A stretch of DNA of 56,438 bases from a virus. Shown piece after piece: positions 1 through 56,438 of the stretch; within the stretch, counting starts at the first letter, position 1; each line of letters starts with the position of its first letter. Under the pieces are notes generated by a model, which worked only from the letters and a program-made list of their open reading frames with translations, did not search any database and was not told where the DNA came from. The translations under genes and the position numbers were made by a program. The DNA lies in IMG/VR virus record IMGVR_UViG_3300046170_000155, positions 1 through 56,438 of that record. One strand, given 5' to 3'.

Positions 1-54
1 CAGACACCTATCCGAGAGTGGAAGACAGGTGCGAGATACAAAGGAGAGAAATAA
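1..54 (+). CDS. C-terminal end of an upstream gene (partial)
   Basis: The first 17 codons are open and end in TAA at 52-54; the frame reads QTPIREWKTGARYKGEK. It is too short to assign a family. The basic, Tyr/Lys-rich end looks like a normal protein tail. The start lies before the window. Confidence 0.5.
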   Translation, partial: QTPIREWKTGARYKGEK

Positions 55-153
55 CCAGAGGCTCCGTGTCCATACAGAACCTCCGAGTATTTAGACAAAG
101 TTTGGTTGGAAACTTTATCTTCTTCAAGATTAACAGAAATGGTAGATACATAC

Positions 154-183
154 AATTTTATAAAAGTTTGTTTTTATAAAATT
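154..183. repeat. Perfect 12-bp AT-rich inverted repeat
   Basis: AATTTTATAAAA at 154-165 is followed by a 6-nt loop and its exact reverse complement at 172-183. The stem is wholly A/T except at the loop. It lies between the upstream gene and a TTGACA box that begins inside its right arm. It could be a bidirectional terminator for the upstream gene or an operator over the following promoter. Confidence 0.7.
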
Positions 184-210
184 GACATAGGACAGATATC
201 TCTCTAGTGT
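182..210 (+). promoter_or_regulatory. Candidate sigma70 promoter with consensus -35
   Basis: TTGACA at 182-187, a 17-nt spacer, then TAGTGT at 205-210. This is the clearest -35 box I found; most other promoter candidates rely on the -10. Transcription would begin near 217 and run through the GC-rich folded segment towards the HNH/terminase genes. The -35 overlaps the right arm of the inverted repeat at 154-183, so binding there could control it. Confidence 0.45.
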
Positions 211-228
211 GTTTAATTACAAACAGTT

Positions 229-361
229 CAAGATACTGGCTCTCAAAATATCTTGTCCGATTAAAACATCTGTGAGCGGTCTAGCCAGCCCGTGGGTCGT
301 CCGGTAAGGGACATCCCTCGGTATATTTAAATTTTGGTTGGGCGGGACCGCACAGGGTTAG
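229..361 (+). other. GC-rich folded segment: structured RNA or cos-site candidate
   Basis: This stretch has no open frame of note. CAAGATA (229-235) pairs with TATCTTG (249-255). The loop sequence CTGGCT (236-241) is complementary to AGCCAG (283-288), giving a possible pseudoknot. TGTG plus CGGTC (271-281) pairs with GACCG plus CACA (346-354). AGGGACATCCCT (307-316 region) is self-complementary. The local GC is far above that of the surroundings. It precedes the HNH and terminase genes, where cos sites of many actinophages lie, but a small structured RNA from the 182-210 promoter fits equally well. Confidence 0.4.
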
Positions 362-423
362 CTCTACCAATACAAAAAGTTGGGGGGCAGGGGCAATAAA
401 AAAAAATATTCAAAGTTGGGTGC

Positions 424-429
424 TACTAT
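424..429 (+). promoter_or_regulatory. Extended -10 box six bases before a start codon
   Basis: TGC directly precedes TACTAT (424-429), and a run of six A's separates it from the ATG at 436. No Shine-Dalgarno is present. The spacing would place the transcript start at or next to the ATG, as in a leaderless mRNA. Confidence 0.45.
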
Positions 430-435
430 AAAAAA

Positions 436-627
436 ATGACTTTAGATTATATACAAAATGGAATGAGATTTAAAGTAAACGGGGAACAGATAACTTACAT
501 CAAGAGTAAAAAAATAATCGACACTTGGACTCAGCCAAATCTAAACCCAAAAGTTCTTGAACGATATGTAATCGACAGAATGATTTCTTTAGCTTATCTA
601 TACAAAGAGGAACTAATTCGACTATAA
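436..627 (+). CDS. Small hypothetical protein (63 aa)
   Basis: Not recognised. A short, Lys/Ile/Tyr-rich protein beginning MTLDYIQNG, without a signal peptide, membrane segment or Cys motif. It has no ribosome binding site, but a -10 box stands six bases upstream, so it may be translated from a leaderless mRNA. It is the first gene after the folded segment and precedes the HNH/terminase operon; small early-packaging or regulatory proteins are often found here, but nothing in the sequence shows that. Confidence 0.55.
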   Translation: MTLDYIQNGMRFKVNGEQITYIKSKKIIDTWTQPNLNPKVLERYVIDRMISLAYLYKEELIRL

Positions 628-700
628 TAAAACCTATGGTTTTAGATTTAAATGTTAAGATAAATATGTCGGCTCCACTAACCGATATCCTCCCATCACT

Positions 701-722
701 GGCTATTCTTTCGGGGATAGCC
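701..722 (+). other. Stem-loop in HNH leader
   Basis: GGCTAT (701-706) pairs with ATAGCC (717-722), extended by T-G and C-G pairs. No T-run follows, so it is not a standard terminator. It sits just upstream of the AAGGAG ribosome site (731-736) of the HNH gene and could stabilise or process the leader RNA. Confidence 0.4.
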
Positions 723-744
723 TTATCTAAAAGGAGTTACGCGC

Positions 745-1134
745 TTGAGTGTTAGATGGGAACCAGAAAACGAAACTTACGAGGAATTTAAAAAACGAAG
801 AAGTGATAGTTTTGGAATTTCGGGAATGGGGCAGAAAAAACGAGAAGGCACCGGTAAGAAGAATCTTTCAGAGCTTCGGGAGAAAGCTTTACAAAGAGCT
901 CACTACACATGTGAGTGGCCGGATTGCAATTCTAAAAAATGGCTAGAGATGGCGCATTTAAAAGCAAAGGGTATGGGTGGAGCAAACAGAAACATATCTG
1001 ATGACCCAATGAATGTTTGCATGCTTTGTAAACATCATCATGACATCTTTGACGGCAGACAACAAGTTGGTTCTCAAAGAGAATATACTGCACTACTCAA
1101 AGGATTTCTTGTATTACAATGGAGAATGAAATGA
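745..1134 (+). CDS. HNH endonuclease
   Basis: A 129-aa HNH nuclease. The middle and end carry the zinc-binding and catalytic pattern: CEWPDC, then LEMAHLKAKGMGG (first His of HNH), an Asn-bearing segment DPMNVCMLCKHHHD with the CxxC pair and the final histidines. HNH proteins beside the large terminase assist genome packaging and cleavage at cos ends in HK97-like phages, which fits this position just before terL. The start is TTG at 745, chosen because AAGGAG lies at 731-736 and no better ATG exists in frame. The N-terminal 40 residues are charged and probably bind DNA. Confidence 0.8.
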   Translation: MSVRWEPENETYEEFKKRRSDSFGISGMGQKKREGTGKKNLSELREKALQRAHYTCEWPDCNSKKWLEMAHLKAKGMGGANRNISDDPMNVCMLCKHHHDIFDGRQQVGSQREYTALLKGFLVLQWRMK

Positions 1135-1412
1135 GTAAAGTTTATGAAGAGCTGAAGGAGTTCAATCCTAAAGCAATGATAATTGAAGATTTTGAAGAGG
1201 CCTATCTTGGTTTTTCAACTGATGGCAAAGCAATCTATGATTTCTACACAATGTTAGATTTAGTTATTGATGGTATCTATGAAGATGCTCCAGAACAACT
1301 AACAGAAGATGAGGCTTATGGCGAAGCCTACGCACATCTTGACTGTAATGTTATTGGCGTTCAAAAAGGTCAATACAGTCCAATCATTATGTATAAAGAA
1401 ATCTATGACTAA
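1131..1412 (+). CDS. Small acidic hypothetical protein (93 aa)
   Basis: Not recognised. An acidic protein rich in Glu, Asp and Tyr. I start it at ATG 1131 (MSKVYEELKEF), which forms an ATGA overlap with the HNH stop and has GGAG at 1121-1124, in preference to the ATG at 1119. Its end overlaps the terminase start by 8 nt, so HNH, this gene and terL are translationally coupled. A role as packaging cofactor or small terminase substitute is possible given the place, but no helix-turn-helix is visible. Confidence 0.6.
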   Translation: MSKVYEELKEFNPKAMIIEDFEEAYLGFSTDGKAIYDFYTMLDLVIDGIYEDAPEQLTEDEAYGEAYAHLDCNVIGVQKGQYSPIIMYKEIYD

Positions 1413-2637
1413 CAAGTATGTTCCTAAGTTACCTCCGTTACACGAGGGACAACTCAAAGTAGCTAAATCAGAAGCGCGTTGGAAAATACTATGTGCTGGT
1501 AGACGATTTGGTAAAACAAGACTTGGTGTCCAATTATGTATGGAAGTTGCTCTTAGGGGCGGAAGAGCTTGGTGGGTAGCACCTACTTTTTCTATTGCTA
1601 GAGTTGGTTGGCGTGATATCGCTGCAAGTGCAAAATCATTTCCTAGAGAAATAGAACCAACAGTATCTTTAGCTAATATGCAAATTGATTTAGCTAACGG
1701 AGGCTCTATCGCAGTTCGTTCTGCTGATAATCCACAAAGACTTCGTGGAGAGGGTCTTGACTACTTAGTTATGGACGAGGCTGCATTCGTAAAACCAGAA
1801 GTATGGGCAGAAGTTCTCAGACCTACACTTACAGAGCGTAAAGGTTCTGCTTTATTTATTTCAACACCTATTGGTAGAGATAACTGGTTTTTTGATTTAT
1901 GGGAAAATGCAGACGATGCAGAGAACTGGGAACGATTTAGATTTTCTACTACTGACAATCCTATGATTGACCCCGAAGAAGTAGAGTCTGCTAGAAAAGA
2001 AGTCGGCTCTATAGTTTTTGCACAAGAGTACTTAGCAGAGTTCGTTGACGCAGGTCAAGGTATGTTAAAGCCGGAGTGGATGAATTATTATATTATTGCT
2101 CCAGACGCAGCAGGTAATCTTAAATGTATTGTTGATGGTTCAGAATACTACTTAGATGCCCTACCTAAATACGGAGTTGTTGATTTAGCTACTACTACAA
2201 ATAAAGATTCAGATTACACAGTTATAACAAGTTTTGCACAAACGCCAGATAATAAGCTTTTAATAATAGACATGGTACGACAGAAAATGGAAGGTCCAGA
2301 CATCATACCTGCAATAAAACGAGCAATTCACAAAAATAAGTTACAATATGTAGGTATAGAACGCCAAGGTTTTCAAACCACGATAATCCAGATGGCGCAA
2401 CGAGCTGGTATTCGAGTTAGAAATCTTAAGACGGATAAAGATAAAGTTACAAGAGCTTTACCCCTAGCTGCAAGAATGGAAGCGGGAGAAGTATTTTTAC
2501 TAAGAGATACTCACTGGCTACCAGAAGTAGAGAGAGAAATAATGACTTTCCCAGCAGGTGCTCATGATGATATTATCGACACTTTGTCGTATGGTGTTCA
2601 ACTACTACAAGATAAAAAGAGCTGGAGCGCATATTAA
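1405..2637 (+). CDS. terL: Terminase large subunit
   Basis: ATP-driven DNA packaging motor with a C-terminal nuclease (410 aa). The ATPase domain shows Walker A AGRRFGKT (residues 31-38), Walker B LVMDE (121-125) and the coupling motif FISTP shortly after. The RNase H-like nuclease domain has an Asp in GVVDLATTTNKDSDYT and the terminal acidic HDDIIDTLSYG. I use ATG 1405 (MTNKYVPKLPPLHEGQ): the open frame runs further upstream, but the extra residues are unlike the family and lie over the preceding gene. The last codons overlap the portal start (TAATG). No small subunit was recognised nearby. Confidence 0.93.
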   Translation: MTNKYVPKLPPLHEGQLKVAKSEARWKILCAGRRFGKTRLGVQLCMEVALRGGRAWWVAPTFSIARVGWRDIAASAKSFPREIEPTVSLANMQIDLANGGSIAVRSADNPQRLRGEGLDYLVMDEAAFVKPEVWAEVLRPTLTERKGSALFISTPIGRDNWFFDLWENADDAENWERFRFSTTDNPMIDPEEVESARKEVGSIVFAQEYLAEFVDAGQGMLKPEWMNYYIIAPDAAGNLKCIVDGSEYYLDALPKYGVVDLATTTNKDSDYTVITSFAQTPDNKLLIIDMVRQKMEGPDIIPAIKRAIHKNKLQYVGIERQGFQTTIIQMAQRAGIRVRNLKTDKDKVTRALPLAARMEAGEVFLLRDTHWLPEVEREIMTFPAGAHDDIIDTLSYGVQLLQDKKSWSAY

Positions 2638-4079
2638 TGGCTGAAGATAAGTCAAGATTTTCAAAAGCATTAGACTGGTTGAATGCACCAACTGATGCAA
2701 GAGTAAGAAGAGAACAAAAAGGCATTACTGTTAATCAACAGGAATATTCATTTTTAAATCAAGCTGTATACGGTTATAACACCGAATCTGGTTACTTTGA
2801 CCATAAAAAGATAGCAGAAGTAGGTGACGGCACTGGTAACTCAGCAGTTGTCGCTTGTTTAAATGTTTTAGCAACATCGTTTGCTGAACCAGGATTACTT
2901 GTCTCAAAAAGAAACTCCGAAGGAGACTATACAAGAGACATGAATCATCCACTTGCTAGATTGTTTAGAAGACCAAATCCATATATGACACAGCAGTTAC
3001 TTGCTAACTATATTGTTACATCAATTAATGCAGCAGGAGACGCTTTTATATATAAGAATAGGAACGCGAGAGGTGAAGTTGTCGAGCTAGTACCCCTTAT
3101 GCCTCATTTAGTAGAAGCTAAAGGTACACAAAACGAATTAATTACACATTACAATTATCAACCGCAGGGTGGACTTCAAGGTCAAGACAATGTAAGAATT
3201 GACAAGAAAGATATGTTTCACTTAAGACAATCTGTTGACCCTAATGATATGAGAAGAGGAATGGCTCCTCTAAGGTCAGTTTTACGAGAAATTGCTGGTG
3301 ATGAAGCAGCCGGACAATATACTGCCGCTTTATTACACAACATGGCTGTTCCCGGAGTAATCCTCTCCCCAAGAGATGATGCTATGGGTGGTCCAACGAG
3401 AGACGAAGCTGAAGCTATTGCAGATATGTATAAGCAGAAGTTTGGTGGTAAAAACAGAGGTGCTCCTATGGTTTTATCTGGTGCTATGAATGTTGAAGTT
3501 GTATCTTTTTCTCCAGACCAAATGAAGTTAGCCGAATTAAGAAGAATACCAGAAGAAAGAGTTTCTGCTGTACTTGGCGTTCCAGCTGTTCTTGCAGGAC
3601 TTGGTGCTGGTCTCGATTCTGCTACATATTCAAATACGAAAGAACTTAGAGAGTTCTTTACAGAGTCAAAAATGGTCCCAATGTGGAACATGGTTGCGAG
3701 TGATTTGACTCATCAATTGTTACGACCAGAGTTTGACGGTAACGATAATCAATACTGCGAGTATGATATCGGAAGCGTTAGAGCTTTAGCTGATGACAAA
3801 GACAACCTCTATAAACGCATGAACACTGCTGTACAAGGGGGTTGGGTAACAATTGGCGAAGCAAGAAAAGTTGTAGGACTAGAGGCTGATAATAGACATG
3901 ATGTTTATTTAAGACCTCTTAACATGATTCAAGTAACAGAAGATGGTAGTCCACTTTTAAATGAAGGTGGAACAGATACAGCTGACAAACCAACTAATGA
4001 TAATGACGATGATGAGTCTAAAGCAACATTGACTACTCGACTTTACCTCCAGAGTACAGAAGAGAAGAAGAAGTATTGA
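2637..4079 (+). CDS. Portal protein (HK97-type)
   Basis: A 480-aa portal, the dodecameric ring through which DNA enters the head and to which the connectors bind. The order after terL, the length and the central segments fit the HK97/SPP1 portal family: NSAVVACLNVLATSFAEP near residue 70, RHP-like NHPLARLFRRPNPY near 100, GDAFIYKNRNARG near 145, and the clip/stem region with GAMNVEVVSFSPDQM and ERVSAVLGVPAVL. The tail is acidic (NDNDDDE). It starts in a TAATG overlap with terL. The last residues are less certain, because the following gene begins in another frame inside the same sequence. Confidence 0.9.
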   Translation: MAEDKSRFSKALDWLNAPTDARVRREQKGITVNQQEYSFLNQAVYGYNTESGYFDHKKIAEVGDGTGNSAVVACLNVLATSFAEPGLLVSKRNSEGDYTRDMNHPLARLFRRPNPYMTQQLLANYIVTSINAAGDAFIYKNRNARGEVVELVPLMPHLVEAKGTQNELITHYNYQPQGGLQGQDNVRIDKKDMFHLRQSVDPNDMRRGMAPLRSVLREIAGDEAAGQYTAALLHNMAVPGVILSPRDDAMGGPTRDEAEAIADMYKQKFGGKNRGAPMVLSGAMNVEVVSFSPDQMKLAELRRIPEERVSAVLGVPAVLAGLGAGLDSATYSNTKELREFFTESKMVPMWNMVASDLTHQLLRPEFDGNDNQYCEYDIGSVRALADDKDNLYKRMNTAVQGGWVTIGEARKVVGLEADNRHDVYLRPLNMIQVTEDGSPLLNEGGTDTADKPTNDNDDDESKATLTTRLYLQSTEEKKKY

Positions 4080-5322
4080 CTACACCTACAAGACTTGACC
4101 AAGGAAAAAGTTGCACTTGATAAAGATATGTTTGACAATCCAGGCAGAAGCTATTGAAAGGTCTAAAGAACTAAGTTGTTCTCTTGGTGTACACAGTCAT
4201 GAAGTAGATGGCAAAGAAGTCTTTATGCCTTGTAAGACACATGAAGAATATGAAGAAGCTGTCAGTAAACCTAAAAAGTCTAAAGACATTGAGGAATTAA
4301 AAGTTTCTTTAGAAGAAGCTGAAACAATGTACGAAAAAGGAGACAAACTGAATAGTCCAGAAGAAAAAGCACCAGATAAAGTAACAAACTTTCCTAAGAG
4401 TGGAGATAATCAGAAAATAAGTTTATCTAACTCACAACATAAACAATTTCCCTAGTCACGCTTATGTTAAAGATTTAAAAGAAAACTGGCCAGAGATTTG
4501 GAGAAGAGCAGGTACCGGTGGTAATCCTCCTACTTCATTTACTGGTAACGATGCTTTCAATAGATGGACAGCTTACAAAGGCGGAGACAGAAGCGAATCA
4601 GTTCTTAACTGGGTTAAGAGAAGAGAACGCTTTATGAATCGTCACAAGAAGAATAACAGACTTAACGGAACTATTGCTGTTATGAAATGGGGCGGTGTAA
4701 CTGCTGGTGGTGTTTCACAAATGAAATCAGTTGTTAATGATTACAAAAAAGTTATTAGAGAGCGTAGAAAAAAATCTCTTAATATAGCTGAAGATTACTT
4801 ATTGAAAGCAGTATCTGAGTAGAGTAAGAACTGCTCTTACTAAAAAAGTAAAAGACCATAACTGCTAAAAATCCAAAGCATAGAGCAACACTGAGAATGC
4901 TTATTGCAGTATTCAACAGAGGTGTTGGTGCATACAGAACTAACCCCGGTTCAGTCAGAGGCAATGTTACATCTGCTGACCAGTGGGCAATGGCCAGAGT
5001 TAACGGTTTTATAAGAGCATTAAGAAGTGGTAAGTTTAGAAGAAAACCTTACGACCAAGATTTACTACCAAGCTCACATCCATTGTCATCTAAAAAATCT
5101 GGAACTAAAGCAGAGTCAGTTAGAGCAGGACAAGCAGTTAGTTGGTCAATCAATAAAGACCCAGACCCACCTTCAATTGTTCACGGTATTGTTACATCAG
5201 TAAGTGATGACGAAGCAACTGTTATGGTATGGGCTCGTTTAGAAAATGGTCAACATCAGAAGACAGATAGAAGTGTTAAAGTGCTTATCTCAAAGCTCAG
5301 AATAATATCTGACTTTAGATAA
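4076..5322 (+). CDS. Conserved phage head-associated protein, broken by several frameshifts
   Basis: One protein of about 415 aa is spread over shifting frames. It starts at TTG 4076 with MTTPTRLDQGK, then VALDKDMFD, EAIERSKEL, the motif HSHEVDGKEVFMPCKTHEEY (near 4192-4250), SHAYVKDLKENWPEIW (from 4454), RRERFMNRHKKNN, VRTALTKKVKDHN (after 4821), MLIAVFNRGVGAYRTNPGS and DLLPSSHPLSSK, ending with a small beta-rich domain. These blocks occur together in one conserved protein of uncultured phages, between portal and protease. The shifts are near A-runs. The biochemical role is unknown; a head or portal-associated function is an inference from position. Confidence 0.65.
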
Positions 5323-5387
5323 TAAAACACTAAAAGTCGAAATCATATTATACAATAATTAAAACGCGCTTCTACAAATTTATATTG

Positions 5388-5393
5388 TAGAAT
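5388..5393 (+). promoter_or_regulatory. -10 box close to the protease start
   Basis: TAGAAT (preceded by TTG) ends 8 nt before ATG 5402. The GAGG between them is only one base from the ATG, too close for a normal ribosome site, so a near-leaderless transcript is possible. It lies in an 80-base AT-rich gap after the preceding head gene. Confidence 0.4.
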
Positions 5394-5401
5394 ATTGAGG
5401 T

Positions 5402-6648
5402 ATGATGAACAACGAATCTAAAAATATAGACATAGAGTTAAAAGATGACTCTGGTCAAGTAGAAGCAGTATTCAGTCTATTTAACTCTCTTGATAGTGAT
5501 GGAGATGTTGTTGTACCGGAGCTGTCAAATCTGGTTTTAAAAATAATCAAGTACCTATGGTTTGGTCTCACAAATGGGACATGCCTATTGGTAAAGGTAC
5601 AATCGCACAAGATAATGATAAAGCAGTATTTAAAGGCGAATTTTTTATGGACACAGAGTCTGGTAAAGAAGCTTATAATCTTGTAAAAAATATGGGCGAT
5701 ATGCAACAATGGTCTTTTGGCTATAAAGTAAACGATTCCGAGTTTGCTAAAGCAGAAACACAAAATGGTGAAACAGACGCTAGATACCTTAAAGACCTTA
5801 CAGTTTACGAAGTTTCTCCTGTTTTAGTTGGAGCTAATCAAGATACATATACTCTTGCTATAAAGTCCAACACAGAATTACTTAAAGAAATTACAAAAGA
5901 AAAAAGTGGAGAAGAAGAAGTTGAAGTTTCTTCTACCTGTGCTTGCAACTGTGGTTCTAAAAGTGATGAAGATGACAAAGAAGAAATGAAGTCTTGCAAA
6001 TATCACGAAGGTGGTGCTTGTGCTAAAGATGGTAAAAAATCTGAAGCTAAAGGTAAAGGCGAGTGTAAATATGGTAATGGAGGTAACTGTATGAAAGAAT
6101 ATGATGACGAGAAAAAGTCAGACGAAGATTTAGAAGTTTCACAGGAAGACAGCAAGTCTTTCTCTGAAGAAGTCAAAGATGTGCTTGCTGCATTGGATGA
6201 CTTAGTAGCCCGAGCAAAAGCTATTTCTATGCTCAGAGGCGAAGATGGGAGAAAATTAGGCGTTAAAGCCACCGAAGCACTTCGTGCAGTCGCAGACGAC
6301 TTAAACGATGCTTGGACCGAGATTGATGAGTTCATCGGACATGTCGGAACCGAGGGTGCTTTGGAGTTAGAAGTAGATGAAGAACTTGTGGAAGATGAGC
6401 CAGCCGAATCTGAAGAGGTAGCTGAGGCTTCAACTGATACTATTGATGTTGAAACAGAAGTCGAAGAAGTTACTGAGGAAGAAGCACCAGCAGAGGAATC
6501 TGTTGATGTAGAACCGGAAGATGAAGCTGCTGAAGAAGAAACTCCAGAAGATAACACTGATTCCTCTGACGAAGAATTTGATGCTGAGTGGGTGAGGGCA
6601 CAGCAAATTATTGCTGAATCCTTAGTCGAAGAAATAGAAGAAGTATAA
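5402..6648 (+). CDS. Prohead maturation protease with Cys-rich insert and acidic scaffold-like tail (one frameshift)
   Basis: HK97-type prohead protease. The first frame (5402 on) gives VEAVFSLFNSLDSDGDVVVP; after a one-base loss near 5518 (probably in a G-run) the frame from about 5520 gives AVKSGFKNNQVPMVWSHKWD, GKAKG-like GKGTIAQDNDKAVFKGEF and QQWSFGYKV. His in WSHKWD and Ser in QQWSFGY match the His/Ser of the family. After residue 180 comes an unusual Cys-rich segment (CACNCG, SCKYHEGGACAKDGKK, GECKYGNGGNCM), a helical region and a strongly acidic tail of about 100 residues. The tail may act as the built-in scaffold, since no separate scaffold gene is seen before the capsid gene. Confidence 0.85.
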
Positions 6649-6674
6649 GCAATAACGATTGGAGAAATCCCAAA

Positions 6675-7918
6675 ATGAGTAAACAAAAAGAACTCATGGA
6701 CCAAATCGCTGTTAAAAGAGCAGAATTAAAATCTGTTTTTGAATCCGCTGAAGACGGCAAGTACAACTCTGACCAAAAAGAAGAGATTAAGTCAAGAAAT
6801 GACGAACTTGCTGGATTAGTCGAAGACCTTTCAATTGAGAAGAAAAAAGCTTCCAATGAAAAAGCTCTCGAAGTAGATTCAAAACCCGTTGCAGAAATGC
6901 CGTTAGCTAATAACGAAGGTTCAGAAGCTAAATCTGTTGGACAGCTATTTACAGAGTCCGAAGCCTACAAAATTATGTAGGTACAGGGGTCAAAGGTATT
7001 GACTCAAAAGTTGAGACAAAAACATCACTAACAACTACAGGATATCCACCGGAAGTCTTAAGACAACCTGGAATCTTGGAGACATCTCTTAGAGACCCTA
7101 ATGCTGTTATATCATTATTTGATGTAATTAACACAGACCAAAATGCTTTCTCATACCTTGAGGAAACAACCTTCACAAACAATGCAGCTGAAGCTGCTGA
7201 AGGTTCAGCAGTCGGTGAAGCAGCATTAGCTTTCACAGAGCAAACAGAAGCAATCCGTAAAATGGGTATTTTCATCCCAGTTACAGATGAATTATTAGCA
7301 GACGAATCTGGTATTCAAGGTTACTTGAACTCTAGACTTCAAACAATGATTAGACTTCGTATGGACAGCCAACTCCTTAGTGGAGACGGTACTGCTCCAA
7401 ACTTAGAAGGAATCTTGGACGCTGGTAAATCTGGTGTTGGTAGCACAGACTTTAGCTCCTATGCAGGAACTTTAGGAAAAATTGGAGCTATCTACGGAGC
7501 AATCACTGACATTCGTGTCAACGCATTCACAGAACCAGATGCAATTATTATGCATCCTAATGACTGGAATGACATTGTCACATCTGTAGGTGCAGACTTT
7601 GCAGGAACTTCATCCGCTGGATATACAGAAAAGTCACCACTTTTCGTAGCAGCAGGTGGAATGGGCGCAGGTCCTTCAGCACAAATCTGGGGACTAAAAG
7701 TAGTTCCTACAACCGCAATTTCCGCAGGTACAGTACTTGTTGGTAAATTCGGTGGTGGCGAAGCAGCTAATGTCGTTATGAGACAAGGTATGGAAATAGC
7801 CGTATCTGATTCACATAGCGATTTCTTTACAAAGAATCAATTAGCAATCAGAGCTACTATGAGAGTCGGTTTCCCTGTTTACAGGCAAGCAGCTTTTCAT
7901 AAACTAACAAATATGTAA
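6675..7918 (+). CDS. Major capsid protein, HK97 fold (one frameshift)
   Basis: About 414 aa when the two frames are joined. The first part (6675-6975) is the charged coiled-coil delta domain removed by the protease in this family. The frame then breaks at an A-run near 6970; adding one base restores SEAYKNYVGTGVKG and continues into TGYPPEVLRQPGILETSLRD and FIPVTDELLADESGIQGYL (the spine helix), ending MRVGFPVYRQAAFHKL. These are HK97-type capsid hallmarks. GGAGA at 6661-6665 is the ribosome site. A terminator follows directly, as expected for the most expressed head gene. Confidence 0.9.
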
Positions 7919-7940
7919 TATTCGTTAGTAGCGAAATTTC

Positions 7941-7975
7941 AAGAGGGCCGGGTAAAACCGGCTCTTTTGTTTTTA
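7941..7975 (+). terminator. Rho-independent terminator after the capsid gene
   Basis: Left arm AAGAGGGCCGG (7941-7951), loop GTAAAA, right arm CCGGCTCTT with one G-T pair, followed by TTTTGTTTTT. It ends the capsid transcript; a new -10 box starts six bases later. Confidence 0.85.
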
Positions 7976-7980
7976 TAAGG

Positions 7981-7986
7981 TAGAAT
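7981..7986 (+). promoter_or_regulatory. -10 box after the capsid terminator
   Basis: TAGAAT, nine bases before ATG 7996, directly behind the terminator. It probably restarts transcription for the connector genes. No ribosome site stands between box and start. Confidence 0.4.
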
Positions 7987-7995
7987 ATAAACATT

Positions 7996-8255
7996 ATGTC
8001 AGAATATACAAAACCAGAAAAAACAATTTGGAAGATAAGGATGATGGTCCTATTTGGAAGGTCCTATGGCAGAACTACCTAAATCTGGGTCTCAAAGATT
8101 GCAAAAGCAGTAAAGAAGTATCTAAAGAATGGTTAAAGAGCAAGGTTGGGGACCCTGAGAAGAGAAAAAAGTCAGCACCTATAAAAAAATCTGCTCCTAA
8201 GAAAAAGTCGAAACCAAAGCTGTTAAACCATCAGAAGAAAATAAAGGAGTCCTAA
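7996..8255 (+). CDS. Small basic protein, frameshifted
   Basis: Starts MSEYTKPEK, then the frame is lost in an A-run near 8020 and continues as LEDKDDGPIWK. A second shift may lie near 8060, where another frame reads MAELPKSGSQR. The end is Lys/Ser/Pro-rich (KKSAPIKKSAPKKKS). Small Lys-rich proteins just after the capsid gene occur in many siphoviruses; some decorate the head or bind DNA. I cannot identify a family. AAAGGAG at 8243-8249 inside its end serves the next gene. Confidence 0.45.
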
Positions 8256-8893
8256 ATGGCTCTTTGTAGCGTAGTGATGTAGAAACATTTCTGAAATTGA
8301 TTTAAATTCACATGTTGAAGCTTCAGTTACAAATACTTTATACCTTATGTTGATGCTGCTATTAAGCGGTTACTTGTCATGATGTTGAACAAGCTACATT
8401 TACTAGAAGTATTTTGAGGGAAGAACAACAAGATATTTCTAAGACACATTCCTATTGCGTCTATTACTTCTGTTCTGAAGACAGTAACACATTGGTATCC
8501 GGTAATGAAAAAGATTATGTTCATTACGATAACGGTAGATTAAGAAGAATAGTAGTTAGATGGTCTGGAATAAAACCTAAAAATATTTCAGTCACTTATG
8601 TTGGTGGATATCAATCAGCTGACATTCCAGAACAAATAAAACAAACAGCTGCAAGAGCTTCTGGTAGATTACTTTTAACTTCCTTACAAAACTCGGCTAA
8701 AGCTGACACAGGTCAAATCTCAAGTCATCTAGCAGACAATACTACACCTACTAATTTTGACATTGCCTTGTCTGAAAGAATTGGAGACTATGATATAGCA
8801 TTTGCGGATGTTGTAGTTCAAAATTTACAACCTGTTTTAACTAATGCTGACATGGCTATATTAAACCCATTTAAAAGCAGATTCTTTGTATAA
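8256..8893 (+). CDS. Head-tail connector (gp6/gp15-like adaptor), frameshifted
   Basis: The joined reading is MALCSRSDVETFLEID..., then VEASVTNTL, YVDAAIKR, DVEQATFTRSILREEQQDI and, from 8414 in one long open frame, SGNEKDYVHYDNGRLRRIVV and ISVTYVGGYQSADIPEQIKQ. Helical bundle plus the YxGGY...P..IKQ signature matches the phage connector family that binds under the portal. At least three or four one-base shifts break the first 250 bases. The start at 8256 has a strong AAAGGAG seven bases upstream. About 212 aa, normal for the family. Confidence 0.7.
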
Positions 8894-8894
8894 T
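8889..8894 (+). promoter_or_regulatory. TATAAT box five bases before a start codon
   Basis: TATAAT overlaps the stop codon of the connector gene and lies 5 nt from ATG 8900. A perfect -10 hexamer here, with no ribosome site, fits a leaderless transcript for the HTH/zinc gene. Confidence 0.45.
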
Positions 8895-8899
8895 AGAGT

Positions 8900-9539
8900 A
8901 TGGTACATAGAAAAGCCCCTTCCCTCGAGGAAGCAAGGGAGTTCTTTCTAGCAGACCCTAATAAAATGCTCCAAGAATGGGCAGATGAGTGGGGCGTCAC
9001 ACACGAAAGAGTTCGTCAATTAAGAATTGAATCTGGCGTTCCTCAACGAGGTGCTTACAATCAAGAAACCGCCGAATCAATATTAGAAGTTATTAGAACT
9101 GGTCGTGGTGGTTTAACTACACCTAGAACTTATGAAGATGTCAATATAGGCTAGAAAGATTTAAAACCTGGATAGAAGAAGAAGAAGGTTTAGCGAACGT
9201 GTCAAGAAGCTCAAAAAGAAGCAGCTAAAAGTTTAAAAGACCCTATTGAGAAAGAATGTAAATATTGTCGTCAATGGAAAGCAGTAGAAGACTTTAAAAG
9301 AAACCAAAAATACTTAGACGGATATACTAAATTCTGTATTGATTGCTTACAAGTATTAAAAGAAAAAAAAGAAGAACTTGGTGATGAGAAAATTAAAACT
9401 ATGTTTGTCTTGTAAGAAAGATAAAAAGACATTCAGATTTAGCTAAAATCCCAAACTCAAAAGATGGTTAAAATTATTTTGTAAAAATTGTCACAAGACA
9501 AACAATAAAAAGAAAAGGCGTAGAAATGCCCAGATATGA
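8900..9539 (+). CDS. HTH plus tandem zinc-ribbon DNA-binding protein, frameshifted
   Basis: The N-terminal 84 residues, in one intact frame, contain a helix-turn-helix: MLQEWADEWGVTHERVRQLR, resembling a sigma region 4 recognition helix. After 9154 the coding sequence continues in other frames: RLERFKTWIEEEEGL, ERVKKAQKEAAKSLKD, then a zinc ribbon CKYCRQWKAVEDFKRNQKYL ending CIDC (9262-9345), and a second one CLSCKKDKKTFRFS with KLFCKNCHK (9409-9495). Both follow the pattern CxxCx(n)Fx(n)DGxxxxCxxC common in phage zinc proteins. Probably a transcription or DNA-binding factor. How many genes this was originally is uncertain. Confidence 0.55.
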
Positions 9540-9765
9540 TTATAAATGTTTATCCTGTGAAACAAGTTATGAGATAACACATAAAATAACTGAAGACCCA
9601 GAAGTTTTATGTCCTAAAGATAATGTAGTTTGCAAAAGACAAATAAGTAAAAATGTAAGGTTTGAAACACCAGTAGATATTGACTGGGAAAAAGACCCTA
9701 AAGATTTATCTGAAAGTTCATTTAAACAATATCAAAAAGCAAAGAAACAAAAATTTCAATGGTAA
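9526..9765 (+). CDS. FmdB-type zinc-ribbon protein
   Basis: 79 aa. It opens MPRYDYKCLSCETSYEITHK, which fits the FmdB regulatory-protein zinc ribbon (MPxYxYxCxxCxxxFE). The second metal pair is unusual: CPKDNVVCKRQIS instead of the usual CPxCG, so the spacing between the last two Cys is larger. Members are small nucleic-acid or assembly-linked zinc proteins of unclear function; in phages they often stand beside terminase or head genes. Its start overlaps the end of the preceding zinc protein, and its stop overlaps the next start. Confidence 0.7.
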   Translation: MPRYDYKCLSCETSYEITHKITEDPEVLCPKDNVVCKRQISKNVRFETPVDIDWEKDPKDLSESSFKQYQKAKKQKFQW

Positions 9766-10937
9766 AAGAAGAAATAGAAGATATTCAAAACGGAAATGGT
9801 AGATATTTCTTTTCTTATCAGTCCTATCAAATATTAAAAGACCCAATTTCTACTAACACTTTTACCTTTACAGCTTTAGTACCTGTAAAACAATTTGCAA
9901 TTGACAGACCTAATTTAAAGCAGTTAATACCTATACACCAAGATGTGAAAAAAACTCCAGTGTATAAAGATGAGCAAGAAAACTTTTTAAGAGCTTTAAA
10001 AGAACACGAAGGCGAAGCAAACATATTTCATCATAAAAACCACGGTATAACTATTTTTTGTGAAAATATTAAAATAGAAGAAAGCAGAAATTTGTTGGAA
10101 GTAACAATCAACGATTACTACAGAGAGGGAATTATTGACGGCTCTCACATTTATGAATGTATAAAAAATACTCCTGCTGTTGATTTACCCTAAAAAATGT
10201 TTTATAAAACTAGAAATAATTGTTGGTTTACATAATAGGCATGCTGAAGATATTATAAAAGCAAAAAATACAAAGATAAGAACAGTTAACAAAGCTTCTT
10301 TAAGTAAAACAGATATTGAGTGGATTGATAATTCTTTAAAAGATACTGGATACGAAGATACCTTAGACCATGCAACAGTATTGTCTTTAATAAACTTATT
10401 TAGAAATAACAAGTACGATTCAGAAATAGATGAACAACCTATAAACAGCTACTCTGACAAAAACATGGTTGTTGAGATTATAAAAAAAACAAAGATGAGT
10501 ATAAAATATTTTCAGAAATAATAAAAGACATACTTTACTTATACGATTATACAAATGTCGTAGGTCAAGAACTATGGTCAGAGAAAAAAGGAACCCTAGG
10601 AAGTTCTGGTATATCTCTACCCTATAAACAAAAACATTACGAATTTCCAATGATGAAAAAAAAGCTAGACTATAAATTTCACGATGCTGTTACATTTCCG
10701 TTACTTAACGGATTAAGAATGTACATAATATTTATAGAGGGTAAAGCACAGTGGTCTAAAGATTTTAATAAAATTCTTGAAACCTATAAAGCTTTGATAC
10801 CAGAATTAATAAAGATAATTAGAGACCACAACAAACAAATAGGATATAATGTACACCTATTGGGTAAAAGTAAATTACTTTACAGTATTATTTACAAAGA
10901 ACTTCTTATGGGAGACTTGTTAAATCAATTTCAATAA
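9759..10937 (+). CDS. AIPR-family (abortive infection phage-resistance) protein, two frameshifts
   Basis: About 392 aa when three frames are joined (9759-10193, then to about 10490, then to 10937). The middle has HHKNHGITIFCENIKIEE, then EGIIDGSHIYECI, then KLEIIVGL, DIIKAKNTKIRTVNKASLSK and WIDNSL. This matches the AIPR family core: NNGITI, the xDGxHT/NGGQT-like strand, and the ARNT...V...SL helix. The breaks lie at A-runs (near 10193 and 10481-10488). AIPR proteins are linked to abortive infection or restriction-type defence; the family's activity is poorly known. It is not a structural protein, so it looks like a cargo gene within the connector operon. Confidence 0.65.
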
Positions 10938-10945
10938 TCTTGTAG

Positions 10946-10951
10946 TAAAGT
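10946..10951 (+). promoter_or_regulatory. -10 box six bases before head-closure gene
   Basis: TAAAGT, six bases before ATG 10958, directly after the AIPR-like gene. With no ribosome site in between it belongs to the same leaderless-type set and would restart expression of structural genes behind the cargo genes. Confidence 0.4.
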
Positions 10952-10957
10952 AGTTGT

Positions 10958-11293
10958 ATGCCTATAAGACACAGAAACTTACCGGAAACTTGCACAATTC
11001 AAACAGTATCCGAAACAGCAGTTGATGAAAGAGGTTTACCTAGTTCATCTTGGGCTGACACATACACAAGCGTAAAAGCAAAGTTTGAAAGCCAAGGAAT
11101 AGAAGAAGATAGAGATGGTAGAAATACCACTGTTGAAACATTTGGAATTTATATAGAACCTAATGTTACTGTTGTTCCGGGTGATAGACTGGTCAAAGGT
11201 AGCGAATACCATGAAATAATTAGCGTTCAGCAAGTAAAGGATAGATATGGAAAAGAATGTTATAAGTATCTTGAATCTCTTGTAAGAACCTAA
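10958..11293 (+). CDS. Head closure / head-tail joining protein (SPP1 gp16-like)
   Basis: 111 aa, beta-rich. MPIRHRNLPETCTIQTVSET, a loop with DGRNTTVETFGIYIEP, and VVPGDRLVKGSEYHEIISVQ follow the head-tail joining family: an N-terminal strand, the RxT...V..P..... I..GD.v....... yeI..V pattern. The protein closes the connector channel and provides the tail docking surface. It overlaps the next gene by one base (TAATG). Length and position, between connector and gp10-like protein, support the call. Confidence 0.8.
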   Translation: MPIRHRNLPETCTIQTVSETAVDERGLPSSSWADTYTSVKAKFESQGIEEDRDGRNTTVETFGIYIEPNVTVVPGDRLVKGSEYHEIISVQQVKDRYGKECYKYLESLVRT

Positions 11294-13334
11294 TGCCACA
11301 ATATTTAAAATTTTTCAAAGAGGGTGTAACCCTAAATAAACCAAAATCTAATGCTGGCCGTAAAGGTGGAGCAGTTGGTGGTTTTCGTAACAGACTTTAT
11401 AAATTTGGTAAAACAGCTGGTGATGTTAACGCTGTTGTACAATCACAATTTATAAAAAATGCAAGAAGAAGTGCATATACATACGCGCGTGGCGGAGGTT
11501 TTATAGCTGCTGCAACTTCCGGAGATTTTAGAAAAAAATACGGTTCCGCTCAATCTTTAGCACTTCGTGGAGCAAGAGTTGGTGTAGGTAGATTGTCTGG
11601 TATGGCTATAAATCAAGTTGTACCAAGAAGTGTGGGTCCTATCCTTGGTCGTCTAGCAAGAAGAGAGTTAGGTGGATATATCTCTAAGAGTCCAATGTAC
11701 CAAATGGCAAATAAAAAAATTGAATCAAAACTTACTGGTTTTTTTAATTCTGATGCACAACCTCATTATCATCATGTAGTTACAAACATGAATATACAAG
11801 AAGTTTTAGATTTACAAATAGAAAGAACAGCACAGCTTATAAGAGCAAGCGCTCCAGATATTTCTTCTGGTCAATACATGTTAGGGGTTGGTGCTAGTGA
11901 ATTAGGTATAAATATAAAAGATACAAGATTAAGACAAGACCAATATGATGAAGAAGCCGGAATGAGTTTTGATGAAAATTATAAACTTAAAACTCTTAAA
12001 GGTTACTCAAATACTGGAACTAAGAAAAACCCAGTAATTTCTAAAGAATATGTTGAAATGGATATATTTGGATTCACAGAACCCGGTAGAGCTAGAGAAC
12101 TATTACTTAAATCTGTACATACAAATCGTGCAAAAGTACCTAAAGCTAAAAAAGGCAAAATGGGACAACAAATATTTACAGGTGATGTAAGGGTTGGAAC
12201 AAGTAGAAAAAATGGTGTAACAGCAGATTTATTTCCTTGGATATGGCTTGTAGAATACGGTGGACCAATTACACAACGAAGTTTCTAGCTGGAGTAGAAA
12301 AGAAAACAAACCAGTAGTAAAAGATGTCAAAAAATATATACCACCAACATTGTTTGTGACCTAGAAGCGTTCAAGCAGTTAACAATATGAAGTTTGATGG
12401 TGCCAAAGTAAAAGTGCAAATGAAAGCTCCTAGAGTTGGAGGAGTAAAAAATCCAGTAGAACTTATGAATAACATACTTAGTGAAAAAGGCAGATATGAC
12501 CAAATGATTAAGAAAAAAGGTTTAGCTATTGAAAAAGACGGAAGAATAAGTTACAAACCTAAAAGTTTGTTGGCAGCTATGAATAGAAAAGGAACAGGCA
12601 GACATTTTAGCCAAGGTATAAAAAAAGAAAATGTAGCTGGAAGAAATAGAAGATTTTACAAATATAATAAAAAACATGATATAGCTGGTGTAAAAGTACA
12701 TAATACTCATGGAGTTGCTTATTCTCAAGAACTACAGGATGCTATTGGTGTTAAGTTTGCACCCGATTCAATCACAGCAACTGTTAACTTTAAAAATGTT
12801 GGAAAAATTAAAGGTGGAGTATCAGCTAGAGAAAAGTTTCTTACAAACATACTTACTGATAAAAATCCTAGTAAAACACGCGGTGGTGCTTCAAGAGCAG
12901 GTCTTCTTAACAATGTTGAGATGTTTGGGGAACAAAATAGTAAAAGAGCTTTTAATCAAACACAAGCTTCTGATTATGTTGATTTTGACACTTTCGATGT
13001 ATCTGGAAACACAGGATTTGGAAAAATTAGTGGTCAAAGACTTTCAAACTATATAAGTAAAAACTACAATGTTAGTGTTCGTAGAGGTAGCAAAGGAAGC
13101 GGCTCTGGAGCATATGAAGTTACATTTACAAGAAAGAATAAAGGAACTAAAAAAGGTGGTAGTAAGAGAAGTGGAAGTCCTACTGATAAAAGATATCAAT
13201 CTGGAGCAAAACGACCTTTACAGAAACAAAATAAATCTGCTCAAGCAGCTGCTAGAGCACTTGTTGAAAATGCTAACTATGAAGAAATAATATCAGCAGC
13301 ATCTTTTTTCTATAACTCTCCAGATGAAGGTTAA
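11293..13334 (+). CDS. HK97 gp10-like tail-completion protein with long basic C-terminal extension (two frameshifts)
   Basis: Three frames join into a protein of about 680 aa. The first 330 residues end with FPWIWLVEYGGPITQ, the EYG signature of gp10-like neck proteins. After a shift near 12280 comes WSRKENKPVVKDVKKYIPP, equivalent to the family end, then a second shift near 12362 leads into RSVQAVNNMKFDG and a Lys/Arg-rich part to 13334. Typical gp10 proteins have 120-180 aa, so both the N-terminal part (Gly/Arg-rich, RGGGFIAAATSGDF) and the C-terminal extension are extra. The C-terminal part could be a separate gene starting at ATG 12387. Confidence 0.6.
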
Positions 13335-13338
13335 GTGG

Positions 13339-13344
13339 TAGGAT
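13339..13344 (+). promoter_or_regulatory. -10 box eight bases before tail terminator gene
   Basis: TAGGAT, eight bases before ATG 13353 in the 18-base intergenic gap; no Shine-Dalgarno precedes this start. Weak on its own, listed because the spacing recurs in the window. Confidence 0.3.
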
Positions 13345-13352
13345 AAATAATT

Positions 13353-13850
13353 ATGGGTATAAAAGCAGTAGGCGCACAGTTTGACCAAAATCAGAATTTT
13401 CCACCAGATGCAGAAATTATATTTCGTGAATGGTGTATCAATACAACAGCTATAACAAATTTATGTAGTTCAAGAGTAGCTACTAGATTACCTCGTAGTG
13501 CAGAATTACCTTTTTTAACAATATTTAATGCAGGAGGAACACTTATGTCTCCTACATCTGAAGCAGCTGTAACTGGAGCTGCTATAACAGTAGATGCTTA
13601 TGCAGGACGCTGGGGTGGTGGAGGAACTACTTCTCAACCAGATTATGCAAACGCTTATGCTTTAGCAAATGCTGTAGCTGAATCTGCTTTTAAAATGAAA
13701 AGTACAAGAGTTGTTACTCCTACAACTAACACAGCAGCAGTTATTTACAGCATGGAGGTACAAGGATTACCTTCTCGCATAGAGGAGACTGACACCGGAT
13801 TAGGACATTATCAGCTATCATTAATAATGTATTACCGAGGACTAGATTGA
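13353..13850 (+). CDS. Tail terminator / tail completion protein
   Basis: 165 aa. Helical start with AEIIFREWCINTTAITNLCS, then RVATRLPRSAELPFLTIFNA, followed by strands and an end SLIMYYRGLD. This matches the DUF3168-like and HK97 gp11-type proteins that cap the tail tube. Position between neck protein and tail tube supports it. Nothing odd in codon use or length. Confidence 0.65.
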   Translation: MGIKAVGAQFDQNQNFPPDAEIIFREWCINTTAITNLCSSRVATRLPRSAELPFLTIFNAGGTLMSPTSEAAVTGAAITVDAYAGRWGGGGTTSQPDYANAYALANAVAESAFKMKSTRVVTPTTNTAAVIYSMEVQGLPSRIEETDTGLGHYQLSLIMYYRGLD

Positions 13851-13851
13851 T

Positions 13852-14124
13852 ATGAAGAAGATAAAAGTAAAAATTAATCCTTTGTTGCTAGAGAAGACAA
13901 CTGTTCGAGATACTGTAACAGGAATAGTCTTTAGTCACAAGGGATGGGCAGAGATAGACATGGCCGTCTGGGAGCGCCTTAAAGATGCTACTTATAAACA
14001 GGGAACACAAAAAATCTCTGTTTTAATAGCTGATGAGGAAAAACTAGACGACTCTACAGCAGAGGACGACAAGGAATCTGTTGAAGAGGTAGTGGAAGAC
14101 TTCTTTATTGCTGAAGAAGAATAA
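13852..14124 (+). CDS. Small acidic tail-region protein (90 aa)
   Basis: Not recognised. Starts MKKIKVKINPLLLEKTTVRD, has a small beta-like core with FSHKGWAEIDMAVWERL, and ends in a strongly acidic tail (EDDKESVEEVVEDFF). The start is one base past the preceding stop, so translation is probably coupled. Similar small proteins next to the tail tube gene occur in actinophages without known function. It could help tube polymerisation. Confidence 0.6.
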   Translation: MKKIKVKINPLLLEKTTVRDTVTGIVFSHKGWAEIDMAVWERLKDATYKQGTQKISVLIADEEKLDDSTAEDDKESVEEVVEDFFIAEEE

Positions 14125-14131
14125 CCGGCAA

Positions 14132-14169
14132 AGCTGAAATCGACTTGAAAAAGTCGGCTGAGCTCAGCT
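14132..14169 (+). other. Tandem stem-loops before the tail tube gene
   Basis: CGACTT-GAAA-AAGTCG (14141-14156) is a perfect hairpin with a GAAA tetraloop; it is directly followed by the 12-base palindrome GCTGAGCTCAGC (14157-14168). AGCTGA (14132-14137) can also pair with TCAGCT (14164-14169) around the first hairpin. There is no T-run. Likely an RNA stability or processing element, or a partial attenuator, ahead of the highly expressed tube gene. Confidence 0.55.
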
Positions 14170-14183
14170 GATAAGTATAAGTA

Positions 14184-14199
14184 TAAGATATGTTAGGAG
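14184..14199 (+). promoter_or_regulatory. Candidate -10 and ribosome site of the tail tube gene
   Basis: TAAGAT at 14184-14189 inside a TATAAG-rich stretch, and AGGAG at 14195-14199 eight bases before ATG 14207. The -10 is weak; the ribosome site is strong. Confidence 0.35.
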
Positions 14200-14206
14200 A
14201 TAACAA

Positions 14207-14887
14207 ATGAGCTTCAATACAAGCGGTACTATATCCGAAGTATTAATAGGTACAGGTGTTCTCTATTACGCAGATAGGACTACAAGTTCTTTAGTATTCC
14301 CAGCCGATAACAGCGGCGCATGGGAAAACCCTACAACACTATCAGTTCCATTTTCAGAAGTTGGTTATTCTGAAGATGGCTGGACTTTAGAAGTTGATAA
14401 AACTTTTGAAGATGTTATGGTTGCCGAAGAAGTAGACCCTATTAAGACTCTTAAGTCAGCACAAGAAGTAAGACTAACTGGTGAACTATCACAAGCTGGT
14501 ATTGACAAACTTCAAATCGCAATGGGTGGCGGTGTTAAAGCAGAAGATACAATTACTGCTACAACAACACAAACCACTGGTAGCGATTTTGATACAGGAT
14601 ATGATTCATATATCCCACCTTTGTCAGATACTTTCACAGAATATGCGATGGTATTACACACAGATGGTCCAGCTGGTGCAGACAGACAGTTCCACATTCC
14701 TAGAGCAGTGAATGTTGGTTCTTTCGCAATGAGTCACCAAAAGGCTCCAGCAAAAGTTAGTTTGGCAACAGAATTTAAACTTCTTGTTCCAGATTCAACT
14801 TTAAATGTTGGTTCTACAAGTGGTGCATACTACTTGTTCAGAGTCATAGATAACACTAACGATACTGACGAGTTAGATATTAACTAA
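14207..14887 (+). CDS. Major tail (tube) protein
   Basis: 226 aa, beta-rich, with the shape of siphovirus tube proteins: MSFNTSGTISEVLIGTGVLY at the start, then SEDGWTLEVDKTFEDVMVAE, the segment LKSAQEVRLTGELSQAG and the late KVSLATEFKLLVPDS. Strands and the phrase for a change in sensitivity to DPIKT match tube proteins of actinophages. It stands between tail completion genes and the G/GT chaperones and has the strongest local ribosome site, as expected for an abundant virion protein. Confidence 0.82.
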   Translation: MSFNTSGTISEVLIGTGVLYYADRTTSSLVFPADNSGAWENPTTLSVPFSEVGYSEDGWTLEVDKTFEDVMVAEEVDPIKTLKSAQEVRLTGELSQAGIDKLQIAMGGGVKAEDTITATTTQTTGSDFDTGYDSYIPPLSDTFTEYAMVLHTDGPAGADRQFHIPRAVNVGSFAMSHQKAPAKVSLATEFKLLVPDSTLNVGSTSGAYYLFRVIDNTNDTDELDIN

Positions 14888-14909
14888 AAAATTAGATAGG
14901 AGAATATAA

Positions 14910-15263
14910 GTGGAAAAGTTTAAAGACTTTGATGAGGCTTTAGAAGCCGATAATTTATTAAAATTGCAGATGAAGGTAGCAGGAAAAACATACGATTTAC
15001 CAGCTACCTTACCTGCAAAAGCAGTCCTTTCGCAAATGAAGATGGCCGAAGACGGAAACAACCAAGACCTATCAGCAATTGCGGACTGGGTGGAATCAAT
15101 AGTGGGTAAAGATAATTTCAACTCAATGCTAGATGATGGTGTGGGCTGGGAGAAGCTTAATGACATACTTGTATGGTTATTAGAAGCTTACGGACTAGCA
15201 TCACCAGAAGAAGTTGAGGAAGCACAAGAAGCCGCTGCCGAAGAGGGTGATAGCCCAAAATAA
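14910..15263 (+). CDS. Tail assembly chaperone G
   Basis: 117 aa, start GTG 14910 with AGGAG upstream. Small acidic helical protein (MEKFKDFDEALEADNLLKLQ ... LNDILVWLLEAYGLASPEEV). Between tube and tape measure genes, a product like this binds the tape measure protein during tail assembly in lambda-like systems. Its last codons contain the slippery sequence for the GT product. Confidence 0.82.
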   Translation: MEKFKDFDEALEADNLLKLQMKVAGKTYDLPATLPAKAVLSQMKMAEDGNNQDLSAIADWVESIVGKDNFNSMLDDGVGWEKLNDILVWLLEAYGLASPEEVEEAQEAAAEEGDSPK

Positions 15264-15607
15264 CTTGGTCTCCAGGTGACATTTTAAGTTACTGGGGACA
15301 AGTAGAAGCAGACTTTCTTAGGTATTACGGCATTGATAAACCTCAAGATGTTGAATATCGTAAATTTCTTAGACTATTAAGAAACTTACCCGCAGATGGT
15401 TCAGTTTTTTACGGCCGACTTCGTGAAGACCAAATTACTATTGACGAAGAAACTGGAAAAGTATTCCGTAAAGAAGAGTATAACAAAGAAAGTAAACAAG
15501 CTAGAAGAATGCTTCAAAGACAACACAATCGACATAACAAACCTCGAGAGAGAGTTTCTATAGACCAGTTTCTTGGTGGTAAATCTGGAATTACAGGCAA
15601 AGGTTAA
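14910..15607 (+). CDS. Tail assembly chaperone GT fusion made by -1 frameshift
   Basis: A -1 slip at CCCAAAA (15254-15260) joins G to an overlapping frame that has no start codon of its own, runs from 15260 to TAA 15605-15607, and reads ITWSPGDILSYWGQVEADFL then RYYGIDKPQDVEYRKFLRLL. W..I..YWG..EADF..YYGI is typical of T-domains in this gene pair. The fused protein has about 232 aa. G:GT ratio controls tail tube assembly around the tape measure. The phase of the heptamer is exactly right for X XXY YYZ in the G frame. Confidence 0.88.
15254..15260 (+). promoter_or_regulatory. Slippery heptamer CCCAAAA for programmed -1 frameshift
   Basis: In the G frame it reads C CCA AAA and is followed at once by TAA. 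After a -1 slip the tRNAs re-pair with CCC and AAA. A weak stem CTTGG/CCAGG follows three bases after the site. The adjacent stop codon may itself promote pausing. Confidence 0.88.
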
Positions 15608-15616
15608 TAGATAGCA

Positions 15617-18600
15617 ATGAATCAAGATTTAAGAGTAACTTACGAATTAGTACAAACTAAAGTACAAAACAAAGCAGCTAAACAGACTGAAAAGTCTATG
15701 AAGAAGTTAACAACTCAAGCTGCACATACAAACGCTATGGTTTCTGGTGCTGCTGGTGCAATGGCTGGTGCTCTTGCCGCAGTAGGTGGAGCAATGTTCT
15801 TAACAGTAGGTGCTGCTTCTAAATTTGAAGATTCATTTGCTGGTATTAGAAAAACTGTAGATGCAACCGAAGCACAATTTAGTACACTAGCACTTCAAGT
15901 AAGACAACTAGCGCAAGATATACCAGTTGCTGTAACTCAGTTAAATCAAATTGGTGAACTTGGTGGTCAGTTAGGTGTAGGAGTTGAGAACCTAGAAGAA
16001 TTTATTGAAGTTATTGCACAGGTAGGTGTTGCAACAAGACTGTCAACAGAATCAGCAGCACTATCATTAGCACGACTTGACCAGATATTTGGATTACAAG
16101 GTAAAAGTTTCGATAGATTAGCTTCTTCATTAGTTGACTTAGGTAACAACTTCGCAGCTCTGGAAGATGAGATACTTTCTACTGCATTGAGGCTCGCAGC
16201 AGCAGGTAAAGTTGCTGGTGCTACAGCAGCAGATGTTTTAGGTATTGCAACAGCACTTCAAGCAGTCGGTGTTCAGTCACAAGCTGGTGGTACAGCTATG
16301 GCTCGTGTATTCCAACAAATTCAAATTGCAGTTGCTACAGGTGGTAGACAGTTAGAAGTATTTGCTGAGACTACAGGCTTAACAACAAAAGAATTTCAAG
16401 ACTTAGCTAAAGTAGACCCAGCTTCAGCTCTTAACTTATTCGTTACATCATTAGCTTCTGCTTCTAAAGCAGGTACAAATGTTATTGAAGTTCTTGACCA
16501 ATTAGGTCTTAAACAACAGAGAACAATCAGAGCGTTACTTGCTGTGGGTGAAGCAGAAGGACTATTAACAGATACTCTTGCAACTGCTAATAGTGCTTTT
16601 GAAGCAAACATAGCATTAACTACTGAAGCAGAAAAACGATTCGAGACATTTAAATCAGAAACAAAACTTTTGATGAATGAGCTTACGGAATTAAGAATAC
16701 AAATAGGTAATGAATTACTACCTACTGCAAAAGCTCTTGTTACCACATTGTCTGCTCTAATTGGAGGTTTCCAAAATACAAGTGAAACATCTGAAGGTGT
16801 AGGAACAAGTGTAAAAGTCTTGTTTGGAATTATTGTTTCTATGACAGCAGCAACTGCTGCACTTGGAGCGGCAACTAAAACTTACAACGCTATTGCATTA
16901 GCTAACGGTATTACTGTTGAGGACTTAGGTAAAAGAATAAAAAGAAATGCTAAAAATATGAGTAGGTCTACTAAAACAGCAAAAGCTTTACAAAAAACAA
17001 TGGTTGGCTTAAGATTTTCAATGATTGGATTAGGAGTCGCTCTTGCTGCAATAACTGTTGCATATACTATATTTACCAGAAGACAAGAAGCTGCTAGAAG
17101 AGCTTCAGAAAGTTTTTTAGCAAATAGAGCAGCTGTTGCAAGCATAACAGAAAAAGTAGCAGATAAAGAAAAGGAACTACAAGACTTAATAAATTCAGAA
17201 GATATGTCGGAAGCAAGATTAGATTTACTGAGAGCAGAACTCGATAAACTTAGGGAAATAGAAGAGCAGATAAAGAAAAAATCTATGATAGATTTCTTTA
17301 AACAAGCAGGGATAGATGGAGAATCTGCTGAAGAAGCACAAAAATCATTAGAAGATGTTGGCGGTGCTATTACTGATTTTTATAATTCTGGTTTAGGAGA
17401 GGACATCAAAGTTAGTGTCGCTGGTGCTGGATTGGAAGCTTTTCAGTTTAACACAGCAAACGAAGCTGCATCAGAGTTAAATGATGGTTTAAAAGGTGTA
17501 GGTTTATCTTTAGAAGAATTATCAACCTTAACACCAGACCAGTTATTAGATACTTTAGGATTACTAGAGGCTAAGGGTGTAGATGCGTTCAAACTTTATT
17601 CAAAAACAATAGAGCCAATTGTTAGAACTAATAGACATTTAAATGCTGGTGCATTGGAACTCAATGAAACTCAAGATGCACAATTTGAAACTTTAAGAAG
17701 AAACGCAGCAGGATTAGAAATTATTCAAAAAGCTCTTGTAGAAACAGATGTAAGTGAAAAAGCATTAAAAGATACTATACAAGAAAATGTAGACGCTTAT
17801 AACGAATTAGATACTAGACAAGACGAAGTAGCCATATCTTTGACAGATGTTCTTGACGGAACTTTAAGTTATGTTGATTTATTAAAAGCATTAGATGGAG
17901 AGCAAGAAAATTCAGTAGACTCTGCTCAACAATTAGCAGAAGCTACATTTGCCCTATCAGACCAAGTAACTGATAATATAAATAAATTCAGAGATTTAAA
18001 CTCAGTGCTTCAAGACTTCGGAAGAATAGCACCAATGAATTTAAACCAAATGTTAACTGGAATGGAAAAAGCTGATGAAAGAGCAGATTTCCTAAGAACA
18101 ACAGTTATAAGTCTTGCTAAATCTGGATTTGTTCCTTTATCTAAAGCTTTAACTGATTTACCTTTACAGGAAAGTATTGGATTAGCTTTAACCTTAACAG
18201 AAGAATTGTCAAAGTTAAAAGAATTAGAAAAATTAAATATTGGAAATGAAGAAGATACCCCAGAATTAATAGCACAAAGAGACATTATTGCTGACATTCA
18301 AAATATGTTAACCAGAGATAATCCAGAGTTAAGAAGCTTAACTTTTAATGACGAACAGTTGAAAACTTTTATAAATGAACAAGAAAGATTAATTACAAAT
18401 ACAGAATATATTGACCAAGTTAATAATAATCTTACAGTCCAAGCTGAAGGTCAATTAGAGTTAGAAAGACAACAAGCAGAAGCAGCTTTACAAATATTTA
18501 ACATTGCAAGACAAGAAGAAGAAACTAAAGAAAGAATAGCAGACCTTCAAGAAGAAATGGTTGAAATGACTGCTGATATTGTAGCTAATGGTTTTGTTAT

Positions 18601-19744
18601 TACTCAGCAGCAAATTAGACAATTAGAAGTTACAGAAGCACAAGAAGGATTTTCAGAAGCAATAGCTGAATTTGGTAAAGAAGGTGTTGTAACCAATAAT
18701 GAGCAATTAGCAATTTTACAAGCTCAATTAAATCTACAGAGAATGAGAGATAAAATTGAAGGTACAATGTCTAATCGTGACAAAATAAGAATTAGAGATA
18801 AAAAGAAAGAAATTAAATTTTTAGAAATGGCTGTTGAGCAAGGAGTAGCTGAACAGTTAGATTTAGATGCAGCTAAAGATGAATTATCAGATTTAGAAAA
18901 TCCTATATCAGATGCTGAACTTGCTATTTTAAATCTTCAAGAAAAAATTGCAGACGCACAACTTAAAGTACTTGAGAGTCAAAAGAAAAGACTTGACCCG
19001 TCAGTTGTGGAAGCAATAAAAGCCGTAGCAGCAGCCCAGTCTTTAGAAGCAGATGCTGTAGAAAAATATGCTGATAAAGAGCATGACTTAGCTGAAGCAA
19101 TGATAGAAGCAAGACTGCAAACTGAAAAAAATGCACTAATCATAGATGAGCTTACAAGAAAATATCCGGGACTACAAGGAATCATTACTGAATTAGCAAA
19201 AGATATAGGCATTCCAGAATCAATACTTCAATCAACATTAGATGCAATGACTACAGTTGAGGCTAGCTACAAAAAGAAAGTTGAGGATATGGTTCTAGCT
19301 GGTAGAACAGCTTTGTTTGACATAAAAGAAATAACTGATTTCATAGATGCAGAAATGCAAAAACAAGCAGGCTATTTCAATAATCTTGATATAAACTACA
19401 CACCTCGTGACACTAGCGATGTAAATAAAAGACAATACACCTTACATCAATTTGGTGAACGAACAATGAACAATTACACAGGTGGTAATGTTCCTATTGG
19501 TAGAACATCAATAGTTGGTGAAAGAGGACCAGAAGTTATTATGTCAACACCGGGTGGTACATCAGTATTTTCTAATAAGACAGGTGGAGGAGTAGGCGGA
19601 ATTAATGTTGCTCACATGGATGTCAATATTACAGGTTTACCAGCAGACCCACTTTCTGCAAGAAAAGCTGCTATAAATATAAGAAAAGAACTTATGAAGC
19701 TAGAAAAGGAAGGAACCTCCGGTACAGGTTTAAGGAATAGATAA
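15617..19744 (+). CDS. Tail tape measure protein
   Basis: 1375 aa, the largest tail gene of the assembly module. Ala/Gly-rich hydrophobic start (GAAGAMAGALAAVGGAMFL), a TMP core with FAGIRKTVDATEAQFSTLAL and LRLAAAGKVAGATAADVLGI, two hydrophobic segments near residues 395-415 and 470-495, long coiled coils between about 950 and 1250, and the typical end VGERGPEVIMSTPGG. The protein sets tail length and is ejected into the cell envelope; at about 0.15 nm per residue the tail would be roughly 200 nm. It directly follows the chaperones. Confidence 0.93.
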   Translation: MNQDLRVTYELVQTKVQNKAAKQTEKSMKKLTTQAAHTNAMVSGAAGAMAGALAAVGGAMFLTVGAASKFEDSFAGIRKTVDATEAQFSTLALQVRQLAQDIPVAVTQLNQIGELGGQLGVGVENLEEFIEVIAQVGVATRLSTESAALSLARLDQIFGLQGKSFDRLASSLVDLGNNFAALEDEILSTALRLAAAGKVAGATAADVLGIATALQAVGVQSQAGGTAMARVFQQIQIAVATGGRQLEVFAETTGLTTKEFQDLAKVDPASALNLFVTSLASASKAGTNVIEVLDQLGLKQQRTIRALLAVGEAEGLLTDTLATANSAFEANIALTTEAEKRFETFKSETKLLMNELTELRIQIGNELLPTAKALVTTLSALIGGFQNTSETSEGVGTSVKVLFGIIVSMTAATAALGAATKTYNAIALANGITVEDLGKRIKRNAKNMSRSTKTAKALQKTMVGLRFSMIGLGVALAAITVAYTIFTRRQEAARRASESFLANRAAVASITEKVADKEKELQDLINSEDMSEARLDLLRAELDKLREIEEQIKKKSMIDFFKQAGIDGESAEEAQKSLEDVGGAITDFYNSGLGEDIKVSVAGAGLEAFQFNTANEAASELNDGLKGVGLSLEELSTLTPDQLLDTLGLLEAKGVDAFKLYSKTIEPIVRTNRHLNAGALELNETQDAQFETLRRNAAGLEIIQKALVETDVSEKALKDTIQENVDAYNELDTRQDEVAISLTDVLDGTLSYVDLLKALDGEQENSVDSAQQLAEATFALSDQVTDNINKFRDLNSVLQDFGRIAPMNLNQMLTGMEKADERADFLRTTVISLAKSGFVPLSKALTDLPLQESIGLALTLTEELSKLKELEKLNIGNEEDTPELIAQRDIIADIQNMLTRDNPELRSLTFNDEQLKTFINEQERLITNTEYIDQVNNNLTVQAEGQLELERQQAEAALQIFNIARQEEETKERIADLQEEMVEMTADIVANGFVITQQQIRQLEVTEAQEGFSEAIAEFGKEGVVTNNEQLAILQAQLNLQRMRDKIEGTMSNRDKIRIRDKKKEIKFLEMAVEQGVAEQLDLDAAKDELSDLENPISDAELAILNLQEKIADAQLKVLESQKKRLDPSVVEAIKAVAAAQSLEADAVEKYADKEHDLAEAMIEARLQTEKNALIIDELTRKYPGLQGIITELAKDIGIPESILQSTLDAMTTVEASYKKKVEDMVLAGRTALFDIKEITDFIDAEMQKQAGYFNNLDINYTPRDTSDVNKRQYTLHQFGERTMNNYTGGNVPIGRTSIVGERGPEVIMSTPGGTSVFSNKTGGGVGGINVAHMDVNITGLPADPLSARKAAINIRKELMKLEKEGTSGTGLRNR

Positions 19745-20226
19745 TGATAAAGAAGATAAAAGATAATATAGGTTTAGTTGCAACAGCTATTGCCCTTATG
19801 GGTTCAATTGGTGCAGGAGTGCAATCAGTCGGACAAATAGTTAATACACTTCAAGGTATTGATGAAAGAATGGTTGGAATAGAAATAGAGTTTGAACAAC
19901 TCAAACAAGACACAATGGTTTCAAATGATATTGCAGTTCTTTATGAAAAAATAGAAGACTTAGAAATAGCTGCACAGAATGTTGGCAAGTTTAATGAAGA
20001 GATAGCTACCTTACAAGCTAACTTATATAACTTAGAGCAACAGGTTAGAGATGGTGGGTTTGATTTAGATAGATATTACTTACTAGAAAAGTGGGAGTAT
20101 CAAGACCTTAATGACTCAATAACTAGAGCCGAAACACAAGTTCAAGTCGTTACTAATAGTTTGTGGGAACTTAACGATTTAAAAACTAGATTAGCTTACT
20201 TAGAAGCAGCAGGTCATGGACACTAA
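19744..20226 (+). CDS. Membrane-anchored coiled-coil protein
   Basis: 160 aa. One hydrophobic segment near the start (IGLVATAIALMGSIGAGVQ) followed by heptad-like helices (GIEIEFEQLKQDTMVSNDIA; LQANLYNLEQQVRDGG). It overlaps the tape measure stop by one base. A small gene between tape measure and distal tail protein that carries one membrane helix and a coiled coil could be part of the tail tip or an envelope-interacting accessory. No family recognised. Confidence 0.65.
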   Translation: MIKKIKDNIGLVATAIALMGSIGAGVQSVGQIVNTLQGIDERMVGIEIEFEQLKQDTMVSNDIAVLYEKIEDLEIAAQNVGKFNEEIATLQANLYNLEQQVRDGGFDLDRYYLLEKWEYQDLNDSITRAETQVQVVTNSLWELNDLKTRLAYLEAAGHGH

Positions 20227-20350
20227 AATGATAGACAACAAAGAAAAACATTACTTGAAAGCTTGTAAATCAGATTTTAAATGTGGTAATTATTTTTATG
20301 GACCTAAATATCAGTACTGTGAAAAATGTAGAGCAAAGGATATGTGCTAA
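20216..20350 (+). CDS. 44-aa zinc-ribbon peptide
   Basis: Short frame from ATG 20216, nested over the end of the preceding gene, to TAA 20348-20350, which overlaps the next ATG. The sequence has four Cys: KACKSDFKCGNYFYGPKYQY then CEKCRAK, a CxxxxxC...CxxC pattern able to hold one zinc. Translational coupling on both sides argues that it is real. Function unknown. Confidence 0.55.
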   Translation: MDTKMIDNKEKHYLKACKSDFKCGNYFYGPKYQYCEKCRAKDMC

Positions 20351-21606
20351 TGGCTAATACAGTAACAATAGGTAGATTAACTTTTACATCTCCATCTAAC
20401 TTAGCTTACAATGGTGGTGCTAAAACAAGAAATTATACCCTTAGTGGAACAATTGCTCCTACAGGTGCAAATGGTTTAGATGTATCAGAAGCAAAGTACA
20501 TAAGAGATGAATTAGTCTCTATGGCTAATTACGACATAGTATATCCTTTTACCTACACAGGTGATACAACAATTTCTGCTTATGTAAAAATAGAGAGCGC
20601 AGATGTTAACATTGACAGGTTTTTTGGTGCAGGTATGAAATACAATGTCTCATTGAACTTTTTAGGTAATCCCGGAGAACTAAGATTTGAATCACAATTT
20701 TCTGGTGGTGTTTTAGATAATGACCATAGTGTAACTTCTACAGACTCACAATTCTTTTCTCCACCTGTAGGTGCATATTCTATACACATACCTTCAGTAG
20801 GTACAGGAAATCCTCCTGCACAAGAAGATAGAATTGCTTCTTATGGTACTTCTACAGTAACTCTTAAATACTTTAGTGGAGATAACATAAGAACCGACAA
20901 TATAGAATTTGAGTGTAATCCAGAAGATTATCTAAAAGGTGCTTGCGAGATATCAACTAACAGTAGAGTTAGATGTGGACTATATAGCCCTAATACAAAT
21001 GTAGACCAGACTGTTATAAGTAATGGTCTAATAAAAATGGAGTTAACAAATAGTAACACTCAGTCAAGATTTACAACCAGCTTATGGGAAAGCGATGGTT
21101 GGAGAAGTGATAAAGAATTTGCTGTATCTAAAGGTTCTTCTGAAACTGAATGGGATGGTTGGAAGACAGTACAAATAATTAAAAACTATCCAGAGTGTGT
21201 AACAGTTAGATTTACAGCAAACTCAGAAACAAATGGAACAGGAAGATTAACCTTTGATGTTTCTCTCAGAAGAGGTTCAAGATATTTTAGCTTAGTAATT
21301 AATTCATACGGAACTGCTGACCGTATAACAATTAAAAGAACTACGGCAGAGGCATCAACTTCTGCAACAGGATATATAGTTTCTAGTTCAAATGATAGTG
21401 AAGGAAATTATTACTTATTAGGTTCGCCTAATACATTTACAGCAGACACAAGTGATGGTGGGATTTACCTTACAGCTACTCAAATGAAAGCATTTGTAGG
21501 ATATGCCTTAAACGGCTCTTCTTCTGCTGGTGAAAATACACCAGACAATGTTAGAGATTCTTATCTTGATTATATATATGAGTATGTAAGGTCAATTAAG
21601 TCATGA
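20350..21606 (+). CDS. Distal tail protein (Dit-like)
   Basis: About 418 aa. Start ATG 20350 in a TAATG overlap, preferred to GTG 20344. The first 140 residues (VTIGRLTFTSPSNLAYNGGA; EAKYIRDELVSMANYDIVYP) resemble the tube-like domain of Dit proteins that cap the tail and carry the tip; the later beta-rich part (YLKGACEISTNSRVRCGLYS) is probably a galectin-like or adaptor domain. It lies between the tape measure region and the tail tip gene and overlaps the latter by four bases. Confidence 0.65.
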   Translation: MANTVTIGRLTFTSPSNLAYNGGAKTRNYTLSGTIAPTGANGLDVSEAKYIRDELVSMANYDIVYPFTYTGDTTISAYVKIESADVNIDRFFGAGMKYNVSLNFLGNPGELRFESQFSGGVLDNDHSVTSTDSQFFSPPVGAYSIHIPSVGTGNPPAQEDRIASYGTSTVTLKYFSGDNIRTDNIEFECNPEDYLKGACEISTNSRVRCGLYSPNTNVDQTVISNGLIKMELTNSNTQSRFTTSLWESDGWRSDKEFAVSKGSSETEWDGWKTVQIIKNYPECVTVRFTANSETNGTGRLTFDVSLRRGSRYFSLVINSYGTADRITIKRTTAEASTSATGYIVSSSNDSEGNYYLLGSPNTFTADTSDGGIYLTATQMKAFVGYALNGSSSAGENTPDNVRDSYLDYIYEYVRSIKS

Positions 21607-24600
21607 GTGTAAATGAAAAGTTAATGGCTCCGGGAACATTTAATGTTTCCTTAAGTTTAGAGACCACACCTAATTCAGTTATAAATGCAATGGTTCCATG
21701 GGGAAATATTGTCTTAACTCCAACAAGAATAAACCCAGATGAATTTACAGATGCTCAAGTAAGAGATTTAGCAAGATATGTAGGTATTGTTCAAACACAA
21801 GAAATAAGTGAAGAAGGAATTGAAATAGGTGGTAAAGGTATTCTTACTTATCTAGGAGATAATGATTCTAGAGGTTTAGTGCTTGCAAGAAATGCTGGTA
21901 TAGGTGCTGTTAGAGATTATCAGAGAGATACTTTAGATGATGTACTAGATAGAAATACATCAACACCTAATGGACTACTAAGAGATGAAGCAGGAAATGT
22001 AAGAGCAGTAAGAAAAGGTACAGTAACAGAAGTTTCTTTTGACGACACAGTACTTCTTTTAAATTTTGAGGGAAGCAATGGAGATACTACTACTACTGAT
22101 GGCTCTGTATTTACATCTAATCAAGTTATTACTTTTAGTGGAACAGCAGATATTTCTAGTGACCAAGCAAATTATGGAAATACAAGTCTTAATCTAAGTA
22201 CAGACGGATTTGTAACCGTAGCAGATAGACCAGAATTAGATTTAACTTATCAAGAGTTTACAGTCGAATGGTGGGAGTATAGAACATCTTCTAGTGGTAA
22301 TCCTACCGTCATGGCTAGAAACAATGATACATACTCTCCATGGATATTTGGTAAAGCTGTTAATGGAAGAAACAAAGCTTTTATTACTCACGATGGTAAT
22401 GGATATGGAACAGATGAAGACTTAAATATAGATATGGGTTCTATTGATTTAAATCAATGGAATCATTTTGCTATTTCACATAAAGGCAATAAGTTTAGAA
22501 CTTATAAAAATGGTGTACAGGTAGCAGAAGAAGATAGACCAGAATTATTTATCAGAGTTAGTTCAGACTCTTTACAGATTGGTAAAGGACAAGACGGAAA
22601 CTTTTTTGAAGGTTATCTTGATGGAATAGTTGTAACTAGAGGTGCAGCAAAGTATTGGGACGCATTTACTCCTAGTACTTCTGCACCTGTAGCTACAACA
22701 TCTAACAAAACTTATACAGGTAAACACTATTTAGAAGGAGCGTATAAAGCTCTAAAAACAGTAGCAACAGCACTAGGCGCTGAGTTTAAAATTAATAATA
22801 ACGGTACATTAGATGTTGGCCCCGCTTCTAGTTTGTTTACTGGTCATGAGGATAACGAACCCCAAGGAATTATAGTAAGAAGATTATCTGGGCAAGACCC
22901 TTCAATTAAAGGTTATGATGGTTTTGATTTAACAACAGAGTTTAATGCAGAAGATTATGTAAGTCGTGTAGAACTTATTGCAAACGGTAATGGAAAAGAA
23001 ATTAACTTAGGTCAAGCTGATGCTAAGAACATTCCATATAAAGACTTGTTTGGCAATCCTTTAGAGAGAATACAGATTTTAGCAGAAAATGAAATACCAG
23101 ATAATCTAAGAGATGTTAGAGCAGAAGCTTACCTTAATGAATATAACAAAATAGATAAAACATTAAATGTAGGTCTATCAGACTATGACATATCGGGAGA
23201 TATTAGTGTTGGAGATGTTATCTATGTATACGACCCAGAAGTAGGTTTTGAAGATACACAAGATGAGGCAACACTAGAAAACAGAGATAGATATGAAATT
23301 ACATATCAAGGTCAAATACTAAACCCTATAAAAATTAGAATAATGGGTTTATCTTTTCCTATATCAGAAGGTATGGGGGTTTATTACAGAGATGCTAATG
23401 GTAACTATACAGATATAACTGATTACACAAATTTTGAAGTAGGAAGTACTCAAATAGAAGTAGGTTCTACTACACCAAATATAAATGAAGATTTAAGAGC
23501 TACTGGTTCAATTGTTTCAATTGGAAGTACTAACGAATATCATGTACCAGACGCTCCTACTAACTTAACAGTAGCAAAAGGTACTTATCAAGATGGTAGT
23601 GGTAGACCTTTTGCTTTTGCTCGTTTAAGTTGGACTGAGCCAAATAACACAGACGGTTCAAGAATTACTGACGGTAATATGTATCGTGTTAGGTATAGAC
23701 AAGTTACAGATGTTGACGGAAACAATCTTATAGATAGTAACGACAATCAAGTCACAGATTATGAATATTTATCTGTTTCCTTTGGAACTACTACAACAGT
23801 TATTAAAGGATTAGGTGTAAGTAATACTTATGAGTTTGGAGTACAAGCTATAGATAACTCTGGTTTTTCTGCTGGCTATTCTATTATTACAGCAGAACAA
23901 ATGCCTGTTGACGGTACTATACCACCTGCACCTGTAGCACCTACAGGAACTTTTGGAGCAATAGCTTCTAATGCAGCACAAATACAAATATCTCATAAAT
24001 TAGCAGCTGCTGAAGATGCAGATGGTAATGCAATAAACTCACCAACAAACTTTACTTTACCTAGAGATATTGACCATTTGAATGTGTATAGAAACACAAG
24101 CTCATCTTTTACTCCTAGTGCTAGTACTTTTGTTGGAGAGATACAAGCAAGAGCTGGACATATAGACGGAGAAATAACAGCTATAAATACTTTTATTGTT
24201 AGTACAGCAGGTACATGGTATTACAAACTTACAGCAGTTGATGTAGCTGGAAATGAATCTGACCCATCTACTGCTCAACAAGCAGAACACGAATTAATAA
24301 CTAAAGAGTATATCGCAGACGCAGAAATTACAACTATAAAAATTGGTGAAGCACAAGTAACTGATGCAAAAATAGACACTATGACTGCTGCTAAAATTAC
24401 AGCAGGAACTATTAGTGGTAAAGAAATAATAATTGATACAGATAGTGCTACCGACCCATCAAACCCTGTATTGGGAACAATACGAAGTAATAATTATGTA
24501 ACAAATACATCTGGTTGGATTATAAAATCTGATGGCTCTGTTGAGTTTGAAACAGGAACATTTAGAGGAAATTTAGATGCAGCAGGCGGTACATTTTCTG

Positions 24601-26105
24601 GAGATTTAAGTGCAGCAGGTGGTACATTCACAGGAACACTATCTGGTGTAGACGGTAACTTTACAGGAACAATTTCTGCCACACAAATAACTGGTGGAAC
24701 TTTGACTGCAAACATTATAGACGGTGGAGAAATAGATGGTTCGTCTATAGATTTAGGTAGCGGAACATTTACTGTTGACACCTCTGGAAATATGGTTGCG
24801 ACCTCTGCAACTATTACAGGTGCAATAACATCATCATCTGGAACTATCGGTGGTTGGACAATAGGTTCAACAGATTTATCTTCTGGAAATATATCAATAG
24901 ATTCTGGTGGAACTATATCGGGTAATTATTCTGCTAGTACTGGTTGGAGAATACAGTCAGATGGTAGTGCAGATTTTAATAATGTAAATGTTAGAGGAGA
25001 CCTTTTAGGTGTAGAGCTTAAGGGAGATTTAGACTTTAACGGTGGTAGATTAAGAACATCAACATCTGGAACAAGAATTGAAATAACTGACAACAACAAC
25101 CAAGAAGGTGAAATAGATTTTATAACAAGCGCTGGGTTTACGGGTAAAATATCTGCTGATTCTACAACTCAATTCCTTATTGAAAATGGTGTGTTATCTG
25201 GAAAAATAAAACTTGCTTTGGATGCTGCACAAGACGAAATAGAATTACAAGCTACAAGAATTAACTTTTCTGACCCTCTTGGGTTAAATCCAATAATTGA
25301 AATAAATGGTAGTACTAGTACAAATAAAAAATTAGGTGTAAATTCAAGTGGTCGTTTAGAATTTCAAACTGATTCTGTTGGTTCTCACTCTCATTCAGAA
25401 TCAGATATATCAAATATTGGTAATCACGCTCACGCATCGAATGCTAGCTGGTTATCTGGATATGCTTCTACAAGTCATAATAACGACCAACACTCAACAA
25501 ATTTTGCAACAGAATCATCTGTTACTTCTCTAACAAACTCTTTAACAAGCCATGTTGGTCACTCAACTGTAGGTACTGGTATATCTCAAATAAACTCTCC
25601 ATCTAAAGGATTTTTTAGTAGTTATTCATTTAATTCAGGAACAGGTGCTTTTTCTGTGTCTACCTCAACAGTAACATCATCCTCTATAACTGTTGGTAAT
25701 TTATTTCCAAATACAAGTAATGGAAACCTAGGTTTTCCTACTAGTTCTTTAAGGTGGAAGAACCTTTATCTACAAAACTCACCCAATGTATCTTCAGACG
25801 AAAGAAAAAAAGAAGACATTGAGGACCTTATTTATGGCTTAGATTATATAAAGTCTTTAGAACCTAAATCTTTTAAAATGAAAGACAGGGAAGATGAAGC
25901 TATAAATTTTGGTTTTATTGCACAAGATTTATATACAACACCACCAGAACCAAATATTGATATTGCTTTAGTTGAGTACACAGAGGATAGTGATGATTAC
26001 GGAGTTAGATATACAGAATTAATTGCTCCTTTAGTAAAAGCAATACAAGAACTCTCAGCTAAGAATGATGAGTTACAATTAAGACTAGAAGCGTTGGAGG
26101 GATAA
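21603..26105 (+). CDS. Tail tip / central fibre with LamG, FN3 and S74 chaperone domain
   Basis: 1500 aa. The N-terminal 140 residues and those after about 360 form the hub-like part (FNVSLSLETTPNSVINAMVP). A LamG/ConA lectin domain lies at about 150-355 (LLLNFEGSNG; EFTVEWWEYRTSSSGN). FN3-like domains follow near 650-900 (PDAPTNLTVAKGTY), then Gly/Thr-rich stalk repeats (GGTFSGDLSAAGGTFTG). The end, from about residue 1396, has SSDERKKEDIEDLIYGLDYI and NFGFIAQDLY, the intramolecular chaperone of the S74 peptidase family, which trimerises the fibre and cuts itself off at the Ser-Asp. A receptor-binding tip protein. Confidence 0.85.
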   Translation: MSVNEKLMAPGTFNVSLSLETTPNSVINAMVPWGNIVLTPTRINPDEFTDAQVRDLARYVGIVQTQEISEEGIEIGGKGILTYLGDNDSRGLVLARNAGIGAVRDYQRDTLDDVLDRNTSTPNGLLRDEAGNVRAVRKGTVTEVSFDDTVLLLNFEGSNGDTTTTDGSVFTSNQVITFSGTADISSDQANYGNTSLNLSTDGFVTVADRPELDLTYQEFTVEWWEYRTSSSGNPTVMARNNDTYSPWIFGKAVNGRNKAFITHDGNGYGTDEDLNIDMGSIDLNQWNHFAISHKGNKFRTYKNGVQVAEEDRPELFIRVSSDSLQIGKGQDGNFFEGYLDGIVVTRGAAKYWDAFTPSTSAPVATTSNKTYTGKHYLEGAYKALKTVATALGAEFKINNNGTLDVGPASSLFTGHEDNEPQGIIVRRLSGQDPSIKGYDGFDLTTEFNAEDYVSRVELIANGNGKEINLGQADAKNIPYKDLFGNPLERIQILAENEIPDNLRDVRAEAYLNEYNKIDKTLNVGLSDYDISGDISVGDVIYVYDPEVGFEDTQDEATLENRDRYEITYQGQILNPIKIRIMGLSFPISEGMGVYYRDANGNYTDITDYTNFEVGSTQIEVGSTTPNINEDLRATGSIVSIGSTNEYHVPDAPTNLTVAKGTYQDGSGRPFAFARLSWTEPNNTDGSRITDGNMYRVRYRQVTDVDGNNLIDSNDNQVTDYEYLSVSFGTTTTVIKGLGVSNTYEFGVQAIDNSGFSAGYSIITAEQMPVDGTIPPAPVAPTGTFGAIASNAAQIQISHKLAAAEDADGNAINSPTNFTLPRDIDHLNVYRNTSSSFTPSASTFVGEIQARAGHIDGEITAINTFIVSTAGTWYYKLTAVDVAGNESDPSTAQQAEHELITKEYIADAEITTIKIGEAQVTDAKIDTMTAAKITAGTISGKEIIIDTDSATDPSNPVLGTIRSNNYVTNTSGWIIKSDGSVEFETGTFRGNLDAAGGTFSGDLSAAGGTFTGTLSGVDGNFTGTISATQITGGTLTANIIDGGEIDGSSIDLGSGTFTVDTSGNMVATSATITGAITSSSGTIGGWTIGSTDLSSGNISIDSGGTISGNYSASTGWRIQSDGSADFNNVNVRGDLLGVELKGDLDFNGGRLRTSTSGTRIEITDNNNQEGEIDFITSAGFTGKISADSTTQFLIENGVLSGKIKLALDAAQDEIELQATRINFSDPLGLNPIIEINGSTSTNKKLGVNSSGRLEFQTDSVGSHSHSESDISNIGNHAHASNASWLSGYASTSHNNDQHSTNFATESSVTSLTNSLTSHVGHSTVGTGISQINSPSKGFFSSYSFNSGTGAFSVSTSTVTSSSITVGNLFPNTSNGNLGFPTSSLRWKNLYLQNSPNVSSDERKKEDIEDLIYGLDYIKSLEPKSFKMKDREDEAINFGFIAQDLYTTPPEPNIDIALVEYTEDSDDYGVRYTELIAPLVKAIQELSAKNDELQLRLEALEG

Positions 26106-26278
26106 TGCACGAATTAACAGAACAAGAAAAAGAAGCTCTTTTATTATTACAAATAAAACAAGCTCGTGAAATATTGTATGGTGCTCAAAATATTGAAGAA
26201 GATGAAGAAACCATAAATCATTTACAATCAAAAGTTAATACATTAGAAGCTAAATATACAGAACAATTCGGTGAATAA
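26105..26278 (+). CDS. Small coiled-coil protein (57 aa)
   Basis: ATG 26105 overlaps the stop of the tail tip gene and TAA 26276-26278 overlaps the next start. The protein (MHELTEQEKEALLLLQIKQA and so on) is one charged amphipathic helix with heptads. It may be a tail-fibre assembly chaperone, which are often short coiled coils beside fibre genes, but no family signature is visible. Confidence 0.6.
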   Translation: MHELTEQEKEALLLLQIKQAREILYGAQNIEEDEETINHLQSKVNTLEAKYTEQFGE

Positions 26279-26610
26279 TGGCTGAAGAAGTAGAGCCTAA
26301 AAAAGAGCCAAAACCAAAAAAAAATAATAATTTTGACTATAGATTACATAGTCATGGCGATAAGTTAGCTTATTTACTTGACCAAATGTTTGCTTTGGAA
26401 GGAGCTTTATTTGCTCACAATATAAATATGTTGGACGAGAATCATTCTATGTATCACGAATGGAAAGAAAAACAAACACAAATAGAAAATGAAATATTTA
26501 GATTGAGATACATCTATGAAAAAATGGGGGGTGCTTGGGAAAACCTACAAGATATAGAGTGGGAAGATTCAGTTGACGAGTACGGAGAACCCATAGATGA
26601 CACAGACTAA
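26278..26610 (+). CDS. Acidic hypothetical protein (110 aa)
   Basis: Not recognised. Begins with a Lys/Glu/Pro-rich segment (MAEEVEPKKEPKPKKNNN), then helices (DKLAYLLDQMFALEGALF; EKQTQIENEIFRLRYIYEKM) and an acidic end. Coupled to both neighbours by overlaps. Helical character and location suggest a fibre chaperone or small tail component. Confidence 0.55.
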   Translation: MAEEVEPKKEPKPKKNNNFDYRLHSHGDKLAYLLDQMFALEGALFAHNINMLDENHSMYHEWKEKQTQIENEIFRLRYIYEKMGGAWENLQDIEWEDSVDEYGEPIDDTD

Positions 26611-27736
26611 CCATACACATACATCAGAGGAGATGGCAACATCTACTTCTTTTACTCACTCTTTTCAAGGTTTTCAAACACAAAACTATACAACTAAGAT
26701 AGAATCTTTTCAAGATATACTTTATCTTGACGGTAAGTCTATATTTTCTGATGGTGCTTTATCAATTGGTACATCTAGTAGTAATCCAATTTATTTAGGT
26801 ACTGATTCAAATGCACATTTTAAAATAGAAACAGATGGAACAATTAACTTCCTATCTGGAAAAATGTCTATTGATGGAGATACAGGTTCTGTAGGTCAAG
26901 TTCTATCTAGTGATGGAAGTGGTAATTTATCTTGGCAGACAGTAGATTTTACCCAGTACGCTTTTTCTAATATTTCTGTATCTGGCGAAGTAAACATACA
27001 AGCTAGCTCTACTAGTGATACATTAACTTTTGCTGCTGGTTCTGGTATAGATATTGCAACATCTGGTAGTACAGTAACTATATCGAGTGATAGTACTGCA
27101 CACAATACCTTTAAATTTATAGCACCATTAGACGGTGCAGGTTCTACATCTGGTAATACAATTACAGCAGATAGTCAAAATGATACACTTACCTTTGTTG
27201 CTGGTAGTGGTATATCTCTATCTTTTGATGAAAATAATGACAAAATTACATTTGAGGCAAGTCAAGCAGGCGAAACAAATCAGAACGCTATCACATCTAT
27301 TGGTGTGTCTGGTCAATCTACACTATCTGCTAGTCAATCAAGTGATGCAATAAATTTTGATTCTGTAACAGACAGAAATATTGTAGAAATAAGTACAGAT
27401 ACCGCTAATAAAAAAGTTAACTTCAAAACCAAGTTACCAAGAACTTTAAGTATGAGTGGTAGAATACCAACAAGGCTAAGTGACGGAAGTATATCTGGAA
27501 TGCCTCTCAAAAATCACTTCTTTAACCAAACAGTTAGCGGTGTTAACGTAAGTGGTGGAGGTTCATCAGTAGGTTTTAGCGCTAGAGCAGTTGTTTGTAA
27601 GGAAGCAAATGGTACTACTCATAAAATAACTATGCCTGCGTCCGGTGACAACAGCTTATCATTCTCTCTGGGTGAAAATTCGTCTGGAAGTTCACTTGGA
27701 ACACTAGAAATAGATATGACAGAAAGTAATTTATAA
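26597..27736 (+). CDS. Tail fibre protein
   Basis: 379 aa, Ser/Thr/Gly-rich and beta-predicted. Contains typical fibre phrases such as GDTGSVGQVLSSDGSGNLSW and two copies of a TLTFAAGSGI / TLTFVAGSGIS block, known from marine phage fibres. Start ATG 26597 has GGAGA eight bases upstream; the alternative ATG at about 26633 has its ribosome site too close. The C-terminal 90 residues (RTLSMSGRIPTRL on) have a different make-up and may form the globular tip. Confidence 0.65.
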   Translation: MTQTNHTHTSEEMATSTSFTHSFQGFQTQNYTTKIESFQDILYLDGKSIFSDGALSIGTSSSNPIYLGTDSNAHFKIETDGTINFLSGKMSIDGDTGSVGQVLSSDGSGNLSWQTVDFTQYAFSNISVSGEVNIQASSTSDTLTFAAGSGIDIATSGSTVTISSDSTAHNTFKFIAPLDGAGSTSGNTITADSQNDTLTFVAGSGISLSFDENNDKITFEASQAGETNQNAITSIGVSGQSTLSASQSSDAINFDSVTDRNIVEISTDTANKKVNFKTKLPRTLSMSGRIPTRLSDGSISGMPLKNHFFNQTVSGVNVSGGGSSVGFSARAVVCKEANGTTHKITMPASGDNSLSFSLGENSSGSSLGTLEIDMTESNL

Positions 27737-30700
27737 TGGCCGCGAAAAGCCCAATTAGGTATATATTCGATACAGATGGTAACGTATCCGAATTTTCAGA
27801 GTTTCAAGCTTCGGACTTTATTTCAATAAGTGATGGTGGTACAGGTGCTATAACTGCTTCAGCTGCTAGAACAGCTCTTGGATTAGAAATCGGAACAGAT
27901 ATTCAAGGTTATGACGCAGAACTACAAGCTTTATCTGGATTAACACCAACTGATTCTAATTTTATTGTTGGTAATGGAACTACTTTTGTTACAGAATCTG
28001 GTTCAACAGTTAGAAACTCATTAGGTTTAGGGACAGCTGACTCTGTAGAATTTAATACCATACAAACTGCTAACTTAACAATAGGTGGTCCTTCCTTAAC
28101 ATTAGAGGGAGCTACTAACGATTCTTTTGAGGCTACTTTAGTAGTAACAGACCCAACAGCAGACAGAACAATAACTTTTCAAGACGCAACTGGAACGGTT
28201 GCTTTATTATCTGATGTAACAGCACAAGATGTTGATTTTGCAGGTGATACAGGAACTGGTGCAGTAGATTTAGACTCACAAACTTTTACAATTCAAGGTA
28301 CTACTAACGAAATAGAAACTAGTGCTAGTGGTCAGATTTTGACAATTGGTTTGCCAAACGATGTAACTATAGGTAACGACTTAACTATTACAGGTAACTT
28401 AACTGTTCAAGGAACTCAAACAATATTAGAAACAGAGACCTTAACAGTAGATGATAATGTTATAGTTCTAAACTCTAATGCTACTGGCTCTGCAACTGTA
28501 GATGCTGGTATAGAGATAGAAAGAGGAGATGACTCTAATGTAACTCTTGTATGGGACGAAACAAACAACAGATGGACTGTTGGCTCAGAATCTTTTGTTG
28601 CCTCTACCTTTATAGGTAACTTAACAGGAAATGTTACAGGAAATGTAACAGGAAATGTTGCAGGAGATTTAACAGGTAATGTAACCGCAACATCTATACT
28701 TGCTGATGGTGTAACGGCTAGTACTCAATCAGTTGGAGATAATTCAACTAAAGTTGCAACTACTGCTTATGTAGATGCACAAGTAGCTACTGAAGATACA
28801 TTAGCAGAAATGAACGATGTAACACTTACAAGTTCACAAAACGGAGATTTCTTAAGATATAACGGAAGCGTATGGATTAATGACGCAGTTGATTTAGCAA
28901 CAGATACAGTAGGTGACTTTGTACAAAGTATAACTGCTGGTGATGGTCTAGCAATAGATGTTACTTCTGGAGAAGCACAAACTCCAACTCTTTCTGTAAA
29001 TGTTGATGATAGTTCTATAGAGATAGATACCGATACATTACAAGTAAAAGCTCTTGGTATTACAAATGCAATGCTTGCTGGTTCTATTGAGAATGCAAAG
29101 CTTACAAATAGTGACATAACTTTCACAGATGGAACTACTCCAACTGTTGCAAGTCTTGGAGATACAATAACTTTTACTGGTGGTACTGGCGTAACAATTG
29201 CTAATACTTCTGGTAACTTTGATTTTAGTTTTGACATCGCAGAAGTAAAATCACAAGTAGACGAATATGCACAAGATGCTTTAAATGATGCTTTTGCAGC
29301 AGGTACACAAACAAGAATAACAGTAGCTTATGACGACAATGCTAACTCACTTAGCTACACAGTAGATGATGATTTAGCTAATTACGATAACACAAATACT
29401 GCTTTCATAGATTTAACAGACTTATCAGTAGCAAGTGGTTCTGGTCTTACTTATAACTCTTCAACTGGAGAGTTTGGAACTTCTGCAATACCTAATTCAC
29501 AACTTGAAAATAGTTCTGTAACTATTAATGCTAATGCTCTATCACTTGGTGGAACATTAACATTAGTTACAGACGATATAGCAGAAGATGGTTCACCAAC
29601 TAATCTTTGGTATACAGACGCAAGGGTCGGAACTTACCTTACAACTAATAGCTACGCTACAGAAACTTATGTTGATAATGCAGTAGCAACTGAAAACGAA
29701 ATAAGCGAAATGAATGATGTCACACTGACATCCTTATCTACTGGTGAATTTTTACAATATAATGGTTCAGCTTGGGTAAACATTGATTTAGATACTGACG
29801 ACATTGACGAAGGTTCTAACTTATTTTATACAACTACAAGAGCTAATACAGATATAGATGCAAGAGTAGATAAAGCTTTTGTTGATGCTCTTAATGTAGA
29901 TGCAGATACCTTAGATGGTATTAACAGCACAGGATTTGCTACAGCTGCTCAAGGAACATTAGCTGATAGTGCTGTACAACCAAGTGATAATATATCAACT
30001 CTTACTAATGACAGTGCATTTATAACTCTTACAAGTTTATCTGGAACATCTGGTGTTACTTATAACAATGCAACTGGTGCAATATCTATTGGACAGCCAG
30101 TAGCAACTACTGACAATGTTACATTTAATAATATAACTGTAGATGGAGTACTTAATTCAGACGATATAACAGCTACAACTATGACTGTTTCTAATGATTT
30201 AGTTGTAACTGGAGATTTAACAGTACAAGGAACAACTACAACTCTTAATACTGACACAGTATCTACTGAAGAAAATATGATAAAACTTGCTAGTGGTAAT
30301 ACTGGTAACGGAACAGACATTGGTATATACGGTAAAGTTGTTCAGTCGTCCACAACTAAATATGTAGGTTTACATTGGGACCCAGGTGTAGGTCAAAATA
30401 AATTTAAACTATTCGATAGTCTAACTGTTGAACCAGCAGGTACAGTCGATACTGCTGACCTCTTCTTATAACAAAGCAGTATTAGTAGCAGACATAGAAG
30501 GTAATGTAACTGGTGCTTTAACTGGTAATGCAGACACTGCAACTGCTTTAGCTTCTGGACAAAACTTCTCATTAACTGGAGATGTCACTGCAAGTGCTAT
30601 AAGTTTCGATGGAACTGGTGCAGTAGCTTTAGCAACAACAGTAACTGAAAGTGCTGTAACTCAGCATCAAGCTGCGTTAAGTATTACTGAATCACAGATA

Positions 30701-33700
30701 TCTGATTTACAATCTTACTTAACTGCTGAAACAAATGATTTATCATCAGTTGTAACTTGGGCTAATGTTCCAGATGCTAATATTACTGAGTCTTCTGTTA
30801 CACAACATCAAGCAGCTTTATCAATAACAGAATCACAAATTTCTGATTTAGGAAGTTACATAACTGCTACATCTAGTGATACGCTAACAAACAAAACAAT
30901 AAACTTTGAAAATAATACTGTAATAGTTGAATATGCAGTAACAGTAGCTGGTGGTAAATTCCTCATAGATGGAGAGTCACAAGCAACAATATCATTCAAC
31001 CCAGGTATAACATATAGATTTGACTTATCAAGTAGTTCAACATCTTCTCATCCATTTGCTCTATCTACAACAGACAATAACTCTGGTAATTCGGAGTACA
31101 CAACAGGTAAGACAGAAAATGGAACACAAGGTCAATCTGGCGCTTACATTGAGTACACAGTTAACGGTGCAACTCCAGATATTCTTTACTACTATTGTGA
31201 ATCACACTCTGGTATGGGTGGAACAGTTACAGTATTCGGTTCAGCTTACGGTGATGCAGATGTACAAGCATACATAAGTGCTGGTGCTGGAATCTCAATA
31301 AGTTCTTCTGGTCAAATATCATCAACAATAACTCAATACTCTGATTCAGATGTAGCTTCATATTTAACAACTAATAGTTATGCTACTCAAGCTTATGTAA
31401 CTAGTCAGATACAAACTAAAGATGAGCTTTCAGAACTATCTGGAGATTCAGATGATATTACACAAGGTTCTACCAATCTTTATTACTCTTCATCTTTATT
31501 TGATACAGATTTAGCTACAAAAACAACAGATAACTTAACAGAAGGTTCTACAAATCTTTATTATGCAGATTCGCTAGTAGAAACATATTTATCTGGTGGC
31601 AACGGTATAACCTACTCTTCTGGAGCTATTTCAGTAGATTCAACAGTTATAACAGGACAAACAGCAGAAACTTCAATAGACACTACTAACGATTTAGTTT
31701 TAATATACGATAATTCAAATACGGCATTAAGAAAGATGGCAGTATCTGATTTACTAGCAAGTGCTGGTGCAGGTTCAATGTCAAGCTTTACTCTTAGCGA
31801 TGGAACTAATACTCAAACAATTGGTGATTCTGAAACTTTAACAGTAACAGGTGGAACAGCGATTTCTGCAACTGTTGGTGCTACAGATGAAGTAACAATA
31901 GCTTTTGATAACTCTAGTGACTTAGATATGAATGGTCAGAGAGTTCTGTTTGCAAATGTTTACTCTCAAGAATCTGATTTACCTAGTGCTTCAACTTATC
32001 ATGGTATGTTTGCTCATGTTCATGGAACTGGAAGAGCTTACTATGCTCATAACGGTAACTGGGTTGAATTAATTGGTGAAAATGAAATAGGTACAGGTTT
32101 AAGTTACAGCGGTGGTACTTTAACTTCAACAATCACTCAATATGCTGACTCAGATGTAGAATCATATTTATCTGGAGGAACTGGAATAAGTTTCTCTTCT
32201 GGTGCTATAGCTATCGACTTTAGTGAGTTCAATACAGACAGTATTGTAGAAGGCTCAACAAATGAATTTTATACAGATGCTAGAGTAGGCAGTTACTTAA
32301 CAGCTAACAATTATGCTACAGAAAGTTATGTCGATACAGAAATAGCAAACTTAGTAGATACAGCTCCATCAACATTAGACACTCTTAATGAATTAGCAGC
32401 AGCTTTAGGTGATGATGCAAACTTCTCAACTACTGTTACAAACTCTATTGCTACTAAATTAGCGATAACAGACTTTACAAGTACGGCGAACACTTGGTTC
32501 TCAACTAAAAATCTTAATGACTTAGCTGATGTAGGATTCGCAGACCCAACATCAACTGAAGATGGAAAAGTTGTTTACTGGGATGATAGTGCTGGAGCTT
32601 TTGGTTTAATATCAGTTGCTGGTCTCTCTGGCTCTGGTGAAACTAACACAGCTTCTAACATTGGTACAGCAGGTGTAGGTTTATTTGATGGTAAAGTCGG
32701 AGAAGATTTACAGTTTAAGAAACTAAACGCAGGTTCTGCAAAGATTACAATTACTGATGACACTTCTAATAATGAAGTAGATATCAACTTAGGTTCTGTC
32801 TCTATAGACGATTTAAGTGATGTTGACACTACTACATCCGCACCATCAACCAATCAAGCTTTATTATGGAATGGAAGTAACTGGGTAGCGGGAGATGTTG
32901 CTACATCTGGTGGCGGAACTGAAGGCATACTTACTTTCACACATTTTGACAATACTTCAGACAATATAGATTTAACAGCAGGAAAAATAGATTTCTTACA
33001 CTTTGATGACAGTGAAGATGATATAGAATTTACACAAAACAAAATAGATTTCTTACATTTTAATGATGTAGAAGATGACATCACTCTTATCTCATATACA
33101 AAGTTAGACGATATATTTGATGTTGACTTAACTTCTTTAGCTACTGGAGACTTTTTAAGATATGATGCAAGCTCAAACACATGGAAAGCTGACCAAGTCG
33201 GAACTACTGAAGGTATTCTTGATTTTGTACACTTTGACAATACAAGCGATAATATTGACTTAACTAATGCACAGTTAACATTGACTGATGCTGATGGTAC
33301 AGGAATAGTAATACCTTTAGAGCAAAATAAAATTGATTTTGTAGAATACGATGGAACTTCTGATGATATAAACCTAACAAGTTATGTAAGACTTGATGAT
33401 GTTTATGATATAGACCTTACAGGTTCTTCTTCTGGAGATATAATTAAATATAACGCTTCAAGTGGAACATGGATTGCTACAGATATACCAACAGAAGTAG
33501 ATGCACATTTAGTTGGCGGAACAGGCGTAACATACTCAGCAGGAAATATCAGTATTGGTCAAGATGTTGGAACAACTGATGATGTAACTTTTAACACTGT
33601 AACTGGTAATCTAACTGGTAATGTCACAGGTAATGTAACTGGAAATGTTACAGGTAATGTGACAGGAACTGTATCTGATGTAAGCAATCATGATACAGAT

Positions 33701-34846
33701 GATATTAGCGAAGGCTCTACAAATCTTTATTTCACTAACGCTAGAGCAGATGCAAGAATTGCAGCAGCTAGCATAGATGACCTTTCAGATGTTGATACAA
33801 CTACAGCATCTCCTTCAACAGGACAAGCTTTAATATGGAATGGTTCAGCTTGGGCCCCAGCAGCTGCTGGTGGTGGAGTTGCGGGAACAGTAGCCTTTAT
33901 TCAATATGACGAGACCATAGACAATATTGCCTTAGATTCACAAGGTGAAGTTCCATTTATACATTTTGACGACACAGTAGATGACATAATAGTCACAGAT
34001 AATATCCTTTCATTCGTAGAATATGACGAAACTGTTGATAATATTTCACTTGAACACGAAACTATAAATCTTTACAACTTAAATAATGTAAGTACCAATG
34101 GATTAAAAGATGGATATATTCTTAAATATAGTTCTTCAACAGGTTCTTGGTATGCAGAAGCACCAGAAGGTAGTGCTACAGCAATAGAATTTGTCAGAGC
34201 AAGTAATGCTAATGACTATATAGAAATTGGCAACAATATCTTACCTTTCTATCACTATGATGGTGTACAAGATAATATTCCTACTGATGGAACCTTATCT
34301 GTTGTTGAATATGACGGAACAGTAGATAACATAGATTTTGCTTCTCCAGTTCCTTATGAAAATCACATTAGAGATGAAGACGGAACTACAGTAGTTTCTG
34401 CTGATAGAACAAATAATACAGTAGAAGTTTATACAAACAGTGAATCAAGAATGTCTATTGATAATGATGGAACAGTCGATATTAGTTCTTCCAAGTTAAC
34501 AATTGCTGGAAGTTCTGGAAATGCTGACCAAGTACTAACAACAGATGGTTCTGGAACTATCTCTTGGGCAGACGGAGGTTCTTCAGATGCAATAACTTCA
34601 GATGATACAAATACTTCTATAACAACACAAAACACAGCAGATACAATAGAATTTACTGCTGGTGGCTCTGCAAGAGCTAAACTAGATAGTTCGATGAGTA
34701 TGGAAGCAGCAGGTGGCTTCTTTAATCACCAAACTACATTATCTGCTAGCGACACTACTATACCAAATGGTACAGGAACAGTTGCAGCTGGACCGTTAAC
34801 AATAACAGGAACAGTTACTGTAGAAGGGGTCTTGGCAGTCGTATGA
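27736..34846 (+). CDS. Giant tail fibre (about 2,370 aa), probable one-base shift at 30.45 kb
   Basis: Two very long frames adjoin: 27736 to stop 30471 and a second open from about 30428 to 34846. The second has no credible start (only TTG, with no ribosome site) and continues the sense of the first (VDTAD joined to SSYNKAVLVADIEGNVTG), so I treat them as one gene. Content: repeated GNVTG arrays, NLTVQGT blocks, the fibre motif DDISEGSTNLYFT in several forms, a copper-protein-like TYRFDLSSSSTSSHPFALST with YYCESHSGMGGTV (about 31000-31230), and an 11-fold degenerate repeat between 32920 and 34345. A long multi-domain host-binding fibre. Confidence 0.75.
28615..28686 (+). repeat. 12-nt tandem repeat coding for Gly-Asn-Val-Thr
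   Basis: Six consecutive degenerate units of GGTAATGTNACA-type sequence, coding for GNLTGNVTGNVTGNVAGDLT. This is a fibre stalk repeat. Confidence 0.7.
32921..34345 (+). repeat. Protein repeat F-x-[HEQ]-[FY]-D-x-x-x-D-[DN]-I, 11 copies
   Basis: Two clusters. First (32921-33380): FTHFDNTSDNIDL, FLHFDDSEDDIEF, FLHFNDVEDDITL, FVHFDNTSDNIDL, FVEYDGTSDDINL. Second (33890-34345): FIQYDETIDNIAL, FIHFDDTVDDIIV, FVEYDETVDNISL, FVRASNANDYIEI, FYHYDGVQDNIPT, VVEYDGTVDNIDF. The unit is a probable beta-hairpin with an acidic turn. Confidence 0.7.
33604..33667 (+). repeat. Second 12-nt tandem repeat array (Gly-Asn-Val-Thr)
   Basis: Five degenerate units, coding for GNLTGNVTGNVTGNVTGNVT, nearly the same as the array 5 kb upstream. 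Recombination between the two arrays could delete or duplicate the intervening fibre segment. Confidence 0.7.
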
Positions 34847-34858
34847 TATACTTCATAC
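34841..34858 (+). promoter_or_regulatory. Extended -10 inside an inverted repeat
   Basis: TGATATACT (34844-34852) is an extended -10. GTATGA (34841-34846) and TCATAC (34853-34858) are exact inverted repeats, so TATACT forms the centre. GGGAG at 34860-34864 is the ribosome site of the following gene. An operator-like arrangement at the boundary between the giant fibre and the adhesin genes. Confidence 0.5.
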
Positions 34859-34870
34859 AGGGAGTTTCTT

Positions 34871-36190
34871 ATGAGTAAAATAGAAGTTAACGAAATATCA
34901 AAAACATCAACTGGAAGTGAAATAACTATATCCAGTCCTATTACTATGGATTCACCAATAAAGGTAAAGTCGTATGATGCTTCTGGAATTGCTGGTTTAA
35001 CAGCTTCAACTGGACAACTGATATATGATAGCGACAACTCAACACTTAAAGTATATACAGGTTCTGCGTGGGAAGCTGTCGGCGGTGCAAGTGACCCTTT
35101 AGAAGTAAATGCAATAAATGCAGCTACTAGCGGTGGTCCTATATCTTTAGGTTCGGAACTAAAACTTAAAAACCAAACGACATCTCAAATAAACGCATTA
35201 TCTGGAATGCTTGAGGGAGAAACAGTCTATGATTCCGATTTGGGAACAATTAAAGTATATAACGGAAGTTCTTGGGCTAAGATGTCAGAATCGACATATC
35301 AATTTCAAGTTCAATATTTAGTTATTGGTGGTGGCGGTGCAGGTTCACATCAACATGGCGGAGGCGGTGGAGCAGGTGGTTATCGCTCTTCGTATGGTAC
35401 AGAAGTCTCTGGTGGTGGAAATACTACAGAGTCAACTATAACTATTACACCCGCTGGTACTTATACAGTAGAAGTTGGTGGTGGTGGTGCATCTACAAGT
35501 GGACAGGGTAGTTCAGAATGGGCTAGTAACTCTGCTTCTGGTGATGACAGTATTTTTCATACAGTAACCTCTAAAGGTGGAGGTGGCGGTGGACAATGGA
35601 ATGGTCATGTAGGTGTAGCTGGTGGTTCTGGTGGCGGAGGTGCTACTCATGGCGCATCTGGTGGTGCAGGAGAACCAAATCAAGGTTATGCAGGAGGTAC
35701 AGGCTCTAATGTTTCTAATCACTTCGCAGGAGGTGGCGGTGGCGCTGGAGCTGTTGGTGTCACTGGTGTAAACAACAAAGCTGGAAATGGTGGTATTGGC
35801 GTTGCATCTTCAATAACTGGTTCAACAGTCACAAGAGCTGGTGGAGGCGGTGGTGGTTCCTATACTGGTGGTGCTGGTAACACAGGTTGGAGAGGTCTTG
35901 GCGGAGATGGCGGAGGCGGAGATGGCGGAGTCAACAACGGTGGACAAAATGAACTTGTTACAGCTGATAATGGTACTGTTAATACAGGAGGCGGTGGCGG
36001 TGGAATTGGTCCATATGCTACAGCGTATACTAATGGTGCTGGTGGAAGTGGTGTAGTTATTCTTCGATATCCAAATACTTGGACTATATCTGTCGGAATA
36101 GGATTAGTATGGAGTGGTACAGAAAATGCTGCTGGAACTGATAAATACGCAGTAATTACAGGCGGTGCAGGAACCGTCACTTGGAGTTAA
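34871..36190 (+). CDS. Glycine-rich adhesin / fibre tip
   Basis: 439 aa. The first 140 residues contain two copies of a fibre attachment block (SYDASGIAGLTASTGQLIYDS; NSTLKVYTGSAWEAV and a second version). From about 148 (VQYLVIGGGGAGSHQHGGGG) to 400 the protein is a Gly-rich domain, with GGGGGAGGYRSSYG, GGGGGGQWNGH and SGVVILRYPNTW. Gly-rich regions of this type form polyglycine-II-like bundles in phage adhesins and bind host surface receptors. The end SVGIGLVWSGTE is beta-like. A paralogous tip lies at 40702. Confidence 0.72.
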   Translation: MSKIEVNEISKTSTGSEITISSPITMDSPIKVKSYDASGIAGLTASTGQLIYDSDNSTLKVYTGSAWEAVGGASDPLEVNAINAATSGGPISLGSELKLKNQTTSQINALSGMLEGETVYDSDLGTIKVYNGSSWAKMSESTYQFQVQYLVIGGGGAGSHQHGGGGGAGGYRSSYGTEVSGGGNTTESTITITPAGTYTVEVGGGGASTSGQGSSEWASNSASGDDSIFHTVTSKGGGGGGQWNGHVGVAGGSGGGGATHGASGGAGEPNQGYAGGTGSNVSNHFAGGGGGAGAVGVTGVNNKAGNGGIGVASSITGSTVTRAGGGGGGSYTGGAGNTGWRGLGGDGGGGDGGVNNGGQNELVTADNGTVNTGGGGGGIGPYATAYTNGAGGSGVVILRYPNTWTISVGIGLVWSGTENAAGTDKYAVITGGAGTVTWS

Positions 36191-36196
36191 AATATT

Positions 36197-36601
36197 ATGG
36201 CACATTACGCATTTATAAACGAATTTAATACAGTAGTAAGAGTTATTACTGGTGTAGATGAAAATGATACTTCTACACTTCCAGAAGGCTTTGATAGCTG
36301 GGAAGCATGGTATCAAAATTACAAAGGACTTACTTGTAAAAGGACTTCTTACAACACAGTAAGAAATACACATACTAATGAAGGAACTCCTTTTAGAGGT
36401 AACTATGCAGGTAAGGGATATACTTACGATTCAGACAACGATGTATTTATACCACCTAAACCTTTTGGTAGTTGGATTCTTAATGAAAGTACTTGGTCTT
36501 GGGAATCACCATTAGATTACCCAGATGATGGTCAAGAATATATTTGGAATGAAAATGCTTATGCAGAAGATGACACTACAGGTTGGGAGATTAAAGCATA
36601 A
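36197..36601 (+). CDS. MAHYA-type virion accessory protein, copy 1
   Basis: 134 aa. Starts MAHYAFINEFNTVVRVITGV and contains KRTSYNTVRNTH, TPFRGNYAGKGYTYDSD and FIPPKPFGSWIL. This family (MAHFA..., TSYN, RxxYAGxGYTYD, PP.P..SW) is widespread in marine phages, near tail fibre genes, and its role is not established. A second copy is at 41503. It sits after the Gly-rich adhesin both times, so the pair moves as a unit. Confidence 0.72.
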   Translation: MAHYAFINEFNTVVRVITGVDENDTSTLPEGFDSWEAWYQNYKGLTCKRTSYNTVRNTHTNEGTPFRGNYAGKGYTYDSDNDVFIPPKPFGSWILNESTWSWESPLDYPDDGQEYIWNENAYAEDDTTGWEIKA

Positions 36602-36864
36602 TGGGTAAAATTAAAGTAGACCAAATAGAAATAGAATCTGGTAACTCTATACAGCTAAATAATGCTGTCAAGATAAAATCATACGATGCAGCAGGAATTG
36701 CAGCATTAACCCCATCTTCTGGTGACTTGATATATGATTCTGATAACAATGCACTCAAAGTTTATAAAAGTTCTTCGTGGGAAGAAGTAGGCGATACTGT
36801 TGACTTAAGTAGTTATGCTACTAAAGACGATGCTTTCGCTTATCAAATAATTATAGGAGATTAA
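36601..36864 (+). CDS. Short fibre attachment-type protein
   Basis: 87 aa, MGKIKVDQIEIESGNSIQLN followed by SYDAAGIAALTPSSGDLIYD, closely similar to the N-terminus of the adhesin at 34871 (MSKIEVNEI, SYDASGIAGLTAS). It therefore looks like an adhesin whose tip is absent or encoded separately. Coupled to the preceding gene by a TAATG overlap. Confidence 0.6.
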   Translation: MGKIKVDQIEIESGNSIQLNNAVKIKSYDAAGIAALTPSSGDLIYDSDNNALKVYKSSSWEEVGDTVDLSSYATKDDAFAYQIIIGD

Positions 36865-37194
36865 ATGGCTTACGATTATAAATCTGTCAATGCTGATTTA
36901 GGAACTACTATTGATACATCTATTTATGAATGTCCATCAGCAAAAACTGCTGTTGTTCTTTTATGTCAAATAGCAAATATCGATGGTTCTAATAGTGTAA
37001 ATGTTTATGTAGATTATTACGATAGTAGTAATACTCAAGCAAAAGCACTAGCGCATGAACTTCCAGTTCCAGCAGACACATCACTAAACCCTATTGGGGG
37101 AAAGCTTGTTTTAGAAGCTGGAGACCAACTTAGAGCTTGGGCAAGTGCTGCTTCAGATGCAGAGATAGTTGTTTCAGTAGTAGAGATTAGCTAA
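36865..37194 (+). CDS. Small beta-sandwich tail protein, paralogue A
   Basis: 109 aa. Strand-rich (TAVVLLCQIANIDGSNSVNV; LVLEAGDQLRAWASAAS). It has the same layout as the proteins at 38447 and 44078: an opening strand, a core AVVxLxxxxAN, an L-x-L-x-x-G-D segment before the last strands. Such modules are common in tail or fibre gene clusters. Function probably structural; no enzyme motif. Confidence 0.6.
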   Translation: MAYDYKSVNADLGTTIDTSIYECPSAKTAVVLLCQIANIDGSNSVNVYVDYYDSSNTQAKALAHELPVPADTSLNPIGGKLVLEAGDQLRAWASAASDAEIVVSVVEIS

Positions 37195-37913
37195 TGAGAA
37201 CTAGAAATGGTTTTATAGGAGTTGTTCCACAACAAGATTCTACTACTGGTAATTCTGGTGTATTATCAGTAAACTCACACAATATAGAAAAATCAAGAAA
37301 TAATTTAAAAAGTTTAGACCTTCCTCCAGCAAGTCACGGGCTAAGGTTGTTTCTAGATGCAGGACAAGAAGCATCATATACTTCTGGTAGTACTTGGACT
37401 GACATAAGTGGTAATGGTAGAAATGCAACGCTATATAATGTTAGTCATACTACTGCTACGCCTAGTTATTTTAATTTAACAACCTCATTTAGTTTTGCTA
37501 CTCCAGCCAATACATTAGGAAGTAGTAACAGCTCAGTTTCTATGGTAATAAAAACAGGTGATTCCCAATCAATGTTAGTAACTGATGATGGTAATCAAGA
37601 TTATTTAGGTGCATACAGAAGTGGTAACGCATACTATCACAACAATGTTGGTGGAGGAAAAAATCTTTACATAAATGGAACGAGTCAGACAAATTTATAT
37701 AGTACGATAAGAACAAATAACTCTTTATTGGTTACAGTAACTGATTGTGATTTTTCTTTTGGCTCTAATAGATTTGTTTTTAATACTTATGGAAGTTTTC
37801 AATTTGGAGATGGTAGATTGTACGCTGTTGTAGTTCACGATGGTAATCTTAGTTCTAGCCAAGTAACTGATTTATATAACTGGTTTAACTCAAGAGGATA
37901 CATAAACGCATGA
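37194..37913 (+). CDS. LamG/ConA-like lectin tail protein
   Basis: 239 aa. HGLRLFLDAGQEASYTSGST then WTDISGNGRNATLYN is the usual entry of ConA/LamG-like domains found in phage tails (LDAG...W.DlSGNGN.gTL). Later strands (RLYAVVVHDGNLSSSQVTDL) end the domain. Such modules bind glycans or form virion surfaces. N-terminal 50 residues are probably the attachment site to the fibre. Overlaps the next small gene. Confidence 0.7.
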   Translation: MRTRNGFIGVVPQQDSTTGNSGVLSVNSHNIEKSRNNLKSLDLPPASHGLRLFLDAGQEASYTSGSTWTDISGNGRNATLYNVSHTTATPSYFNLTTSFSFATPANTLGSSNSSVSMVIKTGDSQSMLVTDDGNQDYLGAYRSGNAYYHNNVGGGKNLYINGTSQTNLYSTIRTNNSLLVTVTDCDFSFGSNRFVFNTYGSFQFGDGRLYAVVVHDGNLSSSQVTDLYNWFNSRGYINA

Positions 37914-38044
37914 GTTGGATACTAAAACAGCACGGAACAACTTTTATTATGGAATTTGATACAGCAGAAGAAGCTGCTGCACATACACATACTGTAGATT
38001 CAGAAAATATGATATCTTGGTATATAGAAGAGAACATTACATAA
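37910..38044 (+). CDS. Small protein (44 aa)
   Basis: ATG 37910 overlaps the preceding stop in ATGA form. Reads MSWILKQHGTTFIMEFDTAE and then EAAAHTHTVDSENMISWYIE. Unrecognised. A short alpha/beta fragment; the coupling suggests that it is translated. Confidence 0.45.
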   Translation: MSWILKQHGTTFIMEFDTAEEAAAHTHTVDSENMISWYIEENIT

Positions 38045-38066
38045 TGACTAAGAGTATAAAATTATC

Positions 38067-38075
38067 TGTTAGAAT
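38067..38075 (+). promoter_or_regulatory. Extended -10 promoter for fibre gene
   Basis: TGTTAGAAT, an extended -10, about 20 bases before ATG 38096, in a short non-coding gap. GGGA at 38088-38091 is a weak ribosome site. Confidence 0.45.
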
Positions 38076-38095
38076 AGTAAAGATATAGGGAATTC

Positions 38096-38437
38096 ATGTC
38101 AAGTATTTTAAAAGTAGACTCAATAGAAGAAAGAACATCTGGTGGTGGTGTATCGTTTACAGGTACATTAATTCCAGATGCTTTACGCTTAGCGTCAAAA
38201 ACAACAGCAGAAAGAAATTTACTATCTGCCAGTACTGGTGATATGTTATTTAATACAGATACAGCAGTAATAGAATTTTACAACGGCTCTAGTTGGGCAG
38301 GAATTGACACATTGTTAACTCTTGTAGATGAAGACGATATGGCTTCTAACAGTGCTAGTTCCGTTCCTTCACAACAATCAGTAAAAGCTTATGCAGATAC
38401 TAAGGCAAGCATTGGGCTTGTTATAGCTTTAAGTTAG
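38096..38437 (+). CDS. Short fibre protein
   Basis: 113 aa. MSSILKVDSIEERTSGGGVS is a common start for marine-phage fibre genes (SxLKVDxIxxRTGxG). It goes on with LLSASTGDMLFNTDTAVIEF and YNGSSWAGID, the same attachment block as in the longer fibres. It probably forms a trimeric adaptor with the following genes. Preceded by its own promoter. Confidence 0.65.
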   Translation: MSSILKVDSIEERTSGGGVSFTGTLIPDALRLASKTTAERNLLSASTGDMLFNTDTAVIEFYNGSSWAGIDTLLTLVDEDDMASNSASSVPSQQSVKAYADTKASIGLVIALS

Positions 38438-38446
38438 GAGAAAAAA

Positions 38447-38776
38447 ATGGCAGAAACATTCAAAAGTCTAACAGTTGACGCTGGTACAGCTATGGCTGAT
38501 TTAATACCTACAGTCGCTGCTGGTACGACAGTTATTGTTTTAAGCTGTAGAGCGACAAACATACACGCAACATTAGATGCCACTGTAAGTGCAGAAGTAA
38601 CAGATGGTTCTTCAAAGAATGGTTATATTGCTTTTACACTTCCAGTACCAAATACTAGTTCCGTTGAACTTGCAGGTAATTCTAAAATCGTTTTACAGAC
38701 AGGCGATAAGTTGCAAGGACTTGCAGCTGTTGCTAGTACAATAGAGTATGTAATTTCTTATCTTGAAATGACTTAA
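38447..38776 (+). CDS. Small beta-sandwich tail protein, paralogue B
   Basis: 109 aa, the same length and layout as the protein at 36865 (TTVIVLSCRATNIHATLDAT; KIVLQTGDKLQGLAAVAS). GGAG in the gap before its ATG. Pairs with the neighbouring short fibre and LamG genes, repeating the order short fibre, beta-sandwich, lectin seen at 36601-37913. Confidence 0.6.
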   Translation: MAETFKSLTVDAGTAMADLIPTVAAGTTVIVLSCRATNIHATLDATVSAEVTDGSSKNGYIAFTLPVPNTSSVELAGNSKIVLQTGDKLQGLAAVASTIEYVISYLEMT

Positions 38777-38777
38777 A

Positions 38778-39533
38778 ATGACTCGTAAGGTCAATCCGTT
38801 ATATTTAGGAAAAGCACCAGAAGATGCAAGTTCTGATGTCGTTAGTGGTGTATTTGATACACAAACTGTTTATCAAAATTCAGCTAATAATTTTATGCCA
38901 GTTAACCCGCCTACATCAACTGCGGCAAGTAGAATTTATATACCTTCCTCCTTTGATGATGGTAACAATGTTTGGGAAAATTTCTTAGGAACATCGGGTA
39001 CTAATAGTAGTTCTAGTAGAGGAAATCCTACATTAGCTACAAATGTAACACCAGCTAATGGTTCTAGTAAAATAACAAGTTATGTACAAGGAGGAACGGG
39101 AGATGGTTTAGTTTTTTCTGGAACTCAAGTAGCAAACACTTATACAACTATACATGTCACTAGATGGTCTGGTGGAAGTAACCAAAGAATATGGGGTGGA
39201 ACTGTTGGAAATTGGCTTTCTGGACATTGGAATGGTAATTCAGCAGTTGCTTATCATAATGGTTGGCTTATTTCAAGTAACGGTGCTGGCTCAAATTGGT
39301 TAATATCAGTTGACGCACCTAGTTATTATCGAGGATATTGGGGTACTGGTTCTGAACAAGGAGGAACTGGTGGTTCAACTACTATTGGTGGAAGTTGGGC
39401 TCTAAACGCCACAGCAAACTCTGAATACAGTAACTGGCAGTGTTATGGAATGTGGTATTGGGGTTCTGTTTTAAGTGCTAATGATAGAACTATTGCCGTT
39501 GACTTTATAAAAAATCTTGTAGGAGTAGGATAA
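38778..39533 (+). CDS. Lectin-like tail protein
   Basis: 251 aa. MTRKVNPLYLGKAPEDASSD is an attachment-like start; the rest is rich in Trp, Gly and Ser (WSGGSNQRIWGGTVGNWLSG; SWALNATANSEYSNWQCYGM) and ends NDRTIAVDFIKNLVGVG, similar to the close of LamG-like tail proteins. Probably a glycan-binding virion module, by analogy with the gene at 37194. Confidence 0.6.
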   Translation: MTRKVNPLYLGKAPEDASSDVVSGVFDTQTVYQNSANNFMPVNPPTSTAASRIYIPSSFDDGNNVWENFLGTSGTNSSSSRGNPTLATNVTPANGSSKITSYVQGGTGDGLVFSGTQVANTYTTIHVTRWSGGSNQRIWGGTVGNWLSGHWNGNSAVAYHNGWLISSNGAGSNWLISVDAPSYYRGYWGTGSEQGGTGGSTTIGGSWALNATANSEYSNWQCYGMWYWGSVLSANDRTIAVDFIKNLVGVG

Positions 39534-39775
39534 TGAAAAAGATTATGTTTATCATGCCAGAGCATGTATCCGAAATAGATTTTAGTGAAATAACACAAGA
39601 ATCAGAAGATAACCTTACTTATAATGAATTAGAAACTTTAACTTATATAACTTGGCAAGGTGATAACCCAAGTTCAGTACAATCTTTAATAGATAACTAC
39701 AATTATCCAGTACAAGATGAAAATGACATAGATGAATTATCTTTTACTGATAAATGGATGCTGTTTATTGGATGA
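39533..39775 (+). CDS. Acidic hypothetical protein (80 aa)
   Basis: Not recognised. MKKIMFIMPEHVSEIDFSEI, acidic and Tyr-rich, overlapping the preceding stop. No motifs. Its content of Asp/Glu resembles that of the MAHYA-type proteins but without the key motifs. Confidence 0.5.
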   Translation: MKKIMFIMPEHVSEIDFSEITQESEDNLTYNELETLTYITWQGDNPSSVQSLIDNYNYPVQDENDIDELSFTDKWMLFIG

Positions 39776-39803
39776 CTAAAAAACACTTATTTAGAATACC
39801 TGT

Positions 39804-39820
39804 GATAAACTTTGTTTATC
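39804..39820 (+). other. Stem-loop with short T-run
   Basis: GATAAAC-TTT-GTTTATC is a perfect 7-bp stem, followed by CTTTT. It may be a weak terminator in front of the gene at 39847, or an operator; a TGTGATAAAC sequence with -10 character overlaps its left arm. Confidence 0.4.
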
Positions 39821-39846
39821 CTTTTAATTACACATAGGAGAAATAT

Positions 39847-40692
39847 ATGGGATATAGACCAATACATGTTAACGAAACTGGTGGAGATACTACTGGTTTA
39901 AGAGAGTTTGCCAATGGTGCAGATTCTGGTGTGATAGTTCCTTCTGGAACAACACCTCAAAGAGAATCTGGTGCGACAGCAGGTACAGTAAGATACAACA
40001 CAACAATCGGAGCTTTTGAATACACAACAGGTAGCGATACTTGGGTAACTTTAGGAGAAGCTGCTGCTGACGGTTCTACAAAAGGTATAGCAACATTTGA
40101 TTCAACAGAATTTTCTGCATCATCTGGTGTTATAAGCATAGGAACACTTGATGCTTCTACCATTGCAGACGGAAGCGTAACAAACGCAGAGTTTCAATAT
40201 ATAGGAACATTAACTTCTAATGCACAAACTCAGTTAGATGCAAAAGCAACAACAGCTAATACACTTGATTCCTTCGCTGCACCAACTGCGGCTATAGATA
40301 TAAATGGTCAAGAAGTATCAGATATTAAATTAAAGAATTATTACGAGACAGATGTTGCACTAACTTCAAGCTCTGGAGTGGTAGCAATTGATTTATCAGC
40401 AGGTAATGTTGGAGCCTTGACTTTAACAGAGAATGTTACAGACATTGACTTTACAAATGTACCAACTGATGGTTCTTCATCTTTTATGTTAAAAATTACA
40501 CAAGACGCTTCTTCAGCTTATACAGTAGCTATAAATGCTATGACTGTTAATGGAGGAAGCGATGTCACAGGACTAACAGCTGGTGGAGCAGGATATACAA
40601 TGTCTGCAACACTAGGTGGAGTTGATGTTTTAACAATAATGTTCTTAGACGCAGGAACACCACTAATAAACGCACTGCAAGACTTTAGCTAA
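39847..40692 (+). CDS. Tail fibre protein with RPIHVxE start
   Basis: 281 aa. MGYRPIHVNETGGDTTGLRE, then FANGADSGVIVPSGTTPQRE. The first 70 residues are nearly the same as in the gene at 43479, which makes them a virion-attachment module with different distal parts. The rest is fibre-like (VTNAEFQYIGTLTSNAQTQL; YETDVALTSSSGVVAIDLSA) with a terminal beta domain. AGGAG upstream. Confidence 0.65.
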   Translation: MGYRPIHVNETGGDTTGLREFANGADSGVIVPSGTTPQRESGATAGTVRYNTTIGAFEYTTGSDTWVTLGEAAADGSTKGIATFDSTEFSASSGVISIGTLDASTIADGSVTNAEFQYIGTLTSNAQTQLDAKATTANTLDSFAAPTAAIDINGQEVSDIKLKNYYETDVALTSSSGVVAIDLSAGNVGALTLTENVTDIDFTNVPTDGSSSFMLKITQDASSAYTVAINAMTVNGGSDVTGLTAGGAGYTMSATLGGVDVLTIMFLDAGTPLINALQDFS

Positions 40693-40701
40693 GGAGTACT
40701 A

Positions 40702-41493
40702 ATGCCTTTAGGTTCAGCAAGATTCGGAATGCTCGGAGGAGCACCAGATATGGAAATGACACTATATATGGTTGCTGGCGGTGGCGGTGGCGGTCTCGGT
40801 ACTGGTCATTCGGGCTGGGGTTATTTTAGAGGCGCTGGCGGTGGCGGTGGCGGTTATATAACTGGTACAGCAGAATTTTTTCAACCAAACACAGACTATG
40901 CAGTTGACATAGGTGGTGGCGGTGGTGGCCAAGGCCAAGGTGGAGCTACTACTTTAGTTTATCAAGACGCAACTCTAACTTGTGTAGGTGGAGGAAAAGG
41001 CGGTAACGGTTCTGGTAATCATGCTGGAGGCGGAGGCGGTGGCGCTGGAGGTTCTGGCGGTGGTGGTGGAACAGTATTTGCTAATATTCGTCCTTATGAT
41101 AGTCACGGTTACGGTGGTGGAGCTGCACAGCAGCCATCACAAACAGTTCCAGCAGGTTTTTCATCTTTAGGTAATGCTGGTGCACAAGGTAACAGAGGTT
41201 CTGGTTTCTCAGATGGTAATCCACCTCCAGGTGGAGCAGGTAGTGCTGGTTCTGGAACATTAGCTCCTTTAGGATTTTCCGTAGGTAATGGTGGTGCAGG
41301 TAATACAGTAAACAGAGGAAATGGTGGAACAGAAGGTTCAAATACAGGTGGTGGCTCTGGAATGATTTATATTTTATTTAATGAATTACTTTCAGTAAAC
41401 ATTGGTACAGGTGTAGTAGGTACTACAGGAACTTATAGTGGACAAAATTATGTTCATATAACTGGTGGGGCAGGAGATATTAGGTTCGCCTAA
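40702..41493 (+). CDS. Glycine-rich adhesin, second copy
   Basis: 263 aa, of which about 80% is Gly-rich: LYMVAGGGGGGLGTGHSGWG, RGAGGGGGGYITG, HAGGGGGGAGGSGGGGGTVF. The entry YMVAGGGGGG and the end SGMIYILFNELLSVNIGTGV are organised like the adhesin at 34871. It lacks the fibre block found there, so it probably uses the fibre encoded just before (39847) as its base. AAGGAG stands six bases before the ATG. A likely receptor-binding tip. Confidence 0.7.
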   Translation: MPLGSARFGMLGGAPDMEMTLYMVAGGGGGGLGTGHSGWGYFRGAGGGGGGYITGTAEFFQPNTDYAVDIGGGGGGQGQGGATTLVYQDATLTCVGGGKGGNGSGNHAGGGGGGAGGSGGGGGTVFANIRPYDSHGYGGGAAQQPSQTVPAGFSSLGNAGAQGNRGSGFSDGNPPPGGAGSAGSGTLAPLGFSVGNGGAGNTVNRGNGGTEGSNTGGGSGMIYILFNELLSVNIGTGVVGTTGTYSGQNYVHITGGAGDIRFA

Positions 41494-41502
41494 TAATTAA
41501 TT

Positions 41503-41928
41503 ATGGCTCATTACGCAATTTTAGATGACGACAGCATAGTAACTCAAGTTATTGTAGGTATAGACGAAGACGATACTGACAATTTACCAGAAGAGTTTGG
41601 TAGCTGGGAAGATTTTTATAGTTCTATAAAAGATGGAAAAACTGTAAAAAGAACAAGTTACAACACTTTTGCAGGAGAGCACGAACTAGATGGTACACCT
41701 TTTAGAGGAAACTATGGAACAGTTGGTTTTATTTACTATGCAGAACAAGATATGTTTTTACCACCAAAGCCTTTTGACAGTTGGGTAGAAGATTTTGATA
41801 ACTTTTATTGGAAAGCACCTATAGACAAACCAAATGATACTGATAACTTTGGCTGGGTAGAAGACGATTATCAAGACGACAATACAACTGGTTGGTTGTT
41901 AATAGAAGAACCCGAAGACGGAGAATAA
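41503..41928 (+). CDS. MAHYA-type virion accessory protein, copy 2
   Basis: 141 aa. MAHYAILDDDSIVTQVIVGI, KRTSYNTFAGEHE, TPFRGNYGTVGFIYYAEQD and FLPPKPFDSWVEDFDNFYW align with the protein at 36197 throughout. It again follows a glycine-rich adhesin. Acidic C-terminus. Role unknown. Confidence 0.72.
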   Translation: MAHYAILDDDSIVTQVIVGIDEDDTDNLPEEFGSWEDFYSSIKDGKTVKRTSYNTFAGEHELDGTPFRGNYGTVGFIYYAEQDMFLPPKPFDSWVEDFDNFYWKAPIDKPNDTDNFGWVEDDYQDDNTTGWLLIEEPEDGE

Positions 41929-41946
41929 CTCTAAATCCTTCTTTTT

Positions 41947-41975
41947 AACTAGTATTTATGTATACTACAACTAGT
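41947..41975 (+). promoter_or_regulatory. TATACT promoter flanked by AACTAGT repeats
   Basis: TATACT (41961-41966) stands 7 nt before GTG 41974. Two copies of AACTAGT (41947-41953 and 41969-41975), 22 bp apart or about two helical turns, flank it; the second overlaps the start codon. An operator-like layout over a leaderless-type promoter. Confidence 0.5.
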
Positions 41976-42684
41976 GAAAAATATTATAACATTCGGTACT
42001 TTTAGTAAAGATATTTACTACACAGAAGCAATTCATCCAATACCTATGTCAGAATACCCTATTGAGTGGTATGAAAATATAAAAGCTGAGAAACTATACT
42101 TTGATGGGCAGGATGGAAAGAATGTTAAATCATGTCCAAGCTTTATAGAAATCTATCAAGAAGGCTATGTAATACCATCACCAACAGATTACTCCATAAG
42201 CGTAACCCCTCAAGGTGAGTTCTTTTGGGAGTGTGCTAGAAGCTTTAAAGATGTTATGGAAAGAGATGATATTGAATATCACTACAACGAACAATTAGTA
42301 AGCCATCTACCTAAAGACTATGACACTAAAATGATAATAAAGATAAACCTACCATGGAAAGTGTTTACACCTAAAGGTTACTCAATCAGAATAATGAAAA
42401 TGCCTTTTACTAGTAATAAACTTTGGGAGCCTACTTATGGGGTTCTAAGAACTGATAGAAATTATCATTTAAACTTTCAAACTAATATTAAGTCAAACAC
42501 TGAAGAAGTGTTTATTTCACAAGGAGAGCCTTTAGCTTTAATTGTTCCCTATAAAAGAGAAGATTTTAAAAGTCAGATTGTTGATTTAAATGAAAAAAAT
42601 CAATATAGTACTCAATATCATAAGCATTATCTAAAAACTTACGGAACTTTTAAACCAAATTTTAGAAAAGACTACTGGGCATAA
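41974..42684 (+). CDS. DUF6065-like protein, paralogue 1
   Basis: 236 aa, start GTG 41974. Contains KSCPSFIEIYQEGYVIPSP, NLPWKVFTPKGYS and, near the end, SQGEPLALIVPYKRED. These match the pattern of DUF6065-like proteins of marine phages and bacteria: CP[SA][FI]..... EG[YF][VI]I, PW....P.GYS, and GxPL..[IV]PYKRE. No catalytic activity is known. Four related proteins surround the halogenase-like gene, which suggests a joint role. Probably a beta-rich double-stranded fold; the assignment rests on motifs. Confidence 0.6.
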   Translation: MKNIITFGTFSKDIYYTEAIHPIPMSEYPIEWYENIKAEKLYFDGQDGKNVKSCPSFIEIYQEGYVIPSPTDYSISVTPQGEFFWECARSFKDVMERDDIEYHYNEQLVSHLPKDYDTKMIIKINLPWKVFTPKGYSIRIMKMPFTSNKLWEPTYGVLRTDRNYHLNFQTNIKSNTEEVFISQGEPLALIVPYKREDFKSQIVDLNEKNQYSTQYHKHYLKTYGTFKPNFRKDYWA

Positions 42685-42685
42685 A

Positions 42686-43408
42686 ATGAAAAAAATAACT
42701 GTATATTATGCAAGTCCAGATAACTTACAAGAAACACAAGACTGGTCAATACTTTATAAAGAGCCTACAAGTCTTAACAAATACTTATCAAAAAACATCA
42801 ACAAAGAACGAAGTAATGATGTACAAAACCGTGGATTTATGTCTTGTACAGCATATAAGGGACTAACTAATAACACTTATGTTATAGAAAATCCTATAGA
42901 TTCAAGTTATACATTAGATGGAAATATGCAATCAACTTCTAAAAATTCTTTATCTGCACTATATAAAAGAGAACCACAACTCAATAATCAAATACTTTTT
43001 GAGTATAACTATCCTCTTATCTTTTTTGCTGAAGAAAGTCTAGAGATGCAGTTTACAGCTCCCTATTTCCTAAATGCACCTCATCTAAAATATGGAGCGG
43101 TAACACCAGGCCAATACAATATTGGTAAATGGTTTAGACCCATACAGACAGAAATAAATTTATGGGACAATGTTAAAGAGTTTGAGATAAAAAAAGGTGA
43201 ACCTTTGGCCTTTATAAACTTTTTAACAGACAAAAAAATAGAATTTAAGATGTTTGAGATGACTACTGATTTAGCAAAAATTATGAATGTATGTGCTACA
43301 GCTAGTACTTGGGAAGTTAATGTTCCTTTAGCAAATAGATACAAGCGTTTTCATGAAAGCAAAATGTTAAACAAAACTATAAAAAAAATAAAAGAAAATT
43401 TAGTCTAA
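42686..43408 (+). CDS. DUF6065-like protein, divergent paralogue 2
   Basis: 240 aa. Less conserved than its neighbours, but the order is the same: MKKITVYYASPDNLQETQDW, FMSCTAYKGLTNNTYVIENP in place of the CPSF-EGYV motif, MQFTAPYFLNAP, then KKGEPLAFINFLTDKK for the GEPL motif. The PYKRE end is lost. It directly follows paralogue 1. Whether it keeps the same activity is uncertain. Confidence 0.5.
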   Translation: MKKITVYYASPDNLQETQDWSILYKEPTSLNKYLSKNINKERSNDVQNRGFMSCTAYKGLTNNTYVIENPIDSSYTLDGNMQSTSKNSLSALYKREPQLNNQILFEYNYPLIFFAEESLEMQFTAPYFLNAPHLKYGAVTPGQYNIGKWFRPIQTEINLWDNVKEFEIKKGEPLAFINFLTDKKIEFKMFEMTTDLAKIMNVCATASTWEVNVPLANRYKRFHESKMLNKTIKKIKENLV

Positions 43409-43436
43409 AATTAAAAACCACTGTTTTAAATTAATG

Positions 43437-43445
43437 TGATAGAAT
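43437..43445 (+). promoter_or_regulatory. Extended -10 promoter
   Basis: TGATAGAAT, an extended -10, 34 nt before ATG 43479. GGGAGT shortly before the ATG is the ribosome site, so this transcript has a normal leader. Confidence 0.5.
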
Positions 43446-43478
43446 TTTAATATCCTTAAAAACATATGGGAGTAAACA

Positions 43479-44063
43479 ATGTCAAATAGACCAATACATG
43501 TAACAGAGAGCGGTGGAGATACCACTGGTCTTAGAGAGTTTGCCAACGGTGCTGACTCCGGTGTTATAATACCTCAAGGAACTCAAAATCAAAGAGAGTC
43601 TACACCTACTGATGGTGTTCTTAGGTTTAACACTGATACAAATTCATTAGAATATTACGGAAACTCAACATGGGTAACACTTGGAGAAGTAAGTAGTATC
43701 GATGATATAAACGATGTGACTTTAACAAGTTCACAATCTGGAGATTTCTTAAAGTACAACGGTTCAGCTTGGGTAAATGACCCAATTAATTTAGAGACTG
43801 ATACTGTAGGAAACTTTGTAGAAGATGTAGCAGCAGGAAATGGTCTTGCTAAAACTTCTTCAGCAGGTGAAGGTCAAGATGTCGACCTAGCTATAGACAT
43901 CAACGGAGCTACTGATGGTACAAGTATCACAGTAGATAGTGCAGCTGACTTAGTATTACTATATGACGCTGACGCAGGAGCTGTTAAGAAAGTTCAAACA
44001 GGACAAATTGCAACTCCAACTAAATTAAATTCCGCAACTATATTTTTTGCGGCTAACGGATAG
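43479..44063 (+). CDS. Tail fibre protein with RPIHVxE start, second copy
   Basis: 194 aa. MSNRPIHVTESGGDTTGLRE, FANGADSGVIIPQGTQNQRE, nearly the same as the gene at 39847 over the first 70 residues; then INDVTLTSSQSGDFLKYNGS, a fibre repeat shared with the giant fibre. Its distal domain is short. It heads an array of small proteins. Confidence 0.65.
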   Translation: MSNRPIHVTESGGDTTGLREFANGADSGVIIPQGTQNQRESTPTDGVLRFNTDTNSLEYYGNSTWVTLGEVSSIDDINDVTLTSSQSGDFLKYNGSAWVNDPINLETDTVGNFVEDVAAGNGLAKTSSAGEGQDVDLAIDINGATDGTSITVDSAADLVLLYDADAGAVKKVQTGQIATPTKLNSATIFFAANG

Positions 44064-44077
44064 TATAGGAGAAATTA

Positions 44078-44389
44078 ATGGCGACAGGATTATTAGCAAG
44101 AAGAGACGGTGACGATACCGATGGTACAGTATATACTGCACCAGCGAGTAATGTTGCAGTTGTAAACTTGAATATCGCTAACACCACAACTACAGCTGAT
44201 GATGTAACAATATATGTTGCACCATCTGGAGCTACATTAGGAACAGAACACAAAATAGAGGTTCTTAGTCTTAGTGGGCAAAATGTTCTTGAAAGAACAA
44301 ACATCGTTTTAGATGCTGGTTCTTTTATTGCAGTTAATGCAACTGCTGGAACAGTAGCTAATGTTTGGGGCGTAGAAGAAGCAGTATAG
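44078..44389 (+). CDS. Small beta-sandwich tail protein, paralogue C
   Basis: 103 aa. VAVVNLNIANTTTTADDVTI, then NIVLDAGSFIAVNATAGTVA: same plan as the proteins at 36865 and 38447. Ribosome site GGAG in the gap. Probably a structural module at the fibre base. Confidence 0.6.
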   Translation: MATGLLARRDGDDTDGTVYTAPASNVAVVNLNIANTTTTADDVTIYVAPSGATLGTEHKIEVLSLSGQNVLERTNIVLDAGSFIAVNATAGTVANVWGVEEAV

Positions 44390-44397
44390 GAGTATAA

Positions 44398-44694
44398 ATG
44401 AAGTTTTTTGCAGTTAAAGATGAATATGATGTATGTTGTGCTGTAAAGCAAGTAACATCTGATGTTATTCAAGTAGTGGATGGCGTTGAACAATTATTCT
44501 CTGACTTAGATGACCATATTGAACTATCTTCTTTTGAAGAAGAAACCATAGGTAAAAAATTAATCGATGGCGAATGGACCTCAGCTGGAACAGACGCTGA
44601 AGGTAATGATTACTGGTGGTACGATGGTGACAAGTATGGTAACACATATGATGATGATGGGAACATTGTAGGCTCAGTAGAAATTACGGAGTAA
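44398..44694 (+). CDS. Acidic hypothetical protein (98 aa)
   Basis: Not recognised. MKFFAVKDEYDVCCAVKQVT, with a Trp/Tyr/Asp-rich end (DYWWYDGDKYGNTYDDDGNI) that resembles the end of the MAHYA-type proteins. Its start has AGGAG. It may be a distant member of that accessory family. Confidence 0.5.
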   Translation: MKFFAVKDEYDVCCAVKQVTSDVIQVVDGVEQLFSDLDDHIELSSFEEETIGKKLIDGEWTSAGTDAEGNDYWWYDGDKYGNTYDDDGNIVGSVEITE

Positions 44695-44696
44695 TT

Positions 44697-45035
44697 ATGG
44701 GAAGATATGGCGTTGACATAGCTCCCGTAGCAGGAATAAAATCTATACAAACTGGTCATTATACAGGCAATGCAGGTGGTTCTACATCTCAAATTAATGA
44801 CGACACCACAATAGAACCAATAGATGAAACAAAATCTTTTATGGTTGTTTGTGAAAGTGGTAGTTTCCCAGTTACTAATGAAGGTGGCGGAGTTACAGAC
44901 AACAGAGTTTATCCACATCCACAAGCAGCAGCATATTTATTAGATGATAAAACAGTAAGAGTTAGATATAGAATATCTTCTTTCGGTCAATCTGAAACAC
45001 AATATGTATACTGGCAAGCAATCGAGATGATATAA
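44697..45035 (+). CDS. IKSIQ-type tail protein, array member 1
   Basis: 112 aa. MGRYGVDIAPVAGIKSIQTG opens the first of four consecutive genes with MGR...IKS.Q starts. VDP-like IDETKSFMVVCESG and the closing VYWQAIEMI fit the family: IKSIQ, [ISV]xxVDxxK[ST], TxV, VxVxEYY. Members occur as single domains or repeats in phage tail proteins and are thought structural. Confidence 0.62.
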   Translation: MGRYGVDIAPVAGIKSIQTGHYTGNAGGSTSQINDDTTIEPIDETKSFMVVCESGSFPVTNEGGGVTDNRVYPHPQAAAYLLDDKTVRVRYRISSFGQSETQYVYWQAIEMI

Positions 45036-45353
45036 ATGGGTAGAGCGTCAAACAGAAGTACTATCAAATCTATACAAAGGGTATATTATGCAAACACTAC
45101 TTCATCCTATGCTCTTGTTAACAACACAATTTCTTCTGTGGATACAGATAAATCAGTAGTTGTACACAACTCAAGTAATGGACATTATAGAGGAACTGGT
45201 GCTTGGGAAAATTATTACTACATGAATGGTTCTAGTGTTCAAAACGGAGCAAAGTTAGATAGCTCAACAAATGTTGTAGTAGCTAGATATAACCCTAACA
45301 ACCAAAATAGAAGAAATGTTTATGTAGAAGTACAAGTTGTGGAGTACTACTAA
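45036..45353 (+). CDS. IKSIQ-type tail protein, array member 2
   Basis: 105 aa. MGRASNRSTIKSIQRVYYAN, SSVDTDKSVVVHNSSNG, KLDSSTNVVVARYNPN and VEVQVVEYY. The IKSIQRxxY phrase is the clearest family signature in the array. It starts one base after the stop of member 1. Confidence 0.65.
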   Translation: MGRASNRSTIKSIQRVYYANTTSSYALVNNTISSVDTDKSVVVHNSSNGHYRGTGAWENYYYMNGSSVQNGAKLDSSTNVVVARYNPNNQNRRNVYVEVQVVEYY

Positions 45354-45619
45354 TGGGTAGAAGAATGTCAAGTCCTATAGTTAAAAGCAGACAAGTTGCC
45401 GAAGCAGTAAGTAATGCTACTGGAACTAATGTTACTATATCATCAGTTGATATGAATAAAACAGTTGTTTATACTACCGCACAAGATGGTAATAACAGAA
45501 GAGAGAGTAACTCTCCTTGTGCTAGGTTAACAACTGCAACAAATGTACTTTTCAGTGGTCACAATTATAACTCACTAGGAGCAGGAAGAATGTATGCGTA
45601 TGTCGTGGAGTATTACTAA
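45353..45619 (+). CDS. IKSIQ-type tail protein, array member 3
   Basis: 88 aa. MGRRMSSPIVKSRQVAEAVS, ISSVDMNKTVVYTTAQDG, RLTTATNVLFSGHNYN, YAYVVEYY. Shorter than its neighbours by loss of loop residues. TAATG overlap at both ends. Confidence 0.65.
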   Translation: MGRRMSSPIVKSRQVAEAVSNATGTNVTISSVDMNKTVVYTTAQDGNNRRESNSPCARLTTATNVLFSGHNYNSLGAGRMYAYVVEYY

Positions 45620-45897
45620 TGGGTAGAAGTATAAGTAACGGAAGAGGAGCTATAAGGTCAAAGCAAGTTATTGCTCAAAGTAACAATGCTTACACTAGAA
45701 ATAACACAATATCCGCTGTAGACCCAGATAGAACAGTTTTATATCAAGCTGCAACATCTACTAGTTTCCAAGGTGGACAAAGAAGAATACATGCAGCACT
45801 TACTAGTTCTACTAATGTACAAAGCTCTGGTGATGGTTATGCTCAACCAACAGGTGGAACAGCATTTAACTGGACTGAAATTATTGAATATAACTAG
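45619..45897 (+). CDS. IKSIQ-type tail protein, array member 4
   Basis: 92 aa. MGRSISNGRGAIRSKQVIAQ, ISAVDPDRTVLYQAATST, ALTSSTNVQSSGDGYA, TEIIEYN. Last gene of the fibre operon. Its end overlaps both a terminator and the end of the reverse-strand gene by 17 bases. Confidence 0.62.
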   Translation: MGRSISNGRGAIRSKQVIAQSNNAYTRNNTISAVDPDRTVLYQAATSTSFQGGQRRIHAALTSSTNVQSSGDGYAQPTGGTAFNWTEIIEYN

Positions 45898-46879
45898 ATA
45901 AACCTAGTTTTTTATACAATCTATTAAAACCTTCTTTAGAATAAAAATTACTAGGCTCTCTTATTACATGTTTATTGTTTATTAAATAATTAGTTGCTAT
46001 ATCGTTAGCTTGTTTCCAAAACTCAGAATTAAAAGGAACTCTAGACACATAGTGTAACATCAAGACCTCTAAGGCCTCTTTAATATAGTCATTGTAAAGA
46101 AAAAGTGCATGGTCTTTTTTTATAGTCTTATTCATAATGTCTTGACTTAAATCAAGTAATCTCAATGCTCCAGATAAAGAAGTAGCATCAAAAGGTTCTA
46201 TAAAGAAAGCATTAAGACCTAGGTGTAGATAATTATCTTGAAATGGGTCTTTTTTGTAGTAGCTGTTAAAGTCCATGGCATGAAAGTAATCTTGCTTAAA
46301 TACCTTAAAATAATCTTTAATCTCTTCTGTTGAAGTGATATTTTTATTGTAAACATAATACATGTAAATATAGTTATAAGTAGGTATTATTTGAACCCAC
46401 CCATGTTCTTCGGCAACTAAATGTGTATAAGTTCTCTTAGATTTATTAGGTATGCGTATCCCAATTGCAGCATTTACAGGAACTTTTATAATATTATATG
46501 AATTATCTACGACAGGTTTTTTTGTTTGTATTGTGTAATCTATATCTTTAGTTTCTTTTATGTCTAAGTTTTTATAAATATAATTGTTAAAAGACCAAGA
46601 ATCAAAGTGCATAGCTACATACGGAGCTGTAAAATTTGAGTAAAAGTCATTACAACCAAAGTTTGTTTTTCTAACACCAGTTTTTACTATGGCGTTAAAA
46701 TTGGGAAAATCTTTATATTCTATATCAATAGAATCTTTTAAGAACGGGATGAGGTCTAATGTAGATGACATAGGTAAGGTAAAGTAATCATCTTGTCTGT
46801 TCCACTTTAAAGGGTTTTCTATATACTTTAAAGCAGCTAAATGTGCAGAAATTCCGTTTCCAATAATTTCAATTTTCAT
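45881..46879 (-). CDS. Flavin-dependent tryptophan halogenase-like protein (compact)
   Basis: 332 aa from the ATG at 46879, the only gene read on the - strand. Residues 2-16 (KIEIIGNGISAHLAAL) form the FAD-binding GxGxxA strand. NAIVKTGVRK (63-71) fits the position of the catalytic lysine; VNAAIGIRIP and EEHGWVQIIP (157-166) match the segment with the halogenase WxWxIP motif; GLNAFFIEPFDATSLSGA (221-238) is the highly typical G.AA.FIEPLEATS segment. Deviations: the second Trp of WxWxIP is Gln, and the protein is about 170 residues shorter than PrnA-type enzymes. A flavin enzyme is likely; halogenation is not proven. Confidence 0.7.
   Translation of the reverse strand: MKIEIIGNGISAHLAALKYIENPLKWNRQDDYFTLPMSSTLDLIPFLKDSIDIEYKDFPNFNAIVKTGVRKTNFGCNDFYSNFTAPYVAMHFDSWSFNNYIYKNLDIKETKDIDYTIQTKKPVVDNSYNIIKVPVNAAIGIRIPNKSKRTYTHLVAEEHGWVQIIPTYNYIYMYYVYNKNITSTEEIKDYFKVFKQDYFHAMDFNSYYKKDPFQDNYLHLGLNAFFIEPFDATSLSGALRLLDLSQDIMNKTIKKDHALFLYNDYIKEALEVLMLHYVSRVPFNSEFWKQANDIATNYLINNKHVIREPSNFYSKEGFNRLYKKLGLSSYIQ
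45892..45913 (+). terminator. Terminator of the fibre operon, inside convergent gene ends
   Basis: AACTAG, loop ATAAAC, CTAGTT, then TTTT. It overlaps the stop codons of the last fibre-array gene (+) and of the halogenase-like gene (-). Short stem of six pairs, AT-rich; a similar but weaker signal exists for the - strand because the stem is symmetrical. Confidence 0.55.
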
Positions 46880-46886
46880 ATTATGT

Positions 46887-46894
46887 ATTATACT
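46887..46894. promoter_or_regulatory. Overlapping divergent -10 elements, both leaderless
   Basis: ATTATACT: on the + strand TATACT (46889-46894) lies 6 nt before ATG 46901; on the - strand TATAAT (complement of 46887-46892) lies 7 nt before the ATG at 46879. The 21-base gap between the two start codons holds both, with no ribosome site on either side. A single AT element thus seems to serve both genes. Confidence 0.6.
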
Positions 46895-46900
46895 CCTAGT

Positions 46901-47602
46901 ATGAAAAAAATAATATTTACTACAGAAAAAACTGGTTTTGCAGATATAAAGTTTACACAACCACAACCATCTAAAAACTTTATACCCTCTTGGTTTACTA
47001 ATATGCCTATGAACTTACCTTTACCAAACAATCATAACTTTGTATCAAAACTTATTCCAAACTTTAAAGGTGCTAGACATTGCCCTAGTTTTGTAGAAGT
47101 ATTTAGAGAAGGCTATGTTTTAGTAGCACCTTGTGACATACACATGTTTTTTCAAGATGGAGAGTTTTTCATGAATCCATCTAATGATGAGTTTATAGTT
47201 AGAACACACGCAAAAGAACAGTTTATGGACTATATACCAAAAGATAGTGGAATAAGAGCTACTGTAAATATTAATACGGGGTGGTTTGGAATTACTCCAA
47301 AAGGTTACGGACTTAGATATCTACCTCTAATGTATGACTTTAATAAAGAATGGTCAGCTAATTATGGTGTGGTTCATACTGATAAGCTACACGAATTATC
47401 AGTTCAGTTATTTTATACATCAGATAAAGATGAGATACTTATAAAACAAGGTGAGCCTCTTTGCTATATAATTCCTTACAAGAGAGAAACCTTTAATTGG
47501 ACAATAACTTCTATAACTGAAAAATTAAGGAAAAAAATAAGAACAGGTCACTATAAAGTAGTAAACAAATTTAAGTCTGGCTATGCTAGAAATGAATCTT
47601 AA
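46901..47602 (+). CDS. DUF6065-like protein, paralogue 3
   Basis: 233 aa, from ATG 46901 (MKKIIFTTEKTGFADIKFTQ). I reject the upstream start at 46841 because it would lie over the halogenase-like gene and its promoter. Motifs: NFIPSWFTNMPMNLPLP, HCPSFVEVFREGYVLVAP, NTGWFGITPKGYGLRYLPLM, KQGEPLCYIIPYKRET. Shares all conserved blocks with the gene at 41974. Transcribed divergently from the halogenase-like gene through a shared -10. Confidence 0.65.
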   Translation: MKKIIFTTEKTGFADIKFTQPQPSKNFIPSWFTNMPMNLPLPNNHNFVSKLIPNFKGARHCPSFVEVFREGYVLVAPCDIHMFFQDGEFFMNPSNDEFIVRTHAKEQFMDYIPKDSGIRATVNINTGWFGITPKGYGLRYLPLMYDFNKEWSANYGVVHTDKLHELSVQLFYTSDKDEILIKQGEPLCYIIPYKRETFNWTITSITEKLRKKIRTGHYKVVNKFKSGYARNES

Positions 47603-47608
47603 CAAAAC

Positions 47609-48355
47609 ATGAAGATAGAAGTAATCCCTAGATTTAAAATGTTTGAAGACCTTGTTGAAGCTTACCCTCCACAGCTTGCTAATAAATTCTTACCAGAATG
47701 GTTTAAAGAAATGAAAGTAGGTAGTGAGATAGCATCATTCTTAGAGGAATTTCATGGAGTTTTCTCAGATGAAGCGCACGGTGCTAAAAAATGTCCAGCT
47801 ATAAGAGATTTAATGACAGAAGGTTTCATCATACCTTTATGGGGAAAAATGTATATGGGACACGAATATGATGATGAAGGAAATGCTATACAAACTCATT
47901 ATGGTATGACTGCTAGTAATGCAGTACAGTATGACTTCTTTGGTAGCCACTTTGAGAAACAAGTAGGTGGAATGGATGTTGGTTTAGCCCAAATGGGTAA
48001 AGAAAAAAGAATACTTAAACTAGAAAGCCCTTATAAGATAATAGTTCCAGAAGGCTACAACCTACTATATGTAGACCCTTTTTATCACTTTAGAAAAGAA
48101 ATAAGACTATTAGAAGGACTTGTAGAAGCAGATAAGTGGGGATATATAACCTTTCCTTTTAGTTTACAAGAAAAAGATTTTGTTTTACCAGCTGGTACAC
48201 CACTTATACAAGCTATTCCTTACAAGAGAGAAGAACAAAAACTCTCATTAGATGTCCGTAAAGGTACAGATGAAGAATATGATAAGAACGACATAGAGCT
48301 TTTTAGAGCAGAAGTTGAGAGAGTCAATTATAAGACTTACCCAGATAAATTCTAG
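47609..48355 (+). CDS. DUF6065-like protein, paralogue 4
   Basis: 248 aa. MKIEVIPRFKMFEDLVEAYP, FLPEWFKEM, KKCPAIRDLMTEGFIIPLWG, ESPYKIIVPEGYNLLYVDPF, PAGTPLIQAIPYKREEQKLS. This is the closest match to the classical DUF6065 layout (CPAxxDxxTxGfIIPLW, GTPL.Q.IPYKRE). It lies six bases after paralogue 3, in the same transcript. No catalytic residues can be named. Confidence 0.68.
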   Translation: MKIEVIPRFKMFEDLVEAYPPQLANKFLPEWFKEMKVGSEIASFLEEFHGVFSDEAHGAKKCPAIRDLMTEGFIIPLWGKMYMGHEYDDEGNAIQTHYGMTASNAVQYDFFGSHFEKQVGGMDVGLAQMGKEKRILKLESPYKIIVPEGYNLLYVDPFYHFRKEIRLLEGLVEADKWGYITFPFSLQEKDFVLPAGTPLIQAIPYKREEQKLSLDVRKGTDEEYDKNDIELFRAEVERVNYKTYPDKF

Positions 48356-48357
48356 GT

Positions 48358-48363
48358 TATAAT
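48358..48363 (+). promoter_or_regulatory. TATAAT box six bases before a start codon
   Basis: A perfect TATAAT, 6 nt before ATG 48370, in the 14-base gap. One of the clearest leaderless-type examples in the window. Confidence 0.5.
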
Positions 48364-48369
48364 TAATAC

Positions 48370-48561
48370 ATGGATATATCAAAATTCCCAGAGGGAACAA
48401 AGCGCGAAGATGCTATTAACGAGATAATTGATGACGAGCAATTTAAAGAGACTGTGTTAAAACAGTTCAATTATATGCGAATTAAAGGAATCAATCTTGT
48501 ACAAGATGCAGATGATATGGTAAACCTTTATCTAAAAATCTGTAAGCAATTTGACAAATAA
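48370..48561 (+). CDS. Small hypothetical protein (63 aa)
   Basis: Not recognised. MDISKFPEGTKREDAINEII, helical and acidic, no Cys. Expressed from its own leaderless-type promoter. It is followed by an AT-rich gap with another promoter. Confidence 0.55.
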   Translation: MDISKFPEGTKREDAINEIIDDEQFKETVLKQFNYMRIKGINLVQDADDMVNLYLKICKQFDK

Positions 48562-48598
48562 TTAAAACAATCTAAATACCAACAGCCCACAATTTCTA

Positions 48599-48607
48599 TG
48601 CTAAAAT
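48599..48607 (+). promoter_or_regulatory. Extended -10 promoter for the lysis/phosphoesterase operon
   Basis: TGCTAAAAT, 30 nt before ATG 48638, whose ribosome site is GGAGG at about 48631. The leader is normal. It probably drives the genes from 48638 to 51620, which overlap or nearly overlap each other. Confidence 0.5.
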
Positions 48608-48637
48608 AGTGTTAAGTAATAGTTAATTGGAGGATAA

Positions 48638-48898
48638 ATGGCTGATAATGTCAAACTCGAAGATATGAATGAAGAACAATTGCGTAATGCAGTTTCATCT
48701 TTACTTCAACAAGTACAGCAAGCAGATGCAACTATAAGAGATTTAGGTGCAAAAGTTGCTAATAAAGAAATAGAAAATTCTAGATTTAGAAGTATTCTAG
48801 GAATGAATCAACAAGCACAACAAGCTGCTGCTCAGCAAGAAGAAAATGCTGAAGAAACTTCTGAAGAAGAAGTAGCAAGTGAGGAAGAAGCCGAGTGA
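48638..48898 (+). CDS. Coiled-coil protein with acidic tail (86 aa)
   Basis: MADNVKLEDMNEEQLRNAVS, then a Gln/Ala-rich helix and an acidic end (EENAEETSEEEVASEEEAE). Unrecognised. Similar short coiled-coil proteins with Glu-rich tails accompany structural operons of marine phages. First gene of this operon with a strong GGAGG site. Confidence 0.5.
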   Translation: MADNVKLEDMNEEQLRNAVSSLLQQVQQADATIRDLGAKVANKEIENSRFRSILGMNQQAQQAAAQQEENAEETSEEEVASEEEAE

Positions 48899-49128
48899 TG
48901 GGTTCCTTAGAAGATTATGCTAAGGATGAAAAAAGTAAATCTAACAGGGTTGCGTGGAGAGAAAGAACATCTGAAAATGAACAGTTGTGGACTGAAGCTA
49001 TAGACGGTATTCAAAAAGGATACTCTGTCAGTACAGTAGCTAGATGGCTTATGAAAGAAAAAGGATGTCCTTTATCAATTCATACTCTTCGTCATCAACT
49101 TAAGGAATCGCTTGATGAGCGGTCTTGA
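48898..49128 (+). CDS. Small HTH-like protein
   Basis: 76 aa from ATG 48898 (TGATG overlap with the preceding stop; GTG 48895 is possible). GSLEDYAKDEKSKSNRVAWR, then IQKGYSVSTVARWLMKEKG and LSIHTLRHQLKE, a helix-turn-helix-like pair. Actinophages often have a small protein of this type just before the metallophosphoesterase gene, which is the arrangement here. Probably DNA-binding. Confidence 0.55.
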   Translation: MGSLEDYAKDEKSKSNRVAWRERTSENEQLWTEAIDGIQKGYSVSTVARWLMKEKGCPLSIHTLRHQLKESLDERS

Positions 49129-50332
49129 CGAATACGCCAAGGCAGTAAGAAGCGTTCAAAACGCTAAAGCTGATAAAAAAGAACACCCGAAGGGTTGGGA
49201 ACCGGGAGTCGTTCTTAACGGAGGTAAAAGTTATGTAGCCTCTGGTCCTGTTAAATCTGAAAAAGAAGCAAGAAAAAAATGGGACAACTATATAGAATTG
49301 CTTGGTTTTAATGCTGATGAATTTGAAATTATAGAACCTGTTCATGTCAGAACTTGGGACATGCAAACACCCGAGGGTGTTCAAAGAATGTTCTACTATA
49401 AAGCAGATGTTCGTTCTAAAAAACATTTAGAAAATGACTTTGATTATGAAGCTTTAGTCAAAGAAATTAAAAAAGTTAAAAAACCAAGTCGTAAACTTAA
49501 AACGAAAGAAAACGGAAGTATGGTTGTTTGCTTATCAGATTGGCAAATGGGAAAACGCGATGGGGATGGAACAGAGGGAATTGTTAAGAGAATAACTCAA
49601 ATGATACCGGATGTTTTAGACAGAGTAAAAGAGCTTCGTAAAACAGGTAACCCTATAAACAAACTTTATGTGTTTGGATTAGGTGACCTCGTTGAAGGGT
49701 GTGGAGACCATTACGCCATGCAACAATTTTCAGTCGAGCTCGACCAACGCCGCCAAGAAATGGTAGCTAGAAGACTTTTAGTTAAGGCACTAAAAGAATG
49801 GGCACCAGAATTTGAAAAGGTGGTCGTGGTCTGCATTCCCGGTAACCATGGTGAAAACCGCAAAAACGGTAAAGCATTTACTAATTGGGGAGATAATATG
49901 GATGTTTCCATATTTGACCATGCACAAGAAATTCTTGCAGAAAACAAAGCGTTTAAGCATGTATCTTTTGTTATACCCGATAATGAGCTATATCTAACTT
50001 TAGATATCGATGGTGTCATACTTGGGGCGGCTCATGGCCACCAATTTCGTACGGGCGGGAAGTATTCACATCAGAAAGCTGTGGCGTGGTTATCTGGACA
50101 AGCATTTGGTAAAACAGATGCTGGAGATGTAGATATTTTACTATCGGGTCATTATCATCATTTATTTGTAATAAACGAGGGACAGCGTACTCTTATGCAA
50201 GCACCGTCTGTTGATGGGGGTTCAGAGTGGTTTGAATCTTTAAGTGGTAAAAACTCTTTTTCTGGAACACTTACCTTTACAATTAAGTCAAGGGAAAACA
50301 AACTTCCTTGGGATAATTTACAAGTATTGTAA
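49115..50332 (+). CDS. Calcineurin-like metallophosphoesterase
   Basis: 405 aa from ATG 49115; AAGGA lies about 9 bases upstream. The N-terminal 130 residues (HPKGWEPGVVLNGGK; FEIIEPVHVRTWDMQTPEG) are typical of the actinophage members of this family. The metal-binding motifs follow: CLSDWQMGKRDGD, FGLGDLVEGCGDH, CIPGNHGENR, SGHYHH. The first motif has Asp-x-Gln in place of Asp-x-His, as in phage SbcD-like proteins. It probably cleaves DNA or a phosphodiester during replication or host takeover; the substrate is not known. Confidence 0.83.
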   Translation: MSGLDEYAKAVRSVQNAKADKKEHPKGWEPGVVLNGGKSYVASGPVKSEKEARKKWDNYIELLGFNADEFEIIEPVHVRTWDMQTPEGVQRMFYYKADVRSKKHLENDFDYEALVKEIKKVKKPSRKLKTKENGSMVVCLSDWQMGKRDGDGTEGIVKRITQMIPDVLDRVKELRKTGNPINKLYVFGLGDLVEGCGDHYAMQQFSVELDQRRQEMVARRLLVKALKEWAPEFEKVVVVCIPGNHGENRKNGKAFTNWGDNMDVSIFDHAQEILAENKAFKHVSFVIPDNELYLTLDIDGVILGAAHGHQFRTGGKYSHQKAVAWLSGQAFGKTDAGDVDILLSGHYHHLFVINEGQRTLMQAPSVDGGSEWFESLSGKNSFSGTLTFTIKSRENKLPWDNLQVL

Positions 50333-50538
50333 TGGTTACTCCTGCTGATTTATTTAAACAATATAATGAAATAAAAAAACAAGTAAGAAACTTAAACAAT
50401 AAAGCTGAATTGTCTGTAATTAACAGAGATAAAATATGGAAATCTATAGATGATTTAAGACGCAAAAGCTCAAGAATAGAAAAACTTGTATTACTATTAG
50501 CAGTGATACAAACAATATATATATTTATAGGAGTTTAA
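50332..50538 (+). CDS. Small membrane protein with coiled coil
   Basis: 68 aa. A charged helix (DLFKQYNEIKKQVRNLNNKA) and one C-terminal membrane segment (LVLLLAVIQTIYIFIGV). Located directly before the amidase, with TAATG overlaps on both sides. It could be a pinholin-like or lysis-control protein. Confidence 0.6.
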   Translation: MVTPADLFKQYNEIKKQVRNLNNKAELSVINRDKIWKSIDDLRRKSSRIEKLVLLLAVIQTIYIFIGV

Positions 50539-51371
50539 TGTCTTATTATTTAGTAGATAACGAAAACCCTAACGCAAAGATACGCGATAACGGTAAAAAG
50601 GGACAATACTATCCAACACGCTCAAAAAAGATTCAAGGTATCGTAGTGCATACTGCTGAAGGTGGTAAAAAAGCAATAAACATTGCGAAGTACTTGTCAA
50701 CTACTGACAGAACAGCATCTGCTCATGTGGTAATTGATGATAAAGAGATAGTTGATTTGGTTCCAGACGACTTTACCGCATTTCATTGCAGGGGCTCTAA
50801 TAGCAAATCTCTAGGTTTAGAGATGGCTTATTTTGCTCATAAGTGGGGTGAAGACCCAGAATTTGAAGAAGCTTGTATAGCTTTGTCAGCAAGCTGGTGT
50901 GCAGAAAAAGCAAAACTGTATGATATTCCAATGAAGAGAGTTACTCTTGAAGAATGGGAAGCCGGTAAAAAAGGTTTTATATCTCATGCAGAATGCGACC
51001 CAACAAGAAGAACAGACCCAGGTCCAAACTTTGATTGGGATAAGTTCTTTGCTTACATGCAAGGTTCTGTTGATGATTATGATACAGAATTTGAAGAAGT
51101 AGTAGTAGAAAAAAAAGAAACACAAGTTTACGATTTCTCTGTAGTGCCAAAATGGCCAGGTAGAGTGTTTAAAAGAAACAGTCCACTAATCAGAGGAGAA
51201 GATGTCAAACAATGGCAAAATGCTGTTGGAGGACTTAGCGGAGATGGTGTTTTTGGAGGCAAGTCCGAAACGGCTTGTATTAACTTCCAAAAAGAACATG
51301 GATTAAAAGTTGATGGAGTAGTCGGCAAAATAACATGGGACACTACCTTTGCTTATCAGAAAAATAGTTAG
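50538..51371 (+). CDS. Endolysin: N-acetylmuramoyl-L-alanine amidase with peptidoglycan-binding domain
   Basis: 277 aa. Amidase_2/PGRP domain in the first 190 residues: GIVVHTAEGG (His 38, first zinc ligand), SAHVVIDDKEIVDLVP, AFHCRGSNSKSLGLEMA, and ISHAECDPTRRTDPGPNFDW (second His and Asp). An acidic linker leads to a PG_binding_1 domain near the end: PLIRGEDVKQWQNAVG, SGDGVFGGKSETACINFQ, LKVDGVVGKITW. It cuts the sugar-peptide bond of peptidoglycan for lysis. The holin candidate follows. It lacks a signal peptide, so holin-dependent release is expected. Confidence 0.9.
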   Translation: MSYYLVDNENPNAKIRDNGKKGQYYPTRSKKIQGIVVHTAEGGKKAINIAKYLSTTDRTASAHVVIDDKEIVDLVPDDFTAFHCRGSNSKSLGLEMAYFAHKWGEDPEFEEACIALSASWCAEKAKLYDIPMKRVTLEEWEAGKKGFISHAECDPTRRTDPGPNFDWDKFFAYMQGSVDDYDTEFEEVVVEKKETQVYDFSVVPKWPGRVFKRNSPLIRGEDVKQWQNAVGGLSGDGVFGGKSETACINFQKEHGLKVDGVVGKITWDTTFAYQKNS

Positions 51372-51380
51372 GAGATTATT

Positions 51381-51620
51381 TTGGCAAAAGCTAAAAAGAA
51401 ATCAATTAAGAATAGCTACTGGAAAGATGTAGCGATTAGAGCTATAAGAACTGCTGTGCAAGTATTTGCAGGCGTACTTATGGCTAATCAAGCAGGAATG
51501 TTTGAAGCAGATGTTTTGATGGCTGGCTTAATAGCCGGAGCATCAGCCCTTGTTGCTGTCATCCAAAACGCATTGGAAGACGCACCATTTGACTTTATGT
51601 CAAAGATACCAAAGGGTTAA
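51381..51620 (+). CDS. Holin (r1t-like)
   Basis: 79 aa, start TTG 51381 with GGAG nine bases before. SYWKDVAIRAIRTAVQVFAG is an amphipathic/hydrophobic first helix; VLMAGLIAGASALVAVIQNA is the second. YWKD at the start is typical of r1t-type holins of actinophages and lactococcal phages. It directly follows the amidase. Two membrane helices, charged ends. Confidence 0.75.
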   Translation: MAKAKKKSIKNSYWKDVAIRAIRTAVQVFAGVLMANQAGMFEADVLMAGLIAGASALVAVIQNALEDAPFDFMSKIPKG

Positions 51621-51671
51621 TTTCTCACAAGAGAAAAGAAGCGCGGACTCCGGGGCGGTATTACCGCCTCG
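51621..51671 (+). terminator. Two tandem hairpins after the holin, probable terminator
   Basis: TTTCTC-ACAA-GAGAAA (51621-51636) and the strong stem CGGGGCGGT-ATT-ACCGCCTCG (51651-51671, nine pairs with one G-T). The following T-run is poor (TTGTCATTT), so termination may be partial. A new promoter begins at 51687. Confidence 0.6.
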
Positions 51672-51686
51672 TTGTCATTTATGGGA

Positions 51687-51692
51687 TAAAAT
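51687..51692 (+). promoter_or_regulatory. -10 box six bases before a start codon
   Basis: TAAAAT, 6 nt before ATG 51699, directly after the tandem hairpins. No ribosome site. Member of the leaderless set. Confidence 0.5.
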
Positions 51693-51698
51693 ATATTG

Positions 51699-51800
51699 AT
51701 GAGAAAAAAAAGAACAAATACAATGCCTAAACAAATTTATCCTAATCTAAACAGAAAGCAAAGAAGAGCTTTAGCTGCAAGTTTAGGAAAAGATAAATAA
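51699..51800 (+). CDS. 33-aa basic peptide
   Basis: MRKKRTNTMPKQIYPNLNRK followed by QRRALAASLGKDK. Twelve Lys/Arg residues in 33. TAA 51798-51800 overlaps the nuclease start. The terminator, leaderless-type promoter and coupling support it being translated. It may be a small nucleic-acid-binding peptide. Confidence 0.5.
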   Translation: MRKKRTNTMPKQIYPNLNRKQRRALAASLGKDK

Positions 51801-52129
51801 TGTTTTATTATAAAGTAGAAGTTTTAAGAATAGTAGATGGAGATACTGTAGATGTCAGAATGGATTTGGGTTTTAATGTGTGGCATAAATGTCGTGTACG
51901 ACTCTTGGGCATTAATGCTCCGGAATCACGAACAAGAGATTTGGAAGAGAAAGCAAGAGGGTTGGCTGCGAAGCAATGGCTCATTGATAAATTAGATTCT
52001 AAACCTGTAGAAATGCAATCTCACGGCACCGGCAAGTATGGTCGAGTACTTGGTGAACTTTTTGTAGAAGGTGTAAACATAAATCAACTTATGATTAAAG
52101 AAGGACACGCCGTAGAATATAACGGCTGA
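51800..52129 (+). CDS. Staphylococcal nuclease-like (TNase) endonuclease
   Basis: 109 aa. VLRIVDGDTVDVRMDLGFNV, CRVRLLGINAPES (catalytic Arg and Glu-like end), then GTGKYGRVLGELFVEGVNIN (third Arg) and the closing helix LMIKEGHAVEYNG. These are the core motifs of the SNase OB-fold. It lacks a signal peptide, so it acts inside the cell, perhaps on host DNA or RNA. Co-transcribed with the preceding basic peptide. Confidence 0.85.
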   Translation: MFYYKVEVLRIVDGDTVDVRMDLGFNVWHKCRVRLLGINAPESRTRDLEEKARGLAAKQWLIDKLDSKPVEMQSHGTGKYGRVLGELFVEGVNINQLMIKEGHAVEYNG

Positions 52130-52167
52130 AACAAAGATTTAACATCTATAAACCACTATTAAGAAAT

Positions 52168-52179
52168 TATAATGATACT
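52168..52179 (+). promoter_or_regulatory. TATAAT/GATACT promoter region
   Basis: TATAAT at 52168-52173 directly followed by GATACT at 52174-52179. Either could serve the 59-aa gene at 52191; a start near 52186 gives a leader of only about five bases. Confidence 0.4.
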
Positions 52180-52190
52180 ATGTATCTCTT

Positions 52191-52370
52191 ATGTATGATT
52201 TACAAAGTTATTTAGGAAAGATGTCAGCTGGAATGGTTAGCTCTAATAAGTTAAACCAAGCTAAGTATGGCAAGCCTAAGAAAAAAAGAAGAAATAAAGT
52301 TTCGTCACAAGCAAACTTTCATCAACAATACCATATTAATTGGGAAATTACAGAAGACGATTTGCCTTAA
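52191..52370 (+). CDS. Small basic protein (59 aa)
   Basis: MYDLQSYLGKMSAGMVSSNK then a Lys/Arg stretch KYGKPKKKRRNK and the end INWEITEDDLP. Unrecognised. The AT promoter boxes before it and the clean termination support it. Possibly nucleic-acid binding. Confidence 0.5.
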   Translation: MYDLQSYLGKMSAGMVSSNKLNQAKYGKPKKKRRNKVSSQANFHQQYHINWEITEDDLP

Positions 52371-52377
52371 AAAGTTA

Positions 52378-52386
52378 TGATATAAT
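52378..52386 (+). promoter_or_regulatory. Consensus extended -10 promoter
   Basis: TGATATAAT: perfect extended -10. AGGAG at 52398-52402 is the ribosome site, about five bases before the probable ATA start at 52408. Confidence 0.6.
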
Positions 52387-52407
52387 GTTCTCTGATTAGG
52401 AGAAACA

Positions 52408-55267
52408 ATACAAAAAATACAAACAGCTTTACGGCTATTAGTAGTATTACTACTTATATATCCAATGCCTATTGCTATGGGTGCAGAAGTAACAGTCAGT
52501 GAAAATTTTAATGATTTAACTTATCAAGCAGGTTTAACTATTAGTGGTGGTAGTCAAGCTGCATATATTTATGCAGGCGAACAAGATAGGTATGGAACGA
52601 CAGGTAGTTCATTAGGAATTACAAGTGGCACTTATACTTTTGAATTTTCTAGTGACATTGATGTATATGAAGTAGGTTTTGTTGTAGGTGCAGTAAATTA
52701 TGCTTGGTCTATTAAGTGGTATTACGCTGATGGAACAGATGAAACTGTAAGTAAGAACGCACAAAACAACCAAAACTTAGATACTATGTATGAAACTATC
52801 TACAAGTCATACACTGATTACAATGCTGTAGCAGAAAACACAGATAAATTTATTACAAAGTTTGAAGTTATATTATCTGATTTATCTTTACTAGATACTT
52901 TATATTGGCAATATGATGACTCAACTTCTACTGGTAGCTTTGCTACTACGACTACTACAACATTAGCTAGTGGAATAGGTGACCCAACTAATCTAACCAC
53001 TTCTGCAAACTTACACAGTGGAGCAATAAGCATTGATTGGGATGCAGCTACAGGATATCAATATGATGCAGAACGCTACGCTGTAGCTTTTAGTAATGAT
53101 AACTTCCAAAGTATGAACTACGCAGTAGCAACAGGTAATGTAGGTGGTGCTAATGCTCTAAATACAGAATATACATTTACTAAAACATATTTAGATTCAG
53201 AGTTTGATGTAGGCGATACTATTTACTTTAAAGTAAGAGCAGACAATGATACCAACTCTCAATACTCTAACTGGACTGCTGTAGCTAGTTATGTAATACA
53301 AGATGTAGCAGCAGGGGTTACTAATTTAACTATAGAAAATACTGAGTATCAAGGATTAAAATTTACTTGGACAAATCCGGGAACAGGTTGGTCAAGTCCT
53401 ACAAGTTACAAAATAGAATACAGTGATGGAGATAACACTTGGAATTATGATGACGATGATGTTTACAGTCAAAATATAACAGATGCAAGTCTTACAACTT
53501 ATAATCTTGAATCTATAACAGCAGGAACTTATTGGTTTAGTTTTTATGCTTGCACACAAAATGGTAGCTGGTGTCATGGGAATCAAGGAACTAGTCCTGT
53601 TCAAATAACAGTTAATGCTACTACTCCTACAACTACAACAACTATTCCTGCGTTCTTAGGACCTCCAATGAATACAGCAGTAACTCAAGAATACAATGTA
53701 GGTGTAAAGGTAGATTGGGATGAAGCAAATACAGGAACTCTAACTGCTGAAACTTATGAACTGTACTATAGAACAAGTGCTGAAAATGAAATAATAGTTT
53801 ATAACATAACGGAAACCGAATATACTATTCCTTATGCAAGCATTACTAATGGAACTTGGGAATTTTCAGTTAGAGGTTATAGCTCTGATGATAATGCTTA
53901 TAGTGCTTTTTCTACCGAACCGACACTAACTGTCTTTAATCAAAAAGCTAAAGACGATGCAGATGCGGCTGCTCAAGCAGCTTATGAAGCCGAACAAGCT
54001 CGTATCGCTGAGGAAAATCGTATTGCCGCAGAGAAAGCTGAGGAAGCTCGTAAGGCAGAAGAAGCTCGTAAGGCTGAGGAGGCTCGCATAGCTCAAGAAA
54101 AAGCTGAAGAAGAGGCTCGTATTGAAGCAGAGCGTATTGCAGAAGAAGAGCGTTTAGCTGAAGAAGAGCGTCTCCGTTTAGAAGAAGAAGCTAGAATCCA
54201 AGCTGAGTTAGCAGAGTTAGCTCGTATTGAAGCTGAAGAAGAAGCTAAAATACAAAAAGAATTAGAACAATCTATACTTAAAGATGTAGATACTGATAAT
54301 TTATCTGACGATGAAAAAAAAGATTTAAAAGTATTAGTTGATACAATACAAGAGTTACAAGAAACATTAGAGGTTATAGAAGTTGAAGAAGAAGTTTTTG
54401 AGTTTAAAGAAGTTATTATTGTTGCTCCTACTACTACGAGCACCACGACTACAACCTATACCTATCATCGAAGATTTTGCAGATGAAGAAGTTGACGAGA
54501 TACTTGAGGTTGAGCCACTTCCTAGTGATAAGGGAGACGAAGAGGTACAACTCACTGAAGAAGAAGTAGAAATTTTAGTTGAGGAAACTGAAGAAGCTAT
54601 TGCAGAAGTTGTTACTATTGAGATAGTAGAAGAAGAACCTATCGATACCGAAGGTTTGACAGAGGAGGAAGTTTTTGAAGCAGAAGAAAAAGCAGACGAA
54701 GAGCTTACAGAAAAAGTCGAGGCAGCCGTTGCAGAATTACCTACAGAAGAAAAGGTTAAAGTTGTCCAAGCAGTTGCAGAAACCAAGATACAAAACCTAG
54801 GTAATGCAGATAAGACTACACAGAAGATAGTCCAAGCTGTTGTTAAAGAAGTTACCAAAGTAGAAACTGTAGCTGAACTAACTGAGGAAGAAAAAACTGA
54901 GGTAGGTCAAGTACTAGGTTTCACAGAAGAAGAAGCCTCAGAAGACCTTACAATCATTGCAGAACAAGCTGCGACAGATGAAAATACAGCACAAGCATTA
55001 GATGAATTTGTTGAAAGGTCAATTGCTAGTTCCGATGTAGAAGAGTTTACACTTGCTGATGTCGTTACTGAGGTACAAATAGAAGCATTTCTAGAAAACC
55101 CCGTTCAACAGATTTTTGATGTAAACTTAGTAGAGTTGGATATCAGTACTATTGGACAAGACATGACCAGTGACCAAAGGGAAAAGGCACAGGAAGTAGT
55201 CGTCCCAGTAATCATTGCGTCTCAGATAATTGCACAAGCGGGTGCATTAATGACTAGGAGATTTTAA
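52408..55267 (+). CDS. Large secreted FN3/coiled-coil protein with Thr-rich linkers (one frameshift)
   Basis: About 950 aa. A signal peptide lies before the first ATG: from ATA 52408, QKIQTALRLLVVLLLIYPMP then IAMGA and probable cleavage before EVTVSEN. ATA is placed well after AGGAG, so the start is either non-standard or a misread ATG. Next come a beta domain, FN3-like modules (DPTNLTTSANLHSGAISIDW; GPPMNTAVTQ) divided by Thr-rich linkers (TTTTTTL, TTTTTIP), then an Ala/Glu/Arg coiled coil (EEARKAEEARKAEEARIAQ). Near 54460 the frame moves by one base at a Thr run and continues as PIPIIEDFADEEVDEILEVE, acidic, to a hydrophobic end (VVVPVIIASQIIAQAGALM). Role unknown; a phage-encoded cell-surface or envelope protein. 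Confidence 0.65.
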
Positions 55268-55531
55268 ATGATTAAGAAATTAATAAAGTTTTTATATAAG
55301 GTATTAGGCATTCCTTTTGAATTAATAAAATATGTCATATCAGTAAAGAATCTTAAGTTTATTGGTAAATGGGTAATAGACGCTATTAAAGAATCTATTG
55401 CACAGATTTTTACCATTTTAGGTTTCTTTATCGCATGGTTTACACTTACAGGTTCTGCACAGGACATTGTAGGTATTGCAATACTTGTATCCGTAACAGT
55501 ATGGTTACTTACTATATACATAAGAGACTAA
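55268..55531 (+). CDS. Membrane protein with two segments (87 aa)
   Basis: MIKKLIKFLYKVLGIPFELI (amphipathic) and hydrophobic segments IAQIFTILGFFIAWFTL and IVGIAILVSVTVWLLTIYI. Begins a few bases after the secreted protein. May be a second holin or anchor for the secreted protein. Confidence 0.6.
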   Translation: MIKKLIKFLYKVLGIPFELIKYVISVKNLKFIGKWVIDAIKESIAQIFTILGFFIAWFTLTGSAQDIVGIAILVSVTVWLLTIYIRD

Positions 55532-55794
55532 TGCCAGCTAAAGCAACAAAATTTCAAAAGATTAAGATTATTATAGCGCGGATGCTTGCTGTGTTTATAG
55601 CTAACGGTCTTGCAGTAATAGGCGCTGGTTCGCTTATAGGCGTGGACACAGTAAGTTCCGTACTCTTAGCAGGTAGCTTAGGAGTTATTAAGGTAGCTGA
55701 ATCCTTAGCTAGAGCATATATAGACGATGGTAAAATAACATTAGAAGAGATAAACGAATCCTTTGCTATAATGGATAAACCAAAGAAAAAATAA
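55531..55794 (+). CDS. Holin-like membrane protein (87 aa)
   Basis: From ATG 55531 (TAATG overlap). MPAKATKFQKIKIIIARMLA, LAVFIANGLAVIGAGSLIGV and VSSVLLAGSLGVIKVAESLA form two membrane helices, then AYIDDGKITLEEINESFAIM and a basic end. Two helices plus a DGKxTxxEIN tail are known from small holins and tail-linked phage membrane proteins. I reject the longer open frame upstream (from 55435), which overlaps the preceding gene. Confidence 0.6.
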   Translation: MPAKATKFQKIKIIIARMLAVFIANGLAVIGAGSLIGVDTVSSVLLAGSLGVIKVAESLARAYIDDGKITLEEINESFAIMDKPKKK

Positions 55795-55796
55795 TT

Positions 55797-55886
55797 ATGT
55801 GTAAAATTTATAAAAAATCTGACCAAAGTTATGTACAAATATGTAATTGTAAATATGGCTCAGAATACTGTGTTGGGAAAATCTAA
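55797..55886 (+). CDS. Cys-rich peptide (29 aa)
   Basis: MCKIYKKSDQSYVQICNCKY followed by GSEYCVGKI, four Cys in 29 residues. TAA at 55884-55886 overlaps the next ATG. A mini zinc-binding or disulfide peptide; function unknown. Confidence 0.45.
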   Translation: MCKIYKKSDQSYVQICNCKYGSEYCVGKI

Positions 55887-56077
55887 TGCCGAGTAGCACT
55901 AATAATAACGGCTTAACACAAAAGGAAATGCTACTGATGGTTTTAGAAGGACAAGATAAACTCAATGAGCGTATTGACTCGCTCCACGAAAAAGTCAACG
56001 CAAAGATTTCAAGACAGGAACTCGCAGGATGGGTTGTCGTTGTAGGCACACTCTCCGCACTCTCAACACAAATGTAA
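55886..56077 (+). CDS. Small membrane-anchored coiled coil (63 aa)
   Basis: MPSSTNNNGLTQKEMLLMVL, DKLNERIDSLHEKVNAKISR (heptad helix) and a C-terminal hydrophobic segment LAGWVVVVGTLSALS. Similar in plan to the gene at 50332. Perhaps a spanin- or holin-accessory protein. Confidence 0.55.
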   Translation: MPSSTNNNGLTQKEMLLMVLEGQDKLNERIDSLHEKVNAKISRQELAGWVVVVGTLSALSTQM

Positions 56078-56101
56078 TCAGTCGCCTCGAAAGGAGGTAT
56101 C

Positions 56102-56242
56102 ATGACAGAAATCATATTAGTACTTACAGTCTCACTTATATCTATTGGTGTATTGGTTTGGCTAGCAGTACTTTCCACGAGATTAATAAAAGAATTTATA
56201 CCAATAGTACAGGAGATTTTAGATGAGAAAAAAAGTCAATAG
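56102..56242 (+). CDS. Small membrane protein (46 aa)
   Basis: ATG 56102 with AAGGAGG six bases before it. MTEIILVLTVSLISIGVLVW is the membrane helix, then LAVLSTRLIKEFIPIVQEIL and DEKKSQ. Overlaps the next gene. Confidence 0.5.
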   Translation: MTEIILVLTVSLISIGVLVWLAVLSTRLIKEFIPIVQEILDEKKSQ

Positions 56243-56363
56243 ATGTGATGAGTGTAAGGAACCACTCAAAAACATACAAACAAATCAATGGATGTGCCAA
56301 CAAAGTCCTACTAAATGTAAACAATCAACAAAAGTTTTGTTTATACACGAAGAAGAAGAATGA
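56223..56363 (+). CDS. Zinc-ribbon peptide (46 aa)
   Basis: MRKKVNRCDECKEPLKNIQT, then NQWMCQQSPTKCKQSTK: CxxC and CxxxxxxC pairs. Lies in another frame over the end of the preceding gene. A small four-Cys zinc protein of unknown function, the third of its kind in the window. Confidence 0.5.
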   Translation: MRKKVNRCDECKEPLKNIQTNQWMCQQSPTKCKQSTKVLFIHEEEE

Positions 56364-56437
56364 TTGAATGGATTTATATAATATTGTGTATTGGGTTGCT
56401 TTATGTAGCCTCTTTTATTGGTTCTCGAAAGAATTAA
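56360..56437 (+). CDS. Membrane peptide (25 aa)
   Basis: MIEWIYIILCIGLLYVASFI followed by GSRKN. One hydrophobic helix with a basic end, ATGA overlap with the preceding gene. The window ends one base after its stop. Short enough to be chance, but the coupling is consistent. Confidence 0.4.
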   Translation: MIEWIYIILCIGLLYVASFIGSRKN

Positions 56438-56438
56438 G

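Follow-up and report, generated by a model that had tools for sequence, protein, structure and literature searches.

A compact halogenase-like gene beside DUF6065-like genes in a phage fibre region: a candidate module for fibre modification

Since 2010 the 'tryptophan halogenases' of cyanophages have been catalogued either as auxiliary genes or as host-like ones. In vitro, VirX1 of cyanophage Syn10 (CPUG_00131, PDB 6QGM) accepts many small aromatic compounds for iodination (PMC8407142); it has been characterised on non-natural substrates, and the sources consulted name no demonstrated native one. Cyanophage papers assume that the substrate of such halogenases is free tryptophan or a host metabolite (PMC9964418; PMC10452541). 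In the Syn10 genome the VirX1 gene is overlapped at its end by a DUF6065-like gene; directly upstream of the pair are genes for a tail fibre and for glycine-rich proteins of adhesin type, and oxygenase genes lie downstream. Here we compare this arrangement with a locus of a marine phage, in a stretch of viral DNA of 56,438 nucleotides (IMG/VR record IMGVR_UViG_3300046170_000155), referred to below as the window (Table 1).

Table 1. Features of the locus (positions are those of the window)
Feature	Position	Strand	Remarks
Glycine-rich fibre/adhesin-type protein, 39 % Gly	40702..41493	+	By composition; upstream of 41503 and 41974
DUF6065-like paralogue, phrog_7084 E 1.6e-73	41974..42684	+	GTG start
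Remote DUF6065-like paralogue, phrog_17480 E 4e-92	42686..43408	+	Without IPYKRE motif
Four small MGR-starting proteins in a row (44697, 45036, 45353, 45619)	44697..45897	+
Predicted FDH-fold compact 'tryptophan halogenase-like' protein, 332 aa	45881..46879	-	phrog_2928, PF04820, AF2
FIEPFDATS block, residues 226-234	46178..46204	-	Matches FxEPLESTG position in canonical FDHs
Catalytic-lysine segment K-T-G-V-R, residues 66-70	46670..46684	-	Counted from ATG 46879
DUF6065-like protein, phrog_7084 E 8e-76	46901..47602	+	Divergent from halogenase gene
DUF6065-like paralogue, phrog_7084 E 1.5e-69	47609..48355	+

The halogenase-like gene and its signature motifs

The sequence-only reading had singled out a halogenase-like gene as the only one on the reverse strand. 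The gene exists: it runs from an ATG at 46879 to a stop at 45881 (an alternative TTG start is possible at 46966), and its product matches both the phrog_2928 'tryptophan halogenase' profile (E 3e-72) and PF04820 (E 7e-12, over the curated cut-off). Its being the only one fits the ORF list, because the remaining reverse-strand ORFs of at least 150 aa overlap larger plus-strand ORFs. A promoter scan of the gene gave scores no higher than those of shuffled sequences. The AlphaFold (AF2) model of the protein (pLDDT 92.2, pTM 0.90) aligns near full length with AbeH (VIA Z 35.3, rmsd 2.7, 328 of 332 residues), PyrH and VirX1 (VIA Z 29.4, rmsd 2.6 over 319 residues); the predicted structure has the fold of flavin-dependent halogenases (FDHs), in agreement with the reading from sequence. 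As a single sequence the protein returned nothing from IMG/VR, while a small-alignment query found relatives.

The lysine segment and the FIEPFDATS block were found as claimed. Lys66 occupies the position of PrnA K79 and is invariant (55 of 55 aligned relatives), as are F226, E228 and P229 of the second block, in which Asp stands at the E346 position, Ala at the S347 position and Ser in place of Gly. Of the claimed 'FAD-binding start' only part survives: GxG is kept, but GxGxxG reads GNGISA and the VGE flavin strap reads LPM. The third Gly is replaced by Ala in the window and in a related locus, L007, and by Ser in a second, L008; it is present in all 49 other relatives having a residue there. 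WxWxIP, which according to a review is missing from some FDHs (PMC8407142), reads GWVQIIP, with Q for the second W. The tunnel motif FxxPxxSxG, reported for all active FDHs either as such or with its G exchanged for a charged residue (PMC8407142), is disrupted by Ala in place of Ser and Ser in place of Gly; it occurs in none of the 55 compact relatives and is present in VirX1. FX[DE]PX[EFL], found in 52 of the 55 compact relatives, is broken in the window, L007 and L008 (FIEPFD).

The idea of a working halogenase fared less well: all four motifs are missing from the window protein and these two relatives, its nearest. With published FDH signatures lost and the catalytic Glu replaced by Asp, halogenase activity of the window copy is doubtful, and the motif losses of its clade speak against ordinary halogenase catalysis. 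They raise the alternative that the clade is a retired halogenase, now a non-catalytic fibre assembly or scaffolding factor acting with the neighbouring paralogues of predicted dUTPase fold described below. The third Gly, VGE strap, CSG segment, second W and E346 (now D) are gone from the window, L007 and L008 alike, the stem branch of the clade is long (1.45 in the tree), and the halogenase is 50-53 % identical to its relatives, against 74-77 % for the neighbours 46901 and 47609, all of which such a factor would accommodate. We nevertheless consider it rather unlikely: this clade, too, has kept the invariant catalytic Lys and F-x-E-P, and the model shows an undamaged fold at high confidence.

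The DUF6065-like neighbours and their predicted fold

The halogenase-like gene is flanked on both sides by DUF6065-like genes, as first described: 46901 and 47609 lie directly on one side, while 41974 and 42686 lie ∼2.5 kb off on the other, beyond seven small fibre-type genes. The family label needs qualification. Three of the products (41974, 46901, 47609) match phrog_7084 over nearly the whole profile and 42686 is a remote homologue (hhalign against the DUF6065-like profile, 96.6 %, E 6.1e-10), but the Pfam model DUF6065 (PF19541) gives weak matches (E 0.01-0.17, best 15.8 bits versus a cut-off of 26.6) and none to 42686. The motif G-x-P-L-x-x-x-[IV]-P-Y-K-R-E is indeed present in three of the four, and 41974 and 46901 share 37 % identity over 160 aa (E 1e-36). 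Judged by profile comparison (99.5 %, E 7e-23), window-type and VirX1-partner proteins, both phrog_7084, are one family.

The AF2 model of 46901 (pLDDT 93.1) matches dUTPase (Foldseek E 1.1e-5, VIA Z 11.2), and a profile-profile alignment is in register across the motif 3/4 region (63.7 %, E 6.7e-5), with the motif-4-like G-x-P-L set against dUTPase G-[DE]-R-I. The dUTPase motif-3 Asp aligns with His (46901), Arg (41974) or Glu (47609); the VirX1-partner subfamily keeps the Asp (GILDP). Motifs 1, 2 and 5 are not recognisable in the DUF6065-like alignments, where neither RSxxxxK of motif 2 nor GFG[ST]xG of motif 5 can be made out. Because kinship by sequence is weak (PDB matches E 0.4-1.5; 3.9 % with only the VirX1-partner profile), it is the predicted fold together with the in-register profile alignment that carries the relationship. 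On these grounds a dUTPase fold can be confidently predicted for the neighbours, with most of the dUTPase catalytic residues missing. The sequence-only reading had suggested that these proteins may act on, display or take up the halogenase product; to that suggestion the predicted fold can now be added. The open-access library searched yielded no publications on DUF6065 and none on a dUTPase fold in tails.

A partner of dUTPase fold brings to mind the modification of nucleotides or DNA bases, in which the dUTPase-fold protein, a flavin enzyme and 2OG-Fe(II) oxygenases would together produce a hypermodified pyrimidine. The Asp retained by the VirX1-partner subfamily accords with such a role, but the loss of recognisable motifs 1, 2 and 5, the R, H or E at the motif-3 position of the window paralogues, and the location of the genes among fibres, not DNA metabolism, make it very unlikely.

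Pairing of the two families in fibre regions

The pairing of halogenase and DUF6065-like genes, shared by many ocean phages, is beyond chance: 14 of 33 non-redundant clusters of DUF-seeded phage loci contain a halogenase within 10 kb, compared with 0 of 32 control fibre loci (p 2e-5), and in 11 of the 14 it is directly adjacent, within 200 bp. This is the co-occurrence that the sequence-only reading had proposed to look for. Viewed from the other side, compact halogenases have a partner within 10 kb in 15 of 49 clusters (adjacent in 13 of those), and in seven clusters (L024, L028, L033, L050, L055, L067 and L069) the halogenase is sandwiched by two partner genes. The pairing recurs in the compact and the full-length FDH branches. 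For the S-RIM44-type partner the halogenase lies just upstream in 14 of 14 isolate records from six lineages, Syn10 included. 2OG-Fe(II) oxygenases are found in 17 of the 33 DUF-seeded clusters; in the window, none was detected by PF13759 or PF13640.

Either family can also be found on its own. DUF6065-like genes stand beside fibres without a halogenase in 19 of the 33 clusters, and partner-free compact halogenases occur in other contexts, some away from fibres, so that fibres are not an obligatory setting for the FDH fold. In bacteria, no halogenase or 2OG oxygenase was found within 8 kb of DUF6065 genes (0 of 20 loci), which leaves a link between bacterial DUF6065 and halogenases unsupported over that distance in those loci. 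A search for bacterial counterparts in 84,980 species genomes detected no relatives of the window-type DUF6065-like protein at the sensitivity used, and compact halogenases appeared on only seven contigs, mostly from marine MAGs.

The location of the locus among fibre genes was correctly recognised from the outset. Fibre-type neighbours also surround DUF6065-like genes in other loci, where the order of a glycine-rich gene followed by a DUF6065-like gene recurs. Glycine-rich adhesin genes had been expected specifically beside DUF6065-like genes; they lie there in 10 of 37 loci, against a mean of 7.7 for random ORFs of the same loci (p 0.18) and, being within that expectation, the proximity is not used as evidence of specificity. 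Fibre regions are insertion hot-spots, and the adjacency could be hitch-hiking, the region having gathered unrelated cargo without a common function. That either family is also found without the other agrees with this; the 0-200 bp spacing of most co-occurrences, the seven sandwiched clusters, the recurrence in both FDH branches and the empty fibre control render it improbable.

The cassette is itself conserved. Synteny of the window is kept in L007-L012, dN is far under dS, indicating purifying selection, and the 47609 product is 76-77 % identical to counterparts at the same position in L007 and L008. On its other side the halogenase gene converges on the small MGR genes, the last of which (45619) overlaps its end by 17 bp; the four-gene order and the convergent arrangement recur in L007, L008 and L010 and, more diverged, in L011 and L012.

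The FDH-fold protein might instead be an auxiliary metabolic enzyme whose substrate is a small molecule in free form, such as tryptophan, an indole or some other metabolite of the host, with the dUTPase-fold protein binding or processing the same compound and the fibre region serving as a permissive insertion site. The in vitro iodination by VirX1, the substrates assumed in the cyanophage papers and the compact halogenases located away from fibres all lean that way. Yet the window cassette has no further recognised biosynthetic genes, the dUTPase-fold protein that recurs as partner accompanies fibre genes whether or not a halogenase is present, and the sources consulted name no native small substrate of VirX1; we regard the proposal as somewhat improbable.

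A proposed module and its relation to known systems

Our tentative preference, which stops short of being probable, is for a conserved fibre-region halogenase/dUTPase-fold module that modifies residues of fibre or adhesin proteins, the window gene being a divergent minimal member. The module would consist of an FDH-fold protein and at least one non-dUTPase protein of dUTPase fold (phrog_7084, with phrog_17480 and a third, unnamed family as relatives), joined in larger phages, that of VirX1 included, by 2OG-Fe(II) oxygenases. We infer a complex, a fibre substrate and a chemistry as follows. Within the tail-fibre cassette the most likely target would be the side chains of aromatic residues in fibre or adhesin proteins, modified before assembly, and the dUTPase-fold protein, whose fold is trimeric in dUTPases, may dock the modifying protein onto a (trimeric) fibre substrate. 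The window copy could still halogenate while binding flavin differently, could carry out some other flavin-linked oxidation, or could catalyse nothing. None of the few open-access papers retrieved dealt with halogenase-linked fibre modification.

Stated more boldly, and with doubt, marine phages would use a dedicated complex for the post-translational halogenation or oxidation of the tips of their tail fibres. In it an FDH, compact or of VirX1 type, would be guided by a trimeric adaptor of dUTPase fold that has retired from catalysis, often in the company of 2OG-Fe(II) oxygenases. VirX1 would have its native role here, and the window phage would carry the smallest and most derived version. A conserved, often overlapping partner with a recognisable fold and a constant genomic place leads to the direct questions of whether the two proteins bind and whether the fibre is modified, and makes the pairing a testable lead on the role of phage halogenases. 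At 332 residues, compared with ∼500 in characterised members, the predicted FDH fold of the window clade would be of practical use should it prove active, and instructive as a retired enzyme.

Compared with dUTPases (E. coli Dut, phage dUTPases), the DUF6065-like proteins are alike in predicted fold but longer (233-248 aa against ∼150 aa), with extra N- and C-terminal parts. The DUF6065 proteins of Proteobacteria (PF19541) are related to the window type by profile (E down to 2e-10) and have similar G-[LV]-[IV]-x-x-D and K-x-G-E-P blocks, although those of the window fall short of the Pfam cut-off. With PrnA, PyrH and AbeH (PF04820) the window halogenase shares the fold over nearly the whole chain and the Lys at the K79 position, and it carries Asp at the E346 position, like the PrnA E346D mutant (2JKC); it is ∼160 residues shorter and has lost the signatures. 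Its nearest annotated relatives, at 24-28 % identity, are the compact 'tryptophan halogenases' (359-387 aa) of S-ShM2/S-RIM14, S-RIM4 and S-SSM7, which have the same compact build and Lys but keep GxGxxG and, within the stretches examined, lack a DUF6065-like neighbour; those of S-SSM7 and S-ShM2 fall on distant branches. VirX1, at 530 aa, has intact GxGxxG, WVWNIP and FIEPLESTG, and at its locus the halogenase gene is not divergent from its partner and a 2OG oxygenase cluster is present, unlike in the window. The two nevertheless have in common the FDH fold, the fibre-region setting and a directly adjacent partner of the same family (CPUG_00130 in Syn10, phrog_7084, E 1.8e-71).

FDH fold and gene layout

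The reverse-strand gene of the window encodes a protein of the flavin-dependent halogenase (FDH) fold and is divergent from 46901, one of four DUF6065-like partner genes (named by their start coordinates), the two start codons lying 21 bases apart; the convergent gene 45619 overlaps its 3′ end by 17 bases. A row of four small proteins, probably fibre or receptor-binding parts, is also kept in its nearest relatives, and the layout of divergent DUF6065-like genes and convergent small fibre-type genes is common to the window and loci L007, L008, L010, L011 and L012. Pairs of similar genes in the window's fibre region give the appearance of a duplicated fibre cassette.

Features of the window (IMG/VR virus record, 56,438 bases) and of compared loci (L-numbers)
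Feature	Position	Strand	Description
FDH-fold gene	45881-46879	-	332 aa; phrog_2928 'tryptophan halogenase', E 3e-72; PF04820, E 7e-12, above cut-off
Four small proteins in a row	44697-45897	convergent with FDH-fold gene	MGR start; IKS- or SKQ-type segment near start
phrog_7084 members	41974, 46901, 47609	+	PHROG profile match
phrog_17480 member	42686	+	PHROG profile match
Similar-gene pairs, fibre region	36197-36601 / 41503-41928; 36865-37194 / 38447-38776; 39847-40692 / 43479-44063		
Third-family genes flanking compact halogenases	L040:6497-7183, L060:2891-3574, L082:11121-11792, L011:2779-3465	- (L011)	
CPUG_00130 (Syn10)	L164:11914-12702		phrog_7084, E 1.8e-71; overlaps 3′ end of VirX1 gene; uncharacterised
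Head-to-tail compact halogenase pairs	L041:3314-5652, L046:10001-12290, L051:8841-11161, L052:8778-11194		no DUF6065-like partner
Two related bacterial DUF6065 genes	L283:5072-7351, 7986-8717		L285 likewise
dut-identical stretch, MG065691.1 (Campylobacter phage A11a)	127132-127587		100 % identical to E. coli K-12 dut protein

The sequence-only reading had proposed a halogenase-like flavoprotein, and the predicted fold agrees with this. The closest solved structures to the single-chain AlphaFold2 model (built from an alignment of 54 IMG/VR relatives; pLDDT 92.2, pTM 0.90) are all FDHs: AbeH (Z 35.3, rmsd 2.7 over 328 residues), Xcc4156, PyrH and VirX1 (Z 29.4), the viral FDH of cyanophage Syn10. 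The 332 residues thus make up a whole, if pared-down, FDH fold rather than a fragment. In the halogenase tree the protein belongs to a branch of compact members, mostly 335-414 aa long, apart from the full-length VirX1 branch, and forms a long-stemmed group with L007 and L008, with L011 and L012 as sisters.

The catalytic lysine and F-x-E-P are retained in 55/55 compact relatives; WxWxIP and FxxPxxSxG are absent from all 55 aligned, and the second of these motifs is, according to PMC8407142, common to all active FDHs. In the window group (window, L007, L008), the third glycine of GxGxxG and the flavin-strap V-G are missing as well, and Asp stands at the equivalent of E346 (PrnA numbering). VirX1, the positive control, has every motif. 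Because none of the four FDH signatures tested was matched, we file the product not as a halogenase but as a phrog_2928-family protein of FDH fold, any halogenase chemistry being doubtful. One possible reading of these losses is that the protein has retired to a structural role in the window group. In the selection estimates, all synonymous distances are large enough to be rough: dN 0.44 and dS 1.62 against L007, and 0.22 and 1.43 between L007 and L008. Since dN is well below dS, the gene is maintained, though less tightly constrained than 46901 (0.17 and 1.28).

The dUTPase-fold partners

The window partners match Pfam DUF6065 weakly. By profile comparison phrog_17480 and phrog_7084 are remotely related (96.6 %, E 6e-10), and a third family, whose sampled members match no PHROG, is profile-homologous to both (86.9 % and 98.2 %) and adjoins halogenases in several contigs. 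Among bacteria, paired DUF6065 genes in L283 and L285 stand beside a gene whose start resembles a TonB-dependent receptor, with no halogenase near the pairs.

The single-chain model of 46901, the one DUF6065-like protein modelled (pLDDT 93.1), matches dUTPases (Foldseek E 1.1e-5, VIA Z about 11); the hits from a viral-model library were dUTPases and uncharacterised proteins of phages, with a weaker match to adenovirus E4 ORF1, a dUTPase derivative that lacks dUTPase activity and works via protein contacts. The alignment of the partner profile with six dUTPases stays in register through motifs 3 and 4 (63.7 %, E 6.7e-5). In the window paralogues the motif-3 Asp position holds His, Arg or Glu, and neither motif 2 nor motif 5 can be recognised in the alignments; the VirX1-partner subfamily retains the Asp (GILDP). 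Nucleotide modification is possible though unlikely, a reading to be set beside both the dUTPase fold and these altered motifs. The dut-identical stretch in MG065691.1 suggests foreign sequence in that record.

Co-occurrence of the two genes

IMG/VR loci were fetched separately from the halogenase and DUF6065-like sides and clustered by DNA similarity, counts referring to the best 80 loci of each scan. The pairing expected in other phages was found: a halogenase lies within 10 kb in 14/33 DUF6065-like-seeded clusters (within 200 bp in 11/33) vs 0/32 control loci seeded by phrog_7759, a different gene from the fibre region (Fisher p 2e-5; control loci average ~13 kb, many test loci being somewhat longer). 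From the compact-halogenase side, 15/49 clusters contain a member of at least one of the three partner families, adjacent in 13 of the 15; seven clusters have a partner gene on each side of the halogenase, so that the embedding first seen in the window recurs. Hitch-hiking of the two genes is possible; on the halogenase tree, adjacency to a DUF6065-like gene takes a minimum of four changes and is seen in both compact and full-length branches.

At least some of the head-to-tail compact halogenase pairs lie outside fibre contexts. Compact halogenases were also seen in genome contigs binned as marine Euryarchaeota MAGs (L237, L239-L242), possibly viral contigs inside those bins.

A putative module and its VirX1 counterpart

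The folds of the two proteins, the adjacency of their genes and their genomic place suggest a two-part module, which pairs an FDH-fold protein with one of dUTPase fold that lacks a dUTPase active site. Halogenase and oxygenase-type genes have been treated as separate auxiliary or host-like genes (PMC3037559; PMC9964418; PMC10452541), and we found no report of the pairing among the open-access papers searched. Small-molecule chemistry by the module is possible. A 2OG-Fe(II) oxygenase occurs in 17/33 DUF6065-like-seeded clusters (best 80 loci; the cyanophage queries may miss others).

Among isolates, the S-RIM44-type partner has a halogenase directly upstream in 14/14 records (carriers: S-RIM44, Sf-FP1/CH3, Sf-FR1, Syn9/Syn10, S-CREM1, P-TIM40). 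For Syn10, the halogenase in question is none other than VirX1 (530 residues aligned to 6QGM by phmmer, 1271 bits), and its neighbour CPUG_00130 belongs to the same dUTPase-fold family as the window partners. Upstream lie another halogenase as well as two glycine-rich proteins of the 'tail fiber assembly' type; downstream is a row of genes of oxygenase size, of which three were sampled (one 2OG-Fe(II) oxygenase, one JmjC-type, one 'ferrochelatase' PHROG). S-CREM1 and S-RIM44 share this layout, with oxygenases annotated.

For the two-part module, a three-fold complex of both proteins on a fibre protein would be an economical idea, because dUTPases and fibres, like VirX1, are trimers. The trimeric state of VirX1 is that described in PMC8407142.
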